From Halalkalicoccus sp. CGA53 (GTDB taxonomy: Archaea; Halobacteriota; Halobacteria; Halobacteriales; Halalkalicoccaceae), in contig NZ_CP144125.1 in the NCBI RefSeq assembly GCF_036429475.1, positions 3,613,521-3,677,520 of the forward strand: a stretch of DNA of 64,000 bases, given 5' to 3'. The notes under the pieces are model-generated. The model was not told the origin of the DNA. It was given only the letters and a program-made list of their open reading frames with translations, and did not search any database. Below, piece after piece: positions 1 to 64,000 of the stretch (within the stretch, counting starts at the first letter, position 1; each line of letters starts with the position of its first letter). The translations under genes and the position numbers were made by a program.

Positions 1-829
1 GGCGATCCGGTCGCTCGAACGTGGGGCCGCCCTCGGCGCGCTCCTGATGGTCGGGCTGCTCGGCGTCAACCTCGTCGGTCTCTACCTCTCGAACAGCCGT
101 GCGAGCTGGCTCGCCGCCGGCGTCGGGGTCACGATCTACGCCGCGTACAGCCTCCTCGACTGGCGGGCGGTCCCGGTCGCGGCCGTCGGGATCGCGATCC
201 TCGTCCCCGCCTTCCTCGTCGGGATCTACCTCTCGATCGTCCCGATCGACCCGGCCAACCGGTTCGAGCTCTGGCGGGCGAGCCTCTCGGCGATCCGGGA
301 GAACCCGACGCTCGCCGGCCAGGGGATCGTCAGCACCAGCGATGTGATCGCCCCGTACGTCCCCGACGGGATCGGGCAGCCGAGCCCGCACAACTCGTAT
401 CTCTCGATATGGATCCGGACGGGACTGCTCGGCGTCGCCGCCTACACGCTTCTGATCTTCGGCTCGATCCTCCACGGCCTCGCGAAGGCCCGGACCGTCG
501 ACGTGGCCGCGCTCGCGCTCGCCTGTGGGTTCGCCGTGAGTCAGTTCTTCGAGGCGTACACGCTCTATCACACCGGCCCCGGCTCGGTCATCGGCGCGCT
601 GGCGTTCGGCTACCTGATCGCGAGCGTCGCGGAGCCCGATCGGTTCGACGCCGCCGCCTCGGACGCGCCGACGGGCGACGAGCGCAGGGTCGAGGCACCC
701 TCGCTCGCCGACCTCTCGGGCGATCGCCGTCCGGCCGGGGTCGACCGGTCGTTCGAGCGGGGCGAGGGTGGTCGCTCGGCGCGCGGTGGCGAGTCGACGA
801 CCGACGGTGGCCTGTCGACGAGACGGTGA
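1..829 (+). CDS. O-antigen ligase-like membrane protein (5' truncated by window)
   Basis: The reading frame is open from the first bases of the window, so this is the C-terminal part of a longer gene. It shows several hydrophobic segments, an NSRASWLA motif and a PHNSYLSIWIRTG motif, which together are typical of the Wzy_C / O-antigen ligase family that joins or polymerises lipid-linked glycans on the outer face of the membrane. The last 60 or so residues are hydrophilic and Arg/Asp/Glu-rich, probably a cytoplasmic tail. The uppP gene lies 45 nt downstream on the same strand, which suits a role in surface glycan assembly. Substrate and exact reaction cannot be read from sequence. Confidence 0.8.
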   Translation, partial: AIRSLERGAALGALLMVGLLGVNLVGLYLSNSRASWLAAGVGVTIYAAYSLLDWRAVPVAAVGIAILVPAFLVGIYLSIVPIDPANRFELWRASLSAIRENPTLAGQGIVSTSDVIAPYVPDGIGQPSPHNSYLSIWIRTGLLGVAAYTLLIFGSILHGLAKARTVDVAALALACGFAVSQFFEAYTLYHTGPGSVIGALAFGYLIASVAEPDRFDAAASDAPTGDERRVEAPSLADLSGDRRPAGVDRSFERGEGGRSARGGESTTDGGLSTRR

Positions 830-874
830 CGGGAACCGGATGCGTTTTCACTCCCTCCCGAGTGTGCGTAGACG

Positions 875-1699
875 ATGAGTCTGCGTGAGCTGGTCGTCGC
901 CGTCCTCGCCGGGGTCGTCCAGGGGATCGTCGAGTGGCTGCCGATCTCCAGCACCGGGAACGTCTCGCTCTTCCTGACCGTGATGGGCGTCTCGCCCGAG
1001 GTCGCCGTACAGCTCGCGCTCTTCCTCCAGGTTGGGACGACGCTCTCGGCGGCGGTCTACTACCGCGAGACGATCCGCGAGGCGGTCGCCGCCGCGCCGG
1101 GCTGGCGACCCGAGGGTGCGTTCGTCGGCCCGAACGCCGACACGACGTTCGTCGTCGTCGCCTGTGCGATGACGGGTCTGATCGGCATCCCGATCTACGT
1201 GCTCCTGATCGACCTCGCCAGCGACCTCACCGGTGGGCTGTTCGTCGCCGTCATCGGCGTGTTGCTGGTGCTCACCGGTCTCCTCCAGCGGGCGACCGAG
1301 GCGATCGGCCTCGGGGAGAAAGAGCGGCCGAACCTGCTCGACGCGGTGCTCGTCGGGGCGGTGCAGGGGCTCTCCATTCTCCCCGGCGTGTCGCGCTCGG
1401 GGACCACCGCGAGCGTGCTGCTCTTTCGGGGTCACGGCGGGCCCTCGGCGTTTCGGCTCTCGTTTCTCCTCTCGATCCCGGCCGGCCTCGGCGCGGGCGT
1501 CCTGATCGTCCTCGACACCGGCGGCGTGCCGACGAACACCGGTCTCGAGGCGTTCTTCGCGCTCGTCACGAGCGCGGTCGTCGGCTACGTCGTGATCGAC
1601 GCGCTGATGCGCATCGTCCACACGATCGAGTTCTGGATCGTCTGTCTCGCCCTCGGCGGGCTCTGTATCCTCGGCGGCGGACTCACCGTCGTCCTCTAG
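875..1699 (+). CDS. uppP: Undecaprenyl-diphosphatase family protein UppP/BacA
   Basis: This 274-residue multi-spanning membrane protein carries the two family signatures: QGIVEWLPISSTG near residues 16-28 and PGVSRSGTT near residues 172-180. The family dephosphorylates polyprenyl diphosphate so the lipid carrier can be reused. In archaea the likely substrate is dolichyl or polyprenyl diphosphate rather than undecaprenyl diphosphate. The first motif ends in STGN, where bacterial enzymes usually have STGH. Length is normal for the family. A TATA-like GCGTTTTC lies about 30 nt upstream of the ATG, so the gene probably has its own promoter as well as following the glycan-ligase gene. Confidence 0.88.
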   Translation: MSLRELVVAVLAGVVQGIVEWLPISSTGNVSLFLTVMGVSPEVAVQLALFLQVGTTLSAAVYYRETIREAVAAAPGWRPEGAFVGPNADTTFVVVACAMTGLIGIPIYVLLIDLASDLTGGLFVAVIGVLLVLTGLLQRATEAIGLGEKERPNLLDAVLVGAVQGLSILPGVSRSGTTASVLLFRGHGGPSAFRLSFLLSIPAGLGAGVLIVLDTGGVPTNTGLEAFFALVTSAVVGYVVIDALMRIVHTIEFWIVCLALGGLCILGGGLTVVL

Positions 1700-1939
1700 T
1701 CCGTAGAACGGGCTCGTCGGTCTCCTTCTCGTCGGAACAGGGCGGTCCGTGTGACCGCTCCCACGACAGGCCCGGAAATCCCGGCCCCTCCCCGGGTGAG
1801 TGATGGAGCCGTCCGGTAAAAGTACCCACAGATCGTTCAGCGCGTTCTGCCGGAGCCATCCCCGATTAAGCGGATGTTAACCGGCGCTCGTGTCGCCGAA
1901 AGCGACACGGTTTACGGCGTCGGCGACGAGCGAAGGGAC

Positions 1940-2956
1940 ATGTGGGTGCTCGTCTGGTACGCGGTCGTCGGCGCCGTCTGTACGGCGCTCATCTGGCGGG
2001 CCAGCGGGCTCCTCGAGGGATCGGCCGAACGCCTCGCGCTCCACTACGGGCTCCCCGCGATCGTCCAGGGGGCGGTGATCGTCGCCATCGGCTCCAGCAT
2101 GCCTGAACTGCTCACCGCGATCATCGCCCCGCTCGTCCACGACGAGTTCGAACTCGGCGTCGGCGTCATCGTCGGCTCCGCCATCTTCAACGTACTGGTC
2201 ATCCCGGCGGCCGCCGCGCTCGCGAGCGAGGGTGGGCTCTCCTCGGGCCGCGAGGTCGTCTACAAGGAGGCGCAGTTCTACATGCTCGCGGTCGCCGTCT
2301 TCCTGCTCATGTGCTCGTTCGCCGTGATCTACTACCCCGTCGACGGGGCGGGAACCCCTCTCGGCGGGACGATCACCCGCGAGCTCGCGCTCATCCCGGT
2401 CGCAACCTACGGGCTCTACGTCTTCATCCAGTACTCGGATACGATGGACCACGAGCCGGAGCCGCTGACCGAACGGATCGACGTCCGCAGGGAGTGGCTC
2501 CTGCTGCTCCTGAGCTTCGCCGTGATCGCGGTCGCGGTGGAGGGCCTCGTCCGGATGGCAATCGGGTTGGGAGAGATCTTCGACACCCCGAGCTTCATCT
2601 GGGGGCTCACCGTGATCGCCGCGGCGACGAGCCTCCCCGACGCGTTCGTCTCGATCGCCGCCGCGAAACGCGAACACGACGTCACCAGCATCGCGAACGT
2701 CTTCGGCTCGAACGTCTTCGACCTGCTGGTGGCGGTCCCCGCCGGCGTGCTCGTCGCGGGCGCGGCCGCCATCGACTTCTCACAGGCGATCCCCCTGATC
2801 GGCTTCCTCATGTTCGGCACGGTCGTCCTCTTCACCCTCCTGCGAACCGAGTTCGTCCTCGAACCGTGGGAGGCGTACGTCCTCCTGGGGCTCTACGCGG
2901 TCTTCGTCGTCTGGGTCCTCCTGGAGACCGTCGGGTTCACCGGCGTCATGCTCTAA
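1940..2956 (+). CDS. Sodium/calcium exchanger family (CaCA) membrane protein
   Basis: The product has about ten hydrophobic segments in two inverted repeats. Each repeat carries an alpha motif: GSSMPELLTA followed by GSAIFNV in the first half, and AAATSLPDAFVS followed by GSNVFDLLVA in the second. These acidic, small-residue motifs form the cation site of the CaCA superfamily, which exchanges Ca2+ or another cation for Na+, H+ or K+. I start at the ATG at 1940 (MWVLVWY). An upstream in-frame ATG at 1874 would add 22 polar residues and remove the usual immediate membrane entry. The ion specificity is not visible. Confidence 0.87.
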   Translation: MWVLVWYAVVGAVCTALIWRASGLLEGSAERLALHYGLPAIVQGAVIVAIGSSMPELLTAIIAPLVHDEFELGVGVIVGSAIFNVLVIPAAAALASEGGLSSGREVVYKEAQFYMLAVAVFLLMCSFAVIYYPVDGAGTPLGGTITRELALIPVATYGLYVFIQYSDTMDHEPEPLTERIDVRREWLLLLLSFAVIAVAVEGLVRMAIGLGEIFDTPSFIWGLTVIAAATSLPDAFVSIAAAKREHDVTSIANVFGSNVFDLLVAVPAGVLVAGAAAIDFSQAIPLIGFLMFGTVVLFTLLRTEFVLEPWEAYVLLGLYAVFVVWVLLETVGFTGVML

Positions 2957-2993
2957 CGGGCACCGTTTTCTCCCCCCACCCCCTCCGCCCGGT

Positions 2994-4217
2994 ATGACCG
3001 CGACGAGCACGGTCGAACTCCAGGGCCACATCATCGACTCCGGGATGATGGGCCGGTGTTTCGGGATCGTGATGGACATGGGCGGCTCCTTCGAGATCGA
3101 GGCGTTCGAGATCGGACGGCGAAAGGACGAGGAGACGTACGCGCGGATGGCCGTCACCGCCGAGACCGAGGGCGAGCTGCGTGCAATCCTCCACCAGCTC
3201 CACCAGAACGGCGCGACGCTCGAATCGCCCACCGACGCCGTCGTCGAGCCCGCCCCGGACGACCGGGTGGTCCCCCCCGGCTTCTACTCTACCACCAACC
3301 ACCCCACCGAGATCCGATTCGAGGGCGAGTGGATCTCCGTACAGAACATCGAGATGGACTGTGCGATCGTCGTCGACCCCGAGGAGCCCCGGGCGTACAC
3401 GAAGACGCTCACGATGGTCGAGGGGGGCGATCTCGTCGTCACGGGCGAGACCGGCATTCGGGTGAGCCCGCCCGAGCGCCCGAGGGACCGCGAGGGCGCG
3501 TTCGGATTCATGCAGGGCGGGATCTCGAGCGAGCGGCCCTCCCGGTCGCTCATCGGGAACGTCGCGGAGGCCGTCAGGGCGACTCGCGAGGCGGATGGGA
3601 AGATCGTCGTCGTCCCCGGTCCGGCGGTCGTCCACGCCGGCGCGCGCAACGACCTCGCGGCACTCGTTCGCGAGGGGTTCGTCGACGCGATTAGCGCGGG
3701 CAACGGGTTCGCGGTCCACGACCTCGAACGCGACCGTTTTGGCACCTCGCTCGGCCTCGACGCCGAGACGCTCGATCACCCCCGGGGCGGCCACACCCAC
3801 CACATCTACACGATCAGCGAGGTGATCCGGGCGGGCGGGATCGAACCCGCGGTCGAGTCGGGACTGATCGAGAGCGGTGTGATGTACGAGTGCGTACGCA
3901 ACGAGGTTCCGTACGTGCTCGCGGGCTCGATCCGCGACGACGGCCCGCTGCCGGACACCATCACGGACGCAGTGGAGGCCCAGAACGCGATCAGAGAACA
4001 GGTCCGCGACGCCGATCTCGTACTGATGCTCGCGACGATGCTCCACTCCGTCGCGGTCGGGAACTGCCTCCCCTCGACGACGCGCGTCGTCTGTGTGGAC
4101 ATCAACCCGGCGACGGTCACCCAGCTCGTGGACAGGGGGAGCGCGCAGGCTGCAGGACTGGTGACCGACATCGGCACGTTCGTCCCGCTGCTCGCAGACG
4201 AGCTGCTCGATCGGTAG
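2994..4217 (+). CDS. TIGR00300-family protein, archaeal ornithine cyclodeaminase type
   Basis: This 407-residue protein matches the archaeal TIGR00300 group. Residues 1-100 form the LOR/SDH conserved domain (VELQGHIIDSGMMGR, then a TYARM segment). The rest is a nucleotide-binding region with a PGPAVVHAG loop, a GGHTHHIYTISE segment and a LPSTTRVVCVDINP stretch. Relatives in methanogens and the C-terminal part of cyanobacterial bifunctional arginine dihydrolases make proline from ornithine, so ornithine to proline plus ammonia is the best functional guess. I infer this from family membership only. It sits alone, 37 nt after the exchanger gene. Confidence 0.75.
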   Translation: MTATSTVELQGHIIDSGMMGRCFGIVMDMGGSFEIEAFEIGRRKDEETYARMAVTAETEGELRAILHQLHQNGATLESPTDAVVEPAPDDRVVPPGFYSTTNHPTEIRFEGEWISVQNIEMDCAIVVDPEEPRAYTKTLTMVEGGDLVVTGETGIRVSPPERPRDREGAFGFMQGGISSERPSRSLIGNVAEAVRATREADGKIVVVPGPAVVHAGARNDLAALVREGFVDAISAGNGFAVHDLERDRFGTSLGLDAETLDHPRGGHTHHIYTISEVIRAGGIEPAVESGLIESGVMYECVRNEVPYVLAGSIRDDGPLPDTITDAVEAQNAIREQVRDADLVLMLATMLHSVAVGNCLPSTTRVVCVDINPATVTQLVDRGSAQAAGLVTDIGTFVPLLADELLDR

Positions 4218-4260
4218 GGACCCGCCGCACCCATATCCCTCGGGGCCGAAGGACGGACGA

Positions 4261-6129
4261 ATGGTCCGCTCGCTCCGGTCGGTCGCCCTCCCCCTCGCGG
4301 TCGTCGCCTGCTGTCTCGGAGCGAGCATCGCGGTTCTCGGCCGACCCGGCGCCTCGGTCTACGTGCGCACGCTGCCACCCGTCGTGGTACTCGGAACGCT
4401 CGCCTACATCGCGCTGGAAGGTCGCGAACCGATCTCGGAGGTGCCGAGGCTCCCCCGATCCGTCTCGGTCACGCTCCCGAGCGTCGTCCTCCTCGGCTCG
4501 GCCGCGCTCCTCGTCTCGGGGGTTCTCGCGGGCGGTCGCGACACGGGCTTTCACCTCGCAAGCGTGCTGCTCGGCTCTCTTGTACTCCTCCAAGTCACGT
4601 TCGTACGTGAGCGGGACCTCTCGGTTCCGGTCCTCCTCTCGCAGGTGCTCGCGCTCGCGATCGCGGTCCGCCTCACGGTGCTGCTGACGACGCCCGGCTA
4701 CGTCGGGCTCGACACCTGGTCGCACATGCCGACGTACGTTTCCGGGATCCTCGCCGAGGGATCACTCGAGACCCTGGAGGGGAACAAGTACTACTTCGCG
4801 CCGCTCTATCACCTCCTGATCGTCGCCACGGCACTCGCTGGCGACCTTCCGGTTCGGCTCGCGGCCGTCCTCTCGGTCGGACTCGTCGTGCCGGTCGCGA
4901 CGACGCTCCTGACCTACCTCCTCGGACGGACGCTGCTCACGGTCCGGTGGGCGACGTTCGCCGCGAGCGCGTTCGCCCTCTCGGGGCCCGCGGTCCTCTG
5001 GGGGATCTACCCGGTGCCGACGAGCATGGGCCTCGTGCTCGCCCTCGCGCTGTTCGTCTCGCTGCTCCGAATCGTACAGGTGGGCTACCGGTTCGAGGAA
5101 CTGACGCTGTTCGCGACGCTCTTCGGCGCGCTGGTGCTCACCCACCAGGTCTCCTCCGCGGTCGCCGCGACGATCGTCGCGGCGGCGGTCCTCGCACAGC
5201 TCTCGCTGGTGCTCTCTCGACTCATCGCCCGAAGCCGGCCACGACCGGTGAACGTCCTCCCCCTGTTCGTCCCGTTCGTCGTGGTACTCCTCGCCGTCTG
5301 GACCGTGACCCCGTTCACGGGGACCGAACTCTCGTTTCTCGACCGGAGTCTGCTCTTCCTCCGGGAGACGCTCGGAACCGAGGCGGGCTGGCTCACGCCC
5401 GCGATCGAACTCCGCGACCCGGAGGCCGACTACGCGCTTCGGCCGCCCGAAGACTGGACCTACTACGTCGAGGGCGTCGGGCTGCTCGCGCTCTCGCTTC
5501 TCGGAGTACTCGGAGCGTTCGTCGCGCTCGGGAGGCGGGCACACGCCCCGCTCTCGGTCATCTTCGCGGCGGGCGCGCTCGGAACCGTTGCGGTGGTCAC
5601 CCCCGCGCTCGGCCTGGAGAACTTCCTCCCGAGCCGGTGGATCGCGTTCCTCCTCGCCCCGCTTTCCGTCCTCGCCGCTGCCGGCCTCGCCTGGCTCCGC
5701 CCGCGGCTCTCGCCCGCGCCCGCGCTCGTGCTGTTCGTGGCGCTCTGTCTCGTGCTCCCGGGAGCGATGGTGCTCTCGACGCCCGGAACCGTCGAGGACC
5801 CGACGTTCGAGGAGCGCGTCGTCTTCTCCTTCTCGGAGTCCGAACTCGCGGCGGTCGAGACGCTCGGCGAGCGGACCTCGACGCGACTGGGTACCGACTT
5901 CCTCTACGCCGAGGTGTTCGGCCGGACGGGGAGCGCTCCCTCGGACATCGCCGCCCCGGAAGGAGCCGACCAGGAGGTGATCCTCTACCGCGATGCCGCG
6001 GCCGAGCGCCCGGCGCTCTACGACGACGTCGGCGCCGACATCTACGCGACGACGCTCGTCGAGGACAGCTACTGCGCCGAGCGATCGGTCGCTTACGACA
6101 GCGGCTCCGTCAGGGCGTGCGTGGCATAG
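4261..6129 (+). CDS. Large multi-spanning membrane protein, possible GT-C glycosyltransferase
   Basis: This 622-residue protein has roughly a dozen hydrophobic helices covering residues 5-500 and a soluble C-terminal region of about 120 residues. A DTWSHMP motif lies in the first long loop (around residue 150), a place where GT-C glycosyltransferases keep an acidic catalytic motif. PLYHLL and LPSRWIAFLLAPL segments also resemble that fold. The C-terminal tail has two cysteines (SYCAERS and RACVA). It may act on lipid-linked sugars at the cell surface, in keeping with the glycan genes at the start of the window, but no specific family was recognised. Confidence 0.65.
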   Translation: MVRSLRSVALPLAVVACCLGASIAVLGRPGASVYVRTLPPVVVLGTLAYIALEGREPISEVPRLPRSVSVTLPSVVLLGSAALLVSGVLAGGRDTGFHLASVLLGSLVLLQVTFVRERDLSVPVLLSQVLALAIAVRLTVLLTTPGYVGLDTWSHMPTYVSGILAEGSLETLEGNKYYFAPLYHLLIVATALAGDLPVRLAAVLSVGLVVPVATTLLTYLLGRTLLTVRWATFAASAFALSGPAVLWGIYPVPTSMGLVLALALFVSLLRIVQVGYRFEELTLFATLFGALVLTHQVSSAVAATIVAAAVLAQLSLVLSRLIARSRPRPVNVLPLFVPFVVVLLAVWTVTPFTGTELSFLDRSLLFLRETLGTEAGWLTPAIELRDPEADYALRPPEDWTYYVEGVGLLALSLLGVLGAFVALGRRAHAPLSVIFAAGALGTVAVVTPALGLENFLPSRWIAFLLAPLSVLAAAGLAWLRPRLSPAPALVLFVALCLVLPGAMVLSTPGTVEDPTFEERVVFSFSESELAAVETLGERTSTRLGTDFLYAEVFGRTGSAPSDIAAPEGADQEVILYRDAAAERPALYDDVGADIYATTLVEDSYCAERSVAYDSGSVRACVA

Positions 6130-6200
6130 TCTATCATTAATAGTCATTATAGATATGGGGTCACTACCCCAGCGTTTAAAATGATTAATCGTTATGTTTA
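6127..6200. promoter_or_regulatory. AT-rich terminator/promoter region before the isocitrate lyase operon
   Basis: The stop codon of the upstream membrane gene opens an AT-rich stretch in a GC-rich genome. It contains AGTCTATCATT at 6128-6138, which recurs exactly after the isocitrate lyase gene at 7507-7517, a GGGGTCACTACCCC palindrome around 6157-6170, and a TATA-like TTTAAA at 6175-6180. I read the first element as transcription termination and the later part as the promoter of the small ORF and isocitrate lyase gene. Confidence 0.5.
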
Positions 6201-6301
6201 TGGTCCGGTTCCCGGTCCTCGGAGACGTGGCAGATGATCCCCGTATGACCGGCGTCCGCGGCACAGGCACAGCACGACGATCACGCAACCCACGACACGA
6301 C

Positions 6302-6442
6302 ATGTACACCGACACCGAAAACACGGGCGTTCCGGCCGTTCCGCGGCTGAGCGCCGAGACGAGGCGGAGAGACCGGACGACGCGCAGGGAGGACTTAGAG
6401 GAGCTGGTCTGGAGCCACCGGATCGGCGAGGAGAACAACTGA
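6302..6442 (+). CDS. 46-residue basic/acidic small protein upstream of aceA
   Basis: A short frame starts at the ATG at 6302 and ends one nucleotide before the isocitrate lyase start. An earlier in-frame ATG at 6194 would give 82 residues. The product is very polar ([20 protein letters not shown]), with an Arg-rich middle and an acidic C-terminus. It has no membrane segment and no recognised family. The one-nucleotide spacing to aceA suggests one transcript and translational coupling, so it could be a leader or a small partner protein. Whether it is translated cannot be judged from sequence alone. Confidence 0.45.
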
Positions 6443-6443
6443 G

Positions 6444-7502
6444 ATGATCGGACCGGACACGGACACGACGACGAGAGAGCTAGAGAACCCGGCAGGACGG
6501 AGGTTCCGGGAGATGCTCGACGAACAGACGTTCGTCTTCGCCCCCGGGATCTACCACGCGCTCGACGCCCGGCTGGCGGACATGACCGGCCACGACGCCG
6601 TCTACATGAGCGGCTACTCCACCGTGCTCGGCCAGTTCGGCTTCCCCGACCTGGAGATGGTGACGATGACCGAGATGGTCGAGAACGCCTCGCGGATCGT
6701 CGACGCATCGACGCTCCCCGTGATCGCCGACTGCGATACGGGCTACGGCGGCATCCACAACGTCCGGCGCGCGGTGCGCGAGTACGAGAAGGCCGGCGTC
6801 GCCGCCGTCCACATCGAGGACCAGACGACGCCGAAGCGCTGTGGTCACATCGCCGGCAAGCAGATCGTCTCGCGCGAGCAGGCGGGAGCGCGCTTCGAGG
6901 CGGCGATCGACGCCCGCCAGTCCGAGGACACGGTGATCATCGCCCGCACGGACGCCTACGGCTCCGCCAACGGCGACTGGGAGGAACACCTCGAACGGGG
7001 GCGCATCTACGCCGACGCGGGCGTGGACCTCGTCTGGCCGGAGATGCCAGATCCCAGCAGGCAGGACGCCGCCAGGTACGCGGAGACGATCCACGAGACC
7101 CACCCGGATCTCGACCTCGCGTTCAACTACTCCTCGTCGTTCGCGTGGGGAGAGCAGGACGATCCCCTGACGTTCCAGGAGCTGGGCGAGCTCGGCTACA
7201 AGTACGTCTTCATCACGCTGTTCGCGCTGCACTCCGGCGCGCACGCCGTCTACGAGGACTTCGAGCGGCTCGCCGAGGAGGACGAGCGCGCGCAGTTCGA
7301 TCTCGAAGAGCGCTACATCGGTCACCCGACGGAGTCCCACCACGAGCTCTCGCAGGTGAGCCGGTACCAGGACGTCGAGATGCGCTTCGACGGGGAGGCG
7401 AGGGCACGGATCGAGGGGTCGGAAGGGTTCGCCGAGGACAGGGACACCCTCCAGACGGCCGAAGAGGAACGGGAGGAGCCGCCGACAGCCGACGACGACT
7501 GA
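6444..7502 (+). CDS. aceA: Isocitrate lyase (ICL/PEP mutase superfamily)
   Basis: This 352-residue protein has the superfamily barrel motifs: SGYS around residue 55, DCDTGYGG around residue 94, EDQ around residue 125, and a catalytic loop [10 protein letters not shown] near residues 130-139 whose KxCGH core is the isocitrate lyase / 2-methylisocitrate lyase active-site signature. Length fits the short haloarchaeal isocitrate lyases. The enzyme would split isocitrate to glyoxylate and succinate in the glyoxylate bypass. No malate synthase gene is adjacent, so 2-methylisocitrate lyase or another C-C lyase of the family remains possible. The C-terminus is highly acidic. The small ORF upstream probably shares its promoter. 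Confidence 0.8.
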
Positions 7503-7506
7503 GCGC

Positions 7507-7526
7507 AGTCTATCATTTTTTTTTTC
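7507..7526 (+). terminator. Oligo-T terminator after aceA
   Basis: A run of ten T residues (7516-7525) directly follows the aceA stop codon and is preceded by AGTCTATCATT, the same 11 nt found at the end of the gene upstream of aceA. T-rich tracts are the usual archaeal termination signal, and a run this long is rare in this GC-rich sequence. Confidence 0.7.
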
Positions 7527-7607
7527 CGGTACTGATCGGCAATAGGTGGCGAAGATACAAACAGCTAATAAAAGTCGAGCCCTAGATGCGACCGTAGCGG
7601 TGTCTCA

Positions 7608-8558
7608 ATGGTAAGGAAGACGCAAGTGGCGACGAGCAAGGCGATTCAGCGACAGACCGGCAAGACCTTCTACTTCGCGACGAGGCTCCTGCCGGAGCGC
7701 GTCCGCCACGCGACGTACGTCCTCTACGCGTTTTTCAGGCTCGCCGACGAGGTCGTCGACGACGCCGAGGGCGTCCCCCCGGAGACGCAGTACGAACAGC
7801 TCGAGATCCTCAGAGCGGAGGCGCTCGGAGAGCGCGAGCCGGAGAGCGAGGTGCTGGAGGCGTTCTGTGAGCTCCGCGAGCGCTACGGCATCACCGACGA
7901 GGACGTACGGGTGTTCGTCGACGCGATGGCGACCGACATCGAGAAGTCCCGGTACGCCACCTACGACGAACTCGAGGCGTACATGAACGGCTCGGCGTCC
8001 GCCGTCGGCCGGATGATGACCGCCGTGATGCAGCCCGAGGAGCCCGAACGGGCGCTCCCGCACGCGACGACGCTCGGCGAGGCGTTCCAGATGACGAACT
8101 TCCTGCGCGACGTACGAGAGGACATCCGGGACAGGGATCGGATCTACCTGCCGGGGGACACCCTCGCACGCCACGGGGTCACCGAGGAACAGATCCAGGA
8201 GTACAGGATGGACGAGTCGTTCGCCGCGGTGATGTGCGAGGAACTGCTCAGAACGGAGCGGCTCTACCGCGAGGGCGTGCGCGGGATCAAGTACCTTCCC
8301 GAGGACTGTCAGTTCCCCGTCCTGCTCGCCTCGGTGCTCTACGCCGAACACCACCGCCTGATCAGGGAGATAGGTTACGACGTGCTCATGAACGAACCCG
8401 ACCTAGGCACGCTCAGGAAGGTCGCGCTGTTGCTCAGGACGAAGTGGCACTGGCGGCGGAGCCGGGACCCCGAGTACGTGTTTCGGAAGGTGAGCGCGGT
8501 GCCCTCCCCCCCGGAGCCGAGTCACGGCCGCCACGGCGAGGGGCTTCCGACCCGCTAG
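7608..8558 (+). CDS. crtB: Phytoene synthase
   Basis: This 316-residue squalene/phytoene synthase family protein has the first Asp-rich motif in the form ADEVVDD (around residues 47-53) and the second as NFLRDVREDIRDR (around residues 164-176). It condenses two geranylgeranyl diphosphates to phytoene, the first committed step toward lycopene and bacterioruberin. An AT-rich stretch including TAATAAAA lies about 40 nt upstream. Its stop codon overlaps that of cruF on the other strand in a shared CTAG (8555-8558). The pathway genes lyeJ and crtD lie about 3 kb further on. Confidence 0.95.
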   Translation: MVRKTQVATSKAIQRQTGKTFYFATRLLPERVRHATYVLYAFFRLADEVVDDAEGVPPETQYEQLEILRAEALGEREPESEVLEAFCELRERYGITDEDVRVFVDAMATDIEKSRYATYDELEAYMNGSASAVGRMMTAVMQPEEPERALPHATTLGEAFQMTNFLRDVREDIRDRDRIYLPGDTLARHGVTEEQIQEYRMDESFAAVMCEELLRTERLYREGVRGIKYLPEDCQFPVLLASVLYAEHHRLIREIGYDVLMNEPDLGTLRKVALLLRTKWHWRRSRDPEYVFRKVSAVPSPPEPSHGRHGEGLPTR

Positions 8559-9460
8559 CGCGAGAGAGGCGTCCCAGGAACGGGGAGCACGTCGAAGTCG
8601 AACCAGTCGCTTCTGAGCAGCACGCCCGCGAGTCCCGCCGCGAGCGCGAACGGCACCCAGTTTCCGAAGTAGAGGTTCACCAGCCCCCAGAACAGCAGGA
8701 AGCTCACGAGGTCGTCGAGCAGGAACGGACAGGTCGCGAGCCGCGCCCTCACCCTCCGGCGATCGAACGCGGCCTGGATGAGCGTGACCGCGACCGCACC
8801 CGAGAGCAGCCAGCCGGCGTAGTTGATCGCGGGAACGCCGTAGTAGAACCCTGGAGAGTCCCACGCCCAGAAGCCCAGCGCCACGGCACCCGGATCGAGG
8901 ATCAGGTCGAGAGCGATCACACAGGCGAGCGTGAGCGCGAACCGCCTCGGGAGGGAGGCGTCGCCCGCGAACAGCAGCACGAGCAGGAAGCTGTTGAGCA
9001 GGATCGGGAAGTAGAACACCGGCAGCCCGAGCGGGACGAGGTCGAAGAGCATCGGGCCGAGATCTAACCGATAGGAGAACTCGCCGTAGGGGTAGCCGGT
9101 GAGCACGCCGGCGAGCTCGATACCCCAGGTGAACAGCGCGAGCAGCCCCAGCCCTGCGAGCGCCCTGCGTGAGACCACGGGGAGCAGGCCAGCGATCAGC
9201 GGCGAGACCATCACGAGGTTCGCGGCGATGATCAGATACGGGTTCATCGCCAGTTCGGGGGGGAGCAGTCCGTGTCTGCCGGCGATCAGCAGCGCGACGC
9301 CCACCAGCGGAAACGTGACGGCGATGGTGAAACGGTTGTGGAGGACGGTCTCCTCCAGAACACTCTCGACCCGTCGCCGGGGAACCCGGTGGGAGAGGAC
9401 CTCGCTCACGCTCTCACGTCCCGACTCGTCGTCATCGGTGACCGTTCGGCTCGCCCGCAC
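8555..9460 (-). CDS. cruF: Bisanhydrobacterioruberin hydratase CruF (carotenoid hydratase)
   Basis: This is a membrane protein of about 300 residues with seven to eight hydrophobic helices. Motifs include GYPYGEFSYRLDLGPMLFDLVPLG and a later LDLILDPGAVALGFWAW segment, the pattern of the CruF / carotenoid 1',2'-hydratase (DUF422) family. In haloarchaea CruF adds water to bisanhydrobacterioruberin to give bacterioruberin, the C50 red pigment. The start used is a GTG at 9460, and another GTG at 9409 is possible. The gene is convergent with crtB and divergent from the MoaD-like gene. Elsewhere cruF usually lies directly beside lyeJ and crtD, but here it is separated from them. Confidence 0.88.
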   Translation of the reverse strand: MRASRTVTDDDESGRESVSEVLSHRVPRRRVESVLEETVLHNRFTIAVTFPLVGVALLIAGRHGLLPPELAMNPYLIIAANLVMVSPLIAGLLPVVSRRALAGLGLLALFTWGIELAGVLTGYPYGEFSYRLDLGPMLFDLVPLGLPVFYFPILLNSFLLVLLFAGDASLPRRFALTLACVIALDLILDPGAVALGFWAWDSPGFYYGVPAINYAGWLLSGAVAVTLIQAAFDRRRVRARLATCPFLLDDLVSFLLFWGLVNLYFGNWVPFALAAGLAGVLLRSDWFDFDVLPVPGTPLSR

Positions 9461-9587
9461 TTAGCGTCACTCGTTTCGGCCGGGGTCGATCACCGGGGGA
9501 TCCACTGGTGAGGAGGCCCATCCGATCCCCGGGATACCGAACATGTTCGCGAGTCCGTACTCGGTTGAGGGGAGCGTACGGGCGGCC

Positions 9588-9992
9588 ATGAGCGAGAGCG
9601 TCGTCGAGACGGCCGCCCACGGTGACGAAACCGTCCGGACCATCGAGGTGGTCTGTACGGGACACGTTCGGGACGCGGTGGGGAAGGGTCGGTTCGAGTT
9701 CGCGTTCGAGGGCGAGACCCTCAGGGGGTTCCTCGCCGCGTTCTTCGAGGAGTACCCGATCGAGGAGCTGTTGATCGCCGAGACGGAGGCGGAATCGACG
9801 GCTCACGGCTGGGCGCCGGCACCCGAGACGCTCCCGGGCACCTGGCGGAAGAACCCCGAGGGCGAACAGACCCGGACCTACGCGCGGGTGCTGGTCAACG
9901 GCCGGTTCAACGAGAACAGGGAGGGCTTCGACACCGAACTCCGCGAGGGAGACCGGGTCGCGCTGGTCTACCCGTTCATGTTCTGTTGCTGA
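9588..9992 (+). CDS. MoaD/ThiS-type beta-grasp protein with C-terminal Cys-Cys
   Basis: From the ATG at 9588 the product has 134 residues. An upstream in-frame ATG at 9543 adds 15. The N-terminal IEVVCTGHVRDAVGKG and FEGETLRGFLAAFFEEYP segments and the C-terminal ARVLVNGRFN and LREGDRVALVYPFMFCC segments follow the beta-grasp pattern of MoaD, ThiS and archaeal SAMPs. About 35 extra residues (AHGWAPAPETLPGTWRKNP and around) sit in the middle. Family members normally end in Gly-Gly, the thiocarboxylate or conjugation site; this one ends in Cys-Cys at the aligned place. It lies divergently next to cruF. It is not expected to be a standard sulfur carrier, and its job is unknown. Confidence 0.7.
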   Translation: MSESVVETAAHGDETVRTIEVVCTGHVRDAVGKGRFEFAFEGETLRGFLAAFFEEYPIEELLIAETEAESTAHGWAPAPETLPGTWRKNPEGEQTRTYARVLVNGRFNENREGFDTELREGDRVALVYPFMFCC

Positions 9993-10238
9993 TCGCGATC
10001 GGTAGGGAGATCCGTGATTCCGACTCGCTTCTGTTCTACGGCTGATACGGTGAGCGTGTGAGATACAGAGTGCGAATGCAACACGAGATCCAGTTCGGCC
10101 TGTGAATGTAGGGATCGGTCAGTCCAGAAGACACATTTGACGATGGGGATAGATTCAGAACGTAATTATCTGCTCTAGCCGTGTGTCCAACCCTAGCTGG
10201 AACGTACGTGCGGTCGTTTGTGATCCGGCTCGAAATAG

Positions 10239-11312
10239 TCAATCGGGGAGGATTTTCGGTAGTTGAACTCGCAGGAACTGGATGGTGACGACCATGATGA
10301 ACGGGCCGAGGAATATACCATACCACCCAAAAACTGCCGGTCCCAGGAGATATGCGAACATGACGAGCCCCGTGTGAAAGAGACGTCCGGAGAGGAAGGG
10401 CCGGACGTAAGTTCGGATGACGTTGTCGAAGATGATCCCCATCACAACGTAGAACACTATCGGGAACCAGATATATGTCACGTTTGTTTGGTATGCTACG
10501 AGAGTCAGGTAGAGAACAATCGCCCCATACAGCAGATTTCGACCGAGGAGTGGAACCACTGAGATCAGTCCAGTGGCAAAACCGAGAAGTATCGCGTGAG
10601 GGATCGCGAGACCTGGCGGAGCAACGAGATTCAACACGTTGTAGATGATTACGGCCACAATACTGATCACGATAATAGTGAGCGTATATCCGAAATAGAC
10701 CGAAGAGAGCCCCCGATCAACCGCTTTTAGATATTCGTACACGTTCGACTCCCTCGCTACAATGGTGGATCGGAACCAGGAAGCGATTCTTCGCTCGTCT
10801 CGAACCAGGAAAAACGCGAAGATGAATGTGATCAAGGCGTTGAACGCTTGCACAGTGAACGTCCCGACGAACCCGCTCACCAACGGAGCAAGCGTGGCGA
10901 GAGTCGGATCGCTCCGCAGGGCTTCTACGAACGCAGATAGTTCATCCTCGCTTGTGGGGAGAGTATCTATAGCAAGCCCTGGGAACAGCCTTTCGAACAG
11001 TCCTTCGACGTCCGTCGCCTCTATCGCTGCAAGCTCTGCGAGTAGTAAAACAACGAACACCCCCAGAACTGCGACGAATGGTAACATAATGAGACCGAGT
11101 GAAAGGAGAGCAGAGAGTCCCGGTGAAACACCCCGATGTCGAAGGCGTCTGGCAACTGGCCGGACGACGTAGTATAGGAAGATCCCCAACACAATCCACC
11201 CGAGGTAGGTGTGTAACGCCACAACGAGGACGAGAACGAGAACGAGCGCGAAAAGCCACCAGCCAGTCGTCCCAGCCAGCCCCTCGCCGTTCGATGAAAC
11301 GCTCCATCTCAT
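10239..11312 (-). CDS. AI-2E family (PerM-type) membrane transporter
   Basis: This 357-residue membrane protein has the layout of the AI-2E/PerM permease family: paired helices at the N-terminus (residues 15-60), a helix around residue 70-90, a soluble segment, and a C-terminal bundle with LLGFATGLISVVPLLGR and YLLGPAVFGWYGIFLGP motifs. Substrates of archaeal members are unknown; relatives export small signals, ions or auxin-like molecules. The ATG at 11312 is preferred over a GTG at 11321. Base composition here is clearly lower in GC than in the carotenoid genes on either side, suggesting later insertion between cruF and lyeJ. Confidence 0.85.
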   Translation of the reverse strand: MRWSVSSNGEGLAGTTGWWLFALVLVLVLVVALHTYLGWIVLGIFLYYVVRPVARRLRHRGVSPGLSALLSLGLIMLPFVAVLGVFVVLLLAELAAIEATDVEGLFERLFPGLAIDTLPTSEDELSAFVEALRSDPTLATLAPLVSGFVGTFTVQAFNALITFIFAFFLVRDERRIASWFRSTIVARESNVYEYLKAVDRGLSSVYFGYTLTIIVISIVAVIIYNVLNLVAPPGLAIPHAILLGFATGLISVVPLLGRNLLYGAIVLYLTLVAYQTNVTYIWFPIVFYVVMGIIFDNVIRTYVRPFLSGRLFHTGLVMFAYLLGPAVFGWYGIFLGPFIMVVTIQFLRVQLPKILPD

Positions 11313-11657
11313 GAGATTCACATATTTCGGTTTGAGCCCACATAAGCAGTATCAATCAACCCTCGGGCAATCGATCAGCGACGGCTCAGAAGCGGACAGC
11401 GGTCCTCAACTGAGGTTATTCGAGCGTATTAGAAACAGAGTGGTGTTCGATCAGGGTATATTTAGGGTGTGGCTTCTATCCCGTTCTGTAAGCATCTGAT
11501 CTCGTCGATTATCTTATTTCAGATAAGAGATAATCCGCACCCCCGTGCTGGATACATCTCTATGTCTTGCAGGCCAACCTCAGCGTGTCAGATTAATATA
11601 GAGTGGAATGGTCGTGGGAACCAGAGGTCCCAGTAGTAACCGTTCCGGTCCTCGACA
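11313..11657. other. AT-rich intergenic stretch between permease and lyeJ
   Basis: This 345-base gap has no convincing coding frame. It contains several AT-rich patches, including GATTATCTTATTTCAGATAAGAGATAATC around 11508-11535, part of which is an inverted repeat (CTTATTTCAGATAAG). It holds the promoter of the leftward permease gene and the 3' end of lyeJ. I see no RNA gene in it. Confidence 0.5.
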
Positions 11658-12494
11658 TCAACCGTGGACGAGCACCCAGAGCCCGCCCATCGTGAGTAGC
11701 ATCCCTACCAGGGTGTTGAGCGCCGGGAACCACCAGTACGCGCGTTCGACGTCGATCGGAGAGAGCGCGATCAGCGCGACGAACGGGACGTATATCGAAA
11801 AGAGCGCGCCGAGTCGGGGGTCGAGCAGGGCGAACGAGAGAGCCGCGAGCGCCCAGCAGACCGCACAGTAGACGTACGTACGGGACTCGCCGAGTGCGGT
11901 CGCCGTGGTCCGGATCCCCGCCCGCCGGTCGGGGACGATGTCCGGAACGGCGCTGAAGGTGTGCATCGCCATTGTCCAGAGCCACGCACCCGCGACCGCG
12001 AGCGCCGGTGGGTGGCTCCCGGCGACCGCCGCGTAGGCCGCTGCGCCGGGCATCAGGTAGAGCCCGTTCGAGACCGAATCGAGGAGTGGGGTGGTCTTGA
12101 ACCGGAGCGGGGGCGCGCTGTACTGGATCCCCAGGACGTAGAACCCGGCGAGCCAGACGAGCGATTCGAGCGGGAGGAAGGGGACGAGCGCGAGCCCCGA
12201 GAGCGCGCACAGCCCGACCGCCCGGAGGACGACCGGTTCCCCCTCGAACCTGACCTCTCTGCCCGCTTTCTTCGGGTTCTCCTCGTCGACGTCGCTGTCG
12301 AAGATATCGTTCACACCGTACAAGAGGACGTTCGCGGGGAGCAGGAAGAACGCGAAGAGCGCGAGCGTCGTGGGGGTGACCAGCTCCGCGGTCGCGGAGG
12401 CGCCGTAGGCGACGCCGACGGCGACCGGGCCGGCGAGGTAGAGCCAGAACCGTGGTCGGGAGAGCTCGAACAGGTAGTGGAGACGGCCGTCCAT
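11658..12494 (-). CDS. lyeJ: Lycopene elongase (UbiA-type prenyltransferase)
   Basis: This 278-residue UbiA-superfamily protein has about eight helices. The prenyl-diphosphate site is NDIFDSDVDEENPKK (near residues 65-80), and a second acidic motif DIVPDRRAGI lies near residue 180. In haloarchaea this enzyme (also called Lbr) adds C5 units to lycopene and starts hydration, the first bacterioruberin-specific step. It begins three nucleotides after the crtD stop, so the two form a crtD-lyeJ operon read leftward. The cruF gene normally following this pair is displaced by more than 2 kb. Confidence 0.9.
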   Translation of the reverse strand: MDGRLHYLFELSRPRFWLYLAGPVAVGVAYGASATAELVTPTTLALFAFFLLPANVLLYGVNDIFDSDVDEENPKKAGREVRFEGEPVVLRAVGLCALSGLALVPFLPLESLVWLAGFYVLGIQYSAPPLRFKTTPLLDSVSNGLYLMPGAAAYAAVAGSHPPALAVAGAWLWTMAMHTFSAVPDIVPDRRAGIRTTATALGESRTYVYCAVCWALAALSFALLDPRLGALFSIYVPFVALIALSPIDVERAYWWFPALNTLVGMLLTMGGLWVLVHG

Positions 12495-12497
12495 CGG

Positions 12498-14072
12498 TCA
12501 GTCGTCGCTCGGGACCCGTCTCGAACCGGTCGTCGCGTGGTCCTCGATCACCGCGTTCGCGGTGTGCTCGCCGCTGATCACGCACATCGGAACGCCGATC
12601 CCGGGCGTGGTGTAGGAGCCGGTGAAGTAGAGGCCGGGGAGCTGCTTCGAACGGTGGGGCGGACGGAAGACCGCGGTCTGTCGCAGCGTGTGTGCCATCC
12701 CGAGCGCCGTCCCTCGGTAGCTGTTGTAGCGCTCGGCGAACTCCGAGACCGAGAAGAGCTCCTCGAGGACGATCCGATCGCGGAGGTCACAGCCGGTGTT
12801 CTCGGCGATGTCCGCGAGGACGAGATCGCGGTACCACTCCCGTACTGCGGGACTGTCGTCTAAGTCGGGTGCGATCGGCACCAGCACGAACAGGTTCGAG
12901 TGACCCGCCGGCGCGACCGTGTCGTCGGTCTTCGAGGGGACACAGAGGTAGTACGCCGGGTCGTCCGGCCAGGCCGGCCGGTCGAAGATCGTCGCGAAGT
13001 GTTCCTCCCAGTCGGTCGGGAGGACGAGCGTGTGGTGGGCGAGCTCCTCGACGTCGCCCTTGACGCCGAGGTAGAGCAGGAACGCCGAGGGGGCGTAGGT
13101 GCGTGACTCCCAGTACTCCGCGTCGTACCCCCGCTTTTCCGGCGGGAGCAGCTCCTGTTCGGTGTGGGCGTAGTCGGCGTCACTCACGACCAGGTCGGGG
13201 AGGAACTCGCCGCGCTCGCCGTCGGTCTCGACGCGAAAGCCGCCCGCTCTCCCCTCGATCGCCGTCACCGGGTGATCGGTGTGGTAGGTGACGCCGAGTT
13301 CCTCCCCCAGAGAGACGAAGCCGTCGACGACGCCGCCGATGCCGCCCTCGGGGTAGTGGACGCCGAGGTTGAAGTCGACGTGGCTCATCAGGTTGTAGAG
13401 CGCCGGTGTGTTGTTCGGCGACCCCCCGAGGAAGACGAGGGTGTACTGCATGATCTGCTGGAGCTTCGGGTGCGAGAAGTACTCCTCGACGTGCTCTTGC
13501 ATCGAGCCGATCAGCGTGACGCCGCGGGCGTTTCGCAACACGTCGGGATCGACCCAGTCGCGAAACCGGGGGCGGTCCGTGTAGACGAAGTGTTCCATGC
13601 CGATCTCGTACGTCCGGTGGCTCTCCTCGAGGTAGGCCTCGAGCGCCTCGCCCGCACCCGCTTCGTACTCCTCGAACAGCGCCTTCGAGCGTTCGAGATC
13701 CGGCGTAATGTCCACCGAGTCACCGCCTGCTCGCGACCCTCGCTCGCTCGCATCGTCCGCTGAGCTCCGGTCCGCGCCCTCTTTGAAGAAGATGCGATAG
13801 TGCGGATCGAGATGCGTGAGCGAGTAGTAGTCCTCGGGCGAACGGTCGAACTGTGAGAAAAAGCGCTCGAAGACGTCGGGCATGAGATACCACGAGGGAC
13901 CCATGTCGAAACGGAAGCCGTCGCGTTCGAGGCGGCTCGCCCGGCCGCCGAGCTGGTCGTTCTTCTCGACGACCTCGACCGTCGCGCCGGCGTCGGCTAA
14001 GTAACACGCGGTCGAGAGGCCGCCGAAGCCCCCGCCGATCACGACGATCCGCTCCCCCGAGAGTCCGGTCAT
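12498..14072 (-). CDS. crtD: Carotenoid 3,4-desaturase / phytoene desaturase family
   Basis: This 524-residue FAD-dependent CrtI-family enzyme has an N-terminal Rossmann motif VIGGGFGGLSTACYLA and the adjacent EVVEKNDQLGGRA, followed by RFDMGPSWYLMPDVFE. The family FAD-binding C-terminus reads LYFTGSYTTPGIGVPM. Directly upstream of lyeJ, this is the place of crtD, the 3,4-desaturase of the bacterioruberin pathway. The paralogous phytoene desaturase CrtI cannot be fully excluded by motif alone. An acidic, Ser/Asp-rich insertion (around residues 100-125) looks like a surface loop. A TATA box sits 25 nt upstream. Confidence 0.88.
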   Translation of the reverse strand: MTGLSGERIVVIGGGFGGLSTACYLADAGATVEVVEKNDQLGGRASRLERDGFRFDMGPSWYLMPDVFERFFSQFDRSPEDYYSLTHLDPHYRIFFKEGADRSSADDASERGSRAGGDSVDITPDLERSKALFEEYEAGAGEALEAYLEESHRTYEIGMEHFVYTDRPRFRDWVDPDVLRNARGVTLIGSMQEHVEEYFSHPKLQQIMQYTLVFLGGSPNNTPALYNLMSHVDFNLGVHYPEGGIGGVVDGFVSLGEELGVTYHTDHPVTAIEGRAGGFRVETDGERGEFLPDLVVSDADYAHTEQELLPPEKRGYDAEYWESRTYAPSAFLLYLGVKGDVEELAHHTLVLPTDWEEHFATIFDRPAWPDDPAYYLCVPSKTDDTVAPAGHSNLFVLVPIAPDLDDSPAVREWYRDLVLADIAENTGCDLRDRIVLEELFSVSEFAERYNSYRGTALGMAHTLRQTAVFRPPHRSKQLPGLYFTGSYTTPGIGVPMCVISGEHTANAVIEDHATTGSRRVPSDD

Positions 14073-14091
14073 GGCGTGTCTTCGGACCGAC

Positions 14092-14104
14092 GCGTATAAA
14101 ATCC
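14092..14104 (-). promoter_or_regulatory. TATA box of the crtD-lyeJ operon
   Basis: On the minus strand a GATTTTATAC element is centred about 26 nt upstream of the crtD ATG, the usual distance for haloarchaeal leaderless transcripts. The surrounding sequence is GC-rich, so the box stands out. Confidence 0.6.
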
Positions 14105-14159
14105 GGCCGATACGGGCGGGACCCTCGCTCTTTACGGCCCGTGCGCCCTCGTTCCCTCC

Positions 14160-14852
14160 ATGGACGGGACGACGGCAGTCGTGACGGGTGCGAGCCGGGG
14201 CGTCGGCGAGGCGGTCGCGCGGGCGCTCGCGGTGGAGGGAGCGACCGTGATCTGCTGTTCGCGCGACGGCGAGGAGATCGAGGCGGTCGCCGGTTCGATC
14301 GCCGACTCGGGGGGGTCAGCGGTCGGGATGCGTGCGGACGTGCGCGACGAGTTCGACGTCGAGCGGCTGATGGAGACCGCCGCACGCGAGGGCGGCGAGG
14401 GGATCGACCTGGTGGTCGCGAACGCGGGCGTCTACCACGGCGAGACGGGGGAGACGCCGCTCGGGGAGGAGAGCTACACCGTCTTCGACGACACCCTCCG
14501 GACGAACCTTCGGGGGGTGTTCTCGACGATCAGGGAGTCGCTCGGCCACCTCGCGGACGACGCCCGCGTGCTCGTCCCGACCGGGTCGGTCGCCCGCGAG
14601 CCGAAACCCGGCATCGGCGCCTACGCGGTGTCGAAAGCCGGCGCCGAGGCGGTGATGCGCGGGTTCGCCGTCGAGGACGGCGTGGCGGTCGGCTGTCTCG
14701 ATCTGGGACTGGTGGATACCGATCTGACGGGGAGCGGCGGCCGTGAGCCGGAGGACGTCGCGCCGATGTTCGTCTGGGCGGCGGGGCTCGAAGCGGGGAA
14801 ACTGAACGGAGAGACCCTCGGCCTGCGCGAGTGGCGACGGGCGACGCGGTAG
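14160..14852 (+). CDS. Short-chain dehydrogenase/reductase
   Basis: This 230-residue classical SDR has the cofactor motif TGASRGVGEA (residues 9-18), the NAG motif VVANAG around residue 88, a catalytic serine in PTGS and the YAVSK catalytic pair around residues 158-162. The family oxidises or reduces alcohols, ketones or sugars with NAD(P). Arg at the end of the first motif and CSRD after the second strand suggest NADP(H) preference. The gene is divergent from crtD, sharing the intergenic space with its promoter. Its substrate is unknown. Confidence 0.88.
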   Translation: MDGTTAVVTGASRGVGEAVARALAVEGATVICCSRDGEEIEAVAGSIADSGGSAVGMRADVRDEFDVERLMETAAREGGEGIDLVVANAGVYHGETGETPLGEESYTVFDDTLRTNLRGVFSTIRESLGHLADDARVLVPTGSVAREPKPGIGAYAVSKAGAEAVMRGFAVEDGVAVGCLDLGLVDTDLTGSGGREPEDVAPMFVWAAGLEAGKLNGETLGLREWRRATR

Positions 14853-14966
14853 CTCGGAGGGATCGTCGTCGAATCCCCTCGTCCTTCGGTCGCGAACCGA
14901 ACGGTACACCTCATGTACTCGAGAGACCCGAATGGCTACGACCATCCCGAGTTGCTGCGACGATCC

Positions 14967-15284
14967 CTATCGGTCCCGGTCCGTCCGGTCGGGATCCGCG
15001 TCGAGGTGTTCCTCCGCGAACTCCGAGAGCGACTCCCAGTCGACGGACTCGCCGATCGAGGCGAGCGCGTCCCCGAGGCTCTCCCCGGGGTCGAGTTCGC
15101 GCTCGGTCTCGCCGGGGACGATCCGCTCGTTCCGTTCGTCGATCTCGCCCCGGGTCAGCTCGTCGGTCGTCGGGTTGTAGAGCATCGCGACGCCCTCGCC
15201 GGCGACACCCAGGTACCGGGTTTCGCCCCCGTCGACCGGCCACTCGTCGTACCGGTACGCGTGGTTCGGATCGTCTCGACCCAT
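14967..15284 (-). CDS. Hypothetical acidic haloarchaeal protein, 105 residues
   Basis: The product is small, soluble and strongly acidic, as expected for a real haloarchaeal cytoplasmic protein: ERNERIVPGETERELDPGES in the middle and LSEFAEEHLDADPDRTDRDR at the C-terminus. No domain was recognised. It is followed on the same strand by an upstream-lying YkgJ-like gene at 15338, 53 nt apart, so the two may be co-transcribed. Confidence 0.65.
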   Translation of the reverse strand: MGRDDPNHAYRYDEWPVDGGETRYLGVAGEGVAMLYNPTTDELTRGEIDERNERIVPGETERELDPGESLGDALASIGESVDWESLSEFAEEHLDADPDRTDRDR

Positions 15285-15337
15285 GTCGGCCCGTCGGCTG
15301 GAGGCCGGAGGAAGCCCTGGCCTTCACGTGCCGGCGA

Positions 15338-15844
15338 TCAGAGTTCGCGGTAGCTGTCGGGGTTCGGAAGCTCCCAGAGCTGCGGCGGGAGGAACTCGGG
15401 GAGGACGTCGATCAGGCGGCGTTCGCTCACGTCGAGACCCTCGCAGTGTTCGGGCGCGCTCTCTCTCAGTCCGACGTGGATCTCGCCGTCCTCGCGGCGG
15501 ACCGAGAGCGGGTAGACCGAACAGCGCGTCGGCTTCCAGTCGGCCTCGGCGTGGAGCGCACAGAGACCGTCCTCCCGGAGGAACCCACAGGCCTGTCCGT
15601 CCGCCGCGGCGTGGGCCTCGCGTGCTTTCGGCTCGCGCGTGACGAAACGCTCGCCCCGAACCGTGGTCGTGGTTTCCGCGAGGTTCGCGTGCTCGGCCAG
15701 CGCGTACGTATCCTCCTCGTAGAGCATGACCCCGTGGTGACAGCACCAGGTACACGAGTCGACGCACTCAAAGGTGGTCTCCGGGTCGAACTCGACGACC
15801 GCCTCCCTCCCGGGGTGGACCTCGACGCGTCGGGGTTCGTTCAC
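15338..15844 (-). CDS. YkgJ-family cysteine cluster protein
   Basis: The protein carries a set of conserved cysteines: ECVDSCTWCCHHG, CGFLREDGLCALH, TRCSVYPL and a final EHCEGL. This is the YkgJ / putative zinc- or iron-binding cluster pattern. Function of the family is not established. The open frame extends upstream to 16033, but residues before the cluster domain are atypical and overlap the divergent secreted-protein gene. I therefore use the GTG at 15844, giving 168 residues starting VNEPRRVEVHPG. Confidence 0.78.
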   Translation of the reverse strand: MNEPRRVEVHPGREAVVEFDPETTFECVDSCTWCCHHGVMLYEEDTYALAEHANLAETTTTVRGERFVTREPKAREAHAAADGQACGFLREDGLCALHAEADWKPTRCSVYPLSVRREDGEIHVGLRESAPEHCEGLDVSERRLIDVLPEFLPPQLWELPNPDSYREL

Positions 15845-15947
15845 GCCCTCGTCCAGGTGACCGGTCGGCAAAAGCCCCGCGCCCGCGTCCGGTCCGGCCG
15901 CCTGCAGAGAGGAGTAGTGAAGTCGCTCGAGCGTGAACTCACCACCG

Positions 15948-16640
15948 ATGGACGACGAGGAGTGTCGCGTAGACGAGACGCGGCGTCGGACGCTCCGTGG
16001 TATCGGCGCGACGGTCGGCGGGCTCGCCCTCACGAACGGACTCTCACCCGCGAGCGCGCGGTCGGGCGGTCCGGTTCTGATCGGCCCCGACGGCGAAGTG
16101 CGTCCGGAGGACGTCGAGGCGGCGATCAGAACCGACGGGGGGAATCGGGTCGAGAACGGCGAGGCCGACGCGCGATATCTGGAGCTGATCCGGGAGGCGA
16201 CCGAACTCCGGGCGAACAGCGAGTCGACGATGGACAGCGACGCGATCCGGGCGGTCCTCAGGGAGCGAAACGAGGGGTTCCGGTCGGACCTGGTCTTCTT
16301 CGCCGCGAGCGACTTCGGGAGCCCGCAGGTGTTCGTCCCCGAGGGGTTCGAAGAGCGAGACGAGCGGCTGAACGCAGTCCTCGACCGGATCCACGAACAG
16401 AAGTGGCGCGCCGACAGCCAGCCGCTCCGGTCGGTCCGGGACGAGGTGTTCGAGCGGGTCCCCGGGATCCACCAGGGGCTGGCAGCGCTCTGTCACGCGG
16501 ACGGCACCGCCGACTACGACATCGTCTACGGCTGGCACGGCGTCTACAACTTCTATACGATCCGGCAGGTCGTTGGGCTGGTCGACTGGGTGACGAACGC
16601 CGACGACCGCTGGCGCGAGCACCTCCACTTCGAGTACTGA
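15948..16640 (+). CDS. Tat-exported hypothetical protein
   Basis: The N-terminus reads DETRRRTLRGIGATVGGLAL, a twin-arginine-like signal followed by a short hydrophobic stretch and small residues before a likely cleavage near ASARSG. The mature part (about 190 residues) is soluble and acidic, with EKW-like and YDIVYGWHGVYNFYTIRQVVG segments near the C-terminus. No family was recognised. The start at 15948 (MDDEE) is preferred; 15933 is also possible. It is divergent from the YkgJ-like gene. Confidence 0.72.
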   Translation: MDDEECRVDETRRRTLRGIGATVGGLALTNGLSPASARSGGPVLIGPDGEVRPEDVEAAIRTDGGNRVENGEADARYLELIREATELRANSESTMDSDAIRAVLRERNEGFRSDLVFFAASDFGSPQVFVPEGFEERDERLNAVLDRIHEQKWRADSQPLRSVRDEVFERVPGIHQGLAALCHADGTADYDIVYGWHGVYNFYTIRQVVGLVDWVTNADDRWREHLHFEY

Positions 16641-16712
16641 CCCGATCGCCCGGGTAATGACGACCGGGCGGGCCATCCCAAACGTTTTACTGGCGCTGTG
16701 TGAGAGGGAGTC

Positions 16713-17042
16713 GTGACTACTCTCGACACCCTCTTCGACCTCCTTCGGTCCGAGCGTCGCCGTCACGTCCTCTATCATCTCAACGAGCAGAAGGGAGAGG
16801 TGCCGGTCGAAGAGGTCGTGGCCGCCGTCACCGCGGAGGAGACCGACGGGTCGCCCTCGCCCGGGGAGTTCGAGGAGGTCGAGGTGTCGCTCAGACACGT
16901 CCATCTCCCGAAGGCCGCGGAGGCAGAGTTCATCGAGTACGACCGCGAGGAAGGGCTCATCCAGGTGAGCGGCACGCCGCCCGGCTACGACGCGATCGTC
17001 ACCATCGCGGAAGTGATCGACGCGACCGACGGCGTCGACTGA
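16713..17042 (+). CDS. DUF7344-type winged-helix protein
   Basis: This 109-residue protein begins with a GTG. The helix-turn-helix region LFDLLRSERRRHVLYHLNEQ (residues 7-26), an acidic spacer and the SLRHVHLPKAAEAEFIEYD segment (around residues 60-78) match the small haloarchaeal DUF7344 winged-helix regulators. A second member lies at 61396-61716. Such genes usually regulate nearby loci, but no target is evident. A TATA-like ACGTTTTAC sits about 30 nt upstream of the start. Confidence 0.75.
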   Translation: MTTLDTLFDLLRSERRRHVLYHLNEQKGEVPVEEVVAAVTAEETDGSPSPGEFEEVEVSLRHVHLPKAAEAEFIEYDREEGLIQVSGTPPGYDAIVTIAEVIDATDGVD

Positions 17043-17122
17043 TACCGTCGGGTGTCCGTTGGGAGAGGTAGCGCGCACCGTGATACCGAGAAGCATCACA
17101 CGGTCAACAGACCACGGTACGG

Positions 17123-19828
17123 CTACCCCGTGTTCTTCATGCCGGCGGCGATCCCCTTCACCGTGAGTCTGAGCGTTCGCTCCTCGGTCTCGGTCCGATG
17201 GGTCTGTTTCAGCAGGTGCGTCTGGAGCAGGTTCAGCGGGTCGACGTAGGGGTTTCTCCGCCGAAGGCTCTCCTCGAGCCAACGCCGGGCGAGCAGGCTC
17301 TCCCGGCCGGTGATCTCGGCGACGAGCGAGACGGCGCGGTCGTACTCCGATTCGAGTCGCGGGAAGAAGCGCTCTTCGAGGCCCTCCTCGGCGATCGTCG
17401 CGTACTCCGCCGCGATCTCCATCTCGGTGCGCGCCAGCGAGAGCGCGGCGTTGTCGAGCGTCGTCCGGAAGAAGGGCCACTTTTGGTACATCTCCTGCAG
17501 GGTATCGATCTCGCCGCCGTCGTCGAGATAGGCGTCGATTCCGGTCGCCAGCGCGTACCAGCCGGTGAGGATACAGCGCGACTGCGTCCAGGAGAACACC
17601 CACGGGATCGCTCTGAGGTCCTCGACGGTCCGCTGGCCGCTGCGCGAGGCCGGCCGCGAGCCGAGGTTCAGCTCCTCGATCACCGTGATCGGCGTCGCCT
17701 GCTCGAAGTAGCGGACGAACCCCTCGGACTCGAGGAGATCCCTGTACTCCGTGCGGGCTGCCTCGGCCATCGTCTCCATCGCCTCCGTCCACTGCTCCTC
17801 GATCAGTTCGTTCTCGCCGTCGAGCGCGCGCCTGCGTGAACGGATCTGTGCGTTCACCATCTGCTCGACGTTGCGTTCGGCGATCCTCGGGTTGCCGTAC
17901 TTCTCGGCGATCGCCTCGCCCTGTTCGGTGAACTTCACCTGCCCCGAGACGGACTCGGGTGGCAGCGCGAGCAGCGCCTCGTTCATCGGGCCGCCGCCGC
18001 GCGAGATCGATCCGCCGCGACCGTGAAAGAGCCGGAGCGTGACGTCGTACTCGTCGGCGATCTCCGCGAGCCGTCGCTGGTTCCGGTAGAGGTCCCAGTT
18101 CGCGGCGAGGAAGCCGTTCTCCTTGTTCGAATCGGAGTAGCCGAGCATGATCTCCTGGAGCCCGCCGCGCGCCGAGAGCGTCTGTGTGTAGACCTCGTTC
18201 TCGAAGAGCGTCCCCATGATCCGGCGCGCCCCCGAGAGGGCGTACTCGGTCTCGAGGAGGGGGACGACGTCGATGCCCGCGTACTCGGGCAGGGTGATGA
18301 CCCCGGCCTGATCGGCGAGGAAGAGCACCTCGAGGACGTGGCTCGCCTCCTCGGTCATCGAGATGCAGTAGGTGTCGATCGCGTCGGTGCCGTACTCGGC
18401 CTGCCAGCCGGCGAGCCGGTCGAACAGCTCGAGGACCGTCCGCGTGGTGTCTGAGAGCTCCGCCTCCTCGTCCTCGTAGCGGGTGACGTCGATGACGGGT
18501 TCGTCCTGTGCGATCGCCTCGGTGAGCGTCTCCACGCGCTCGGCTTCGGAGAGCGACCCGTAGTCGAGACCCTCCAGCGCGAGCGACTCGGTGATCGCCT
18601 CCGTGTGGTTCTTCCGGTGATCCCGCAGGTCGAGGCTCGCGAGCGAGAAACCGAACGCCTCCGCCTGGCGTCTGAGCGGGTTCACGTGCTCTTCGACGAC
18701 GCTCTCCGCGCCGTTCTCGAGCGCGCTCCGGGCCAGTACTGAAAGGTCGTCGCTGAACTCGGCGGGGTCGTCGTAGCCGCCCGGACGGACGTCGTCGACG
18801 CGTCCGATCCGCTCGCCCATCAGCTGGAGCTTCTGTCGATAGGGCTCGCGGGGGTACCGGTCTTCGGCCGCGCGGGCGACACCCGGCAGCCGCTCTCGGT
18901 CCGCCGCGAGCGACTTCTCGAACGCCTCGCCGACCGTGATCCGGCTCCCGTCCTGGCTCAGCACGCCCGAGAGGTCCGACAGCGCGTCGAGGTATCGGGA
19001 GAGGACGACACGGCGCTGTCGGTCGAGCGTCTCCGCCGTCACGTCGGGCGTGACGAACGGGTTGCCGTCGCGGTCGCTGCCGGCCCACGACCGGAACTCG
19101 ACGAGTTTGGGGACGCTCGGCGGCCGATCGAACACCTCCTCGAGCGCGGTCTCCAGTTCGTCGTAGACCTCGCCGATCACGTCGAACAGCGTGTGCTCGA
19201 GGTACCAGCCGACGTTTCGCGCCTCGTCGGTCGGTTCCGGCCTCCTGGTCCGGACCTGCGGGGTCTGCCAGAGGCTCACCACCTCCGCGTCGATCGCCCG
19301 CTCGACCTGCGTGCGTTCCTTCTCAGTCAGCCGGCGCTCGTCGAGCGTCTCGATGTGCTCTGCGACCGCCCGGAGCTTCGCCTTCACCGTCTTCCGCCTC
19401 GCCTCCGTGGGGTGGGCGGTGAACGTCGGCTCGACGAGCACGTCCGAGAGCACCCGCTCTGCCCGGTCGGGACTCTCCGCGAGCGCCTCCGCGGCCGCCT
19501 CCAGCCCGTCGTCGAGCGTCCCCTCGTGGGAGGCTTCCCTGAGCACCCGCACCCGCTCGCGCTCCTCGGCGAGGTTGATCAGCTCGAAGTAGGTCGTAAA
19601 GGCGCGGGCGACGATCGACTCGCGTTCGGGCGAGAGCCGGTCCAGTACCTGGTAGAGCCCCTCGCGGGACTCGGCGTCGTCCTCGCGGTAGGCGATCGAC
19701 GCCGTCCTGAGCGTCTCGACCGTCTCGAAGTCGTCGCGCGAGGCGTGCTCGCGGATCACGTCGCCGACGAGCGCCCCGAGTTCGCGGACGTCCTGGTTCA
19801 CCGTCCGCGCGGAGAGAGCCTGGTCCAT
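17123..19828 (-). CDS. ppc: Phosphoenolpyruvate carboxylase
   Basis: This 901-residue bacterial-type PEP carboxylase has all the hallmark motifs: FTAHPTEARRKTV with the catalytic His near residue 139, FRSWAGSDRDGNPFV, EIMLGYSDSNKENGF, the Arg/Gly loop FHGRGGSISRGGGP, and the carboxy-terminal KNTG. It carboxylates PEP to oxaloacetate with bicarbonate, refilling the citric acid cycle. Family members often have GRGGTVGRGGGP; here the loop is GRGGSISRGGGP, which is a common variant. It is followed by no obvious operon partner. It starts 123 nt from the membrane-protein gene that lies upstream on the same strand. Confidence 0.96.
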   Translation of the reverse strand: MDQALSARTVNQDVRELGALVGDVIREHASRDDFETVETLRTASIAYREDDAESREGLYQVLDRLSPERESIVARAFTTYFELINLAEERERVRVLREASHEGTLDDGLEAAAEALAESPDRAERVLSDVLVEPTFTAHPTEARRKTVKAKLRAVAEHIETLDERRLTEKERTQVERAIDAEVVSLWQTPQVRTRRPEPTDEARNVGWYLEHTLFDVIGEVYDELETALEEVFDRPPSVPKLVEFRSWAGSDRDGNPFVTPDVTAETLDRQRRVVLSRYLDALSDLSGVLSQDGSRITVGEAFEKSLAADRERLPGVARAAEDRYPREPYRQKLQLMGERIGRVDDVRPGGYDDPAEFSDDLSVLARSALENGAESVVEEHVNPLRRQAEAFGFSLASLDLRDHRKNHTEAITESLALEGLDYGSLSEAERVETLTEAIAQDEPVIDVTRYEDEEAELSDTTRTVLELFDRLAGWQAEYGTDAIDTYCISMTEEASHVLEVLFLADQAGVITLPEYAGIDVVPLLETEYALSGARRIMGTLFENEVYTQTLSARGGLQEIMLGYSDSNKENGFLAANWDLYRNQRRLAEIADEYDVTLRLFHGRGGSISRGGGPMNEALLALPPESVSGQVKFTEQGEAIAEKYGNPRIAERNVEQMVNAQIRSRRRALDGENELIEEQWTEAMETMAEAARTEYRDLLESEGFVRYFEQATPITVIEELNLGSRPASRSGQRTVEDLRAIPWVFSWTQSRCILTGWYALATGIDAYLDDGGEIDTLQEMYQKWPFFRTTLDNAALSLARTEMEIAAEYATIAEEGLEERFFPRLESEYDRAVSLVAEITGRESLLARRWLEESLRRRNPYVDPLNLLQTHLLKQTHRTETEERTLRLTVKGIAAGMKNTG

Positions 19829-19951
19829 GACACCCCGTAGACGCGCCCCCCTCTTACCCGTTCACTCGTCCCCGAAGAATTGCCTCCGGTTTCGGGAGAG
19901 GTAGTCCGAGGAGGAACGCGAACCTCGGAGTTACCGAACGGCCCCCACTCG

Positions 19952-21145
19952 TTACGAGTAACTATCGGGGAGAGTGAGTTCCTCGGTTACCAGCTCGTCG
20001 CCGTAGCTGATCTCGACAGTCACGAGTCCATCGTGCTCCTCGTGGATCCGATCCGCATCCTCCTCCGAGATCCGCAGCACGATCGCACCCGCCTCCCCGG
20101 ATCCAAGCGAGACGCCGTCGGCGGTGATCTCGTCGTTCTCGGCGAGCAGTCTGGCCCAGAACTCGCCCGAGACGTCGCCGGTGTTCTCAAGGACGACCCC
20201 GACTTGCAACCGTTCCCCGGGTTGTGAGTGCCACACCGGCGCCTCGTCCGACAACCCCAGGTCGAGTCCCTCGCCCGGACCCGCCGTCTCGGTTCCGAGA
20301 ACCGACAGCGGATCGGCTGCCTCGATCGTTGTGCGCTCGCTGTCGACGGTGATCCCCGTGAGCGTCCGCAGTTCGACCGCGTAGGTCCCGCTCTCGGGCG
20401 GCTTCGTCGGGGGGTGTGGTGCTCCGAGCATGTAGAACGGGACGGTCGCCGTGACGCTCCCGTCCTCCAAGTCCGACCGGGCGATCCGCTCGGTTTCCGT
20501 CGAGCCGTCGGGGGCGGTGATCACGACCCGGAGTTCCGTCGGCTCCCCCTCGACGGTCGTGTTCAGTATCGGGTCACCAGAGCGATTCGTACCGGGTTCG
20601 AAAGACGAGACCGACGCCGATCCGGCGCCGAGGTGTGCGAACCCACCCACTGCGACGACGGCAACCGCGACGAGGGACAGCGAGGCGAGTGCGAGCGTCC
20701 GCGAGGCTGGAATCCACTGCCGATCCTCGGAGTAACGCGAGAGCAGGTGATCGAGTCCCACCGCGGCGACCCCCGCGAGCGTGAACGCCGCCGCGTAGAC
20801 CCCGAGGTCCGCCACCGCGTCGGGAAAGAGGAACTCGAGGCCGGCGCTGACAGGTCCACCCGGTGGTTCCCCGGCGGTGAGTGCGACGAGCGCGAGGAAC
20901 AGCCCGGCGAAGACGATCCAGGGGAGGATGACCGCGGTCGTGAGGGCGTTGACCCGATCCAGGTCGAACGTGCTCACCAGCGCCCAGAGGGCGAGGCCGA
21001 ACCCGCTCGCGACGAGAGCGGTGAACCCGCGACCGGTCAGGTAGGGCGAGAGCACGTCGTGAGCGAGGAGGGCGAGGCCGACCGGGACCGTCATACCGAG
21101 GACGAACGCGACCGCGATCGGCAGGGTGTCTTCGGTAGTCCGCAT
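19952..21145 (-). CDS. Membrane protein with extracytoplasmic beta-rich C-terminal domain
   Basis: This 397-residue protein has five predicted helices in residues 8-175 and a soluble C-terminal part of about 220 residues. Segments such as LRVVITAPDGS, YAVELRTLTGI and LQVGVVLENTGDVSG look like immunoglobulin-like (CARDB-type) repeats facing outside. The second helix segment ALWALVSTFDLDR is encoded by 41 bases that recur exactly at 28328-28368, inside a decayed gene. No function is known. The downstream order suggests a single gene unit. Confidence 0.68.
   Translation of the reverse strand: MRTTEDTLPIAVAFVLGMTVPVGLALLAHDVLSPYLTGRGFTALVASGFGLALWALVSTFDLDRVNALTTAVILPWIVFAGLFLALVALTAGEPPGGPVSAGLEFLFPDAVADLGVYAAAFTLAGVAAVGLDHLLSRYSEDRQWIPASRTLALASLSLVAVAVVAVGGFAHLGAGSASVSSFEPGTNRSGDPILNTTVEGEPTELRVVITAPDGSTETERIARSDLEDGSVTATVPFYMLGAPHPPTKPPESGTYAVELRTLTGITVDSERTTIEAADPLSVLGTETAGPGEGLDLGLSDEAPVWHSQPGERLQVGVVLENTGDVSGEFWARLLAENDEITADGVSLGSGEAGAIVLRISEEDADRIHEEHDGLVTVEISYGDELVTEELTLPDSYS
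20954..20994 (-). repeat. 41-nt sequence shared exactly with 28328-28368
   Basis: Reading the minus strand here gives a 41-base stretch identical to the plus strand at 28328-28368. Both encode the peptide ALWALVSTFDLDR in a membrane segment. The flanks are only weakly alike. It suggests a short duplication or gene conversion between the two loci. Confidence 0.85.
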
Positions 21146-21228
21146 GGAGGGGTCTCGGTGAAGCTATCGGTAGGGGAGGTGAAATGATTTCGGTATCGGA
21201 GAAATCAGTTCCCGGATCGTACGTCGTC

Positions 21229-21567
21229 TCAGTTGTACTCCCGCCAGCGATACCCACACTCCGTACACTTGAAAAACCGCGTCGGTGGCTCGTCGGCGGA
21301 GGCGGTCTGCTTGATCGTGTAGTACGCCCGGTCGTGCCCACACCCCTCACAGACCGTCTCGGCCGTCGGTTTCCCCTCGAACTCCGCGCCCTCCTCGGTC
21401 TCGATCACCTCGCTGTCGGCCTGTTTCTCCGTGCTCGTGTAGACCGCCTCGCCCTCGGCGTCCCGGGCGCTCTCGGCCCCGCAGTCGTCGTTCGTACAGA
21501 CCCGCCGGTCGCCCTCGGCGGTGGTCATCGAGCCACACTCCGGACAGAACAGCGACGGCGCGCTCAT
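21229..21567 (-). CDS. tfs: Transcription factor S (TFIIS / RPB9-like)
   Basis: From the ATG at 21567 the protein has 112 residues. The N-terminal zinc ribbon is CPECGS...CTNDDC, and the C-terminal ribbon is CEGCGHDRAYYTIKQ with FFKCTECGYRWREYN at the end. The hairpin carries SADEP, whose Asp-Glu pair inserts in the RNA polymerase funnel to stimulate transcript cleavage. It therefore rescues backtracked polymerase. An upstream in-frame ATG at 21588 is not needed. Confidence 0.92.
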   Translation of the reverse strand: MSAPSLFCPECGSMTTAEGDRRVCTNDDCGAESARDAEGEAVYTSTEKQADSEVIETEEGAEFEGKPTAETVCEGCGHDRAYYTIKQTASADEPPTRFFKCTECGYRWREYN

Positions 21568-21599
21568 AGCTCTCGATAGCGTTTCCACCCGAAAATCGG

Positions 21600-22091
21600 T
21601 TACGCCGTCCGGTCGCCTCGATCCCGCTCGACGAACCCCTGCATCCGGTCGAGCGCCGCGGCCGCCTCCGCCCGGTTCTCGCCCAGATCCTCGCTCACCT
21701 CGACCGGGAGGTCGAGTTCCTCCGCCAGCAACAGCAACCTGTCGAGGATCGTGATCTCGAAGCGTTCGTTGATGCTCCCGATGCCGATCGCATCGAGGTC
21801 CCGCAGGTCGTCGTCTTCGACCTCGTCGACGAACTCGTCCTTTTCGGCGACCAGCCCCTCCATGATCTGGCTGCTGCGCGCCTCGGGTTCGAGCCCGATC
21901 GCGGAGAACGCGCGTTCGATCCGGTCGATCTGGGCTACGGTGTCCTCCCGGTGGGCGGCGAACAGCGCGCTCACCTCCTCGCTCGCGGCCGCTTCCGAGA
22001 GGTCGCCGTGCAGGTCGAGGATCTCGAGTTCGGCGTGGTACAGCTTCTTCAGCTCCCGTTCGAACATGTCGCGTTTCGTCTGGATCGTCAT
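21600..22091 (-). CDS. DUF892 / YciF-type ferritin-like protein
   Basis: From the ATG at 22091 the protein has 163 residues. The N-terminal segment MFERELKKLYHAELEILDLHGDL and LFAAHREDTVAQIDRIERAF follow the four-helix YciF pattern, with E/H residues in helices that could bind two metal ions. Homologues are linked to stress responses. The start overlaps the upstream gene's stop in an ATGA, so the two are translated from one mRNA. Confidence 0.8.
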   Translation of the reverse strand: MTIQTKRDMFERELKKLYHAELEILDLHGDLSEAAASEEVSALFAAHREDTVAQIDRIERAFSAIGLEPEARSSQIMEGLVAEKDEFVDEVEDDDLRDLDAIGIGSINERFEITILDRLLLLAEELDLPVEVSEDLGENRAEAAAALDRMQGFVERDRGDRTA

Positions 22092-22654
22092 CGTGTCTCC
22101 TCTCCTCCCGTGGGGTCGGCGTCGGCCAGCGCCGAGCGGAGACACGCCTGGAGCGTCTCCGCTTCGATCGCCCCGCTCTCGAACAGGTACTGGAACTCCC
22201 ACGTCGAGAGGGTCTCGCCCGCGACGAGGGCGTCGACCAGCGCCGACGGTTCGTGCTCTCTCACCCTCACCGAGAGGTCGACCTCCTCGACGAGCAGGTC
22301 GTCTCGAGCGCCCGCGCGCCTGATCGCGTCGGCGAGGAGGCCTTCCGCCCTTTCCCTCTCTCCGGGCCTCGTGATACCGACCGAGTAGAGCAGGAACGCC
22401 AGCCCGTCGCGGACCCCTTCGTCGAGCCCACCGTCGGCCTCCTCGAAGATCCGGCGACGTTCTGCCTCTTCTAAGTGCTCGACGAGGATCGAGAAGTCAC
22501 GGATCGAGGTGCGGACCCGATCCCTGATGTCCCTGCGGCGCTGGTAGCGCTGCTGTTTGGCGTGTTCGCCCGAGTAACTCTTCTCGCCGGTCAGCCACCG
22601 CCGGTCCTCGGTGGTGAGCATCGCGTTCCTGCGGCCGTCCATTCGCTCGCCCAT
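22088..22654 (-). CDS. Conserved haloarchaeal hypothetical protein
   Basis: This 188-residue soluble protein has a basic N-terminal region (LTGEKSYSGEHAKQQRYQRRRDIRDRV) and a helical, acidic remainder. Later ATG starts at 22642 and 22621 are possible; the last (MLTTED) begins at the conserved-looking block. It overlaps the DUF892 gene by four bases, implying linked expression. No function is known. Confidence 0.7.
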   Translation of the reverse strand: MGERMDGRRNAMLTTEDRRWLTGEKSYSGEHAKQQRYQRRRDIRDRVRTSIRDFSILVEHLEEAERRRIFEEADGGLDEGVRDGLAFLLYSVGITRPGERERAEGLLADAIRRAGARDDLLVEEVDLSVRVREHEPSALVDALVAGETLSTWEFQYLFESGAIEAETLQACLRSALADADPTGGEETR

Positions 22655-22783
22655 ACGTGCCCTCGGTACTAGTAGCTACCACCGGAGTAAATAAGATATC
22701 GTTTACCGTATTGCATACGAATATACCGACCTGCTCCGTACCCCGGAAAAAGGGATGAGAAGAACGTCCGGGAGGCCTGCGGC

Positions 22784-24205
22784 GTGAGCGACCCCGAGCC
22801 GAACGGCGGTGTCGCCGAGTCGGCGGCGACCGAGACGGAGTTTCGGGGAGAGCCGAGCCGGCAGAAGCTCGTGGAGGTCGCCCGCTACTTCCTGTTCATC
22901 GGGATCGTCGGCTTCGGCGGCCCGATGGTCCACATCGCGATGATGGAGGACGACCTGGTGGGCGAGGACTCCAAGGAGTGGACCGACGGGACCGTGTTCA
23001 TGGAGGGGCTCGCGATCTGCAACACGCTTCCCGGACCGGCGTCGACACAGCTGGGGATCTTCATGGGTTGGGTCTACGCCGGCACCCTGGGAGCGCTCGT
23101 CGCCGGCTTCTTCTTCATGCTCCCGACGTTCGTCATCGTCGTCTTCTTCTCCTGGCTCTACTTCGCCTACCAGGCCGCTCCGTCGGTCGAGGCGGTCTTC
23201 TACGGGATCAACCCGGTCGTGATCGGGCTGATCGTCGGCGCATGCGTCTCGATGACCCGGAGCGCGTTCGCCGAGGGCAGGGCGGACGCGGAGATCGAGG
23301 TCGGCGCCGACACCTGGACGATCGACTACCTGCTCGTCGCTCTGCTGGTCGCGACGACGGTCGTCGTCGCGCTGTTCAACCCCAATCCCGTCCTGGCGTT
23401 CGTCGTCGCGGGCGTGATCGCGGTGCTGGTCTACCGGACCGCCGTCGTCAGGCAGAACGCGACGAAGGCCGCGCTCTGGGGGATCGTCGGCGCCGTCCTG
23501 GGAACGCTGTTCGTCCTCCGCGACCGGGTCCTCGACCTGCTCGGTCCCACCGTTCGGGGCGCGATCGAGGCGAGCCCGCTTTGGGGACTCGTCCTCGCGC
23601 TCTGGTCGAACCCCTGGCTCCAGCTGTTCCTGTTCATGCTCTACACCGGCTCGTTCATCTACGGCGGCGGGCTCGTCCTCATCCCGTTCATCGAGATCTA
23701 CGTCGTCCGGGAGTTCGGCTGGCTCACGGGCCGCGAGTTCGTCGACGGCATCGCGATCGGCCAGCTCTCGCCGGGACCCGTCGTGATGACGACCGCGTTC
23801 GTCGGCTACAAACTCATGCTCGACGTCTCCGGTGGGATCGTCGCCGTCGCCGTCCTCGGCGCGCTCGTCGCGACGGTCGGCGCGTTCGGTCCCTCGTTCG
23901 CGTTCATCGTCGCCTTCTTCCCCTACTTCGCGAAGGTCCGCGAGAACGAGGTGGTGAGAACGGCGCTCGTGGGGGTGAACGCCGCGGTGGTCGGGGCGAT
24001 CCTCGGGGCGACGGCCCTGCTCGCGGCCGAGTCGTTCGTCGTCGACGAACCGACGGCACCGCTCGCAGTGGGTGGTACGATCTTCGACCTGTTCACCGTC
24101 GCGCTCGCCGCAGTCACCTGCGTGCTGTTCGTCCGCGGGACCCACGCCGCCTACCTCATCCTCAGCGGCGGTGCGCTCGGCATCGGGGTGTTCTTCCTCG
24201 TATGA
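22784..24205 (+). CDS. chrA: Chromate transporter family protein ChrA (two-domain)
   Basis: This 473-residue protein starts with GTG and has two homologous membrane halves. The first has GFGGPMVHIAMMEDD (around residues 42-56) and CNTLPGPASTQLG; the second has YGGGLVLIPFIE and IAIGQLSPGPVVMTTAFVGY. These are the duplicated CHR-domain motifs of long ChrA proteins, which export chromate or otherwise transport anions such as sulfate. The genes around it do not suggest metal resistance, so the physiological anion remains open. Confidence 0.9.
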   Translation: MSDPEPNGGVAESAATETEFRGEPSRQKLVEVARYFLFIGIVGFGGPMVHIAMMEDDLVGEDSKEWTDGTVFMEGLAICNTLPGPASTQLGIFMGWVYAGTLGALVAGFFFMLPTFVIVVFFSWLYFAYQAAPSVEAVFYGINPVVIGLIVGACVSMTRSAFAEGRADAEIEVGADTWTIDYLLVALLVATTVVVALFNPNPVLAFVVAGVIAVLVYRTAVVRQNATKAALWGIVGAVLGTLFVLRDRVLDLLGPTVRGAIEASPLWGLVLALWSNPWLQLFLFMLYTGSFIYGGGLVLIPFIEIYVVREFGWLTGREFVDGIAIGQLSPGPVVMTTAFVGYKLMLDVSGGIVAVAVLGALVATVGAFGPSFAFIVAFFPYFAKVRENEVVRTALVGVNAAVVGAILGATALLAAESFVVDEPTAPLAVGGTIFDLFTVALAAVTCVLFVRGTHAAYLILSGGALGIGVFFLV

Positions 24206-24264
24206 GGCCCGCAGTCGTACCGAAGCCGAACCGTTCATCACCCCGCGCCAGGAGAGCCTGAGCC

Positions 24265-25602
24265 ATGGCAGGCGAGTCCGACACTCCCGACGCGCTCGCG
24301 ACCTACCGACAGTTCTTCTCGCTCGAGCGCGACGTGCTCGTCCTCTCGCTCGCGATGTTCGCGTTCAGCCTCGGCTTCCAGATGACCAACCGGTACATCC
24401 CCGAGTACATGGCCGCCCTCGGCGCGAGCGCGTTCGTCATCGGCCTCTTCGGTACCGTGGGCAATATCATCAGCGCCATCTATCCCTATCCCGGCGGCGC
24501 GCTCTCCGATCGGATCGGCTCGCGCGTCGCACTCACCGCGTTCGGCCTGATCTCGAGTCTCGGCTTCCTCTTCTGGCTCGTCGCGCCGAGCCTGGGAACG
24601 ATCGCTGTAGGTGGACTCGTCCTCGAACCGTGGATCTGGATATTCGTAGGACTGTTCCTCGCCCAGGCCTGGAAGTCGTTCGGCCTCGGGGCGACGTTCG
24701 CCATCGTCAAGCAGTCGGTCCCACCCTCGCAACTGGCCCGCGGCTTCGCGAGCACCGAAGTCTTTCGACGGTCGGCCTTTCTCGTCGGGCCGCTGATCGC
24801 CGCGGGCGTGCTCTACGTCTACGCCGACTTCACCGTCGGCTTCCAGTACGTGCTCGCGATCGCGCTCGTATTCGGCGTCGTCGCCACCGCAGCCCAGCAC
24901 CTCCTCTACGACGCCGAAGAGGACTCCTTCGGCAAGGAGTTCGAGGGGGTCGTCCGGATCCGAAACGACCTCAGGGAGCTCCCGCCCGAACTCCGCCCGC
25001 TGCTCGTCGGCGACACGCTCGTCCGCTTCGCAAACGGGATGGTCTACGTCTTCTTCGTCATCGTGATCACGCAGTTCCTCGAGGTCGGACTCTCTGTCGG
25101 GTCGATCGACCTCTCTCCCGCGGTGTTCTTCGGCGTCCTGCTCGCCATCGAGATGGTGATCGCGCTCGTCTCGATGCCGCCGGCCGCGAGGTTCGCCGAA
25201 CGAGTCGGACTGAAGCCGATCGTCGCCCTCGGTTTCTCCGTCTACGCGATCTTCCCGATACTGCTGATCTCCGCGCCCGACAACGCCCTGGTCGTCGCAT
25301 TGCTGTTCGCGTTCTCCGGGCTCCGGTTCGCGGGGCTCCCCGCCCACAAGGCGCTGATCGTCGGCCCCGCCGAACGCGACACCGGAGGGAGAGTCTCGGG
25401 GGCGTACTACCTCGTCCGGAACCTGATCGTCATCCCGAGCGCCGCACTCGGCGGCGCGCTCTACGGCGGCTTCTCGGTACCGGGTACCGACCTCGCACTC
25501 GCCGGGAGCCCCACGCTCGCGTTCGCGCTCGCCAGCCTGATCGGGATCGTCGGGACGGCGTACTTCGTCGTCTTCGGCAGGGAGTTCGAGGCGTACGCCT
25601 GA
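24265..25602 (+). CDS. MFS transporter
   Basis: This 445-residue protein has 12 predicted helices with the MFS intracellular loop YPGGALSDRIGSR (around residues 74-86) between helices 2 and 3 and a PAARFAERVG repeat in the second half. A cytoplasmic central loop (DAEEDSFGKEFEGVVRIRNDL) links the halves. Substrate is unknown. It starts 59 nt after chrA on the same strand, so the two might be co-transcribed. Confidence 0.85.
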   Translation: MAGESDTPDALATYRQFFSLERDVLVLSLAMFAFSLGFQMTNRYIPEYMAALGASAFVIGLFGTVGNIISAIYPYPGGALSDRIGSRVALTAFGLISSLGFLFWLVAPSLGTIAVGGLVLEPWIWIFVGLFLAQAWKSFGLGATFAIVKQSVPPSQLARGFASTEVFRRSAFLVGPLIAAGVLYVYADFTVGFQYVLAIALVFGVVATAAQHLLYDAEEDSFGKEFEGVVRIRNDLRELPPELRPLLVGDTLVRFANGMVYVFFVIVITQFLEVGLSVGSIDLSPAVFFGVLLAIEMVIALVSMPPAARFAERVGLKPIVALGFSVYAIFPILLISAPDNALVVALLFAFSGLRFAGLPAHKALIVGPAERDTGGRVSGAYYLVRNLIVIPSAALGGALYGGFSVPGTDLALAGSPTLAFALASLIGIVGTAYFVVFGREFEAYA

Positions 25603-25970
25603 GTTCGATGGTCGACCCATCGGCGGCTGTAACGGATCGTTAGGACGCCGATAGGCGGGGTGAAACGTCGTGAAACGCCGTCACTTCGCCCGGATCGGAG
25701 GATTTCGGTGGATAGACGTCTGGATCGGGAACCCTCGCGACCGACCTCGCGGGACCGTGAATTCGCGAAAACCACCCCCGGTGAGCGATGAACTGGCGGA
25801 AGAACTACTCAACAATCGGGGGTGTATATGCCTCCGTCAGCCCTCTCTCCTCCTGCCGGTCACGGCTCGCCCTGATTCCACGGTCCCCCTGACGGTCGGT
25901 CCCGTCGCCGAGAGACGATTCGCACGTCGCTACCGGAACGGTTCGTGTCGGAAGCTTCGGGAACGGGCGG
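25603..25970. other. Intergenic region without a supported gene
   Basis: A 368-base gap separates two convergent genes. Open frames are present, but their composition (Arg/Pro-rich, no acidic bias) is that of non-coding GC-rich DNA. There is a short repeated GTGAAACG at 25660-25680. I see no RNA gene or mobile end here. Confidence 0.45.
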
Positions 25971-26627
25971 TCAGCCGTCGAGCGACCAGCCCTGCTGGGT
26001 TCGCCTGACGACGCCGCGCTCTGCGAGCATCGTGAGCACCTCCTCGACGACCGACGGTGGGACTTCGACGGCCCTCGCGAGCTCCTCGGTACCCCGGTGG
26101 TCGTCCGAGAGCGTGCCGAGGATCGCGGCGTAGAGCCGACTGTTGTGCTCGTCGCCGACCTCCTCCCCGATCCGCTCGTGGATCTCGCTCTTTCGCCCCT
26201 GGACCCACCGCTGGGCGAGCGAGAGCTCGTTCTCGAGCGATTCGAGCGTGCGGAGCCTGCGGGCCAGGTCGCACATCCCTCGTTCGGAGTCCTGTGATCG
26301 GAGATCGATCGAGAGGTGCTGGCAGGTGGTGATGTCGAGGTTCGCGCTCGCAGGGTAGGCGCTCTTCGCGCCGAAGCCGTACGGCGAGACGGTGACTTCG
26401 AGCCGGAGGTTCCGTGCGATGTGGAAGTACTTCCGTCTGTTCTCGTCGACCCGGCTCTCGACGACGCCGGCCTCCTCTAACTTCCGGAGGTGGTCGATCA
26501 CCGCCTTCGGACTCACACCGAGGTACTCGCTGATCTCCGTGACGTAACAGGGTTTCCGCGAGAGTAGTCGGAGGATACGCCTGCGGTTCTCGTTTCCCAG
26601 GAGATCGAGGAGCGCGGCGGAGTCCAT
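25971..26627 (-). CDS. ArsR-family winged-helix transcriptional regulator
   Basis: From the ATG at 26627 the protein has 218 residues. The N-terminal winged helix reads LLGNENRRRILRLLSRKPCYVTEISEYLGVSPKAVIDHLRKL, followed by a wing VVESRVDENRRKYFHIA. The C-terminal half is helical and ends with a second DNA-binding-like region (ELARAVEVPPSVVEEVLTMLAERG). Two winged domains in one haloarchaeal regulator are common in the ArsR/TrmB-like groups. The gene is divergent from the DUF4177 gene, 109 nt apart, and may control it. Confidence 0.82.
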   Translation of the reverse strand: MDSAALLDLLGNENRRRILRLLSRKPCYVTEISEYLGVSPKAVIDHLRKLEEAGVVESRVDENRRKYFHIARNLRLEVTVSPYGFGAKSAYPASANLDITTCQHLSIDLRSQDSERGMCDLARRLRTLESLENELSLAQRWVQGRKSEIHERIGEEVGDEHNSRLYAAILGTLSDDHRGTEELARAVEVPPSVVEEVLTMLAERGVVRRTQQGWSLDG

Positions 26628-26736
26628 CCGAAGAACGCTTGGCGACCGGCGCGGAAAAGGGTGTCCCTCCGGACGGCCTCGCCCGTTCGGCCGCTGACGG
26701 GGAAAGAACGATAGCCGCGAGCCGAGTCCACCGATC

Positions 26737-26928
26737 ATGACCGACGCCGAGCGGTGGGAGTACAAGGTGATCGAGCCACCGACGGAGCTGACGATGCGGG
26801 AGTCGGCGAACCCCGAACGCGCGCTCAACGACCTCGGCGATCGGGGGTGGAAGCTGGCCGAGACGGTCTCGTACGACGGCGGCGGGACGAAGTTCCTCGT
26901 CTTCGTCCGTCCGCGGGGAACCGAATGA
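26737..26928 (+). CDS. DUF4177 small protein
   Basis: This 63-residue protein shows the DUF4177 pattern: WEYKVIEPP at the N-terminus, then LNDLGDRGWKLAETV and a final strand KFLVFVRPR. It is a small alpha/beta domain of unknown role. Its stop codon overlaps the ATG of the next gene (ATGA at 26925-26928), so it is translated together with the membrane protein that follows. Confidence 0.85.
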   Translation: MTDAERWEYKVIEPPTELTMRESANPERALNDLGDRGWKLAETVSYDGGGTKFLVFVRPRGTE

Positions 26929-27962
26929 CGTTCGACGAGGAGGAGACGGGAGAGGGCTCGGAGAAGGACCTCACGACCGAGGACACGATGCGCGAGCGGG
27001 CCGAGGAGAACCGTTTTACCCTCTGGGTACTGCTCAACGCGAACCGGTGGGCGCTCACCGCCGCGCTCGGTCTCGGCGTCTTCACCGCGTTCGTGCTCTG
27101 GGGGAGCCTGCGCCCGCCGTCGATCCGCGTCGTGATGGAGACGACCGACTGGGTCGAGATGTCGTTTCAGGCGCTCATCGGCGCGCTCATCACGGGCACC
27201 ACGCTCGTCGTCACGATCAACCAGCTGGTGCTCTCCCAGGAGATCGGGCCGCTCGGCGACCAGCGCGAACGGATGGACCGGGCGATGGACTTCTACCAGA
27301 ACACCGATAAACTGCTGGAGTTCCCGAGTCCCTCCCACCCGGGGCCGTTCATGCGCGACATCATCGAGACGACCGAGAAACGTGCGAAACGGTTCGAGGA
27401 GACGGTCTCCGCGAACGAGAACGAGGAGCTCCGGTCGCAGGTCCGGGAGTACGTCGAGGACCTCTCGGAGAACGCCCAGAAGACGATCGAGGGTCTGAAT
27501 GGAACCGAGTTCGGCGACTACGACATGATCGGCCACGTGCTAAACTACAACTACAACAGGAAGCTCTACGACCTGCGGTGGATCCTCCTGGAGTACGAAG
27601 ACGAACTGAGCGAGGAGGAGAGGGAGGCCGGCAAGGAGGCGCTGACCGCCATCGCGATGTACGGTCCCGCCCGTGAGTACGTGAAGACGCTCTATTTCCA
27701 GTGGTCGCTCGTGAAGCTCTCGCAGGGCATCCTCTACCTCGCGATCCCCGCGCTGGCGATCTCCGGGGCGATGGTGATGCTCGTCGACGCGAACACCTTT
27801 ACCGATTCGATCCTCGGCGTCGACACGCTGCTCTGGGTCGTGAGCGGTGCGTACACGGTCGCGATCCTCCCGTTCCTGCTCTTCGCGACGTACATCCTCA
27901 GGCTCGCGACGATCGCGAAACGGACGCTCACGGTGGGGCCGCTCGTGCTACGTGGCGGGTAG
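26925..27962 (+). CDS. Four-helix membrane protein with coiled-coil middle, copy 1 of 4
   Basis: This 345-residue protein has two helices near residues 35-100, a charged helical middle of about 150 residues, and two helices near residues 260-325. Family blocks are VVTINQLVLSQEIG with GDQRERMD, then FGDYDMIGHVLNYNYN, GPAREYVKTLYFQW and YILRLATIAKRTLTVGP. Copies 2-4 lie at 36176-37201, 37419-38444 and 38874-39917. No characterised family was recognised. A scaffold, channel or sensor role would fit the layout, but nothing shows which. Its start overlaps the DUF4177 stop. Confidence 0.75.
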   Translation: MTFDEEETGEGSEKDLTTEDTMRERAEENRFTLWVLLNANRWALTAALGLGVFTAFVLWGSLRPPSIRVVMETTDWVEMSFQALIGALITGTTLVVTINQLVLSQEIGPLGDQRERMDRAMDFYQNTDKLLEFPSPSHPGPFMRDIIETTEKRAKRFEETVSANENEELRSQVREYVEDLSENAQKTIEGLNGTEFGDYDMIGHVLNYNYNRKLYDLRWILLEYEDELSEEEREAGKEALTAIAMYGPAREYVKTLYFQWSLVKLSQGILYLAIPALAISGAMVMLVDANTFTDSILGVDTLLWVVSGAYTVAILPFLLFATYILRLATIAKRTLTVGPLVLRGG

Positions 27963-28024
27963 ATCCGAACGGGTGTGAGACGGAGTGTCGGAAATTTTAT
28001 GTCTCGGATCGGAGCATGCCGTGT

Positions 28025-28498
28025 ATGGAAACCGACAGCCGCTCGCTGGTGGTCCCCAGTGCCGTCTACCTCGGTGCCGTGGTCCTGATCGGCCTCCCGG
28101 TCGCCTGGGCGCTCACCGCGGTCTTCGGCGGACGACCGAGGCGACCGGGATCGACGGCGTTCTGGGGACCTGGGGATGGCTCGTCGTGCTCCTCGCCTCA
28201 CTTCTCGTCGGCCTCCAGGTCGCGGTCGAGCCCGCCGCGCTCCAGTTGGGAGTGGTCGAGGCACTCGGTCGTGGGTCGCCCCGTATCGCGCTCGTTCGGT
28301 ACGTCGCGCTCACCGCGAGCGTGGTCGTCGCCCTCTGGGCGCTGGTGAGCACGTTCGACCTGGATCGGCGTTTCGGTCCTGGTCGGCGAGACCGGTGTCG
28401 CCGGAGCGCTGCTGGGCGGGCTGATCGCGCTCGCGGCGTTCGCCGTGCTCGTCCGGAGCGGTCGGGCGTTTCTCACCGGATTCGACGCCGAAACGTAG
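28025..28498 (+). pseudogene. Frameshifted membrane-protein gene
   Basis: Coding potential continues through three frames: METDSRSLVVPSAVYLG and GLPVAWALTAVFGG first, then GTWGWLVVLLASLLVGLQVAVEP through RYVALTASVVVALWALVSTFDLD, then GVSVLVGETGVAGALLGG through RSGRAFLTGFDAET before the stop. At least two frameshifts break it. Four helices remain recognisable. The middle segment includes the 41-nt block shared with 20954-20994, and the end resembles 30445-30533. Confidence 0.7.
28328..28368 (+). repeat. 41-nt sequence shared exactly with 20954-20994 (minus)
   Basis: These 41 bases are identical to the minus strand at 20954-20994 and fall inside the frameshifted membrane gene. Exact identity at all codon positions, with diverged flanks, marks a recent short exchange. 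Confidence 0.85.
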
Positions 28499-28639
28499 AT
28501 GCAGACCGAACCCGTCCTCGTTCTCCTTCGAGCGGATCGAACGCTCGCACGTGGCGATTTGGTGGCGGATCGTCCGTTTCGGAAGCCGACTCTCCGCGAC
28601 GGGCCGGCGGCCCGTCGCGGAACTTTCCAGTCGAATTCT

Positions 28640-29080
28640 GGTCGATGTGACGGTGATCCGCCAGCGTGGTCGGCGGTTCGTGCTGTTCGCGGCGGTCGAC
28701 CCGGAGACGCGGGAGAGATATATTTTACAGCGTTTTCACCGAAACGCTATCTCACGACGTGGTTGTTCTTCGCGGAGACCGCGGAGCGGTACGGCGAGTT
28801 GTCGGGGACGGTGGTCACCGACGAGGCACGCGGTTAGGGAGCCACCTTTCGGCAGCTCCATGTTCGTCAGGAGGGGATCCCGCACGGACTAGGAAACCGG
28901 ATCGAGCGGTGGCTGCAGGAACTGAAACTCGGATCGACACGTTCTACGCATCGTTTTCCGGGAAGGACGCAGTGATGGCAAACCACCGGTTGTGCCGGCT
29001 CAGCTGGTTCTGGAACCCCTGCTCATGTCGACGTTGCCCTTCGAATCCTCGGATCAATCGAGGGAAAAGTACTGTGATGT
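28640..29080 (+). mobile_element. Degenerate IS6/IS240-like transposase relic
   Basis: Pieces of a DDE transposase can be read in shifting frames: DVTVIRQRGRRFVLFAAVDPETRERY (the first catalytic Asp region, as in IS6-type enzymes), then a FFAETAERYGELSGTVVTDEA segment holding a second Asp, then GNRIERWLQELKLGSTRFYASFSG and LCRLSWFWN, which resemble the third catalytic block and the Trp-rich end. Several frameshifts and stops break it, so it is inactive. I could not define terminal inverted repeats or a target duplication. The family assignment rests on the shape of these blocks only. Confidence 0.5.
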
Positions 29081-29093
29081 GATGGAGTTAATT

Positions 29094-29636
29094 TCACGAA
29101 GACTGGTCGTTCAGTGATCCAGTATCTTCTGATTTCATGTAGACTTCAAGAATGCCGTTTTTGAAATATGCTCCCTTCATCTCGGTCGAGTTCAATGGGA
29201 TATCAACTCGACCGACAACAGTATTCATTTTACTAATAACGATCTGGTTGGCTTTTTGGCTGATCCCAACCGAAATGTCGTCAATACTCGCCCCAAGCAA
29301 ATCTGCAATAACAACAAACTCGCCATCAGTGAAACGAGTGTCGATCAAGCACTCATCAGATCCCGACTCACGCCTGCGTGTCTTCCGCCTGCGTTTCGCG
29401 GTATCTGCGTGACGATCCTGATTTGCCTGCTTTCTGGCGGTAGAGGGACGCAGTCGAGAGGGTCTTGTAGAGAGCGATGTGTCTTTCGTGTCTTCTCCGG
29501 CTATATTTTTCAATCCATCGGATATCGATTGTAATCCAGCTTGAAGAGAAGCTTCGAGAGCAGCGCCAAGAGAGTTTTCCGTCCGTGAGCTGCCGGATTT
29601 ACTGGTTTCCCGCTCGGACTCGTCTTCGTTGCTCAT
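29094..29636 (-). CDS. GvpH-like (Hsp20-fold) protein
   Basis: This 180-residue protein has an AT-rich gene unlike its GC-rich surroundings. The N-terminal 100 residues are Ser/Arg/Lys-rich and probably disordered. The C-terminal part has alpha-crystallin-like strands: FVVIADLLGASIDDISVGIS, NQIVISKMNTVVGRVDIPL and FKNGILEVYMK. This layout matches gas vesicle accessory protein GvpH, a small heat-shock-like partner of gas vesicle assembly. No other gvp genes lie in the window, so it is an orphan, possibly brought in with the neighbouring mobile elements. An unrelated Hsp20-like protein is the alternative. Confidence 0.5.
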   Translation of the reverse strand: MSNEDESERETSKSGSSRTENSLGAALEASLQAGLQSISDGLKNIAGEDTKDTSLSTRPSRLRPSTARKQANQDRHADTAKRRRKTRRRESGSDECLIDTRFTDGEFVVIADLLGASIDDISVGISQKANQIVISKMNTVVGRVDIPLNSTEMKGAYFKNGILEVYMKSEDTGSLNDQSS

Positions 29637-29744
29637 GAATGGTCACCTTAGCTCCCAATGCTGGCGTTCTATGGTATCCAGGGGTCATAAACCTCCGTAT
29701 CGATCATTTATTAGATTTGTTATTACCTTTGATTATCAATGGAC

Positions 29745-29812
29745 CACACGTGAACTACCCCGCCCTGCCCGGCCCGACGACCTCGCTGAGGACGGGGCTT
29801 CCTGTTTCTAAG
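29745..29812 (-). ncRNA. TnpB right end / omega-RNA-like scaffold
   Basis: Just downstream of the tnpB relic (read on the minus strand) is a GC-rich block with the arms CCTCGCTGAGG and GCCCTGCCCGG and a boundary at GGGTAGTTCA. This is the form of the conserved right end of haloarchaeal IS200/IS605 (IS1341-type) elements, where an RNA overlapping the end of tnpB serves as the guide scaffold. The 20 bases beyond 29751 would be the guide region. Whether it is still transcribed is unknown. Confidence 0.5.
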
Positions 29813-30415
29813 ACGCGCTTTGCAGGAACCGAATCGGTTTCCAGAGGGAACGCAGTCTCCGCAGGCATTGAATCGGAGTGAACCGCTCCTCCTTCGGCGA
29901 GTCCGCGAGCGAGGTTTTGTACGCCGCGTTGAGATCCCTGTCAGCCTCGAATCCGCACGAGGGACACGAGTGTTCCGAACCCACAGCGGTTTCTCGATCG
30001 AAACGCCACCGGCCGACACCCTTTCGTGGTGCCGGCGGGATCGACGACGAGTCTCGGCGCGATTGCGACCGTTTGATTCGAGTTCCATCAAGCCTACTGT
30101 GTCGAGGTCTTCGACGCCGACGAGGCCGTACTCTCGCGCGTAGTAGTTCGAGAGCTCGTACAAGAAGCACCGACGCTTTCGCTCCAGACCGATCTGTCGG
30201 CGAGCAACGATTCGCTGGTGGTTTCGGTATTTCGCCGATCCGTGTTCCTTCCGCGAGAGCCTCCGTCCTGCTCGCTCCAACCGCTCGCGTTCGTCCGGGA
30301 GGTCGGGACCCTCGACGGCGGTCCCGTCGGTGTCGTGAGTCTACTTCAGGATATCCACGTCGATACCGACACACTTCTCGGACTCTTGGTTTCGGTGGCG
30401 TGCGGCACTGATCGA
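29808..30415 (-). pseudogene. tnpB: Broken tnpB (IS200/IS605-family RNA-guided endonuclease)
   Basis: TnpB homology runs from NQESEKCVGIDVDILK through THDTDGTAVEGPDLPDERERL, RRLSRKEHGSAKYR, LSNYYAREYGLVGVEDLD and, after frameshifts, SCPSCGFEADRDLNAAY. The RuvC acidic residues (GIDVD, VEDL, DRD) and half the zinc ribbon remain. Lesions are clear: a TAG replaces the usual Tyr codon at 30341-30343, the frame changes between the E motif and the zinc ribbon, and part of the segment before the ribbon is missing. The N-terminal half is absent; the membrane-gene remnant begins there. No TnpA was found. Confidence 0.75.
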
Positions 30416-30444
30416 ATGACAGCCTGCAAAGCCCCTAGGACCGA

Positions 30445-30533
30445 TCCTCGGCACCCGGGTCGCACTGGTGGCCGTCGCCGTCCCCCTGCGGAGCGGACGA
30501 GCCTTCCTGGCGGGACTCGGTACCGACGCGTAG
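30445..30533 (+). pseudogene. C-terminal remnant of a membrane-protein gene
   Basis: The frame reads GTRVALVAVAVPLRSGRAF then LAGLGTDA and a stop at 30531-30533. It parallels the tail ALAAFAVLVRSGRAFLTGFDAET of the broken gene ending at 28498. The similarity continues past both stop codons into the 3' end of the DUF1405 gene on the other strand. It appears to be a second copy of the same convergent gene ends. Confidence 0.55.
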
Positions 30534-30536
30534 ATT

Positions 30537-31169
30537 CTAGATCGAACCCGTTTCCCGTACTTCTTCGAGCGGGTCGAGCGCCCGGGCGGCGAGCGCAACG
30601 GAGAGGAACGTGAGCGCGACGGTGAGAGCGGGCAGGAGCAGTCCGGGGTCGTACTCCAGCGGCGGGTGGTAGCCGAAGCCGTAGTCGAAGAGGTCGTTCG
30701 CGAGGAGGAGGACGAGCGCGAGTGCGAGCGCGCCGGGGGTCGTCCGGCCGTAGTGTGGGATGAGGTAGGCGAGGACGACGAAACCGAGGTGGGTGAGCAC
30801 GATGAACCAGTAGTCGTAGAGGGAGGGAAAGTACTGCGAGAAGCCGACGTTGAGCGCGACGGCGGTCCAGAGGCCGTACTTCACGAGCCAGACGAACGCG
30901 AGGGTGTGGAGGTAGGCGAGGACGAGGTTCTGTCTGGCCTCCGAGAGGGGGGAGCCGAGGTTCGGGAGGAGGGTGAACAGCGAGGCGGCGAAGAGGAACG
31001 TGGCGGTCGGCGAGTCGGCGTAGAGCGGCCAGAGGAACGTTGAGACCCCGGGCATCGTCTCGACGTAGAAACGGACGCCCACGAGCGTCGCGGCGAGCGA
31101 GAGCGCGATGAGCGTCACGAGGCTCGGGGCGTTCTCGAGGTAGTAGCGGGCGTACCGCTCGGGGATCAT
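30537..31169 (-). CDS. DUF1405 membrane protein
   Basis: From the ATG at 31169 the protein has 210 residues and about six helices. Signature blocks are MPGVSTFLWPLYADSPTATFLFA (residues 33-55), WLVKYGLWTAVALN and YWFIVLTHLGFVVLAYLIPHYG, as in the DUF1405 (YpjA-like) family of unknown role. A 48-residue upward extension to 31313 is possible but its composition is atypical. A partial copy of this gene's 3' end occurs after 28498. Confidence 0.78.
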   Translation of the reverse strand: MIPERYARYYLENAPSLVTLIALSLAATLVGVRFYVETMPGVSTFLWPLYADSPTATFLFAASLFTLLPNLGSPLSEARQNLVLAYLHTLAFVWLVKYGLWTAVALNVGFSQYFPSLYDYWFIVLTHLGFVVLAYLIPHYGRTTPGALALALVLLLANDLFDYGFGYHPPLEYDPGLLLPALTVALTFLSVALAARALDPLEEVRETGSI

Positions 31170-31311
31170 GTGAGAGAGCGACGCCCGGGGACCAAAGGCG
31201 TATCGCCCCGACGCGTTGAGACGTGAGAACCGGACGATGGGAGAGCGGTACGATATATATCTTCTCGCGTAACGGTTATATTCGAGACCGTGGTAGATGC
31301 TACTGTATAGC

Positions 31312-31656
31312 ATGTTCGAACCGTTCTCGCGCGGCTACTACGTCGGCCGGCTCTACGTCGAGCCCCACGGCGGAGACCGCGCGGTGATCCAGCGGACCCA
31401 GCACGAGCGAGTGAACGAGCAGCTCTACGCCTCCGGCGAGGGGGTAGAGCGACTCGACAACCCGCTCGTGATGAAGGTCTGTGGCAGCCACTTCGCCGTC
31501 CACGGCGACGACCGAGTCCCCGAAAGTACCCTCTACCTCCCCGAATCGCGCCTGGAGGAGGCAGGAGGTCTCCCCGACCTGAAGGAGATCCTGCTCGCGA
31601 AGGCCGATCACGCGAGCAGGCTGCTCGACATCTACACCGAACCGGCCGGAAAGTAG
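31312..31656 (+). CDS. DUF5802 family protein
   Basis: From the ATG at 31312 (MFEPFSRGYYVGRLYVEP) the protein has 114 residues. The pattern of an N-terminal GYYVGRLYV, a central HERVNEQLYASGEGVERLDNPLVMK and a C-terminal LYLPESRLEE matches the haloarchaeal DUF5802 family, of unknown function. The AT-rich GGTTATATTC about 38 nt upstream is a TATA candidate. The next gene starts 28 nt after its stop. Confidence 0.8.
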   Translation: MFEPFSRGYYVGRLYVEPHGGDRAVIQRTQHERVNEQLYASGEGVERLDNPLVMKVCGSHFAVHGDDRVPESTLYLPESRLEEAGGLPDLKEILLAKADHASRLLDIYTEPAGK

Positions 31657-31683
31657 ATAGCCGAGGCCCTCCGCCCTACGGCT

Positions 31684-32571
31684 ATGCTCGACGAGCTGCT
31701 CGGCCGGGCCGAGCTTCGGACTCGTATCGAGGAACTCGAGGAGGAACGAGAGCGCCTCGCCGGCCAGCTAGAGGGCGAACGCGAGCGGCGGCGCGAGGCG
31801 GTACGGGACAGACAGGACGCCGACAAACGCGTGAACCGGCTCGAGGACCGCATCGCCCAGCTGGACGACCGCGTCGAACGCCTCTCCGGCGACGAGGCGG
31901 AGATCGGCTTTCGGGGCGTCGAGACGCTTTCGGGTGGCCGGCTCGATGCGGTGCTCGACCGGGTGGAGAGCGTCGAGGCCCAGCCCGATGGGGCGCTCAC
32001 CGCGATGGTCGATGAGGGGACGGAGATCCCCGCGGAGCTTTGGGAGCTGCTCGGGGATCGCTCGTCGCTCGTCTCGCGGGCCGCGCCGTGTCTCGTCCTC
32101 GCCGACGACGCCGGACTCGTGGCTGTCGCGCTCCGACCACCGATCGAACCCGAGCCGATGCACACCTGGAGCGGGAGCTTCGAGATCGACCGTGCGTGGT
32201 TCCAGCCGATCGGCCGGTTCGCGTTCGCGCTCGTCCGCTCGGACCTGTTCGCGATGGCGGAGTACGACGGCCGGGAGCGGCTGTCGTTCTCGAAAGTAGA
32301 GAGCGAGGTCAAGGGTGAGCACTCGAAAGGAGGGTTCTCCCAGGGACGGTTCGAGCGACGGCGCGACGCACAGATCGACGCTCACCTCGATCGGTCTCGC
32401 GACCGGCTGGCCGACCGTGAGACCGACCGGCTGATCCTCGTCGGACAGCGAACGCTCCTCGGCGAGTTCGAGGCGGACGTGAGCGCGCCCTCCGACGCGA
32501 GCGGCGACCCGGAGGAGGCCCTCGATCGGGCGTTCTTCGAGTTCTTCACGACGCGCCTGTATCGGCTGTAA
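31684..32571 (+). CDS. Vms1/Ankzf1-like release factor-type protein
   Basis: This 295-residue protein begins with a coiled coil (residues 8-65, ELEEERERLAGQLEGERER). The rest is an eRF1/Vms1-type RNase-H-like fold with the signature KGEHSKGGFSQGRFERRRD near residue 205. Eukaryotic Vms1/ANKZF1 cleaves peptidyl-tRNA on stalled ribosomes, with a Gln in the same loop (here KGGFSQ). An archaeal role in ribosome rescue is inferred. It may be co-transcribed with the DUF5802 gene just upstream. Confidence 0.8.
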   Translation: MLDELLGRAELRTRIEELEEERERLAGQLEGERERRREAVRDRQDADKRVNRLEDRIAQLDDRVERLSGDEAEIGFRGVETLSGGRLDAVLDRVESVEAQPDGALTAMVDEGTEIPAELWELLGDRSSLVSRAAPCLVLADDAGLVAVALRPPIEPEPMHTWSGSFEIDRAWFQPIGRFAFALVRSDLFAMAEYDGRERLSFSKVESEVKGEHSKGGFSQGRFERRRDAQIDAHLDRSRDRLADRETDRLILVGQRTLLGEFEADVSAPSDASGDPEEALDRAFFEFFTTRLYRL

Positions 32572-32580
32572 GAGAGGCGG

Positions 32581-32793
32581 TTACTGCGCGTTCTCGGCAC
32601 CGATCGGCGAGGCCGCGACCGACTGGTCCCGCCGGGCACGGACGAACAGCGCGTGTGCCATGATCGCGATGGCGAGACTCGCGCCGATGGGGACGGCGAT
32701 CGAGAGGCTCACCCCCGCGAGCGTGAGCGGTCCGGCGACCCCGAAGAGGGCCAGCGGGATGAACAGGAGGACGAGATCGTGATACTGAGTCAT
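32581..32793 (-). CDS. Small two-helix membrane protein
   Basis: From the ATG at 32793 the protein has 70 residues with two hydrophobic segments (LVLLFIPLALFGVAGPL and VPIGASLAIAIMAHALFV) separated by a short turn, and an Arg-containing loop near the end (VRARRDQ). No family was recognised. Similar small membrane proteins are widespread in haloarchaea. Confidence 0.65.
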   Translation of the reverse strand: MTQYHDLVLLFIPLALFGVAGPLTLAGVSLSIAVPIGASLAIAIMAHALFVRARRDQSVAASPIGAENAQ

Positions 32794-33157
32794 ACCGAGT
32801 ATTCCTATGGGAAACAGGCATTTATGTCTTTCTCCCATTATCCAAATATTCACCGGGTTAGTACTTCCGAAACTACTTGAGACCACTCGTATGGTCACCC
32901 ATAAGTTATAGCTATTCGATATCGTGTTCTCGTAAGTGACCGATCCGTGGAAATTACCACGAAGTGGCGAATATCACGGTCTTTCGAGTGGACCAGCTGT
33001 CTCGATAGGATCTACCGGACGTCCTGACGGATCGAGGTCACGTTCACCGAGAGTCCTCCTCAAGTGTTCGGTACCGGGAGTCCGTGCGACGGGAGCGCGG
33101 CTCGGAGGAGTGTAACCGACGGTTTCGAAGGAGAGGCGAGGAGGCCGACCGGGGACG
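32794..33157. other. AT-richer intergenic gap
   Basis: A 364-base gap between two leftward genes. The right-hand 150 bases include GAGACCACTCGTATGG and AGTTATAGCTATTCGATATCG segments, AT-rich and without a convincing frame. The left part holds the promoter of the small membrane gene. Nothing like a tRNA or other RNA gene is visible. Confidence 0.45.
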
Positions 33158-33334
33158 TCAGCGGTCTGCACGTTCGACGACGATGCGTTCGTCTCTGACG
33201 CGGACGAACACCTCCTCGCCGATGTCCATCCCGGCGACGGTGAGTTCGTCCTCGTGGAGACTGACGTGAGCGTTTCGGTACCTGTCGTTTTCGTCCCGCG
33301 ACCCGCACGGACTGAGCGTCTTTCTACGCACCAT
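33158..33334 (-). CDS. Small AbrB-like or beta-rich haloarchaeal protein
   Basis: This 58-residue protein starts with MVRRKTLSPCG and continues with HEDELTVAGMDIGEEVFVRVRDERIVVERAD. The C-terminal strand-turn-strand pattern with GMDIGEEVFV resembles the swapped-hairpin AbrB fold of small transcription-associated proteins. It lies divergently from dgcN. With 127 bases between the starts, it could act on that promoter, but this is inference. Confidence 0.6.
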   Translation of the reverse strand: MVRRKTLSPCGSRDENDRYRNAHVSLHEDELTVAGMDIGEEVFVRVRDERIVVERADR

Positions 33335-33460
33335 CTCGGTGTATCGCGCCCGTACCCCAGGGCCGGTAATAACCCTGTCGGCCGCATCTGCGCCCCGTGG
33401 TGAGTCGACGGGGCTCAACGGAACCGAAGGCATAACACCCCCGTCGTCCATCGGGGGTGC

Positions 33461-34471
33461 ATGAAGGTCGCCATCCTGGCACACGAGCTGTTCCCCGACG
33501 GGGCGAAGACCGCGGTCGGCGTGATGCGCTACGGCGAGTACGACGTGGTGGCCGTCCTCGACCGCGAGAACGCGGGCGATCGGGTACGGGACCACATCGA
33601 CCTCCCGGACGCCCCCATCGTCGCGGGCATGGACGAGATCGAGACGTGCGACGCGCTGCTGATCGGCATCGCCCCTATCGGCGGCGGCTTCGACGACTCC
33701 TGGCGCGAGGACGTCCGCACGGCGCTCTCGCGCGGCTGTGACGTCATCTCCGGGCTGCACTACTTCCTCACCGAGGACGAGGAGTTCGTCGAGTTGGCCG
33801 AGGAGAACGGCTGCGAGCTCTGGGACGTCCGCGAACCCCACGACGAGCTGGGTGTGAGCGACGGGATCGCGGCCGAGGTCGACGCCGAGATCGTCCTCAC
33901 CGTCGGCACCGACTGCTCGGTCGGGAAGATGACCGCGACGCTCGAACTCGTCGAGGCAGCGAGGGAGGCGGGCGTCGACGCGGGGTTCATCCCGACCGGC
34001 CAGACCGGGATCATGATCGACGGGTGGGGAAACCCCATAGACAGAGTCATCTCCGACTTCACCGCGGGCGCGGTCGAGGAGATGATCGTCGAGCGCGGCG
34101 ACGACCACGACGTGCTGTTCGTCGAGGGCCAGGGGAGCATCGTCCACCCCGCCTACTCCGCGGTCACCTGCGGAATCCTCCACGGCTCAATGGCCGACCG
34201 GCTCGTGCTCTGTCACGAGGAGGGGCGGGAGGTCATCCACGGCTACGAGTCGTTCTCGCTGCCGTCGATTCCCAGGTACACGAAGCTCTACGAGGACCTC
34301 GCACGCCCGGTCCACGAGGCCGAGGTCGTCGCCGGGATGCTCAACACGCGGTACGTCGACGAGAACGCGGCCGCCCGCGAGGCGGTGGAGTCGTACTCCG
34401 AGGAGCTCGGCGCGCCCGCGACCGATCCGGTCCGGTTCGGGGCCGAGGAGGTGCTGGAGGCTGTGCTGTGA
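33461..34471 (+). CDS. dgcN: DUF1611 protein, D-glutamate N-acetyltransferase DgcN type
   Basis: This 336-residue DUF1611 protein has an N-terminal Rossmann-like domain (VAILAHELFPDG) and a C-terminal P-loop domain with GTDCSVGKMTAT (around residues 148-159) and VEGQGSIVHPAYS. In D-amino-acid-degrading marine bacteria, DgcN acetylates D-glutamate and its neighbour DgcA racemises N-acetyl-D-glutamate. The same pair order here, with a GTG/TGA overlap, supports that assignment. The D-glutamate role in a haloarchaeon is inferred. Confidence 0.75.
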   Translation: MKVAILAHELFPDGAKTAVGVMRYGEYDVVAVLDRENAGDRVRDHIDLPDAPIVAGMDEIETCDALLIGIAPIGGGFDDSWREDVRTALSRGCDVISGLHYFLTEDEEFVELAEENGCELWDVREPHDELGVSDGIAAEVDAEIVLTVGTDCSVGKMTATLELVEAAREAGVDAGFIPTGQTGIMIDGWGNPIDRVISDFTAGAVEEMIVERGDDHDVLFVEGQGSIVHPAYSAVTCGILHGSMADRLVLCHEEGREVIHGYESFSLPSIPRYTKLYEDLARPVHEAEVVAGMLNTRYVDENAAAREAVESYSEELGAPATDPVRFGAEEVLEAVL

Positions 34472-35502
34472 GCCTCGAGACCTCCTACGAGCGGGTCGAA
34501 CTCCCCCTCGAGTTCCCGTTCACCATCGCACGCAGCACCCAGGAGGCCGCCGAGATCGTCTTCGTGACCGTGAGCGACGGCGAGTTCGAAGGGATCGGCG
34601 GGGCCGGTCCCTCCCCACACTACGGCGAGACCGCCGCGACCGTCGATGCGGTGCTGCCCGATCTGCTCTCGGTCGTCGAGTCCGTCGGCGATCCCCACAG
34701 GCTCGAGGAGATCGAGCGACGGATGCGCGAGACAGTCGCGTACAACGCGGCGGCGCGCTGTGCGGTCTCGATCGCGCTTCACGACCTCGTCGCCAAACGA
34801 CTCGACCTCCCGCTGTATCGCTACTGGGGGTTGAGCGAGGGCGAACCGCTCGAGAGCACCTACACCATCGGGATCGACGAGACGGACGTGATGGCCGAGA
34901 AGACCGCCGAAGCGGTCGACCGCGGCTACGGTGCGCTCAAGGTCAAGCTCGGCACCGACCGTGACATGGAGATCATCGAGACGGTGAGAGCCGAGGCGCC
35001 GGAGGCGACGATCCGGGTCGACGCGAACGAGGCCTGGAGCCCGCGCGAGGCGATCGAGCGGATCGAGGAGATCGGCGAGTTCGAGGTCGAGTTCGTCGAA
35101 CAGCCGGTTCCGGCCGGGGACCCGGACGGACTCAGGTACGTCTACGAGCGCTCGTCGCTGCCGATCGCCGCCGACGAGTCCTGTCTCACGCTCGCCGATA
35201 TCCCCCGGATCGCCGACAAGTGCGACATCGCGAGCGTCAAACTGATGAAGTGCGGTGGGCTCCGCGAGGCGATCCGGATGATCCACGCCGCGCGCGCCCA
35301 CGGCCTGGAGACGATGCTCGGCTGCATGACCGAGTCGAACGCCTCGATCGCGGCGGGCTGTCACCTCGCGCCGCTGCTCGACTACGCAGACCTCGACGGC
35401 GCGCTGTTGCTCGACGAGGACCGGTACTCGGGCGTGCCGATGCCCGGCGGGGTGATCGACCTCTCGGCGGTCGAACGCGGCACCGGCGCCGAGCCGATCT
35501 GA
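34468..35502 (+). CDS. dgcA: Enolase-superfamily epimerase, N-acetyl-D-Glu racemase DgcA type
   Basis: This 344-residue enolase-superfamily enzyme starts with a GTG overlapping the dgcN stop by four bases. Motifs are the KVK pair in ALKVKLGTD (around residue 158), the metal ligands DANEAW, VEQPVP and ADESC (around residues 190-243), and KLMKCGG near residue 265. These are the dipeptide-epimerase/muconate-lactonising signatures. L-Ala-D/L-Glu epimerase is the older name for this group; the neighbour favours N-acetyl-D-glutamate racemase. Confidence 0.8.
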   Translation: MSLETSYERVELPLEFPFTIARSTQEAAEIVFVTVSDGEFEGIGGAGPSPHYGETAATVDAVLPDLLSVVESVGDPHRLEEIERRMRETVAYNAAARCAVSIALHDLVAKRLDLPLYRYWGLSEGEPLESTYTIGIDETDVMAEKTAEAVDRGYGALKVKLGTDRDMEIIETVRAEAPEATIRVDANEAWSPREAIERIEEIGEFEVEFVEQPVPAGDPDGLRYVYERSSLPIAADESCLTLADIPRIADKCDIASVKLMKCGGLREAIRMIHAARAHGLETMLGCMTESNASIAAGCHLAPLLDYADLDGALLLDEDRYSGVPMPGGVIDLSAVERGTGAEPI

Positions 35503-35511
35503 TCGGTCCGC

Positions 35512-36042
35512 TCACTCGGAGCGACCGACGACCGCGAGTTCGTATCGTTCGATCTCGACGAGGGATTCGAGGACGATCACCGTGAACGCCCACCGCTCTC
35601 CCGGGTCGAGGTCGCCGATCGAGTCTGCGTACCGGCCGAGCAGGGCATCGCCGTCGTCGTAGATCCGCACCCAGACCTCGACGTCGGTCAGCCGTCCCTG
35701 GCGGGCGTTCTCGACCGTCCCCTGGACCGTCGCACGCCGGAAGTCCTCCTCGACGACGAACCCGTGGTCTGCGATGTCGAGGTCGTCGAGGGGCGAGAGC
35801 CCGTCGTTCAGCTCCGTCTCAGCGAGCGCCGCCGCCGCGGTCGTCTCCTCCGCCGTTCGCTCCTCGCCGTCGGCGTCGACCGACTCGCCCTCCTCGTAGT
35901 CGGGAGTGTCGTCGGCGGCCCCACAGCCGGCGAGCACGGTCGCGGCCGCGCCACCGACGAGCGCGAGCAGCCGCCGCCTGTCGGGCCTCGGGACTGAGTG
36001 GCCGGTGGTCCGGTCTCCGGAGAACTCTTCGGTCGAGCGCAT
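35512..36042 (-). CDS. FxLYD-type lipoprotein
   Basis: From the ATG at 36042 the protein has 176 residues. The leader RRRLLALVGGAAATVLAGCG has a twin-arginine-like start and a lipobox (LAGC) for lipid attachment on the outer face. A Glu/Asp/Thr-rich linker follows. The rest (VQGTVENARQGRLTDVEVWVRIYDDGDALLG) is an FxLYD-like domain of secondary-structure-based, export-associated proteins. It is convergent with dgcA, 9 nt apart. Confidence 0.78.
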   Translation of the reverse strand: MRSTEEFSGDRTTGHSVPRPDRRRLLALVGGAAATVLAGCGAADDTPDYEEGESVDADGEERTAEETTAAAALAETELNDGLSPLDDLDIADHGFVVEEDFRRATVQGTVENARQGRLTDVEVWVRIYDDGDALLGRYADSIGDLDPGERWAFTVIVLESLVEIERYELAVVGRSE

Positions 36043-36100
36043 CCGTCTCACGGGAGGAGATGCGGGGGTTTCAGTGTGGTACCTTCGTGAGCGGTCATGA

Positions 36101-36172
36101 GGACGGTCGTAGTCTCCTACCGGTGATCGCCCCCACGGGTCGGCGATCACCGGTAAACAGTTGCGACCGTCC
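36101..36172. terminator. Nested inverted repeat at the 3' end of membrane-family copy 2
   Basis: A 13-bp perfect stem (36119-36131 with 36142-36154, loop of ten) sits inside a 9-bp outer stem (36101-36109 with 36164-36172). The outer arm ends four bases before the stop codon of the leftward gene (36176-36178). A related structure lies at the same place after copy 3. It looks like a stable 3' RNA hairpin, possibly a terminator or stability element. Confidence 0.65.
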
Positions 36173-36175
36173 GTA

Positions 36176-37201
36176 TCAGAGGTCGCTGTCGGCGTCGCGG
36201 CTCGACTCCCTGAGGATGAACGGCCCCATCGCGAGCGTCCGCTTCGCGACGGTCGCGATCCGGAAGATGTAGCTCATCAGGATGACGAACGGGGCGAGCG
36301 TAATACAGAACGCCGCGCTCGTGAGCAGGACGAGGTTGTCGATCCCCATCGTGGCTCCCGGGAGCGTGCTCGCATCGACGTACATCAGCATCGAGGCGGT
36401 GACGATCAGCGCCGGGATCGAGGCGTAGAGCAGCGCCCGCGAGAGGTCGATCAGCTCCCACTGGAAGAAGAGCGTCTTGAAGTGCTCGCGAGCCGGGCCG
36501 AACAGCTTGAGCATCTCGATCGCCTCGCCGAGGGTGGTGTACGCCTCCTCCGAGAGCTCGTCCTCGTAGTCGTGGCGGATCTCGCGCGCCTGGAAGATCT
36601 TGAGCGAGTAGTTGAAGTCGAGCGCCGCCCAGATCACGTCGAAGGTGCCGAACTGCGAGTCCTCGAGCTTCTCGCGGACGATCTCGGCGTGTTCGTCGAG
36701 GCTCTCTGCGTACTCGGACACCGTCTCCGCGAGCTCCTCGTTTCGCTCCTCCTCCATGAGCTCGATCAGGCGCTCTGCCTTCCCCTCGGTCGATTCGACC
36801 ACCTCGCGAAGGAACGCGGCCGGCTCCGGCGGGCTCACCTCCATCCCGCCCTCGTCCTCGACGTTTCTGCGGAACTCCATCGACTCGTCCATCCGGGTGG
36901 TCTGGTCGCCGACAGCGCCCAGCTCCTGCGAGAGCACCAGCTGGCCGATCGTCGCGACGAGGGTGACGCCCGTGATGATCGGGCCGAACATCGAGGAGAA
37001 GATGTTCTGGATCGCGTCGACGTCCTCGACGATCTCCCTGTAGGGGCCGAGTTCGGCGGCCCCGAGCCCGACGAGCGCGGCGAAGACGGTCGCGAGGATC
37101 CCCACCGAGAGCAGCCGTCGATCGAGACGCATCAGGATGTAGAGCCGGAGGGCGCTCCCCTCGGCTCGTTCGAGTAACGTATCGTCCGCTCCGTTTCCCA
37201 T
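36176..37201 (-). CDS. Four-helix membrane protein with coiled-coil middle, copy 2 of 4
   Basis: From the ATG at 37201 the protein has 341 residues. Two N-terminal helices (LSVGILATVFAALVGLGAAEL and ITGVTLVATIGQLVLSQELG) precede a long charged middle rich in Glu (residues 110-220), and two helices follow (ALLYASIPALIVTASMLMYV, then FCITLAPFVILMSYIF). Family blocks are QLVLSQELGAVGDQ, AALDFNYSLKIFQA, FGPAREHFKTLFFQWELI and FRIATVAKRTLAMGPFILRE. Copy 3 is closest. Both sit in the same orientation and both end in hairpins. Function unknown. Confidence 0.78.
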   Translation of the reverse strand: MGNGADDTLLERAEGSALRLYILMRLDRRLLSVGILATVFAALVGLGAAELGPYREIVEDVDAIQNIFSSMFGPIITGVTLVATIGQLVLSQELGAVGDQTTRMDESMEFRRNVEDEGGMEVSPPEPAAFLREVVESTEGKAERLIELMEEERNEELAETVSEYAESLDEHAEIVREKLEDSQFGTFDVIWAALDFNYSLKIFQAREIRHDYEDELSEEAYTTLGEAIEMLKLFGPAREHFKTLFFQWELIDLSRALLYASIPALIVTASMLMYVDASTLPGATMGIDNLVLLTSAAFCITLAPFVILMSYIFRIATVAKRTLAMGPFILRESSRDADSDL

Positions 37202-37334
37202 GAGTACCTCTCGGAGGGTTACCCGTAAAAGCCACACCCGGCTGCGGCCCTCTCGGACCGCCCCGCTGCAGACGGGGCACCGTCCCGTCGGCCCGTGATG
37301 AGAGCGCACCGCGGCGGCCGGGCCCGGTCCCCGC

Positions 37335-37422
37335 GGTCATACGGTCTGCTGTGACGGTTTACCGGCGCAACCGCAGGACAGTCGCTGTTGCGCCGGTAAT
37401 GACTTACAGCAGACCGTATCAG
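37335..37422. terminator. Nested inverted repeat at the 3' end of membrane-family copy 3
   Basis: Two stacked perfect 13-bp stems: outer 37340-37352 with 37406-37418, inner 37359-37371 with 37387-37399, separated by six-base internal loops and closed by a 15-base loop. The outer arm reaches the stop codon of the leftward gene (37419-37421). Layout, the inner TACCGG core and the CGTATCAG context match the element at 36101-36172, so the two arose together. Confidence 0.7.
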
Positions 37423-38444
37423 GACCAGTCGATGTCCTCCTCGCGCTCGGCCTCCCGGAGGATGAACGGTCCCATCGCGAGCGTCCGCTTCGCGAGCGTC
37501 ATGATCCGGAGCGTGTACGAGAGCAGGATCACGAACGGCGTCACCCCGACGGTGAAACCGAACGCCGCGACCCAGACGACGTTGTCCACGCCGAGCGTCG
37601 ATCCGGGAAACGCCCCCGGCCCGACGTTCATCAGGATGCTCCCGATGACGATGAGCGCGGGGACGGAGACGTAGAGGAGCGCCCGCGAGAGGTTTATCAG
37701 CTCCCACTGGAAGTAGAGCGTCTTGAAGTGTTCGCGCGCCGGGCCGAACAGCTTGAGCCGTTCGAGCAGCTCGTCGAACGTCCCCTCGGCTTCCTCCGAG
37801 AGCGACTCGGCGTGGTCGTCCCGGATACGCCGGGCCTGGAAGATCTTCCAGGAGTAGTTGAACCGGAACGACGACCAGAGCACCTCGAACGTGCCGAACT
37901 GGGCGTCGTCGAGGCCCTCACTCACCTCGTCGGCGTTCTCGAGGAGGTCGTCGACGTAGTCGTCGATCCGCTCTCTCAGCTCCTCGTCGCGTTCGTCGTC
38001 GACGACGTCCCGAAGCCGTTTCGCCTGGGCCTCGGTCCGGTCGACGAGCAGCTTGAGGAACGCGGCCGGCTCCGGCGGGCTGACGTCCAGGTCGATCTCG
38101 CTCTCGACGTCCTGACGGAAGTCCATCGCCTCGTCCATCCGTTCTCGCTGGTCACCGACGGCGCCGAGTTCCTGTGAGAGCACGATCTGTCCGATCGAGA
38201 CGACGAGCGTGACGCCCGTGATGATCGCGCCGATGAACGCGGAGAAGATCCACCAGAGCGCGTCGTGATCAGCGACGAGCCTCCGGAAGGGACCGTTGCC
38301 CACGGTCGTCGCGATGACGAGCGAGACGAAGACGACCGCCAGGACACAGCCGGCGAGGACCGACCGGTTCAGCCGGAGCAACAGCCACAGCCGGGGCTGG
38401 CTATCACGGATCCGGCCGACGACGCCGTCGGTCACCGCGCCCAT
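37419..38444 (-). CDS. Four-helix membrane protein with coiled-coil middle, copy 3 of 4
   Basis: This 341-residue protein has the family layout: helices at about residues 28-50 and 70-95, a charged middle, then helices at about 255-285 and 295-325. Family blocks: VSIGQIVLSQELGAVGDQRERMDEAMDFRQDVE, FEVLWSSFRFNYSWKIFQARRI, FGPAREHFKTLYFQWELINLSRALLYVS and LRIMTLAKRTLAMGPFILRE. It follows the hairpin shared with copy 2, so the pair is a tandem duplication. No function is known. Confidence 0.78.
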   Translation of the reverse strand: MGAVTDGVVGRIRDSQPRLWLLLRLNRSVLAGCVLAVVFVSLVIATTVGNGPFRRLVADHDALWWIFSAFIGAIITGVTLVVSIGQIVLSQELGAVGDQRERMDEAMDFRQDVESEIDLDVSPPEPAAFLKLLVDRTEAQAKRLRDVVDDERDEELRERIDDYVDDLLENADEVSEGLDDAQFGTFEVLWSSFRFNYSWKIFQARRIRDDHAESLSEEAEGTFDELLERLKLFGPAREHFKTLYFQWELINLSRALLYVSVPALIVIGSILMNVGPGAFPGSTLGVDNVVWVAAFGFTVGVTPFVILLSYTLRIMTLAKRTLAMGPFILREAEREEDIDWS

Positions 38445-38629
38445 ATCGTGTCCGTTCCGCCTCCGACTCGACGGTTCGTCCGCCGGATCGATCCGACGGG
38501 AACGCGCGGACTGGGTCCACTACGGGTCATACGTCCGAACGGTGACGAACCGCAGTAGCGATTGGCCCTGCCGCTGCACCGGGGGCGACGCTCCCGAGAT
38601 CGATTCGTTAGACGCTTCGGACGGATCCC

Positions 38630-38773
38630 CTACTTCCCGAGCAGCCGCAATACGACCCCGATCGCAGCGATGCCGAGACCGAGCACGACGCCGAGGCCCG
38701 GGATCGGAAGCGGTAGCAGGACGATCGCGAGCAGCAGCCCGATTCCGATGACCGCCGACGAGGCTCTGACCAT
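38630..38773 (-). CDS. Small single/double-helix membrane protein (DUF7470-like)
   Basis: The 47-residue product starts at 38773 and is almost entirely hydrophobic (SAVIGIGLLLAIVLLPLPIPG and GVVLGLGIAAIGVVLRLLGK), probably two short helices with a Pro-Gly hinge. Similar tiny proteins are conserved in haloarchaea under DUF7470. It sits between copies 3 and 4 of the large membrane family, divergent from copy 4. Confidence 0.6.
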   Translation of the reverse strand: MVRASSAVIGIGLLLAIVLLPLPIPGLGVVLGLGIAAIGVVLRLLGK

Positions 38774-38873
38774 GGAGGTGAAACCGGCGCCAGCCGGGTA
38801 GGTGCCGTGCCTGCGGCTGCGCCGCGGAGGTGCAACGCCTGTTCTTTTTACGGTCCGATGGCTATCACGGACG

Positions 38874-39917
38874 ATGAGTGAGGAGGAGGTGTCGGAACAG
38901 CTCGAGTCGTTCGGCACCGAGATGGGCCGGGAGTCGAACAGGGCCCCCGTCGAGTGGCTGCTCGCCGAGGGCGACCGTCTCTACGTCGCGACCCTGATCA
39001 CCGCCGCCGTGTTCTGTCTCCTCCTGGTCCTCGGCGAGGTCGGGCTGATCGCGTTCGAGAACGACGACTCGATCACGCGGCTCGCGGGCGGGATGATCGC
39101 GGGCAGCTTCTCGCTGGTGACGCTCGTCGTCTCGATCAACCAGCTGATCCTCTCCCGGGAGTTCGCCGCCGCCGACGAGTTCCGCGACCGGCTGAGCGGC
39201 GTCATGGAGTTCAGACGGGACGTCGAGGGGATCGGCGACGTCCCGGCCAGCCCCGCCGACCCGGCGACGCTGGTAGACCTGATCGTGGCCGCGATCGAGA
39301 GAGAGGCCGAGCGCCTCGAGGAGGCGGCCGAGCGGGAAGGCGGCGAACGGCGGGAGGCGATCGTGACCTACGCGAACAGCGTCCAGAAGAGCGCCGACAG
39401 GGCACGGGAGGAGCTGGAGGACGCGGAGTTCGGCACGTTCGAGGTGCTCTCGGCGGCGATCGACTTCGACGACGCCTGGCAGATATACGCCGCCAGGCAC
39501 GTCGCGAACACGTACCGTGGAGAGCTCCACGGCGAGACGATCAAAGCGTTCGACGACCTGATCGAGGCGCTCAGGCAGTTCAACGTCGCCCGGTCGCACT
39601 TCAAGACGACCTATCTCCAGCGCGAGGTGACCCGGTTCTCGCAGCTCACGATCCTCTGTGGCGTCCCGGCGGTGCTCGGGGCGGTGGTCCTGGGACTGAG
39701 CTACGCGGACGTGACGGGGCCGACGATCCACCCCCAGTACCTCCCGTTCACCACGAGCGCGCTGATCGCGCTCGTCTTCTCGCCGCTCGCGCTGCTCGCC
39801 TCCTACATCCTCCGGACCGCGACGGTCGCCCGCCGGACCGCCTCGATCGGACCGATGATCCCGCAGATGAACACCGAGGAGGGCCACTTCGAGGTCGGCT
39901 ACGGCGACGAGGGGTGA
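38874..39917 (+). CDS. Four-helix membrane protein with coiled-coil middle, copy 4 of 4
   Basis: From the ATG at 38874 (MSEEEVSEQ) the protein has 347 residues. It is the most diverged copy but keeps VVSINQLILSREF, FRRDVEGIGDVPASPADPATL, AEFGTFEVLSAAIDFDDAWQIYAARHVAN, FNVARSHFKTTYLQREV and YILRTATVARRTASIGP. It reads opposite to copies 2 and 3 and lacks their 3' hairpin. It may be co-regulated with the tiny membrane gene upstream. Function unknown. Confidence 0.75.
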   Translation: MSEEEVSEQLESFGTEMGRESNRAPVEWLLAEGDRLYVATLITAAVFCLLLVLGEVGLIAFENDDSITRLAGGMIAGSFSLVTLVVSINQLILSREFAAADEFRDRLSGVMEFRRDVEGIGDVPASPADPATLVDLIVAAIEREAERLEEAAEREGGERREAIVTYANSVQKSADRAREELEDAEFGTFEVLSAAIDFDDAWQIYAARHVANTYRGELHGETIKAFDDLIEALRQFNVARSHFKTTYLQREVTRFSQLTILCGVPAVLGAVVLGLSYADVTGPTIHPQYLPFTTSALIALVFSPLALLASYILRTATVARRTASIGPMIPQMNTEEGHFEVGYGDEG

Positions 39918-40457
39918 TCAGCCGTCGGCGGGTCGGGGGTCCTCCGGTTCGAAACCGAAGCGGATCGCCGCAGGGTAGAGCACCTTCTCGTGGAGGGCGT
40001 AGAGCAGCACCACCGACCCCATGATGATCGCGCCGTCGACGGCCGTCGAGAGCAGGCCGAGCGCGACGATGAGCGTCGTCGCACAGGCCGCCGGGTGGTT
40101 CGTCTTCGCGACGAGCATCGCGACCGTCGTGAGCACCATCGCGACGACACAGCTCGCCGCGAGCGCGAGCACGTCGAACGAGAACGGTCCAGCCTCGCCG
40201 AGGACGTCGACCGCGACCAGGCCGCCCGCGATCGGGTGGTAGGCGACCATCCCACAGACGACGGCGACGAAGTGGCCGCCGATGACGTGGTAGCCGCCCG
40301 CCGCGCGGTCGGTCTCGCCGGTCGCGAGCAGGTAGGCCGAGGGGCCGAGGCTGGGGAAGATGAACGGACGTCCCGTCGCCCAGGCGATGGCCCCGAGCAC
40401 GAGGAAGTGGATCGCGACGTAGAGCCCCGCGCTCAGTTTGTCGTTGAGCATTATCAT
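39918..40457 (-). CDS. HPP family membrane protein
   Basis: From the ATG at 40457 the protein has 179 residues with four to five helices. The signature region RPFIFPSLGPSAYLLATGE near residues 30-48 and the later KTNHPAACATTLIVALG match the HPP domain (the name comes from a conserved His-Pro-Pro). Relatives occur as chloroplast nitrite carriers and stand-alone membrane proteins. The stop is adjacent to the stop of copy 4 on the other strand. Confidence 0.82.
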   Translation of the reverse strand: MIMLNDKLSAGLYVAIHFLVLGAIAWATGRPFIFPSLGPSAYLLATGETDRAAGGYHVIGGHFVAVVCGMVAYHPIAGGLVAVDVLGEAGPFSFDVLALAASCVVAMVLTTVAMLVAKTNHPAACATTLIVALGLLSTAVDGAIIMGSVVLLYALHEKVLYPAAIRFGFEPEDPRPADG

Positions 40458-40674
40458 CCGAAACCGATGACTCGATGTAAATAGATGGGGTTCAGATCGA
40501 GTACGGTGGTCGAAAGTCGCCCATCGGTGACTACCGGCCGGAATATCCACAGCGGTCGCGGTCTCGCTGGTAACCGATGGGCTCTCCGTGACGTCACTGT
40601 CGAAGGTCGAGTCGCGGACAGTAGACGATACGAATCACCATGGTGAGGTGGGCCGAACGGTAGCGATATCACTC

Positions 40675-42009
40675 ATGCGTCTGCTTCAGTTGTACGTCGA
40701 CGAGGATCGCCGCGACACCGTCTCGGAGAGCTATGAGTCGCTCGATCTCGAGTGTTTTCTGACAGACGAGACCGGAACCCATGGCGGTTCGCTCGCCTAC
40801 GTTCCCGTTCCAAACGGTGCGGTCGATGGCGTGTTGAACGAACTCCGTGAGGAGGTCTCGACGAGGGGACCCACGTCGGACTCGTGAACGTGGAGGGAGC
40901 GATCGGCGTAGAAGCCGAAGAGATCTCCGGCCGATTCGCGAAGGGACCGAACGACGGCCGCGGGATCACCCATCGACAGCTTCGTGCGAAGGTTCAAGAC
41001 CTCAAACCGGGTCGACTCTCCTGTACCGCTTTCGTAGCCCTCGCCGGCGCGGTCGCGACGGCGGGACTGTTGCTAGACTCCGCGATCGTCACCGTCGGCG
41101 CGATGGTGATCGCTCCGTTCGCTGGATCACTTCCCGCCGCCAGCGTGGGTGTCGTCGACGACGACGGGATGGTCGTCGAGAGCATCGTCACCCAGATCTC
41201 GCGCTATCGGCAGCGTTCGTCAGAGCACTGAGTGTGGCGTGTCTCGTTCAGTTCGCCGTAACGGTTCCGACCTCGGTCGCCGTCGCGCGGATCGATCAGA
41301 TAACGCTGTTTCAGACGCCGACCGTCCTCGCCATCACTATCGCGATCTGTGCCGGTGCGGCCGGTGCGCTCGCACTCGCTGAGGACCTCTCGACGGCCGT
41401 CCCGGGGTGGCCGTCGCCGCAGCGATCGTTCCTCCGTCGCGGCGTCCGCGATCGGGTTCGCCTGGGGTCGACCACAGATCGCGCTCGGTGCGTTCGTGTT
41501 GTTGTTAGTCAACGTTGCGCGTATCAACCTCACTGCCTATCTCGGTTTCTACGCACTCGGCTATCGAACCGAACTTCTCGACTCCGTTCGAGACGACCGT
41601 TCTCTGTCGGTTCGATCCGGAGCGTACGCGTTCGTCACAGCCGTCTTCGTGGTCGGTATCGTTCTGACGGTGTTCACGACGGCACAACACCTCGCATTCG
41701 AGACGACCGCCAAGTCGGAGGTCGAAACGACGCTCGAGCAGCCGGAGTACGAGGAGCTCGGTCTCGTTTCCGTTTCGACGGAGTACGCCACCCGGGGGGG
41801 TGTTTACGAGCGACCTTATGGTGACGGTCACGGTCTCGAAACCCACCGGTGAGGAGGCACTCGGGGTAGAAGACGAACTCTGGATCCGTATCTCCGAAGC
41901 GACTGACGAGGACGTCGTCGTCGAGATACAGTTCGTGGAGTACGCCCAAACGGGTGGCGAGACGCACGGTATTACAGACCCCGGAACCGAAGCATCGCGA
42001 ACGGGTTAA
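40675..42009 (+). pseudogene. DUF389 / TIGR00341 family membrane protein, multiply frameshifted
   Basis: The family pattern can be followed through shifting frames: MRLLQLYVDEDRRDTV and LTDETGTHGGSLAYVPVPNGAV, then EGTHVGLVNVEGAIGVEAEE after a shift near 40850, CTAFVALAGAVATAGLLLDSAIVTVGAMVIAP, RALSVACLVQFAVTV after a further shift (with some missing), LGAFVLLLVNVARINL and finally LMVTVTVSKPTGE with IQFVEYAQT. At least four lesions are visible, so the gene is dead. TIGR00341 proteins are conserved in haloarchaea and of unknown role. Confidence 0.8.
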
Positions 42010-42090
42010 CGCGAACGGAACGTCTCGCCGGACCGTGGTATCGGTCTCGCTGGCCCACCCCTTTACTCGGGCCGAGTCGAGTACTACCCC

Positions 42091-43044
42091 ATGGCTCCCC
42101 TCTTCGGTCGACTTAGCCAGGTCCAGTGGTTCGACGAGTCAGTGCGTTTCCCGGGCGGAGAGTGGCTTCTCGCAGCTATCGTACTGGTGATCACGTGGTA
42201 CGGTTCGAAGCTTCTCACGCGGTTGCTCCGTCCGAACGTGACTCGTCACCTACGGCGACGAAGCGTCACAGACATCACCCTCAGATTGATCCGTGCCGGT
42301 GCGATGGTCGTCGCTCTCTTGGTCGCACTGGGGATCCTCGGCGTCGAGCTGACGGGTCTCGTACTCTCGGCCACCGTCCTCTCCGCCGTCTTCGCGATCG
42401 TTTTAGCACCCATCGCCACAGACCTCGTCAGTGGCTTTCTGATACTCGTGAACAGGCCCTACGAGATCGGTGATATGATCGAGATCGTCGACACCGAGGA
42501 TCGGGGCTATGTGGAGGATATTACGCTCCGATACACGGAGATACTGACGTTACAAAACACGTTCCTCGTCATCCCCAACTCGACGATCTACGACCGTGAC
42601 GTGCTCAACTACTCCGCGAACGACGAGCGAACGCGCGTCTCGATCGAGTTCACCGTGACGTACGAAGGTGATCTCACGGAGGCCCAACGGGTACTGGAAC
42701 GAGCGACCGAGCGGATCGACGGAGTGATCGAAGGCGGTCCGGCGATCCCACTCGGGGGAACGAAGTACCCTGCCGAACCGAAGGGGTTCGTCACCGAATT
42801 CGGCGATCACGGTGTCCATATCGACCTCCGGTTCTGGGTCGAAAAGCCATATCTTCCCATCGAGATGCGGTCGAAGGTTCACGAAAGCGTGTGGACCGAA
42901 CTCGAGGACGTCGACGTGGAGATGGCGTATCCGCACACGCACGTGGTTTTCGACAAGACGAGCGGGCAGGCTCGTGTGGCTATCGAAGGGGCACGGAGTC
43001 TCCACGGTTCCTCACCCTCCACGGAACGAGGGGCCGCCGATTGA
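42091..43044 (+). CDS. mscS: Mechanosensitive channel MscS family protein
   Basis: This 317-residue protein has three N-terminal helices (residues 25-115); the pore-helix region reads AIVLAPIATDLVSGFLILVNRPYEIGDMIEI, typical of MscS. A beta domain (EDITLRYTEILTLQNTFLVIPNSTI) and a C-terminal alpha/beta domain follow. The channel releases solutes when membrane tension rises, useful in a salt-adapted cell. It stands intact between two pseudogenes. Confidence 0.9.
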   Translation: MAPLFGRLSQVQWFDESVRFPGGEWLLAAIVLVITWYGSKLLTRLLRPNVTRHLRRRSVTDITLRLIRAGAMVVALLVALGILGVELTGLVLSATVLSAVFAIVLAPIATDLVSGFLILVNRPYEIGDMIEIVDTEDRGYVEDITLRYTEILTLQNTFLVIPNSTIYDRDVLNYSANDERTRVSIEFTVTYEGDLTEAQRVLERATERIDGVIEGGPAIPLGGTKYPAEPKGFVTEFGDHGVHIDLRFWVEKPYLPIEMRSKVHESVWTELEDVDVEMAYPHTHVVFDKTSGQARVAIEGARSLHGSSPSTERGAAD

Positions 43045-43095
43045 CTCTCGAAGACGAAACGCCGACTTCTACGGTTCGACGACGGTGTCCTCGCT

Positions 43096-43118
43096 ACCAG
43101 TAGCTTCGAGCTACCGGT
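43096..43118. terminator. Hairpin between mscS and the NarK-type pseudogene
   Basis: ACCAGTAGCT and AGCTACCGGT form a 10-bp stem with one mismatch around a three-base loop. It lies between two convergent genes and could end transcription in either direction. No strong T tract follows. Confidence 0.4.
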
Positions 43119-43126
43119 GATCGTCC

Positions 43127-44411
43127 TCACGTTCGGTCGGCGATGGAGTACAGCCCACCGGAGAGAAGGATCCCGATCGCTGCGAGACCGAGGTAGACGA
43201 CGAACCCGGTGGCGTATCCCGTCGCCCCCTGTACGTCGACGACGAGTCCGAGCAGTGGTGGAACGACGAACCCACTGAACGCACCGAGCCCACCGACCAG
43301 TCCCGAGGCTCCACCGACCGCTTCGGGGACGTACATCGGGAGGAGTTGAAACACCGCCGCAGTAGTCACACCGATCCCGATAGCTAACAGTACCATCGCG
43401 ACGACCGCGACCGTGAGATCTCGCGTGAGGATCATCAGTGTCGCCCCGACGCCGACGGTAACGAAGCTCACGATCGCGGTCCGCTCCCCGCCGAGCCGAT
43501 CGCTCAGCACACCACCGGGGATCCGGACGAACGTCGCGAGAAGGATGAATCCTACTGCGGTCAAGATACCCGCCGTTCGGGTCTCGATCTCGTGGAGCGA
43601 GACCCAGTAGGAGGGGAGCCAGACGGTCAGTGCGAGGAAGCCGCCGAAGGAGGTGAAGTACAGGCCGACGAGCGCCCAGGTCCGGCGTAGCGATGCGGCC
43701 TGCGCGATCGAATCGACGGTATCCCCGCTCGGAAACAGCTCCTAGCCCAACTCCTCGGCTCGCTCTCTCGCTCGGGTTGGGCTCGACCCTTGCTTACGAA
43801 GCTGAAAATAGTACGGTGACCGCGATGACCGCGTAGATGACCGTCCCGACGACGAGAAACGCCAGCCACACCAGATACGTAGTCGTGAGGCCCAGCGCGG
43901 CGAGCGCGATCGAGATGAGAATCGTGAAGATGCCGGGCGAACTGTTTCCGAGCCCGGCATAGATCGCGAGCGCCGTCCCCTGTTTCTCCGACGGATACCA
44001 GTATGACGTCTGTGCGTTGCCGACCGCGAACGCACCGATACCACACCCGCTCAGGGCTCCGAACAGGAAGATGACCGGGTAGAGCCGAATCGTCAGCCCG
44101 TCTGGGTAGAAGAACAGGAGGATCCCCGAGAGCCCCGTCATGCCGACGACCGACAGGCCGAGAAGGATCAGGAACGGCTTCCTCGCACCGACGTCGTCGG
44201 CCCACGCGCCGAAGGGGATCCGCAGTAGCGAGCCGATCAGATTCGGAGCGCCGACCAACAGCCCCAACAGAATACCGGACAGCCCCATCGCCTGTTCGAA
44301 CTTGCTCGCAGCCGGCCCGTAGACGACGACATCGGCGAACCCGATGAAGAACCCGAACGTCGCGCCGGCGAGTCCCCGGGAGGGAGAGCCTCGAACGGCA
44401 GTGTCACTCAT
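43127..44411 (-). pseudogene. NarK-type nitrate/nitrite MFS transporter, frameshift and nonsense
   Basis: Residues 1-200 of an MFS protein (MSDTAVRGSPSRGLAG, IPFGAWADDVGARKPF, GNAQTSYWYP) are intact up to about 43800. The continuing sequence (YFQLRKQG, RARERAEELG) is in another frame and then meets a TAG at 43742-43744 where Gln is expected (AEELGxELFPSG). The C-terminal half then runs on to 43127 (IPGGVLSDRLGGERTA, GVTTAAVFQLLPMYVPEAVGG). Nitrate/nitrite antiporters of the NarK type have this interruption-free. Two separate lesions make a sequencing error unlikely. No other nitrate genes are nearby. Confidence 0.8.
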
Positions 44412-44613
44412 CCGCTGCCCTCAATTCTATCGATGTAAAAGACCTCTGGAGTAGGCTACCGACTTCGAGAGTAGAGAGAGGACAGAGTATGGCACACGCG
44501 CTATATATTACAGGCACGCGATCCGTGAGAGTGTGGGGATGGATAACAGTGGGAGGGTCACGGATAGCAGTAGTAGCCACTAGAGTGACAGGGTATAGGT
44601 TCGTGATTCGGGT

Positions 44614-44968
44614 ATGGACCAACGGATACTCGTCCCGTTCGACGGATCGGATCCAGCTGAGATCGCACTCGGTCGAGCCCTCGAGGAACATCCCCGAAGC
44701 GGAGCTCACGATCCTGCACGTACTCGACTCGAGCGGGCTCTCACACGGCGGTGTCGAAGGCGGTGCGGCCGAGGCGGGCGTCTCGGCGCGAATCGCGATC
44801 GAAGTGGGGCAGCCGAGCGACGTCATCGTCGAGTACGCCGAGGAGGAAGGGATCGACCACATCGTCATGGGCAGCCACGGTCGCTCCGGGCTGTCGAAGA
44901 TCGTCGTCGGCAGCGTCGCCGAGAGCGTGATCCGGGACTCGCAGGCCAGCGTCACGATCGCCAGGTGA
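44614..44968 (+). pseudogene. UspA-type universal stress protein, frameshifted
   Basis: The N-terminus MDQRILVPFDGSDPAEIAL and the later AELTILHVLDSSG, GQPSDVIVEYAEEEGIDHIVMGSHGRSG and GSVAESVIRDSQASVTI form a UspA domain, but they are in different frames. The shift lies near 44695, where the sequence should read HPEAELTILH. About 25 residues are also missing after SHGGV. UspA proteins bind ATP through the GSxGRSG region. The gene is decayed. Confidence 0.7.
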
Positions 44969-45007
44969 GCGCCGGGGTGTTCGGCGAGTCGAGGAGACGT
45001 CCCCCGA

Positions 45008-45835
45008 TCAGCTCTGTTCGTCCTTGAGCTCCTCGAGTTCGGAGTCGATCTCGTTCGAGGAGAGCTCCTCCTCGACGTCCACCTCGTCGTCGAGTTCGAC
45101 CGCCGGTTCGTCGTCGGTTTCCGACTCATCACCGCCACCCTTGCCGAGTTCACCCTTCAGCGTCTCGAGTTCGGCCTCGACCTCGCTGGAGGTGCGTCCG
45201 GCCGAGAGCTCGCGGTCGATCGAGTCCTCGTCCGAGAGCGCGTCCTCGAACGCGCCGGTCTCTTGGAGCTCGTCCATCGCGGCCGAGCGCGCTTCCATCT
45301 CCTCGGTCTCGGCCTCGGCGCGCTCGATCGCACGGCCCACGTCGGCCATCTCGTCACCCACGCCGCTCATCGCCTCGGAGACGCGCGTGCTCGCCTCCGC
45401 GGCCTCGTACTGCGCCTTCATCGTCTCCTTCTTCGTCCGGAACTCCTCGATCCGGTTCTGGAGCTTGTCCTTCTGCTCGACGAGCTGGTCCTGTTTCCCC
45501 TGGAGGTCCTCGATCTGGGCACCCAGCTCCTCGATCTGGTTCATCTTCGCCTTCTTCTTCTCGAGCGCCTGTCGGGCGAGGTCCTCCCTGTCTTGACGCA
45601 CCGCCTCGCGGGCCTGCTCGTTGTGCTTCTCGACGTTCTCCTCCAGCCGGCGTTTCTGCATCTCGAGGCGCTTTTTCTGCGTGGTCAGATCGGCGATACC
45701 CTGTTTCACGTCCTGTAGTTCGTCGCGCATCTGCTCGTAGGAGTAATCGAGCGTCTCGCGGGGGTCTTCCGCCCGATTGAGGATCGAGTTGATCTTCGAG
45801 CGGATGACGTAGGACGCACGCGAGAGTATTCCCAT
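45008..45835 (-). CDS. pspA: PspA/IM30 family membrane-stress protein
   Basis: This 275-residue protein starts MGILSRASYVIRSKINSILNRAEDPRETLDYSYEQM, the PspA/IM30 N-terminus with an amphipathic helix. A long coiled coil follows (residues 30-165). The C-terminal region is acidic and disordered (DESETDDEPAVELDDEVDVEEELSS). PspA/Vipp1 proteins form rings or rods that protect the membrane under stress. A TATA box lies 28 nt upstream of the ATG. Confidence 0.93.
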   Translation of the reverse strand: MGILSRASYVIRSKINSILNRAEDPRETLDYSYEQMRDELQDVKQGIADLTTQKKRLEMQKRRLEENVEKHNEQAREAVRQDREDLARQALEKKKAKMNQIEELGAQIEDLQGKQDQLVEQKDKLQNRIEEFRTKKETMKAQYEAAEASTRVSEAMSGVGDEMADVGRAIERAEAETEEMEARSAAMDELQETGAFEDALSDEDSIDRELSAGRTSSEVEAELETLKGELGKGGGDESETDDEPAVELDDEVDVEEELSSNEIDSELEELKDEQS

Positions 45836-45856
45836 GGCACGTACTTTGACACCACG

Positions 45857-45868
45857 AACTTAAAAGTA
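45857..45868 (-). promoter_or_regulatory. TATA box of pspA
   Basis: On the minus strand, TACTTTTAAG lies about 28 nt upstream of the pspA ATG. In leaderless haloarchaeal genes this is the normal promoter position, and the box stands out from the GC-rich flanks. It also overlaps the 60-nt gap between pspA and the divergent hydrolase gene. Confidence 0.6.
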
Positions 45869-45887
45869 CCACTGCTGAACGCTCCGT

Positions 45888-46475
45888 ATGGGTAGACGGC
45901 TCAGGCTCCCGGGAGAGCGCGACGTCCGGGCGACGCTCGACGGTAGCGAGGAGAGCGACCGAATCGTCGTCGCCTGTCCGCCACACCCCCAGCACGGAGG
46001 GGGCCGGTCGGATCCCCGGTTGCGTGCGGTAAGCGATGCGCTCGGAGAACGGGGGATAGCGTCCCTCCGGATCGACTACGGCGACTGGGACCGCGGCCGC
46101 GGCGAGCGCGAGGACGCCGAGTGCGCGCTCGGCTGGGCCGCCGATCGGTTCGTCTCCACGGGGATTTTCGGCTACAGTTTCGGGGCCAGCGTCGCCCTCT
46201 GTGCGGCGGCCGAGGTCGAGCGAGCGCTCTCCGGCGTGAGCGCGCTCGCGCCCGCTCCGGAGATCGAGACGCTCGACGCCCTCTCCGCTATCGGACGGAT
46301 CGACGCCCCGGTGCAGGTGCTCTACGGGCCGAGGGATCGGACCGTCGATTCACGACCGATCGCGGAGGCGGTGCGCCAGCGGGGTGGAGTCGTCGAAGCG
46401 CTCGACGCGGATCACTTCTTCGTCGGGAAGAACGAAGGGATCGGCGATCGGGTCGCGTGCTTTTTCGCGCCCTGA
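45888..46475 (+). CDS. Alpha/beta hydrolase
   Basis: This 195-residue protein has the alpha/beta-hydrolase order: RIVVACPPHPQHGG loop near residues 25-38, the nucleophile elbow GYSFGAS around residues 94-100, an acid in YGPRDRTVDS near residue 146, and a His in LDADHFFVG near residue 175. Related small dienelactone/alpha-beta hydrolases act on esters; substrate unknown. It ends one base before the NmrA-like gene on the other strand. Confidence 0.85.
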   Translation: MGRRLRLPGERDVRATLDGSEESDRIVVACPPHPQHGGGRSDPRLRAVSDALGERGIASLRIDYGDWDRGRGEREDAECALGWAADRFVSTGIFGYSFGASVALCAAAEVERALSGVSALAPAPEIETLDALSAIGRIDAPVQVLYGPRDRTVDSRPIAEAVRQRGGVVEALDADHFFVGKNEGIGDRVACFFAP

Positions 46476-47384
46476 TCACTCCATCGCCTTCACCCAGCCC
46501 GGGACCGAGGCCATCCCTTCCTTTCGCTCCCAGCCGTTCTCCCGGAGGTACTCGGGGAGCGTCGTGAACTCGAAGCCGAACGTCTCCGAGAGCGACTCGA
46601 TCTCCGCGCTGTAGCCGACCTCGTTGAACCACTCGCACATCACCGTGAACTCCTCGCCGAAACTCTCGTAGGCCTCCTCGATCGGGACGTGGTACGCCTC
46701 CACCTCGGTCCCGGTGGTCTCCGAAAGCACCGCGGCGGTCTCCTCGAGGGTGCGCTCGTCGCCCGCCAGTTCGTAGCGTTCGCCGACGAACTCCTCGGGG
46801 TGCTCGAACGCGACCGCCGCCGCTCGCCCCACGTCGTCGCTGTCGACCATCTGGAGCGAGACGCCTTCGTCTAAGGGAAGGCCGAGCGTCCCGCTCTGGA
46901 TATCCTCCGCGAACGCTTCGAGGTTCTGGAAGAAGAACACCGGCTGGAGCACCGTCATCGGGAGTTCGAGGTTCCGTGCGTGCTGTTCGATCTCCCAGGC
47001 GGAGTCGAAGTGCGGGATGCCGGTCTCCTCCTCGTGGCTCCCGACCCCGCTGAAGACGAACTGCTCGACCCCTTCGGCCTTCGCCGCCTCCGCGATGTTC
47101 TTACCCTGTCTCACCTGCCGGTCGTAGCCCTCCGTCCAGAAGTTGGTGACCGCGAACACCGCGTCCACCTCGGTGACGGCCGGTCTGAGCGTCTTCAGGT
47201 CGTTCAGGTCGCCCTCGACCATCTGCACGCCTCGCCCCTCGAGGTCGCGTGCCCGGTCACCGGTCGCGTCCCGGGTTAGGCCGTACACCTCGAACTCGAC
47301 GTCGGAGGCGAGCAGGTGTTCTGCGACTGCCCCGCCCTGGTTGCCGGTCGCGCCGGTGACGAGGACGCTCTCTACGTCGGTCAT
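46476..47384 (-). CDS. NmrA/HSCARG-type NAD(P)-binding protein
   Basis: This 302-residue protein starts VLVTGATGNQGGAVAEHLL (residues 8-26), the Rossmann dinucleotide motif of the NmrA group. FAVTNFWTEGYDRQVRQGKNIAEAAKAEGV and VFSGVGSH follow the same group, which includes sensors of NADPH/NADP ratio and redox-linked regulators. Atypical SDRs of this type often lack the YxxxK pair; here YDRQVRQGK is not at the normal place, so a binding rather than an oxidoreductase role is likelier. Confidence 0.85.
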   Translation of the reverse strand: MTDVESVLVTGATGNQGGAVAEHLLASDVEFEVYGLTRDATGDRARDLEGRGVQMVEGDLNDLKTLRPAVTEVDAVFAVTNFWTEGYDRQVRQGKNIAEAAKAEGVEQFVFSGVGSHEEETGIPHFDSAWEIEQHARNLELPMTVLQPVFFFQNLEAFAEDIQSGTLGLPLDEGVSLQMVDSDDVGRAAAVAFEHPEEFVGERYELAGDERTLEETAAVLSETTGTEVEAYHVPIEEAYESFGEEFTVMCEWFNEVGYSAEIESLSETFGFEFTTLPEYLRENGWERKEGMASVPGWVKAME

Positions 47385-47697
47385 GCGTGCTCCCCTCCCG
47401 TTCTCGTGTTCTCCATCGTGCGTACGGTCGGCTCTCGGATTGGACGTGCTGTCGGTATCATCGCGTTACCTGATTCGGCCCGGAACCACATAACCGCTCG
47501 GCGGCAGGAGGGTAACGAGGTGACGCGGGTGTTACCCGGAGAGCACCGGGTACGGCCCGATCGATTCCTGTGTGCGGACGACCTTCGGATGGGAGGCAAG
47601 CGGGGTCACGACGGGTCGGATCGCACGTCTTTCAGGGACGATCGAGAGGAAACGCCGCTCCCGAAATCGTTTTGCCCTTCCTTCGCAGACGCTTTCT
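47385..47697. other. Intergenic region upstream of pyrG
   Basis: A 313-base gap between the divergent NmrA-like gene and pyrG. A TATA-like TCGTTTTGCC lies about 30 nt before the pyrG ATG, and a GTTACC element recurs at 47464 and 47532. Open frames here lack the acidic bias of real haloarchaeal proteins. No RNA gene is visible. Confidence 0.5.
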
Positions 47698-49341
47698 ATG
47701 CCGACTGACGCCACGGGTTACGACCCGACGCTGGGGAGGAAGTTCATTTTCGTCACCGGGGGCGTGATGAGTGGGCTCGGAAAGGGGATCACTGCCGCGA
47801 GCACCGGCCGACTGCTCAAATCCGCCGGCTTCGACGTGACGGCGGTGAAGATCGACCCCTACCTGAACGTCGACGCGGGGACGATGAACCCCTATCAGCA
47901 CGGGGAGGTCTACGTGTTGAAAGACGGCGGCGAGGTCGACCTTGACCTCGGGAACTACGAGCGGTTTCTCGACGAGGACATGACGTTCGATCACAACGTC
48001 ACGACCGGGAAGCTCTACCGCCACGTCATCGAGAAGGAGCGTGCCGGCGATTATCTGGGAAAGACCGTCCAGATCATCCCGCACATCACCGACGACATCA
48101 AGCGAAGGGTGCGAGAGGCCGCCGAGGGGACCGACGTCTGTATCGTCGAGGTCGGGGGGACGGTGGGTGACATCGAGGGGATGCCGTACCTCGAGGCACT
48201 CAGACAGTTCGCCCACGAGGAAGACGACGAGGACATCCTCTTCACGCACGTGACGCTCGTTCCGTACTCGAAGAACGGCGAGCAGAAGACGAAGCCGACC
48301 CAGCACTCGGTGAAGGAACTGCGTTCGATCGGTCTCCAGCCGGACGTGGTGGTCGGGCGCTGTGAGGTGGCCCTCGAACCGGAGACGAAGGAGAAGATCG
48401 CGCTGTTCTGTGACGTTCCGACCGAGGCGGTGTTCTCGAACCCGGACGTCGAGGACGTCTACCACGTCCCGCTCGTCGTCGAGGAGGAGGGCCTGGCGGA
48501 GTACGTGATGGAGGAACTCACACTCGCCGACGAGGCGCTCTCCGAACCCGAACGCGACGACGAGTGGCGCAGACTCGTCACCGCCGAACGCACGGACGAG
48601 GTCGAGATCGCGCTCGTGGGTAAATACGCGCTGGAGGACGCCTACATGTCGATCCACGAGGCGCTCAAACACGCCGGACTGGAGCGGGGCGTCGACGTGA
48701 ACGTGCTCTGGGTCGACGCCGACGAGATGGCGGACGACCACGAACAGCGCCTGCGACAGGCCGACGGCGTGGTCGTCCCCGGCGGGTTCGGTTCCAGAGG
48801 GACGGAGGGCAAGATCGAGTCGGTCCGCTACGCTCGGAGGAACGGCGTCCCGTTCCTGGGCCTCTGTCTCGGCTTTCAGTTAGCCGTCGTCGACTACGCG
48901 CGGGACGTCCTCGACCTGGCGGGGGCGAACTCCACCGAACTCGATTCGAAGACGCCACACCCGGTCATCGACATCCTTCCCGAGCAGTACGAGGTCGAGG
49001 AGATGGGTGGAACGATGCGACTCGGCGCACAGGAGACGGAGATCGAGGAGGGGACGCTCGCCCACCGGGTGTACGGGGAGACCTCGTGTACCGAACGGCA
49101 TCGCCACCGGTACGAGGTGAACCCGGAGTACATCGCCCGGCTCGAAGACGGCGGGCTTACGTTCTCCGGGCGGGCAGGAAACCGCATGGAGATCCTCGAA
49201 CTGGACGACCACCCCTACTTCTTCGGGACGCAGTTCCACCCCGAGTTCCGGTCGCGACCGACGCGAGCCAGCCCGCCTTTCGTCGCCTTCCTCGACGCGG
49301 TGCTCGAGACAAGAGAGACCGAGGCCGAGGTGCACGCCTGA
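47698..49341 (+). CDS. pyrG: CTP synthase
   Basis: From the ATG at 47698 the protein has 547 residues. The synthetase half carries [16 protein letters not shown] (residues 15-30), [19 protein letters not shown] and [15 protein letters not shown]. The glutaminase half has [11 protein letters not shown], the catalytic Cys in FLGLCLGFQ (near residue 389) and His/Glu in FGTQFHPEF. It makes CTP from UTP, ATP and glutamine. It overlaps the GMP synthase subunit gene by one base (TGATG), so both belong to one nucleotide operon. Confidence 0.97.
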
Positions 49342-50258
49342 TGGTCGATCCCGACACCTTCGTTCCCGAGGCCGTCTCGGAGATCGACTCGGAGGTCGGC
49401 GACGCGCGCGCGGTGATCGCGCTCTCGGGGGGTGTCGACTCCTCGACTGCGGCCGCGCTCGCCCACGAGGCGATCGGCGACCGGCTGATCCCGGTCTACG
49501 TCGACACCGGACTGATGCGCAAGGGCGAGACAGAGGGGATTCGAGAGACGTTCTCGTTCATGGAGTCACTGCGGATTGTCGACGCGAGAGAGCGGTTTCT
49601 CGACGCGCTCTCCGGCGTGACTGACCCCGAGGAGAAACGCCGGATCATCGGCGAGGAGTTCATCCACGTCTTCGAGGAGGAGGCGCGCGAGGTCGGCGCG
49701 AGGTACTTGGTACAGGGGACGATCTACCCCGACCGGATCGAGTCCGAAGGCGGGATCAAGTCGCATCACAACGTCGGCGGGCTCCCCGAGGTGATCGACT
49801 TCGATGGGATCGTCGAGCCGGTCAGAGAGCTCTACAAGGACGAGGTGCGCGAGGTCGCCCGCGCGCTCGGGTTGGAAGAGGTCGTCGCGGAACGGATGCC
49901 GTTTCCGGGTCCGGGGCTCGCGGTGCGCGTGATCGGCGAGATCACCGAGGAGAAACTCGAGGTGGCACGCGAGGCGAGTCACGTCGTCGAGGAGGAGTTA
50001 GAGGAGTACGAGCCGTGGCAGGCGCTCGCGGCGGTGATCGGGAAGGCCACCGGGGTGAAAGGCGACAACCGGGTCCACGGCTGGGTCGTCTCGGTGCGGG
50101 CGGTCGAGAGCCGCGACGGCATGACCGCTCGGGCTCTGGAGATCGACTGGGGAACGCTCCAGCGGATCCAGAGCCGGATCACGGGCGAGAACGACCGCGT
50201 CTCGCGCGTCGTCTACGACGTCACACACAAGCCCCCCGCGACCATCGAGTACGAGTGA
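49341..50258 (+). CDS. guaAb: GMP synthase subunit B (PP-loop/dimerisation part)
   Basis: This 305-residue protein contains the ATP pyrophosphatase motif ALSGGVDSS (around residues 29-37), [11 protein letters not shown] and the dimerisation domain ending KPPATIEYE, the GMP synthase C-terminus. In archaea the glutaminase subunit is a separate gene, not adjacent here. It aminates XMP to GMP. It starts inside the pyrG stop (TGATG) and its own stop overlaps the next gene the same way. Confidence 0.95.
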
Positions 50259-50581
50259 TGAACGTCGTACTCATCGGCGAGGACGAGGAGCTGCTCTCCG
50301 CGCTCGAGGCGGAAGGCGCGAGTGTACAACGGATCGAGGGCGTCGCGAGCGGGCAGGCGCTCACGGAGGCTGGAATCGAGGGTGCGGACCTCCTCGTCCT
50401 GACGGACGTGGCGGAGGCGACGGCGATCCCGGTCGCCCGGGAGCTGAACGGGGCGGTGAGGATCGCGGTCTACGCGGAGGACACGCTGCCGGAGTTCGCC
50501 CAGCCGCTCGCGGATATCGCGGTCGACCCAAACCTGCTCTCTCCCGACGTGGTCGCCGAGGAACTGGTCGGAAACGGCTGA
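50258..50581 (+). CDS. DUF7126 family protein, third gene of the pyrG-guaAb operon
   Basis: This 107-residue protein begins [21 protein letters not shown], a Rossmann-like strand-helix start, and continues LVLTDVAEATAIPVARELNGAVRIAVYAEDTLPEF. It looks like a small receiver- or TrkA-N-like domain without the full cofactor motif. The overlapping start (TGATG) ties it to guaAb. Such genes follow guaAb in many haloarchaea, so a role near nucleotide or amide-nitrogen control is plausible but unproven. Confidence 0.78.
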   Translation: MNVVLIGEDEELLSALEAEGASVQRIEGVASGQALTEAGIEGADLLVLTDVAEATAIPVARELNGAVRIAVYAEDTLPEFAQPLADIAVDPNLLSPDVVAEELVGNG

Positions 50582-50712
50582 TCGGATCGGGACTCTCGGA
50601 CGTCTCCTCGACACACGTGGCAACCCCGGAGCAGTCGCTCGGTTCTCTCGGCCGCTGGACGCCGCTCTCGCTCGCCGCCCGATAAATGAAGAACCGTTCG
50701 TTCGTATCGCCC

Positions 50713-50907
50713 TTACAGGCGCTGGAGGTTCGTCGCGCGCGGGCCCTTCGGGGCCTGCTCGATGTCGAACTCCACTTCCTGTCCTTCCTCTAAGTCCGGG
50801 CCGCCCACGTCTTCCATGTGGAAGAAGACGTCCTCGTCCGCGTCCTCAGTTTCGATGAAGCCGTAACCGCCGGTGTCGTTGAAGAAATCGACCGTACCTT
50901 TCGCCAT
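50713..50907 (-). CDS. cspA: Cold-shock domain protein CspA
   Basis: This 64-residue cold-shock protein has the RNP1-type KGTVDFFNDTGGYGFIE and RNP2-like VFFHMEDV motifs; the family binds single-stranded nucleic acid. Compared with bacterial CspA the first aromatic patch keeps YGF and FFH. A TATA-like GTTATACG lies about 28 nt upstream on the minus strand. It stands alone between two unrelated genes. Confidence 0.95.
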   Translation of the reverse strand: MAKGTVDFFNDTGGYGFIETEDADEDVFFHMEDVGGPDLEEGQEVEFDIEQAPKGPRATNLQRL

Positions 50908-50955
50908 TACGACCCTACAGTCGACGTCCGTACGTATAACGCTTCCGAGAGCGGA

Positions 50956-51531
50956 TCAGGGCGAGAATCCGGCGAGCGAGAGCCCGTAGACCGTCGCGAG
51001 CGTGATGATCGCCGTCCAGAGGGCGAGGCTCGCCCCCATCCAGATCGCGACGGGTCGCGCCCGCCCACCCAGTGCGAGCGCGACCACCGTCGCGAGGTGG
51101 ACGCCGGTGAGGATCGGACCGGCGAGCGCGAGCCCCGGCAGGCCGTACGAGCGGAAGAGCCCCTCAGCGCGCTGGCGCCGTTTCGACGGCTCGTTCTCAC
51201 CGTCGTCGGTGCTCTGCTCTCCCTCCCCGCGCCAGGCCCGCCACCGACCCCTCAGACCGTCGTACCCGAGGATTATCCCCCAGACGGGGAGGACGTTTCC
51301 GACGAGCGCGACGGCGGCGACGAGCACGGGGTCGAGGCCCGCCGCGACCGCCGGCGGGATCACGAGCAGGATCTCGAGCCAGGGCGTCGCCGCGGCGAGG
51401 AAAACCAGGAAGTACGCGAGGAGGCCGCCCCCGGCGAACGTCTCGGATCCGACTGAGGGGAGCGAGACGAGTACGAGCGACGGGAGCGCCCAGAGCGGGA
51501 GGGCAACGCTTCGGCCCGTAGCAGTCATCAT
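50956..51531 (-). CDS. Small multidrug export family membrane protein
   Basis: From the ATG at 51531 (or 51528) the protein has 191 residues with about five helices. ATPWLEILLVIPPAVAAGLDPVLVAAVALVGNVLP in the first half and RSYGLPGLALAGPILTGVHLATVVALALGG in the second match the Sm_multidrug_ex family. An acidic, Arg-rich cytoplasmic loop (GEGEQSTDDGENEPSKRRQRAE) separates the halves. Family function is only loosely known. It is divergent from the cupin gene. Confidence 0.8.
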   Translation of the reverse strand: MMTATGRSVALPLWALPSLVLVSLPSVGSETFAGGGLLAYFLVFLAAATPWLEILLVIPPAVAAGLDPVLVAAVALVGNVLPVWGIILGYDGLRGRWRAWRGEGEQSTDDGENEPSKRRQRAEGLFRSYGLPGLALAGPILTGVHLATVVALALGGRARPVAIWMGASLALWTAIITLATVYGLSLAGFSP

Positions 51532-51607
51532 CCGGTGTACGCCACGAGGTGGGATGAACGGCTCGGAACCGGGGCAGGTTTTTGTGGGTCGGGAGAGGAT
51601 CCCCGGT

Positions 51608-51925
51608 ATGAGCCTCGACAGATATCCCGACCTCGACCCCGGAGAGGGCGAGGTCGTCTCCGAGGAACTGGTCGTCGACGACGACGTGCTCGTGAAGGCG
51701 TTCGCGATCGGACCCGGCGGCGAACTCTCGACGCACGTCCACGAGGGCGAGACGAACGTCTTCCACGTCCTCTCGGGGACCGTGACGGTGCTCCAGGGCG
51801 ACAACGAAGAGGAGGTCGCGGCACCGGGGGTCGTCCTCCACGAGAAGGGCGCACCCCACGGCGCGCGCAACGACACCGACGAGGTCGTCGTCTTCACCGC
51901 GAGTCTCTGTCCGTTACCGGGCTGA
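51608..51925 (+). CDS. Cupin-domain protein
   Basis: The 105-residue protein is a single cupin barrel: STHVHEGETNVFHVLSG around residues 41-57 (metal-binding His and Glu) and a second His in KGAPHGARN near residue 86. It is the standard small cupin of haloarchaea; substrate or regulatory role unknown. A TATA-like GTTTTTGTGG sits about 30 nt before the ATG. Confidence 0.88.
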   Translation: MSLDRYPDLDPGEGEVVSEELVVDDDVLVKAFAIGPGGELSTHVHEGETNVFHVLSGTVTVLQGDNEEEVAAPGVVLHEKGAPHGARNDTDEVVVFTASLCPLPG

Positions 51926-51967
51926 TCGGACCGAGCGAGCTGTTCCGGCTCGGTGCTACCACCGGCC

Positions 51968-52606
51968 ATGGACGTCGACCCGATCGAGTGGCACGTCTTC
52001 GGTCCGGAGTCGGTCGTTCTTCGGACCTTCCTCGGTTGCTTCTTCGTCTGGACGTTCGGGAGCGCGCTCGCGTATCTGACCTCCGTCGGCCTCGGTTCGG
52101 TCGACGCGGTCGGCTGGCTCCCGGTCGTGATCGCGACGCTCTCCGCGACGGCACTCGTGGGGGCGACGCTCGTCCTCCGCGAGACACCGAAGGAGCTCGA
52201 CGGACCGGCGAGATCGCTCCTCAGGCCGAGGCCCGAAGAGGGCTGGCAGTATATCGTCGTCGGAGCGATCGCGATCGCGCCGACACAGCTCGTGCTCTAC
52301 TCGCTGATCGGCTTCGACCTTCCCCTCTGGAACCCGGCGTTCGGCGGGGTCTACACGACGGCGATGCTCGGGTCGATTCCCGTCGTCGCCCTCCTCTCAG
52401 GCGACGGCCGCTACGATCCGGAGACCGGCCGCGTGACGTACAACGGCGGCCGTATCGATCTCGATCGGGCGCGCCGTCTCCGACCGAGCCGGCTCGGCCC
52501 AGTCGTCTATCCGGTCACGGCTCAAGGGCGAGGCCGATCGGGATCGTGCGAGCGTCCTCATCCCGCACCGGGTCTACCGGGCGATCGCCGAGGACGAGCG
52601 GCTGTA
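51968..52606 (+). CDS. Four-helix membrane protein, apparently frameshifted near its end
   Basis: From the ATG at 51968 residues 1-180 form a membrane protein with four helices (RTFLGCFFVWTFGSALAY; LPVVIATLSATALVGATLVL; YIVVGAIAIAPTQLVLYSLI; GVYTTAMLGSIPVVALLSG) and a cytoplasmic tail YDPETGRVTYNGGRIDLDRARRLRPSRLGP. After about 52500 this frame turns into Arg/Pro-rich sequence and crosses the next gene. The neighbouring frame reads SIRSRLKGEADRDRASVLIPHRVYRAIAEDERL with a stop at 52604-52606, a natural ending. One base lost or gained near 52503 explains it. It could be a real mutation or a sequence error. Confidence 0.65.
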
Positions 52607-52608
52607 GC

Positions 52609-53157
52609 TCAGTCCCGGCCCGCGAGCCCCGCGAGGTGGGCGACCTCCGGTGCGATCAGCTCCTCGGCGCCGAGGCGTGCGGCGTTCTCACTGCCCGGCA
52701 GGCAGAACACCGGCGTGGAGCCGACGATTCCCGCCGTAGCGCGGGTGGCAACGACGCGCGTGCCGACCTCCTCGTACGAGAGCGTCCGAAACAGCTCCCC
52801 GAATCCCGGTAACTCCTTCTCGAAGAGCGCCTCGATCGCCTCGATCGTCACATCGTCGGGCGTCACCCCGGTACCACCCGTGGTGACGACCGCGTCCGTC
52901 TCGGGAGCCCTCACCGCCCCCTCGACGGTCTCGGCGATCGCCGCCGCGTCGTCCGGGACAACTGCCCGTTCGGCGGTCTCGATCCCCGACTCGCCCAGGA
53001 TCGACTCGATCGCGTCGCCCGCGGTGTCCTCGTCGAGGTCGCGAGAGGAGGAGATCGTGTAGATCGCGACCGAGACGCCGTCGAGGTCGTGGTCGTGATG
53101 GTCGTGATCGTGGTGTTCCTCGTGCTCTCCGTGTCCGTGACCGTGTTCGTTCGCCAT
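52609..53157 (-). CDS. moaB: MoaB/MogA-type molybdopterin adenylyltransferase with His-rich leader
   Basis: This 182-residue protein has a His/Asp/Glu-rich N-terminal segment (residues 3-24, 13 histidines) followed by a MogA/MoaB fold. Motifs: SVAIYTISSSRDLDEDTAG, the signature TTGGTGVTPDD (around residues 92-102) and STPVFCLPGS near residue 150. The family adenylates molybdopterin before metal insertion. The His-rich leader is expected to bind metal ions, but its role is inferred. The only other molybdenum-linked gene seen is the MoaD-like one at 9.6 kb. Confidence 0.88.
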   Translation of the reverse strand: MANEHGHGHGEHEEHHDHDHHDHDLDGVSVAIYTISSSRDLDEDTAGDAIESILGESGIETAERAVVPDDAAAIAETVEGAVRAPETDAVVTTGGTGVTPDDVTIEAIEALFEKELPGFGELFRTLSYEEVGTRVVATRATAGIVGSTPVFCLPGSENAARLGAEELIAPEVAHLAGLAGRD

Positions 53158-53181
53158 ACCCCGGGTTCGGTCGTCGAGCCC

Positions 53182-53781
53182 CTAAAGCCCTCCCTGGCGA
53201 TCCGGTTCGGTCCGGACCCGGGCACCGATCGCGAGCCAGCCGAGACCGTAGAGGACCGGAGGGCCGCCCGCGACCGCACCCTCGACGTCGAATCCAGAAA
53301 CCGTCGAGGCGAGCGTGATCCCGGCGAGACCCGCGAGGAGCAGCCCGAGCGGGAGCGCGAGGACGAACAGGATCGATCCGGTGCGGGAGGCGACTCCCGC
53401 CCGGAGGAAGGAGACGCCCACTACGGCCGAGCCGACGAACACCAGCAGGTAGCCGAGCGTGACGGCGACGAAGACGAGGTCGCTCTCGCTCCCGGTCGCC
53501 GCGCTGGCGACGGTTCCGAGGACGAATATCGCGGTCCCGACGATGGCGATCCAGAGGCCGATCCGTCCCCGGAGGCCGTACTCGTGGCGGTAGGGCCGGT
53601 GCAGCGAGACGAGCGCTGCCAGACCCGCAAGCCCGCAGAGCGCCCAGAACGCGTCGATCGCTCGCCAGCCGATCGCGTCCGAGATCGGCGTGCCCGCGAA
53701 CCAGACCAGACCGAGCAGTACCCACGCCGTCCCGGCGATCAGTCCGAGCCTCCCCGTCACCTCGCCACCCTCTCGTCGCAT
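53182..53781 (-). CDS. DUF998 family membrane protein
   Basis: This 199-residue protein has six hydrophobic helices. GLIAGTAWVLLGLVWFAGTPISD, IGWRAIDAFWALCGLAGLAALVSLHRP and the final LYGLGWLAIGAR follow the DUF998 pattern. Function unknown. The next gene upstream on this strand is moaB, 25 nt away, so the two may share a transcript. Confidence 0.78.
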   Translation of the reverse strand: MRREGGEVTGRLGLIAGTAWVLLGLVWFAGTPISDAIGWRAIDAFWALCGLAGLAALVSLHRPYRHEYGLRGRIGLWIAIVGTAIFVLGTVASAATGSESDLVFVAVTLGYLLVFVGSAVVGVSFLRAGVASRTGSILFVLALPLGLLLAGLAGITLASTVSGFDVEGAVAGGPPVLYGLGWLAIGARVRTEPDRQGGL

Positions 53782-53895
53782 ACGCTCGAAGCGGAGTCGA
53801 AGGGTCCTAAACGTTGATATCCACCCGCGATCCGGGGTCCCCGGCCGAGCGCGAGAGAGAAAGCTAGTTACCGCCGGAGGTCCGACTCACGTCCG

Positions 53896-54189
53896 ATGAG
53901 CGACGAGGAGGGTGAACGGACGGACGGGGGGCGAACCTACCGTCCGGGGATCGACGACCCGTACGTCCGCGAGCAGCAGATCGACCCCGGCGAGCGCGAG
54001 TTCGATACCCGTGGGTGGGTGCTCGTCGCGACCATCCTCCTCGCATTCGTCGTCGCACCGGTCGCGATCTACCTCCTCCCGCACCTCGTCGCCGACAACC
54101 TCTCGTATCTCGTCGCGCTGATCGTCTTCCCGCTGCTCCCGGCGGTGTTGCTGGGTGTCGTCGCGGTCTGGGCGACCGTCCGGCCCTAG
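53896..54189 (+). CDS. Small two-helix membrane protein
   Basis: This 97-residue protein has a 40-residue acidic N-terminal cytoplasmic part (ERTDGGRTYRPGIDDPYVREQQ) and two helices (WVLVATILLAFVVAPVAIYLL and LSYLVALIVFPLLPAVLLGVVAVW). It is one of the many short haloarchaeal membrane proteins with no known function. A TATA-like element was not certain. Confidence 0.7.
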   Translation: MSDEEGERTDGGRTYRPGIDDPYVREQQIDPGEREFDTRGWVLVATILLAFVVAPVAIYLLPHLVADNLSYLVALIVFPLLPAVLLGVVAVWATVRP

Positions 54190-54200
54190 TTGATCAGAAA

Positions 54201-55019
54201 TTAGTCCGGATTACTTTCAGGAATCATTTGTCGTCGTCTCATATCGTACCAGCTGTCTAATTCTCGTGAGACGAGTGCAGTTGAACCGACTGTCGTCGCG
54301 GTACCGACACCGGGTCCGAAAGCGAGACTGGTCGAAGAGCCTATTGCGGTTCCAATAAGTACAGCTAGACTGAAACGAATAGCCTTCTTACGTTCCTCAG
54401 AGATATCATCAGAAATTTCGCCCTTGGCTACTGCTGCCACAAGTATGAGATCAGCGATTAATAATATGCACTGACTGAATTTCTCCCGAGATGAACCGCA
54501 CGAGCTCGTTTTTTGTAAATAAATTGATGGGGGAGTAGAAGTAAACTCTCTCTCAGGTTCAGGCAATGACCTGTTGTCACGTTTGAACGTGCCGGAATGA
54601 AAACCGTTGGTTTTCGACGGAAGGGAAAAGTGCTTTCTGTTAATTTCTCCCACAGAATTCGCTATTGTGGCTGATTCCTCTAACGCACGGGAAAATTCTG
54701 GATTGTTCGCTATTCTCTCGATTGCCAAATTGTGCTGTCGTGATCGTCTATCTATTAACTCTAAAGTCGACTCAGAAATAGTTTGATGTCTAGAATGGAG
54801 AGATTCAAGAGCAGGTTGAACCTTAAGATGATGCCGATAGGAAATATTATCCAACGCAGTCTGTATCTGGTTTGACTGCGCTTGAGCAAGGTCGTCAAGC
54901 GACTGCTCAAGTTTTTTGTGTTGGTTTTCCCGAGCGAACACCGCTTCGGAAAAGGCAGGAGAATTATAGATACTGGCTATTTTTTCCTCTAGCTCAACGA
55001 AGCCTGTGGAGGAGGACAT
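54201..55019 (-). CDS. AT-rich orphan gene, coiled-coil plus membrane C-terminus
   Basis: This 272-residue protein is encoded by a clearly AT-rich gene between GC-rich ones. The N-terminal half is helical with Gln/Ser/His-rich stretches (FARENQHKKLEQSLDDLAQAQSNQIQ), the middle is Ser/Pro-rich, and two hydrophobic segments near the C-terminus (QCILLIADLILVAAVA and IGTAIGSSTSLAFGPGVGTATTV) may span the membrane. Codon use and acidity are unlike the host. No family was recognised. It may be an acquired toxin, defence or phage-derived gene, but nothing proves it. Confidence 0.6.
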   Translation of the reverse strand: MSSSTGFVELEEKIASIYNSPAFSEAVFARENQHKKLEQSLDDLAQAQSNQIQTALDNISYRHHLKVQPALESLHSRHQTISESTLELIDRRSRQHNLAIERIANNPEFSRALEESATIANSVGEINRKHFSLPSKTNGFHSGTFKRDNRSLPEPEREFTSTPPSIYLQKTSSCGSSREKFSQCILLIADLILVAAVAKGEISDDISEERKKAIRFSLAVLIGTAIGSSTSLAFGPGVGTATTVGSTALVSRELDSWYDMRRRQMIPESNPD

Positions 55020-55079
55020 TCAGTTGAATATAGCAGCCAAAGAGTAAAAGCATTTTTTCTGTCTGCATATAAATACCTC

Positions 55080-55424
55080 TCAAAGGTTGTTTTCGCAGTT
55101 CACGACGCTCTCGACCCCCTCTGGAGCTCGAAGCGCCACGTCGTGCGTCGTGTGACGCGCGTGCGTCTCGGCCCAGCGGCGCGCCGGGCGTTCGCGCAGA
55201 AACGCCTCGCGGTCGGGACACTGTCTGCAGATCGCCTGCCACGGCGTCACGTCGTCCGGGAAGTGACCGGTGTGTCGCTGGTGGTCGAGCGCGAACTGTT
55301 CGAGCGCCGCGTTCCCGGCACAGAGCTCTCCCAGTTCGTACTCGAGTTCCCACACCCGGTCACAGCGCGAACAACGAGCCGTCGGAACGTCCTCGATCTC
55401 CCCCGGACGCGTGTGTTCGTCCAC
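55080..55424 (-). CDS. Small zinc-finger-like haloarchaeal protein
   Basis: From the GTG at 55424 the protein has 114 residues. CSRCDRVWELEYELGELC near residues 18-35 and CRQCPDRE near residue 67 form two CxxC pairs that would hold a metal ion, with HTGHFP between them. The family is not recognised. It is preceded by an AT-rich gap after the orphan gene and is not part of an operon. Confidence 0.6.
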   Translation of the reverse strand: MDEHTRPGEIEDVPTARCSRCDRVWELEYELGELCAGNAALEQFALDHQRHTGHFPDDVTPWQAICRQCPDREAFLRERPARRWAETHARHTTHDVALRAPEGVESVVNCENNL

Positions 55425-55487
55425 GGGCCACGTATCCGGCCGAGCCTTTTCAATGAGAGGGTACGGTCGGGGAACGGTATTCGATAG

Positions 55488-55982
55488 CTACCGATCCAGA
55501 TACTCGCCCTGGACAGCGACGACCTCGGTCGAGTCGGCACAGTCAGCGTAGCGACGGAGCGGTTCCTCGTTCAGTTCGAGGAAGGTGTGGCCCCACCGGA
55601 ACTTCGAGAGCAGCTCCTCGCCGTGCTCGCGCTCGCCGAGGATACAGAGCGCCGCCGAGAGTGCCTCGACCGTGGTGAGTTCGAACGGCCGGCCGTAGTT
55701 CACAGGGTTCCCGGCGACGAGGAACGGGAGCGCGCGGTGGACTCCGGGGAGGGAGAAGAGCGCCTCGCCCGCTGACTCCCACGAGCAGTCGAGCGCGACG
55801 AGGCGGTCGCTCTCCGCCCGGTCCGCTGGCGAGAGTGCACGCTCGGCGTGCGGGTTGAGCACGATCCCGTACGGCGTCGCCCGATCGGAGCGATGGAGCG
55901 TCGCGAGGTCGAACCGTGCGAGCTTTCGGGCCGTGCACTTCTCGGGGTCGTCATCGCCCTCGTAGCGGACGTGTACCTCCAC
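55488..55982 (-). CDS. tsr3: rRNA aminocarboxypropyltransferase Tsr3
   Basis: From the GTG at 55982 the protein has 164 residues. [14 protein letters not shown] (near residues 16-29), [24 protein letters not shown] and [30 protein letters not shown] match the Tsr3 (DUF367) family. It transfers the aminocarboxypropyl group from SAM to a hypermodified pseudouridine of small-subunit rRNA. In archaea N1-methylpseudouridine is the acceptor. The upstream part of the open frame to 56114 overlaps another gene. Confidence 0.9.
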
Positions 55983-56060
55983 GGTCGGGTGAGGTGGCGA
56001 GGGGAAAAAAGCGACGCGACCGGGCGGTACGCTCTTTCTCTCGCGCACCGTCGTCCGACC

Positions 56061-56390
56061 ATGACCGATCGGGAGCCCCTCGTCCGGGCGTACTACCGGG
56101 CGCTCGACGACCACCGCTACGACGAGCTACGGGAGCTCCTCTCCCCGGAGTTCGGCCAACAGCGCCCGGACCGGTGTTTCGAGAGCCGCGGAGCGTTCGT
56201 CCGGTTCATGCGCGAAGAGCGCCCGCTCACCGACACGACCCACGAGGTCATCGGCTGCTACACGGGCGAACCGGGTATCGCGATCCGGGGGCGGCTGCTC
56301 GATTCCGAGGGAGAGGAGCTGTTCGAGTTCGTCGACGTCTTCTCGATATCCGATGGACTGATCGACGGACTGGTGACTTACACCGACTGA
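56061..56390 (+). CDS. SnoaL-like / NTF2-fold protein
   Basis: This 109-residue protein has the NTF2/SnoaL layout: [23 protein letters not shown] at the N-terminus, then [36 protein letters not shown] and [12 protein letters not shown]. Such domains bind small ligands or help cyclise polyketides; in archaea most are of unknown role. Its last 13 bases overlap the end of dacZ on the other strand. Confidence 0.8.
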
Positions 56391-56929
56391 TCGTCCTCGG
56401 AGCGCCAGCGGGCGGCGATCCGCTCGCGTTCGACGGACTCGAATCCACCGTCGCGAAAGAGCGTCACCCGGCCCGTCTCCTGGCTGAGCGTGAGCGTCGC
56501 GACGACGGAGTCCCGTCGGGAGGTGTCGAGCGCGCTCATGTGCCGCGAGCCCATCCAGTCGGCGTACTCGGTACCGGGTTCCGGTCGATCGCGGAACCTG
56601 ACCATCCGCTCCTGAACGACGCCGTCGACGCTCAACACGACCGCACCGTCCCGGGTCAGTGCGACCTCGGAGAGGGTGGTGTAGAACGTATCGAGGTCGG
56701 AGAGCGGCACCGTTGACTCCTCGACCGGCCAGCGGTATCGGGCGGCGTGATTCGCGATCCGTCGCCCGGAGACGACCGCCAGGTAGGCGCCGGGTCCCTT
56801 CACGTGCGGATCGTCGTGGGCGCCGAAGTCGAGGCTCAGCCCCTCGAGACAGTACTGGACGGCGTCGATCAGCTCCCTGACACCCCCGTGTCGCTCGTAC
56901 TCGATCGAGAGGCCGTCCGAGTGGGTCAT
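56378..56929 (-). CDS. dacZ: Diadenylate cyclase DacZ (DisA_N domain)
   Basis: From the ATG at 56929 the protein has 183 residues. The DisA_N features are DGAVVLSVDG (around residue 92) with the DGA motif and the YADWMGSRHMSALDTS segment near residue 125, matching RHR-like residues of the nucleotide site. It makes c-di-AMP from two ATP. In haloarchaea the DacZ level controls osmotic response and is essential. It does not sit next to a c-di-AMP-binding gene here. Confidence 0.8.
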   Translation of the reverse strand: MTHSDGLSIEYERHGGVRELIDAVQYCLEGLSLDFGAHDDPHVKGPGAYLAVVSGRRIANHAARYRWPVEESTVPLSDLDTFYTTLSEVALTRDGAVVLSVDGVVQERMVRFRDRPEPGTEYADWMGSRHMSALDTSRRDSVVATLTLSQETGRVTLFRDGGFESVERERIAARWRSEDDQSV

Positions 56930-56961
56930 CGGTCGCGCTACGTCCTTCTCCCCTAAACCCG

Positions 56962-58107
56962 TTACTCGGGGCCTGCGAGCCAGAGCCAGGCGACGACGAG
57001 CGTGACCAGTCCCAGGAGGACGACCGGGACCCCCATCGCGACCGCGATCGACTCGCGTTCGGCGACCAGTCCCACAATCGGCGGGACGACCGCGATGCCG
57101 ACGTAGGTCGCCGCGGTCGAGACGGCGCTCGCGGGGCCGCTGTACTCGGGGACGGCGTCGACGCCGACGGCCGAGAGCGTCGGAAAGAGCCCGGAGACGA
57201 ACAGCCCGAGGACGAACACCGAGAGGAGCAGGGTACCCCCCTCGGCGACGACGAACGCGAGGTAGCTCGCGGGGACAGCGAGCGTCGAGATCACCAGCAA
57301 GAGCGGACGGTAGGCGACCCGATCCGCGAGCGTCGTGTAGGCGATACGGCCCGGGATGTAGGCGAGCAGATACGCCGAGAGCGCGAGCGCGGCGGTGGCC
57401 GGTGGGAGCGAGGTACTGGCGTAGTAGGGAAGCCAGGTGAAGACCGTCCCTTCGATCCCGCCGACACAGAGCAGGGCGAGGCTCATCCCGAGGATCGATC
57501 GCTTCCGGAGCAGGTCGGGTACAGCGGAGAGCGAGAGCGGTCGCTCGTTGCGAACGCTCTCGGGCACCGAGAGCCCGCGCAGGAGGACCAACACCGGGAG
57601 GAAACCGAGTGCGACGAGCGCGAAGACGACCTGCCAGTCGGCACGGGGGAGCACCAGCGCCACCAGCGCCGGGCCGGAAACCGCACCGAGCGCCCACGCG
57701 AGCGAGTGGAGGTTGAAGACGCTCCCCCGGCGATCCGGATACAGGTGGCTGAGGAGCACCCGGTCGAGCCCCCGGAACACCCCGAGTGCCGCGCCGTGGA
57801 CGAACAGGAGGAGGAGGAACGGCCAGTAGGAGGGTGCGACGGCCATCGCTCCCAGGAACAGCGCGGCGCAGGCGACGCCGCCGACGAGCGCGCGCCTGAT
57901 CGGGACCCGTCCGGCGACCATCCCCACGGCGAGGACGGCGACCAGGAAGCCGACCGTTCCGGCGGGCGCGACGAGTCCGAGCGCGCCCTCGGAGACCGAA
58001 AACGCCTCGGCGATGCTCGGGAGGAGCGCGCCGCGGATCTGCAGGCTCATCGCGTCGACGGCGACGAAGACGAGGACGGCGAGCGTCCAGCGCGTCCGGT
58101 TCTCCAT
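56962..58107 (-). CDS. MFS transporter
   Basis: From the ATG at 58107 (MENRTRW) the protein has 381 residues and 12 helices. VGMVAGRVPIRRALVGG (between helices 2 and 3) and GLDRVLLSHLYPDRRGSVFN and later GRIAYTTLADRVAYRP are typical MFS loops. No specific family motif was seen. It starts shortly after the lipoprotein gene's end, and reads the same way as dacZ. Confidence 0.85.
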   Translation of the reverse strand: MENRTRWTLAVLVFVAVDAMSLQIRGALLPSIAEAFSVSEGALGLVAPAGTVGFLVAVLAVGMVAGRVPIRRALVGGVACAALFLGAMAVAPSYWPFLLLLFVHGAALGVFRGLDRVLLSHLYPDRRGSVFNLHSLAWALGAVSGPALVALVLPRADWQVVFALVALGFLPVLVLLRGLSVPESVRNERPLSLSAVPDLLRKRSILGMSLALLCVGGIEGTVFTWLPYYASTSLPPATAALALSAYLLAYIPGRIAYTTLADRVAYRPLLLVISTLAVPASYLAFVVAEGGTLLLSVFVLGLFVSGLFPTLSAVGVDAVPEYSGPASAVSTAATYVGIAVVPPIVGLVAERESIAVAMGVPVVLLGLVTLVVAWLWLAGPE

Positions 58108-58180
58108 TCGTCGGCCGTTCACACCGGATGGCTAAAGAACGCCGTTTCGACGCCGGTTTCGCCGGCTTCGGTTCGGGTGG

Positions 58181-58912
58181 TCAGTCCCAGCGTCGGTCCC
58201 ACGCACAGGGTTCGATCTCGGCCACCCCCTGCGAGACGAACAGCTCGTCCCCGTCGACGGCGACGACCCCATCGCCGTACGAGTCGCTGACCCTGAACTC
58301 GAAACACTCCTCGCCACGGTCGTCGGTCTCCGCACAGAGGTCGTACTCGCCGAACGCGTCGGTCGCCTCGACCTCCCGCTCCTCACTGGAATCGAGCGAG
58401 AGCGTCTCGTCGAGGATCCGACCCTCGTCACCTTCCAACGAAACCGTCACCTCGTGTGCCCGTTCGTCGTGGTTCTCGACGGTGATCGTCCGCGGCTCGG
58501 GTAGCCGGATCTCGTCGACTTCGTTCAGTTCGAGGATCCACCCGGGCGCGTCGGCGTCGGCCCACGACTCGTACGGCTGCTCGTCGACTACGACGTACGC
58601 GGTTTCGGTGTCGATCGCCTCGACGAGTTCCGGTCGGTCCTCGTTCTCGTATCCACCGTCTACCGCCTCGTCGACCTCGTCCTGTAGCTCGTCGGGGAGC
58701 CACTCGTAGCGGATCTCCGTGAGGTGACACCGTTCGTAGTCGCCGTCCGGCGGTTCGGTTTCGGTCGGGGTTTCGGTCGGTGTCTGCGTCTCCGTCGGGA
58801 TTTCAGTCGGAGCGTCAGCGGTCGTCTCGTCTCCGCCACCGGGGTCCGGGTCCTCCAGACATCCCGCGATCGGGACGCTCGCGAGGGCCGCGAGGAAAGC
58901 ACGTCTCTTCAC
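58181..58912 (-). CDS. Lipoprotein with Thr/Pro/Glu linker
   Basis: From the GTG at 58912 the protein has 243 residues. The leader RRAFLAALASVPIAGC has a lipobox and an RR pair, so it is exported and anchored by a lipid. A repetitive linker (ADAPTEIPTETQTPTETPTE) follows, the usual haloarchaeal outer-surface spacer. The mature domain has two cysteines near CHLTEI and EPCAWDRRW and beta-rich stretches (HEVTVSLEGDEG, ELFVSQGVAEIEP). No family was recognised. Confidence 0.75.
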   Translation of the reverse strand: MKRRAFLAALASVPIAGCLEDPDPGGGDETTADAPTEIPTETQTPTETPTETEPPDGDYERCHLTEIRYEWLPDELQDEVDEAVDGGYENEDRPELVEAIDTETAYVVVDEQPYESWADADAPGWILELNEVDEIRLPEPRTITVENHDERAHEVTVSLEGDEGRILDETLSLDSSEEREVEATDAFGEYDLCAETDDRGEECFEFRVSDSYGDGVVAVDGDELFVSQGVAEIEPCAWDRRWD

Positions 58913-58959
58913 GATTGGACCTTCCTCCCGAGTGATAAGTGCTTTCGGTGGTCTCTTCC

Positions 58960-60315
58960 CTACTCCCGTTTTCCTGCCCCGACCGCGCTCTCGCCGACCG
59001 GTTCGTGGCCCTCTAGGACCTCCTGCCCACCCATGTACGGTCTGAGCGCCTCGGGGATCGTCACCGTTCCATCCGGGTTCTGGTAGTACTCGAGCAACGC
59101 GACCATCACCCTCGGAAGCGCGGTCCCCGAGGCGTTGAGCGTGTGGAGGTACTCCGCCGACTCGTGGCGCTCCGGTCTGTACCTGAGTCCCGCACGTCGG
59201 GCCTGGAACTCCTCGAAATTCGACGCCGAGGAGACCTCGAGCCAGCGACCGCCCACGTCGGGGCCGTCGTCCATCTCGTCGGCGGGCCCCCAGACCTCGA
59301 TGTCGTACTTCTTCGCCTGCGAGAATCCCATGTCGCCGGTGCACATCTCGATCACCCTGTAGGGTAACCCGAGCCGACGGAGCACCTCCTCGGCCTCCTC
59401 GACGAGTCCCTCCAGCCGGCCGTAGCTCTCTCCGGGCTCGACGAAGTTCACGAGTTCGACTTTGTCGAACTGGTGCACCCGGACGATTCCCCGCGTCTCG
59501 GTGCCGTGTTCGCCCGCCTCTCGCCGGAAGTTCGGCGTGTACGCCTGATGTTTGATCGGGAGGTCCTCGCGCAGGAGGATGTCGTCTCTGTACATGTTGG
59601 TGACCGGGACTTCCGCGGTGGGGATGAGCCAGCGGTCCTCGCCCTCGACCGTGTAGGAGTCCTCGGCGAACTTCGGGAGCTGACCCGTCCCGGTCATCGA
59701 GTCACTGTTGACGAGGATCGGCGGCGAGACGTCGGTGTAGCCCTGTTCCCTGTGGACCGAGAGCATGAACTGGATCAGCGCGTGTTCGAGGCGCGCGCCG
59801 TCGCCTTTCAGGAAGTAGAAGCCGCTCCCGGTGACCTTCGCCGCGCGGGCCTCGTCGATGATCTCTAACTCCTCGCCGAGGTCGTAGTGTGGGACGACGG
59901 GATCGGGAAGCACTCGCGTCTCCTCGAACCCCCAGCGGCGCACCTCGACGTTGTCCGACTCGTCCTCGCCCACGGGTGCATCCTCGTAGGGGACGTTCGG
60001 GAGCGTGAGCATCCGCTCGTCCAGTTCGGCTTCGAGGTCGTCGGCACGCTCTTCGATCCGGTCGATCTCGGCTTTCAGCTCGCTCGAGCGCTCGATCGCC
60101 TCCTCGGCCTCCTCGTCCTCCCCGGCCTGCTTCAGCTCCCCGATCGTCCGGCTCACCTCGTTACGCTTTCGACGGAGGTCGTCGCCCTCCGCCTTGAGTT
60201 CGCGCCACTCCTCGTCGGTGGCCAGTAACGAATCGAGGTCCACGTCGACACCCTTCACGTCGAGCGCCCAGCGGACCCGATCGGTCTCCTCGCGGAGGGT
60301 CGTCCTGTCGAGCAT
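58960..60315 (-). CDS. serS: Seryl-tRNA synthetase
   Basis: From the ATG at 60315 the protein has 451 residues. The N-terminal coiled-coil arm is at residues 30-105 (ELKQAGEDEEAEEAIERSSELKAEIDRIEERADDLEAEL). The class II motifs follow: TGTGQLPKFAEDSY with AEVPVTNMY, PNFRREAGEHGTETRGIVRVHQFDKVELV (motif 2), and NASGTALPRVMVALLE (motif 3). It loads tRNA-Ser (and selenocysteine tRNA where present). It is the bacterial-like type, not the rare methanogen form. Confidence 0.97.
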   Translation of the reverse strand: MLDRTTLREETDRVRWALDVKGVDVDLDSLLATDEEWRELKAEGDDLRRKRNEVSRTIGELKQAGEDEEAEEAIERSSELKAEIDRIEERADDLEAELDERMLTLPNVPYEDAPVGEDESDNVEVRRWGFEETRVLPDPVVPHYDLGEELEIIDEARAAKVTGSGFYFLKGDGARLEHALIQFMLSVHREQGYTDVSPPILVNSDSMTGTGQLPKFAEDSYTVEGEDRWLIPTAEVPVTNMYRDDILLREDLPIKHQAYTPNFRREAGEHGTETRGIVRVHQFDKVELVNFVEPGESYGRLEGLVEEAEEVLRRLGLPYRVIEMCTGDMGFSQAKKYDIEVWGPADEMDDGPDVGGRWLEVSSASNFEEFQARRAGLRYRPERHESAEYLHTLNASGTALPRVMVALLEYYQNPDGTVTIPEALRPYMGGQEVLEGHEPVGESAVGAGKRE

Positions 60316-60406
60316 GTCCTCGCTTTTCTGGCTAGCCGGAAAGCCGTATCGCTCCCATCCCTGCCGCCGTGCGAATCGTTTTGGCGCTGGGCCGTCGCCG
60401 TAGCAC

Positions 60407-61312
60407 ATGGCCGCAGGCGACCTCTTTCCCGTCGCGGGACACGACGCGTACCACTACGTCGAGACCGGGATGTACGACGTTCTCGAATATGGCTCGGTCT
60501 ACCTCATAGACGCCGAGCGCCCCGCGATCGTCGACACCGGCATCGGGACGAACGTCGAGTACATCCTCGACGCGCTCGACGAACTCGACATCGCCCTCTC
60601 CGACGTCGGCGTGATCGCCCCGACGCACGTCCACCTCGATCACGCCGGCGGCGCGGGCTTCCTCGCAGAGGCCTGCCCGAACGCCGAGGTCTACGTCCAC
60701 GAGATCGGTGCCTCGCACCTCGTCGACCCCTCGCGGCTCGTCGAGGGGACCAAACGAGCCGTTCAGGACGAGTGGCAGTTCTACGTCGAACCGGAGCCGG
60801 TACCGGAAGAGCGGATCACCCCGATCTCCGACGGCGACGCGATCGACCTGGGCGACCGCGCGCTCGAGGTACACCACGCACCCGGCCACGCCCCCCACCA
60901 GGTGATCTACTTCGACCCGGACGCGCGGGCGGTGTTCTCGGGCGACGCCGCCGGCATCTGGATCCCCGAACTCGGTCGCGTTCACGAGACCTCTCCCCCG
61001 CCGAACTTCGACCTAGAGGGCTGTCTCGCGGACGTCGAGACGATCGAGGCGCTCTCACCCGAGACGATCTGTTTCGGGCACTTCGGCCCCGTGGAGACCG
61101 ACAGCGTGCTGGCCAAGTACGCCGAAGTGCTCACCGACTGGGTCGACCGTGTCGAGCGCAAGCGGACGGAACTCGGGGACGACGAGGCGGTGATCGAGCA
61201 CTTCGTCTCGGAGAACGACGTCGAGGAGGCCTGGGGCGAGCGAAAGGCACGTGCCGAGACGGCGATGAACGTCCGGGGCGTGCTCGTCTACCTCGACGGC
61301 CGGACCCAGTGA
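60407..61312 (+). CDS. MBL-fold metallohydrolase
   Basis: This 301-residue protein has the metallo-beta-lactamase motif THVHLDHAGG near residue 66, a second ligand His in HHAPGHAPHQ near residue 151, Asp in FSGDAAG near residue 175 and a final His in CFGHFGP near residue 222. It binds two metal ions. RNA or ester substrates are common in this fold; here no more can be said. It is divergent from serS with 91 bases between the starts. Confidence 0.88.
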   Translation: MAAGDLFPVAGHDAYHYVETGMYDVLEYGSVYLIDAERPAIVDTGIGTNVEYILDALDELDIALSDVGVIAPTHVHLDHAGGAGFLAEACPNAEVYVHEIGASHLVDPSRLVEGTKRAVQDEWQFYVEPEPVPEERITPISDGDAIDLGDRALEVHHAPGHAPHQVIYFDPDARAVFSGDAAGIWIPELGRVHETSPPPNFDLEGCLADVETIEALSPETICFGHFGPVETDSVLAKYAEVLTDWVDRVERKRTELGDDEAVIEHFVSENDVEEAWGERKARAETAMNVRGVLVYLDGRTQ

Positions 61313-61395
61313 TACGGGCTTCTGTAGCTGGGTACCGCTCGGACCGAGAGGCGGGTACCGTCCGAGCGGTACGGACGGACAGCAGTCCGTACGAG

Positions 61396-61716
61396 TCAGC
61401 GAGGATCGAGATCGAACTCGATCTCGACCGGCGAGCCGAGCCAGTGGACCTCGCCGAGCGCGCTGTCGTACTCGATCAGCCCCGCCGCCTCCAGTTTCGG
61501 GAGGTGGACGTGCGCGATCGAGATGGCGAGGCTCTCGCGGTCGGCGGACGGCTCGGCCGCGGCGACGACGTCGACGAGCGCATCGAAGTCGACCGGCCGC
61601 CCCGACTGACACGAGAGGTGTGCGAGCAGGCGGAGTCGACGCCGGTCGCTCAGCAGGTCGAAGATCGGCGGGAACTCCTCGTCCGGGCCCGTCGTCCGAA
61701 TTCGTATCTCTGACAT
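61396..61716 (-). CDS. DUF7344-type winged-helix protein
   Basis: From the ATG at 61716 the protein has 106 residues. IFDLLSDRRRLRLLAHLSCQSGRPVDFDALVDVV and ISIAHVHLPKLEAAGLIEYD follow the DUF7344 pattern, and the VHLPK block matches the other member at 16713-17042. The two genes are paralogues. Each stands at a metabolic gene, but neither has a visible operator. It reads away from the acyl-CoA ligase. Confidence 0.75.
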   Translation of the reverse strand: MSEIRIRTTGPDEEFPPIFDLLSDRRRLRLLAHLSCQSGRPVDFDALVDVVAAAEPSADRESLAISIAHVHLPKLEAAGLIEYDSALGEVHWLGSPVEIEFDLDPR

Positions 61717-61864
61717 GCGACTCGGATCGGGGGAGGACGACCGACGACAAAACACCCGGGGACCTTTCGACCCTGATGCCACGAGATGCGGTCGGTTTCA
61801 GCCGCTTTCGTCCGTTGCAGCGCCGAAACGGTCTCAACTACCCGTCCGATCTGTCCAGTTGACG

Positions 61865-61877
61865 CCACGTTTATCAC
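61865..61877 (+). promoter_or_regulatory. TATA box before the acyl-CoA ligase gene
   Basis: ACGTTTATC at 61867-61875 lies about 28 nt upstream of the ATG, the usual promoter distance for a leaderless haloarchaeal transcript. Confidence 0.55.
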
Positions 61878-61898
61878 GATTCCTCGTCTGTTGACGCT

Positions 61899-63857
61899 AT
61901 GGGTTGGCAGGAGGCGGAACGCGAGTACACCGACGAGGTACTGGGTGAGGGCACCCTCGCCGAGCTGTTCGAGGAGGCGGCGGCGCGTCACCTCGACCGC
62001 CCGGCGCAGGCGTACAAGGGCGGGGTCTACGACCGCTCGATGACCGATTCGGTGCTCCCGGCGGCGGGCGACGGGGAGTTCCTCACGCTCGGCTACCGGG
62101 AGCTACGTTCGATCGTGAGACACCTCGCGGCGGGCTTTCGCGACCTCGGTGTCGAGTCGGGTACGCGAGTCGGGATCTTCGCCGACACCCGCATGGAGTG
62201 GGCGCAGACCGACCTCGCGCTGCTCGCCGCGGGCGGGGTGGTTACGACCGTCTACCGGGGCTCCTCACCCCGACAGGTTCGCCACCTCCTCTCCGATCCG
62301 GGGGCGGAGGGCGTCGTCGTCGAGGACGCCGAGGCGCTCGAGACGGTGCTCTCGGTCGAAGACGACCTCGACCTGGAGTGGATCGCCGTCATCGACCGGA
62401 TCGAGGGCTACGAGGACAGAGAGGACGTCCTCACGCTCGCGGACGTCCACGACCGCGGCGTCGAGACGTTCGACGAGGAACGGTATGAGGACTGGCTCGA
62501 CGAGCGCGACCCCGAGGACCTCGCGACGCTCATCTACACCTCCGGGACGACCGGACAGCCCAAAGGTGTGATGCTCAGCCACGGGAACATCCGGTCGAAC
62601 GTCTCGCAGGCGAGGAGGCGCTTCGGACCCCGACCCGACAAGGGCGACCTCCCGGTGATCGACGAGAACACCCGCACCGTCTCCTTCCTCCCGCTCGCAC
62701 ACGTCTTCGAGCGGATGGCCGGCCACTTCCTCATGTTCGCGAGCGGGGCGTGTGTCGCCTACGCCGAGAGCCCCGACACGCTCAGAGAGGACTTCCAGGC
62801 GATCCGGCCGACGACGGGGACGAGCGTCCCGCGGGTCTACGAGAAGATCTACGACGCGATCCGTGCACAGGCGAGCGAGAGCGGGCCGAAACAGCGGATC
62901 TTCGAGTGGGCGGTCGAGGTCGGCCGGGCGCACCACGAGGCCGACTCGCCGGGCGCGAGCCTCCGCGCGAAACAGGCGCTCGCGGACCGACTCGTCTTCG
63001 CCACGGTCCGCGATGCGCTGGGCGGGGAGATCGAGTTCCTCATCAGCGGCGGCGGCAGCCTCTCGGCGGACCTCTGTGCGCTCTACCACGGCATGGGGCT
63101 GCCGATCCTGGAGGGCTACGGCCTGACCGAGACTTCGCCGGTGATCTCGGTGAACCCGCCGGAGGAGCCGAAAGTCGGTACGATCGGCCCGCCCGTCGTC
63201 GACTGCGAGGTGCGCGTCGACGATGGCGTGGTCAGCGAGGAGTTCGCCGAGCTGGAGGGAGAGGTCGGCGAGTTACTCGTCCGCGGGCCGAACGTGACGG
63301 AGGGCTACTGGAACCTCCCGGAGGAGACGGAGGAGGCGTTCTCGGACGGGTGGTTCCGCACGGGCGATGTCGTCCAGCTACGGCCCGACGGCTACATCAC
63401 GTTCCTCGAACGGGCGAAACAGATCATGGTACTCTCGACGGGCAAGAACGTCGCACCGGGGCCGATCGAGGACGCCTTCGCCGACAGTGAGGTAGTCGAA
63501 CAGGCGATGGTGCTCGGCGACGGCCAGAAGTTCGTCTCAGCACTGCTCGTCCCGAACGTCGAGGGACTGGGCGAGTGGGCCGAACGCGAGGGGGTCGACC
63601 TGTCCGGGGGATCGACGGAGATCGCCCGCGACGACCGGGTGAGAGAGCGACTCCAGGAGGAGGTCGACCGGGTGAACGAGCGCTTCGAACAGTACGAGCA
63701 GATCAAGCGGTTCCGCGTCGTCGGCGAGGAGTTCACCGAGGAGAACGAGCTGCTGACGCCGACGATGAAGAAGAAACGCCGGAAGATCCTCGACCGGTTC
63801 GCCGACGACATCGAGGTCATCTACGAGTCCCCGGGTTCGACCCCGGCGGAGGACTGA
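61899..63857 (+). CDS. AMP-dependent acyl-CoA synthetase (long-chain fatty acid ligase type)
   Basis: This 652-residue ANL-family enzyme has the ATP loop IYTSGTTGQPKGVMLSHGN (around residue 212), the AMP-binding GYGLTETSPV (around residue 407), the GWFRTGDVVQLRPDG hinge (around residue 486) and the final lysine region LSTGKNVAPGPIED. The long middle insertion (GARFGP-like FGPRPDK through ARA) is typical of FadD-type long-chain ligases. It forms acyl-CoA for beta-oxidation or lipid use. No other fatty-acid gene is next to it in the window. Confidence 0.92.
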   Translation: MGWQEAEREYTDEVLGEGTLAELFEEAAARHLDRPAQAYKGGVYDRSMTDSVLPAAGDGEFLTLGYRELRSIVRHLAAGFRDLGVESGTRVGIFADTRMEWAQTDLALLAAGGVVTTVYRGSSPRQVRHLLSDPGAEGVVVEDAEALETVLSVEDDLDLEWIAVIDRIEGYEDREDVLTLADVHDRGVETFDEERYEDWLDERDPEDLATLIYTSGTTGQPKGVMLSHGNIRSNVSQARRRFGPRPDKGDLPVIDENTRTVSFLPLAHVFERMAGHFLMFASGACVAYAESPDTLREDFQAIRPTTGTSVPRVYEKIYDAIRAQASESGPKQRIFEWAVEVGRAHHEADSPGASLRAKQALADRLVFATVRDALGGEIEFLISGGGSLSADLCALYHGMGLPILEGYGLTETSPVISVNPPEEPKVGTIGPPVVDCEVRVDDGVVSEEFAELEGEVGELLVRGPNVTEGYWNLPEETEEAFSDGWFRTGDVVQLRPDGYITFLERAKQIMVLSTGKNVAPGPIEDAFADSEVVEQAMVLGDGQKFVSALLVPNVEGLGEWAEREGVDLSGGSTEIARDDRVRERLQEEVDRVNERFEQYEQIKRFRVVGEEFTEENELLTPTMKKKRRKILDRFADDIEVIYESPGSTPAED

Positions 63858-63925
63858 CGCGGCCGGCCATCGCAATTTCCGTCGCGTGGGTGGCGTTTAT
63901 CCCTCCGACAGCCCTAGGGCGACCG

Positions 63926-64000
63926 ATGCGGTCCCCGTTCGAGGTCCTGCAGGTAGCGCCGGAGGCGGACGAGGAGGAGATCAACCGTGCCTATCGCGAG
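63926..64000 (+). CDS. J-domain protein (3' truncated by window)
   Basis: Only the first 25 codons lie in the window. They read MRSPFEVLQVAPEADEEEIN then RAYRE, the first two helices of a DnaJ-type J domain. Haloarchaea have short J-domain proteins and fusions with 2Fe-2S ferredoxin, which often begin just like this. The rest of the gene is outside the window, so only the start can be annotated. Confidence 0.75.
   Translation, partial: MRSPFEVLQVAPEADEEEINRAYRE

Follow-up and report, generated by a model that had tools for sequence, protein, structure and literature searches.

The CC-tailed gene and its product

The stretch of DNA analysed (the window) comprises 64,000 nucleotides of contig NZ_CP144125.1 of Halalkalicoccus sp. 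CGA53 and carries a small gene for a MoaD/SAMP-like protein ending in two cysteines, referred to here as the CC-tailed gene. The gene order in the window is cruF, the CC-tailed gene, an AI-2E-family transporter (10239-11321), lyeJ and crtD, with cruF and the CC-tailed gene divergently transcribed. The initial annotation placed the gene between the carotenoid genes cruF and lyeJ-crtD, which is accurate on the cruF side, while on the other side the transporter intervenes before lyeJ. The features of the locus are as follows.

9538..9549, no strand assigned: CGAACATGTTCG palindrome, a promoter element of NarO type (anaerobic/denitrification), located 38 bp ahead of the ATG (PMC5746218, PMC11218638)
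9588..9992, + strand: CC-tailed MoaD/SAMP-like gene, 134 aa plus stop (stop within the coordinates)
9780..9878, + strand: family-specific insertion (about residues 65-97), holding some of the most invariant residues of the family (W75, G84, P90 and G92)
9969..9989, + strand: C-terminal tail YPFMFCC (residues 128-134), with P129 and F130 invariant and the penultimate Cys133 in 51/52 sequences

An in-frame ATG at 9543 (9543-9545) forms the centre of the palindrome CGAACATGTTCG; a start there would give 149 aa, 15 codons too early, and automatic annotation can pick it. An in-frame Asn-Met/Val/Thr-Phe translation likewise lies upstream in many relatives of the gene.

Against Pfam ThiS, the product of the open reading frame scores 27.1 bits, over a gathering threshold of 22.5 bits, with residues 26-129 aligned to 67 profile positions, which leaves an insertion of about 37 residues. 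Matches to moaD_arch (TIGR01687; 2e-9, 37.8 vs 49.5 bits) and SAMP1 (NF041918; 2e-5, 24.9 vs 60 bits) fall under their curated cut-offs, and a profile of the family searched against PDB sequences returned MoaD matches only, all of them weak. Using 52 window and locus sequences as input, AlphaFold2 predicted a core with pLDDT of about 88-95, a low-confidence insertion and a disordered tail. Foldseek comparison of the model with the PDB retrieved SAMP1 (2l52, 1.8e-6), HVO_2177, MoaD, CysO and Urm1, and the protein as modelled shows a beta-grasp MoaD/SAMP fold. The fold proposed initially is thus borne out by the ThiS score together with the matches to SAMP1, MoaD and Urm1, and the extra insertion in the barrel, first put at 35 residues, is real and itself highly conserved.

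The C-termini of 75 distinct homologues confirm that Gly-Gly has been lost, as none ends in GG; the endings are CC in 64, CV in four, CL in four and CF in one, and the two remaining exceptions are a degenerate tandem copy ending in AP (L052) and a member that loses the tail (L102). A frameshift or sequencing error at the C-terminus is ruled out, because the same ending is conserved across families. Among 52 diverse sequences, the final position holds C in 42, V in four, L in four, F in one and P in one, while the penultimate cysteine is kept in all except the L052 copy. That copy (G116, L052 1044-1394) is a divergent second family member in tandem, 45% identical to the query, without the Cys tail and ending LFAP. 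Elsewhere in the protein, C23 is kept in 44/51 and H26 in 51/52 diverse sequences.

Since the penultimate cysteine is near-invariant and the last residue variable, conservation does not extend to a Cys-Cys metal pair; judging from the alignment, the conserved unit is the single penultimate cysteine. Nor is any second thiol invariant, because the last cysteine is replaced in 10/52 and C23 in 7/51 members. The initial annotation had suggested that the cysteine pair could bind metal or form a persulfide. The pair as functional unit is not supported, with the final cysteine replaced in about a fifth of the diverse sequences and the penultimate one kept. The persulfide is retained as a possible chemistry. 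A conserved Cys-Cys metal site, alone or with C23/H26, is weakened, as neither C134 nor C23 is invariant.

Promoter element and neighbourhoods of relatives

In a profile search, the CC-tailed family was found in 155/242 Halobacteria genomes, representing 44/74 genera, and one scan gave 49 loci from Halobacteria genomes. Annotated plasmid copies carry the names "MoaD/ThiS family protein" or "pterin cluster protein".

The motif CGAA-N4-TTCG is common to haloarchaeal denitrification and ahbD promoters (PMC5746218), and its Haloferax mediterranei form is CGAAYATDKTYG (PMC11218638). After dereplication of the upstream regions of the CC-tailed family, 76 of 83 contain it, with the consensus CGAAC(A/G)TGTTCG, compared with 8.5% of random 400-bp windows of the loci and with 0-1 occurrences for each of six control palindromes in the same 83 regions. 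Of the seven regions without it, three contain the perfect site with one mismatch, and a fourth contains a near copy. In the window, the palindrome sits between two divergent genes, cruF and the CC-tailed gene; in several other loci (L081, L001) the upstream gene is co-oriented or far off, and in L001 the palindrome lies by the CC-tailed gene alone, so that the element goes with the CC-tailed gene itself and not solely with a gene divergent from it. The exact 12-mer CGAACATGTTCG occurs three times in the 4.04-Mb host genome, namely in the window, upstream of an NXR/Nar-type alpha-beta operon (133 bp from the alpha subunit gene) and upstream of a ferredoxin-NrfD operon (at 87 bp), and no copy was found at the three GG-type MoaD loci of this genome. 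The looser CGAA-N4-TTCG has 226 occurrences in the host genome and is therefore weak evidence by itself for any single gene, and it is conservation across homologues that carries the argument. The CC-tailed gene very probably belongs to an anaerobic regulon, with the element presumably active on it. The RNA-Seq study on the NarO/DmsR-type regulon does not name the gene in its main text. Elsewhere in the window (2694-2720), two tandem CGAACGTCTTCG palindromes lie 15 bp apart.

The neighbourhoods of relatives are varied in composition, and in 76/107 loci a partner lies within 3 kb, comprising qNorB, NirK, AhbC/AhbD, CGCGG, a DMSO-type-II Mo operon, AOR plus GG-MoaD, or HTH_10. NorB, NirK, CGCGG or the AhbD family is found within 10 kb of 65/149 genes, in four taxonomic families and several arrangements, where a rough estimate of chance linkage is <1% per partner. 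For example, qNorB is divergent from the CC-tailed gene at about 330 bp in Halorubrum, and NirK lies on the same strand as a homologue at about 300 bp. Further neighbours are CGCGG (TIGR03995), the AhbD-type radical SAM protein TIGR04053, the AhbC-like TIGR04347 and Htur_1727. The neighbours include two Cu proteins, NirK and halocyanin, as well as enzymes that contain heme or genes for its synthesis. In Halobaculum, the CC-tailed gene is directly upstream of a DMSO-type-II molybdoenzyme operon with a TorD chaperone, while aldehyde:ferredoxin oxidoreductase (AOR) is present in six loci from several haloarchaeal families, five of them with a GG-type MoaD gene, which lies 13-37 bp from the CC-tailed gene. 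Apart from GG-type MoaD, no moa genes were seen beside the CC-tailed gene. The original remark that the gene is far from molybdenum genes is thus true of the window and untrue of the family. HTH_10 regulators, the class to which NarO and DmsR belong, occur in 22/107 loci at a distance of no more than 3 kb. Anaerobic respiration is common to these settings, and a Mo/W-pterin enzyme recurs among them. By context, TIGR04053 is taken to be the family of the H. volcanii AhbD (HVO_2144), which is required for anaerobic growth and encoded close to nirK and norB (PMC5746218).

Several of the neighbours merit comment in their own right. TIGR04347 is named "pseudo-SAM" (L081 6697-7914; L121 7705-8919), yet the L081 protein retains a CxxxCxxC motif (CNLACAHC), has its next-best scores with the NirJ1 and AhbC models, and may be the haloarchaeal AhbC. 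CGCGG (TIGR03995, L081 13684-14010) and Htur_1727 (TIGR04031, L081 6392-6700) are annotated as RiPP precursors, yet they are found alongside anaerobic heme and denitrification genes and may be accessory proteins. In Natrialbaceae (L083 6552-7916, L086 4901-6229), the CC-tailed gene is divergent from a family of COX1-like membrane proteins that score under the Pfam gathering threshold and may have a NO- or heme-related function.

Across genomes, the CC-tailed gene co-occurs with NXR-type NarG (odds ratio 10.6), NorB (5.5, p 2e-9), CGCGG (5.1), the AhbD family (4.1) and NirK (3.1), with p-values that are inflated because the genomes are related. There are 46 marker-positive genomes without the CC-tailed gene, 31 genomes with it that lack NorB and NirK, the host genome included, and 17 of the 155 that lack every marker tested. 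NorB, NirK, CGCGG and the AhbD family were not found in the host genome, which does carry the Nar-type operon; its NXR-type nitrate reductase/nitrite oxidoreductase alpha subunit of 1200 aa (L112 10000-13602, host genome C2:3182502-3186101) matches PDB 7b04 at 1.3e-231. A single obligatory partner among NorB, NirK, CGCGG and AhbD is ruled out, none being universal. NarG was likewise rejected as a general partner, since the type-II DMSO/Nar family gives p 0.065 and the NXR-type alpha, at E<=1e-150, is present in 18/242 Halobacteria genomes, 17 of them with the CC-tailed gene.

Possible functions of the CC-tailed protein

From its position in the window, the protein could be an accessory of the carotenoid pathway, as cruF and lyeJ-crtD flank the gene both there and in its closest relative (L001), which repeats the arrangement minus the transporter, and carotenoid genes lie 3-6 kb off, beyond NorB, in six Halorubrum loci. 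However, L001 is the only one of 107 loci besides the window with a carotenoid gene within 3 kb. The carotenoid link is rejected as local only, and this role is highly improbable. Instead, the neighbourhoods and the promoter motif point to anaerobic nitrogen-oxide/molybdenum respiration, not pigment synthesis. Taken as a whole, the earlier interpretation keeps its fold, Gly-Gly loss, Cys ending and insertion, with the persulfide as a possibility, and loses the Cys-Cys unit and the carotenoid connection.

MoaD-type proteins bind by docking, with their tail inserted into the active site of the partner, as in MoaD/MoaE. The best reading of the CC-tailed protein, to which we give not quite an even chance, is an anaerobically induced accessory protein that presents a cysteine and serves Mo/W or nitrogen-oxide respiratory enzymes. 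Anaerobic nitrate/nitrogen-oxide-type respiration would switch the gene on via the CGAA-N4-TTCG (NarO/DmsR-type) element, the MoaD/SAMP fold would dock on a partner, as MoaD does on MoaE, and the flexible tail would offer the penultimate cysteine, as a thiol or persulfide, replacing the E1-made thiocarboxylate. The likely service would be to deliver sulfur or thiol while Mo/W-pterin and associated respiratory enzymes are assembled or maintained. Cys-carrier chemistry as such, with a thiol or persulfide and no need for E1 activation, is the simplest reading of the tail and, argued by analogy, a tentative suggestion, and we know of no precedent for a Cys persulfide on a MoaD-type tail. The more specific proposal of a ubiquitin/MoaD-fold sulfur carrier without E1 activation, passing a persulfide on the penultimate cysteine to Mo/W-pterin or other anaerobic respiratory enzymes, is rather doubtful.

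Other functions could be speculated from the same observations. The protein may be a metal chaperone whose terminal Cys-Cys binds Cu(I), Fe or heme for NirK, NosZ, NorB or halocyanin, given the Cu proteins and heme-related genes among its neighbours and the CC end of most members. Yet the replacements of the last cysteine and of C23 and a host genome without NirK and NorB make this unlikely. The conservation of one reactive cysteine and the nearby HTH_10 regulators would also suit a redox or NO sensor, in which C133 is oxidised, nitrosated or disulfide-linked by NO/oxygen and the MoaD fold reports to a partner, e.g., an adjacent HTH_10 regulator. This is improbable as well, as the gene also occurs where NO-handling enzymes were not found, and a docking role would account no less well for the conserved insertion and the MoaD-type tail. 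Finally, a MoaD/SAMP1 fold without Gly-Gly, the closely spaced GG-type MoaD gene in AOR loci and the promoter element in common with the Nar-type operon could indicate a MoaD mimic, which would bind MoaE or the E1 enzyme unproductively and thereby throttle or redirect molybdopterin synthase or SAMPylation in anaerobiosis. We give this little probability, since it leaves the retention of one cysteine unexplained and GG-type MoaD is the only moa gene seen beside the CC-tailed gene.

Comparison with known systems

Ubiquitin-like sulfur carriers characteristically end in Gly-Gly. The CC-tailed protein shares the beta-grasp fold of the MoaD/ThiS/SAMP carriers and lacks their E1-activated C-terminal Gly-Gly; its resemblance to SAMP1 and archaeal MoaD (NF041918, TIGR01687) extends to the C-terminal half of the domain, up to the tail, and it differs from both in its conserved insertion and in scoring below both cut-offs. 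That a large conserved branch has swapped Gly-Gly for one cysteine and stands behind an anaerobic promoter element suggests that the fold is put to another use here.

The likeness of DsrC/TusE is offered only as a works-like comparison, since DsrC does not belong to the MoaD-type proteins. The CC-tailed family resembles it in the near-invariant penultimate cysteine on a tail that is disordered in the model, whereas the fold differs, the model matching MoaD-type proteins with no DsrC among the best 50 fold matches listed. In DsrC, a strictly conserved penultimate cysteine on a flexible C-terminus is persulfidated (PMC3397948).

At the level of regulation, the family has the same palindromic element as the NarO/DmsR-type regulon of Haloferax/Halobacterium (PMC5746218, PMC11218638), and nirK, norB, ahbD and HTH_10 regulators, the neighbours in that regulon, likewise lie beside the CC-tailed gene.

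The family is almost certainly arCOG00539, described by Makarova and Koonin in 2010 as a Halobacteria-specific beta-grasp family with a double-Cys C-terminus (PMC2948915). Our literature search found arCOG00539 named nowhere else, and the part of that paper drawn on here gives it no function. As far as that part describes arCOG00539, the two are alike in beta-grasp fold, occurrence in Halobacteria and double-Cys end, and what is new is the penultimate cysteine, the promoter palindrome and the anaerobic and Mo/W neighbourhoods. An orphan family of 2010 thereby gains a concrete physiological setting that is testable in Haloferax, where anaerobic genetics is established (PMC5746218).
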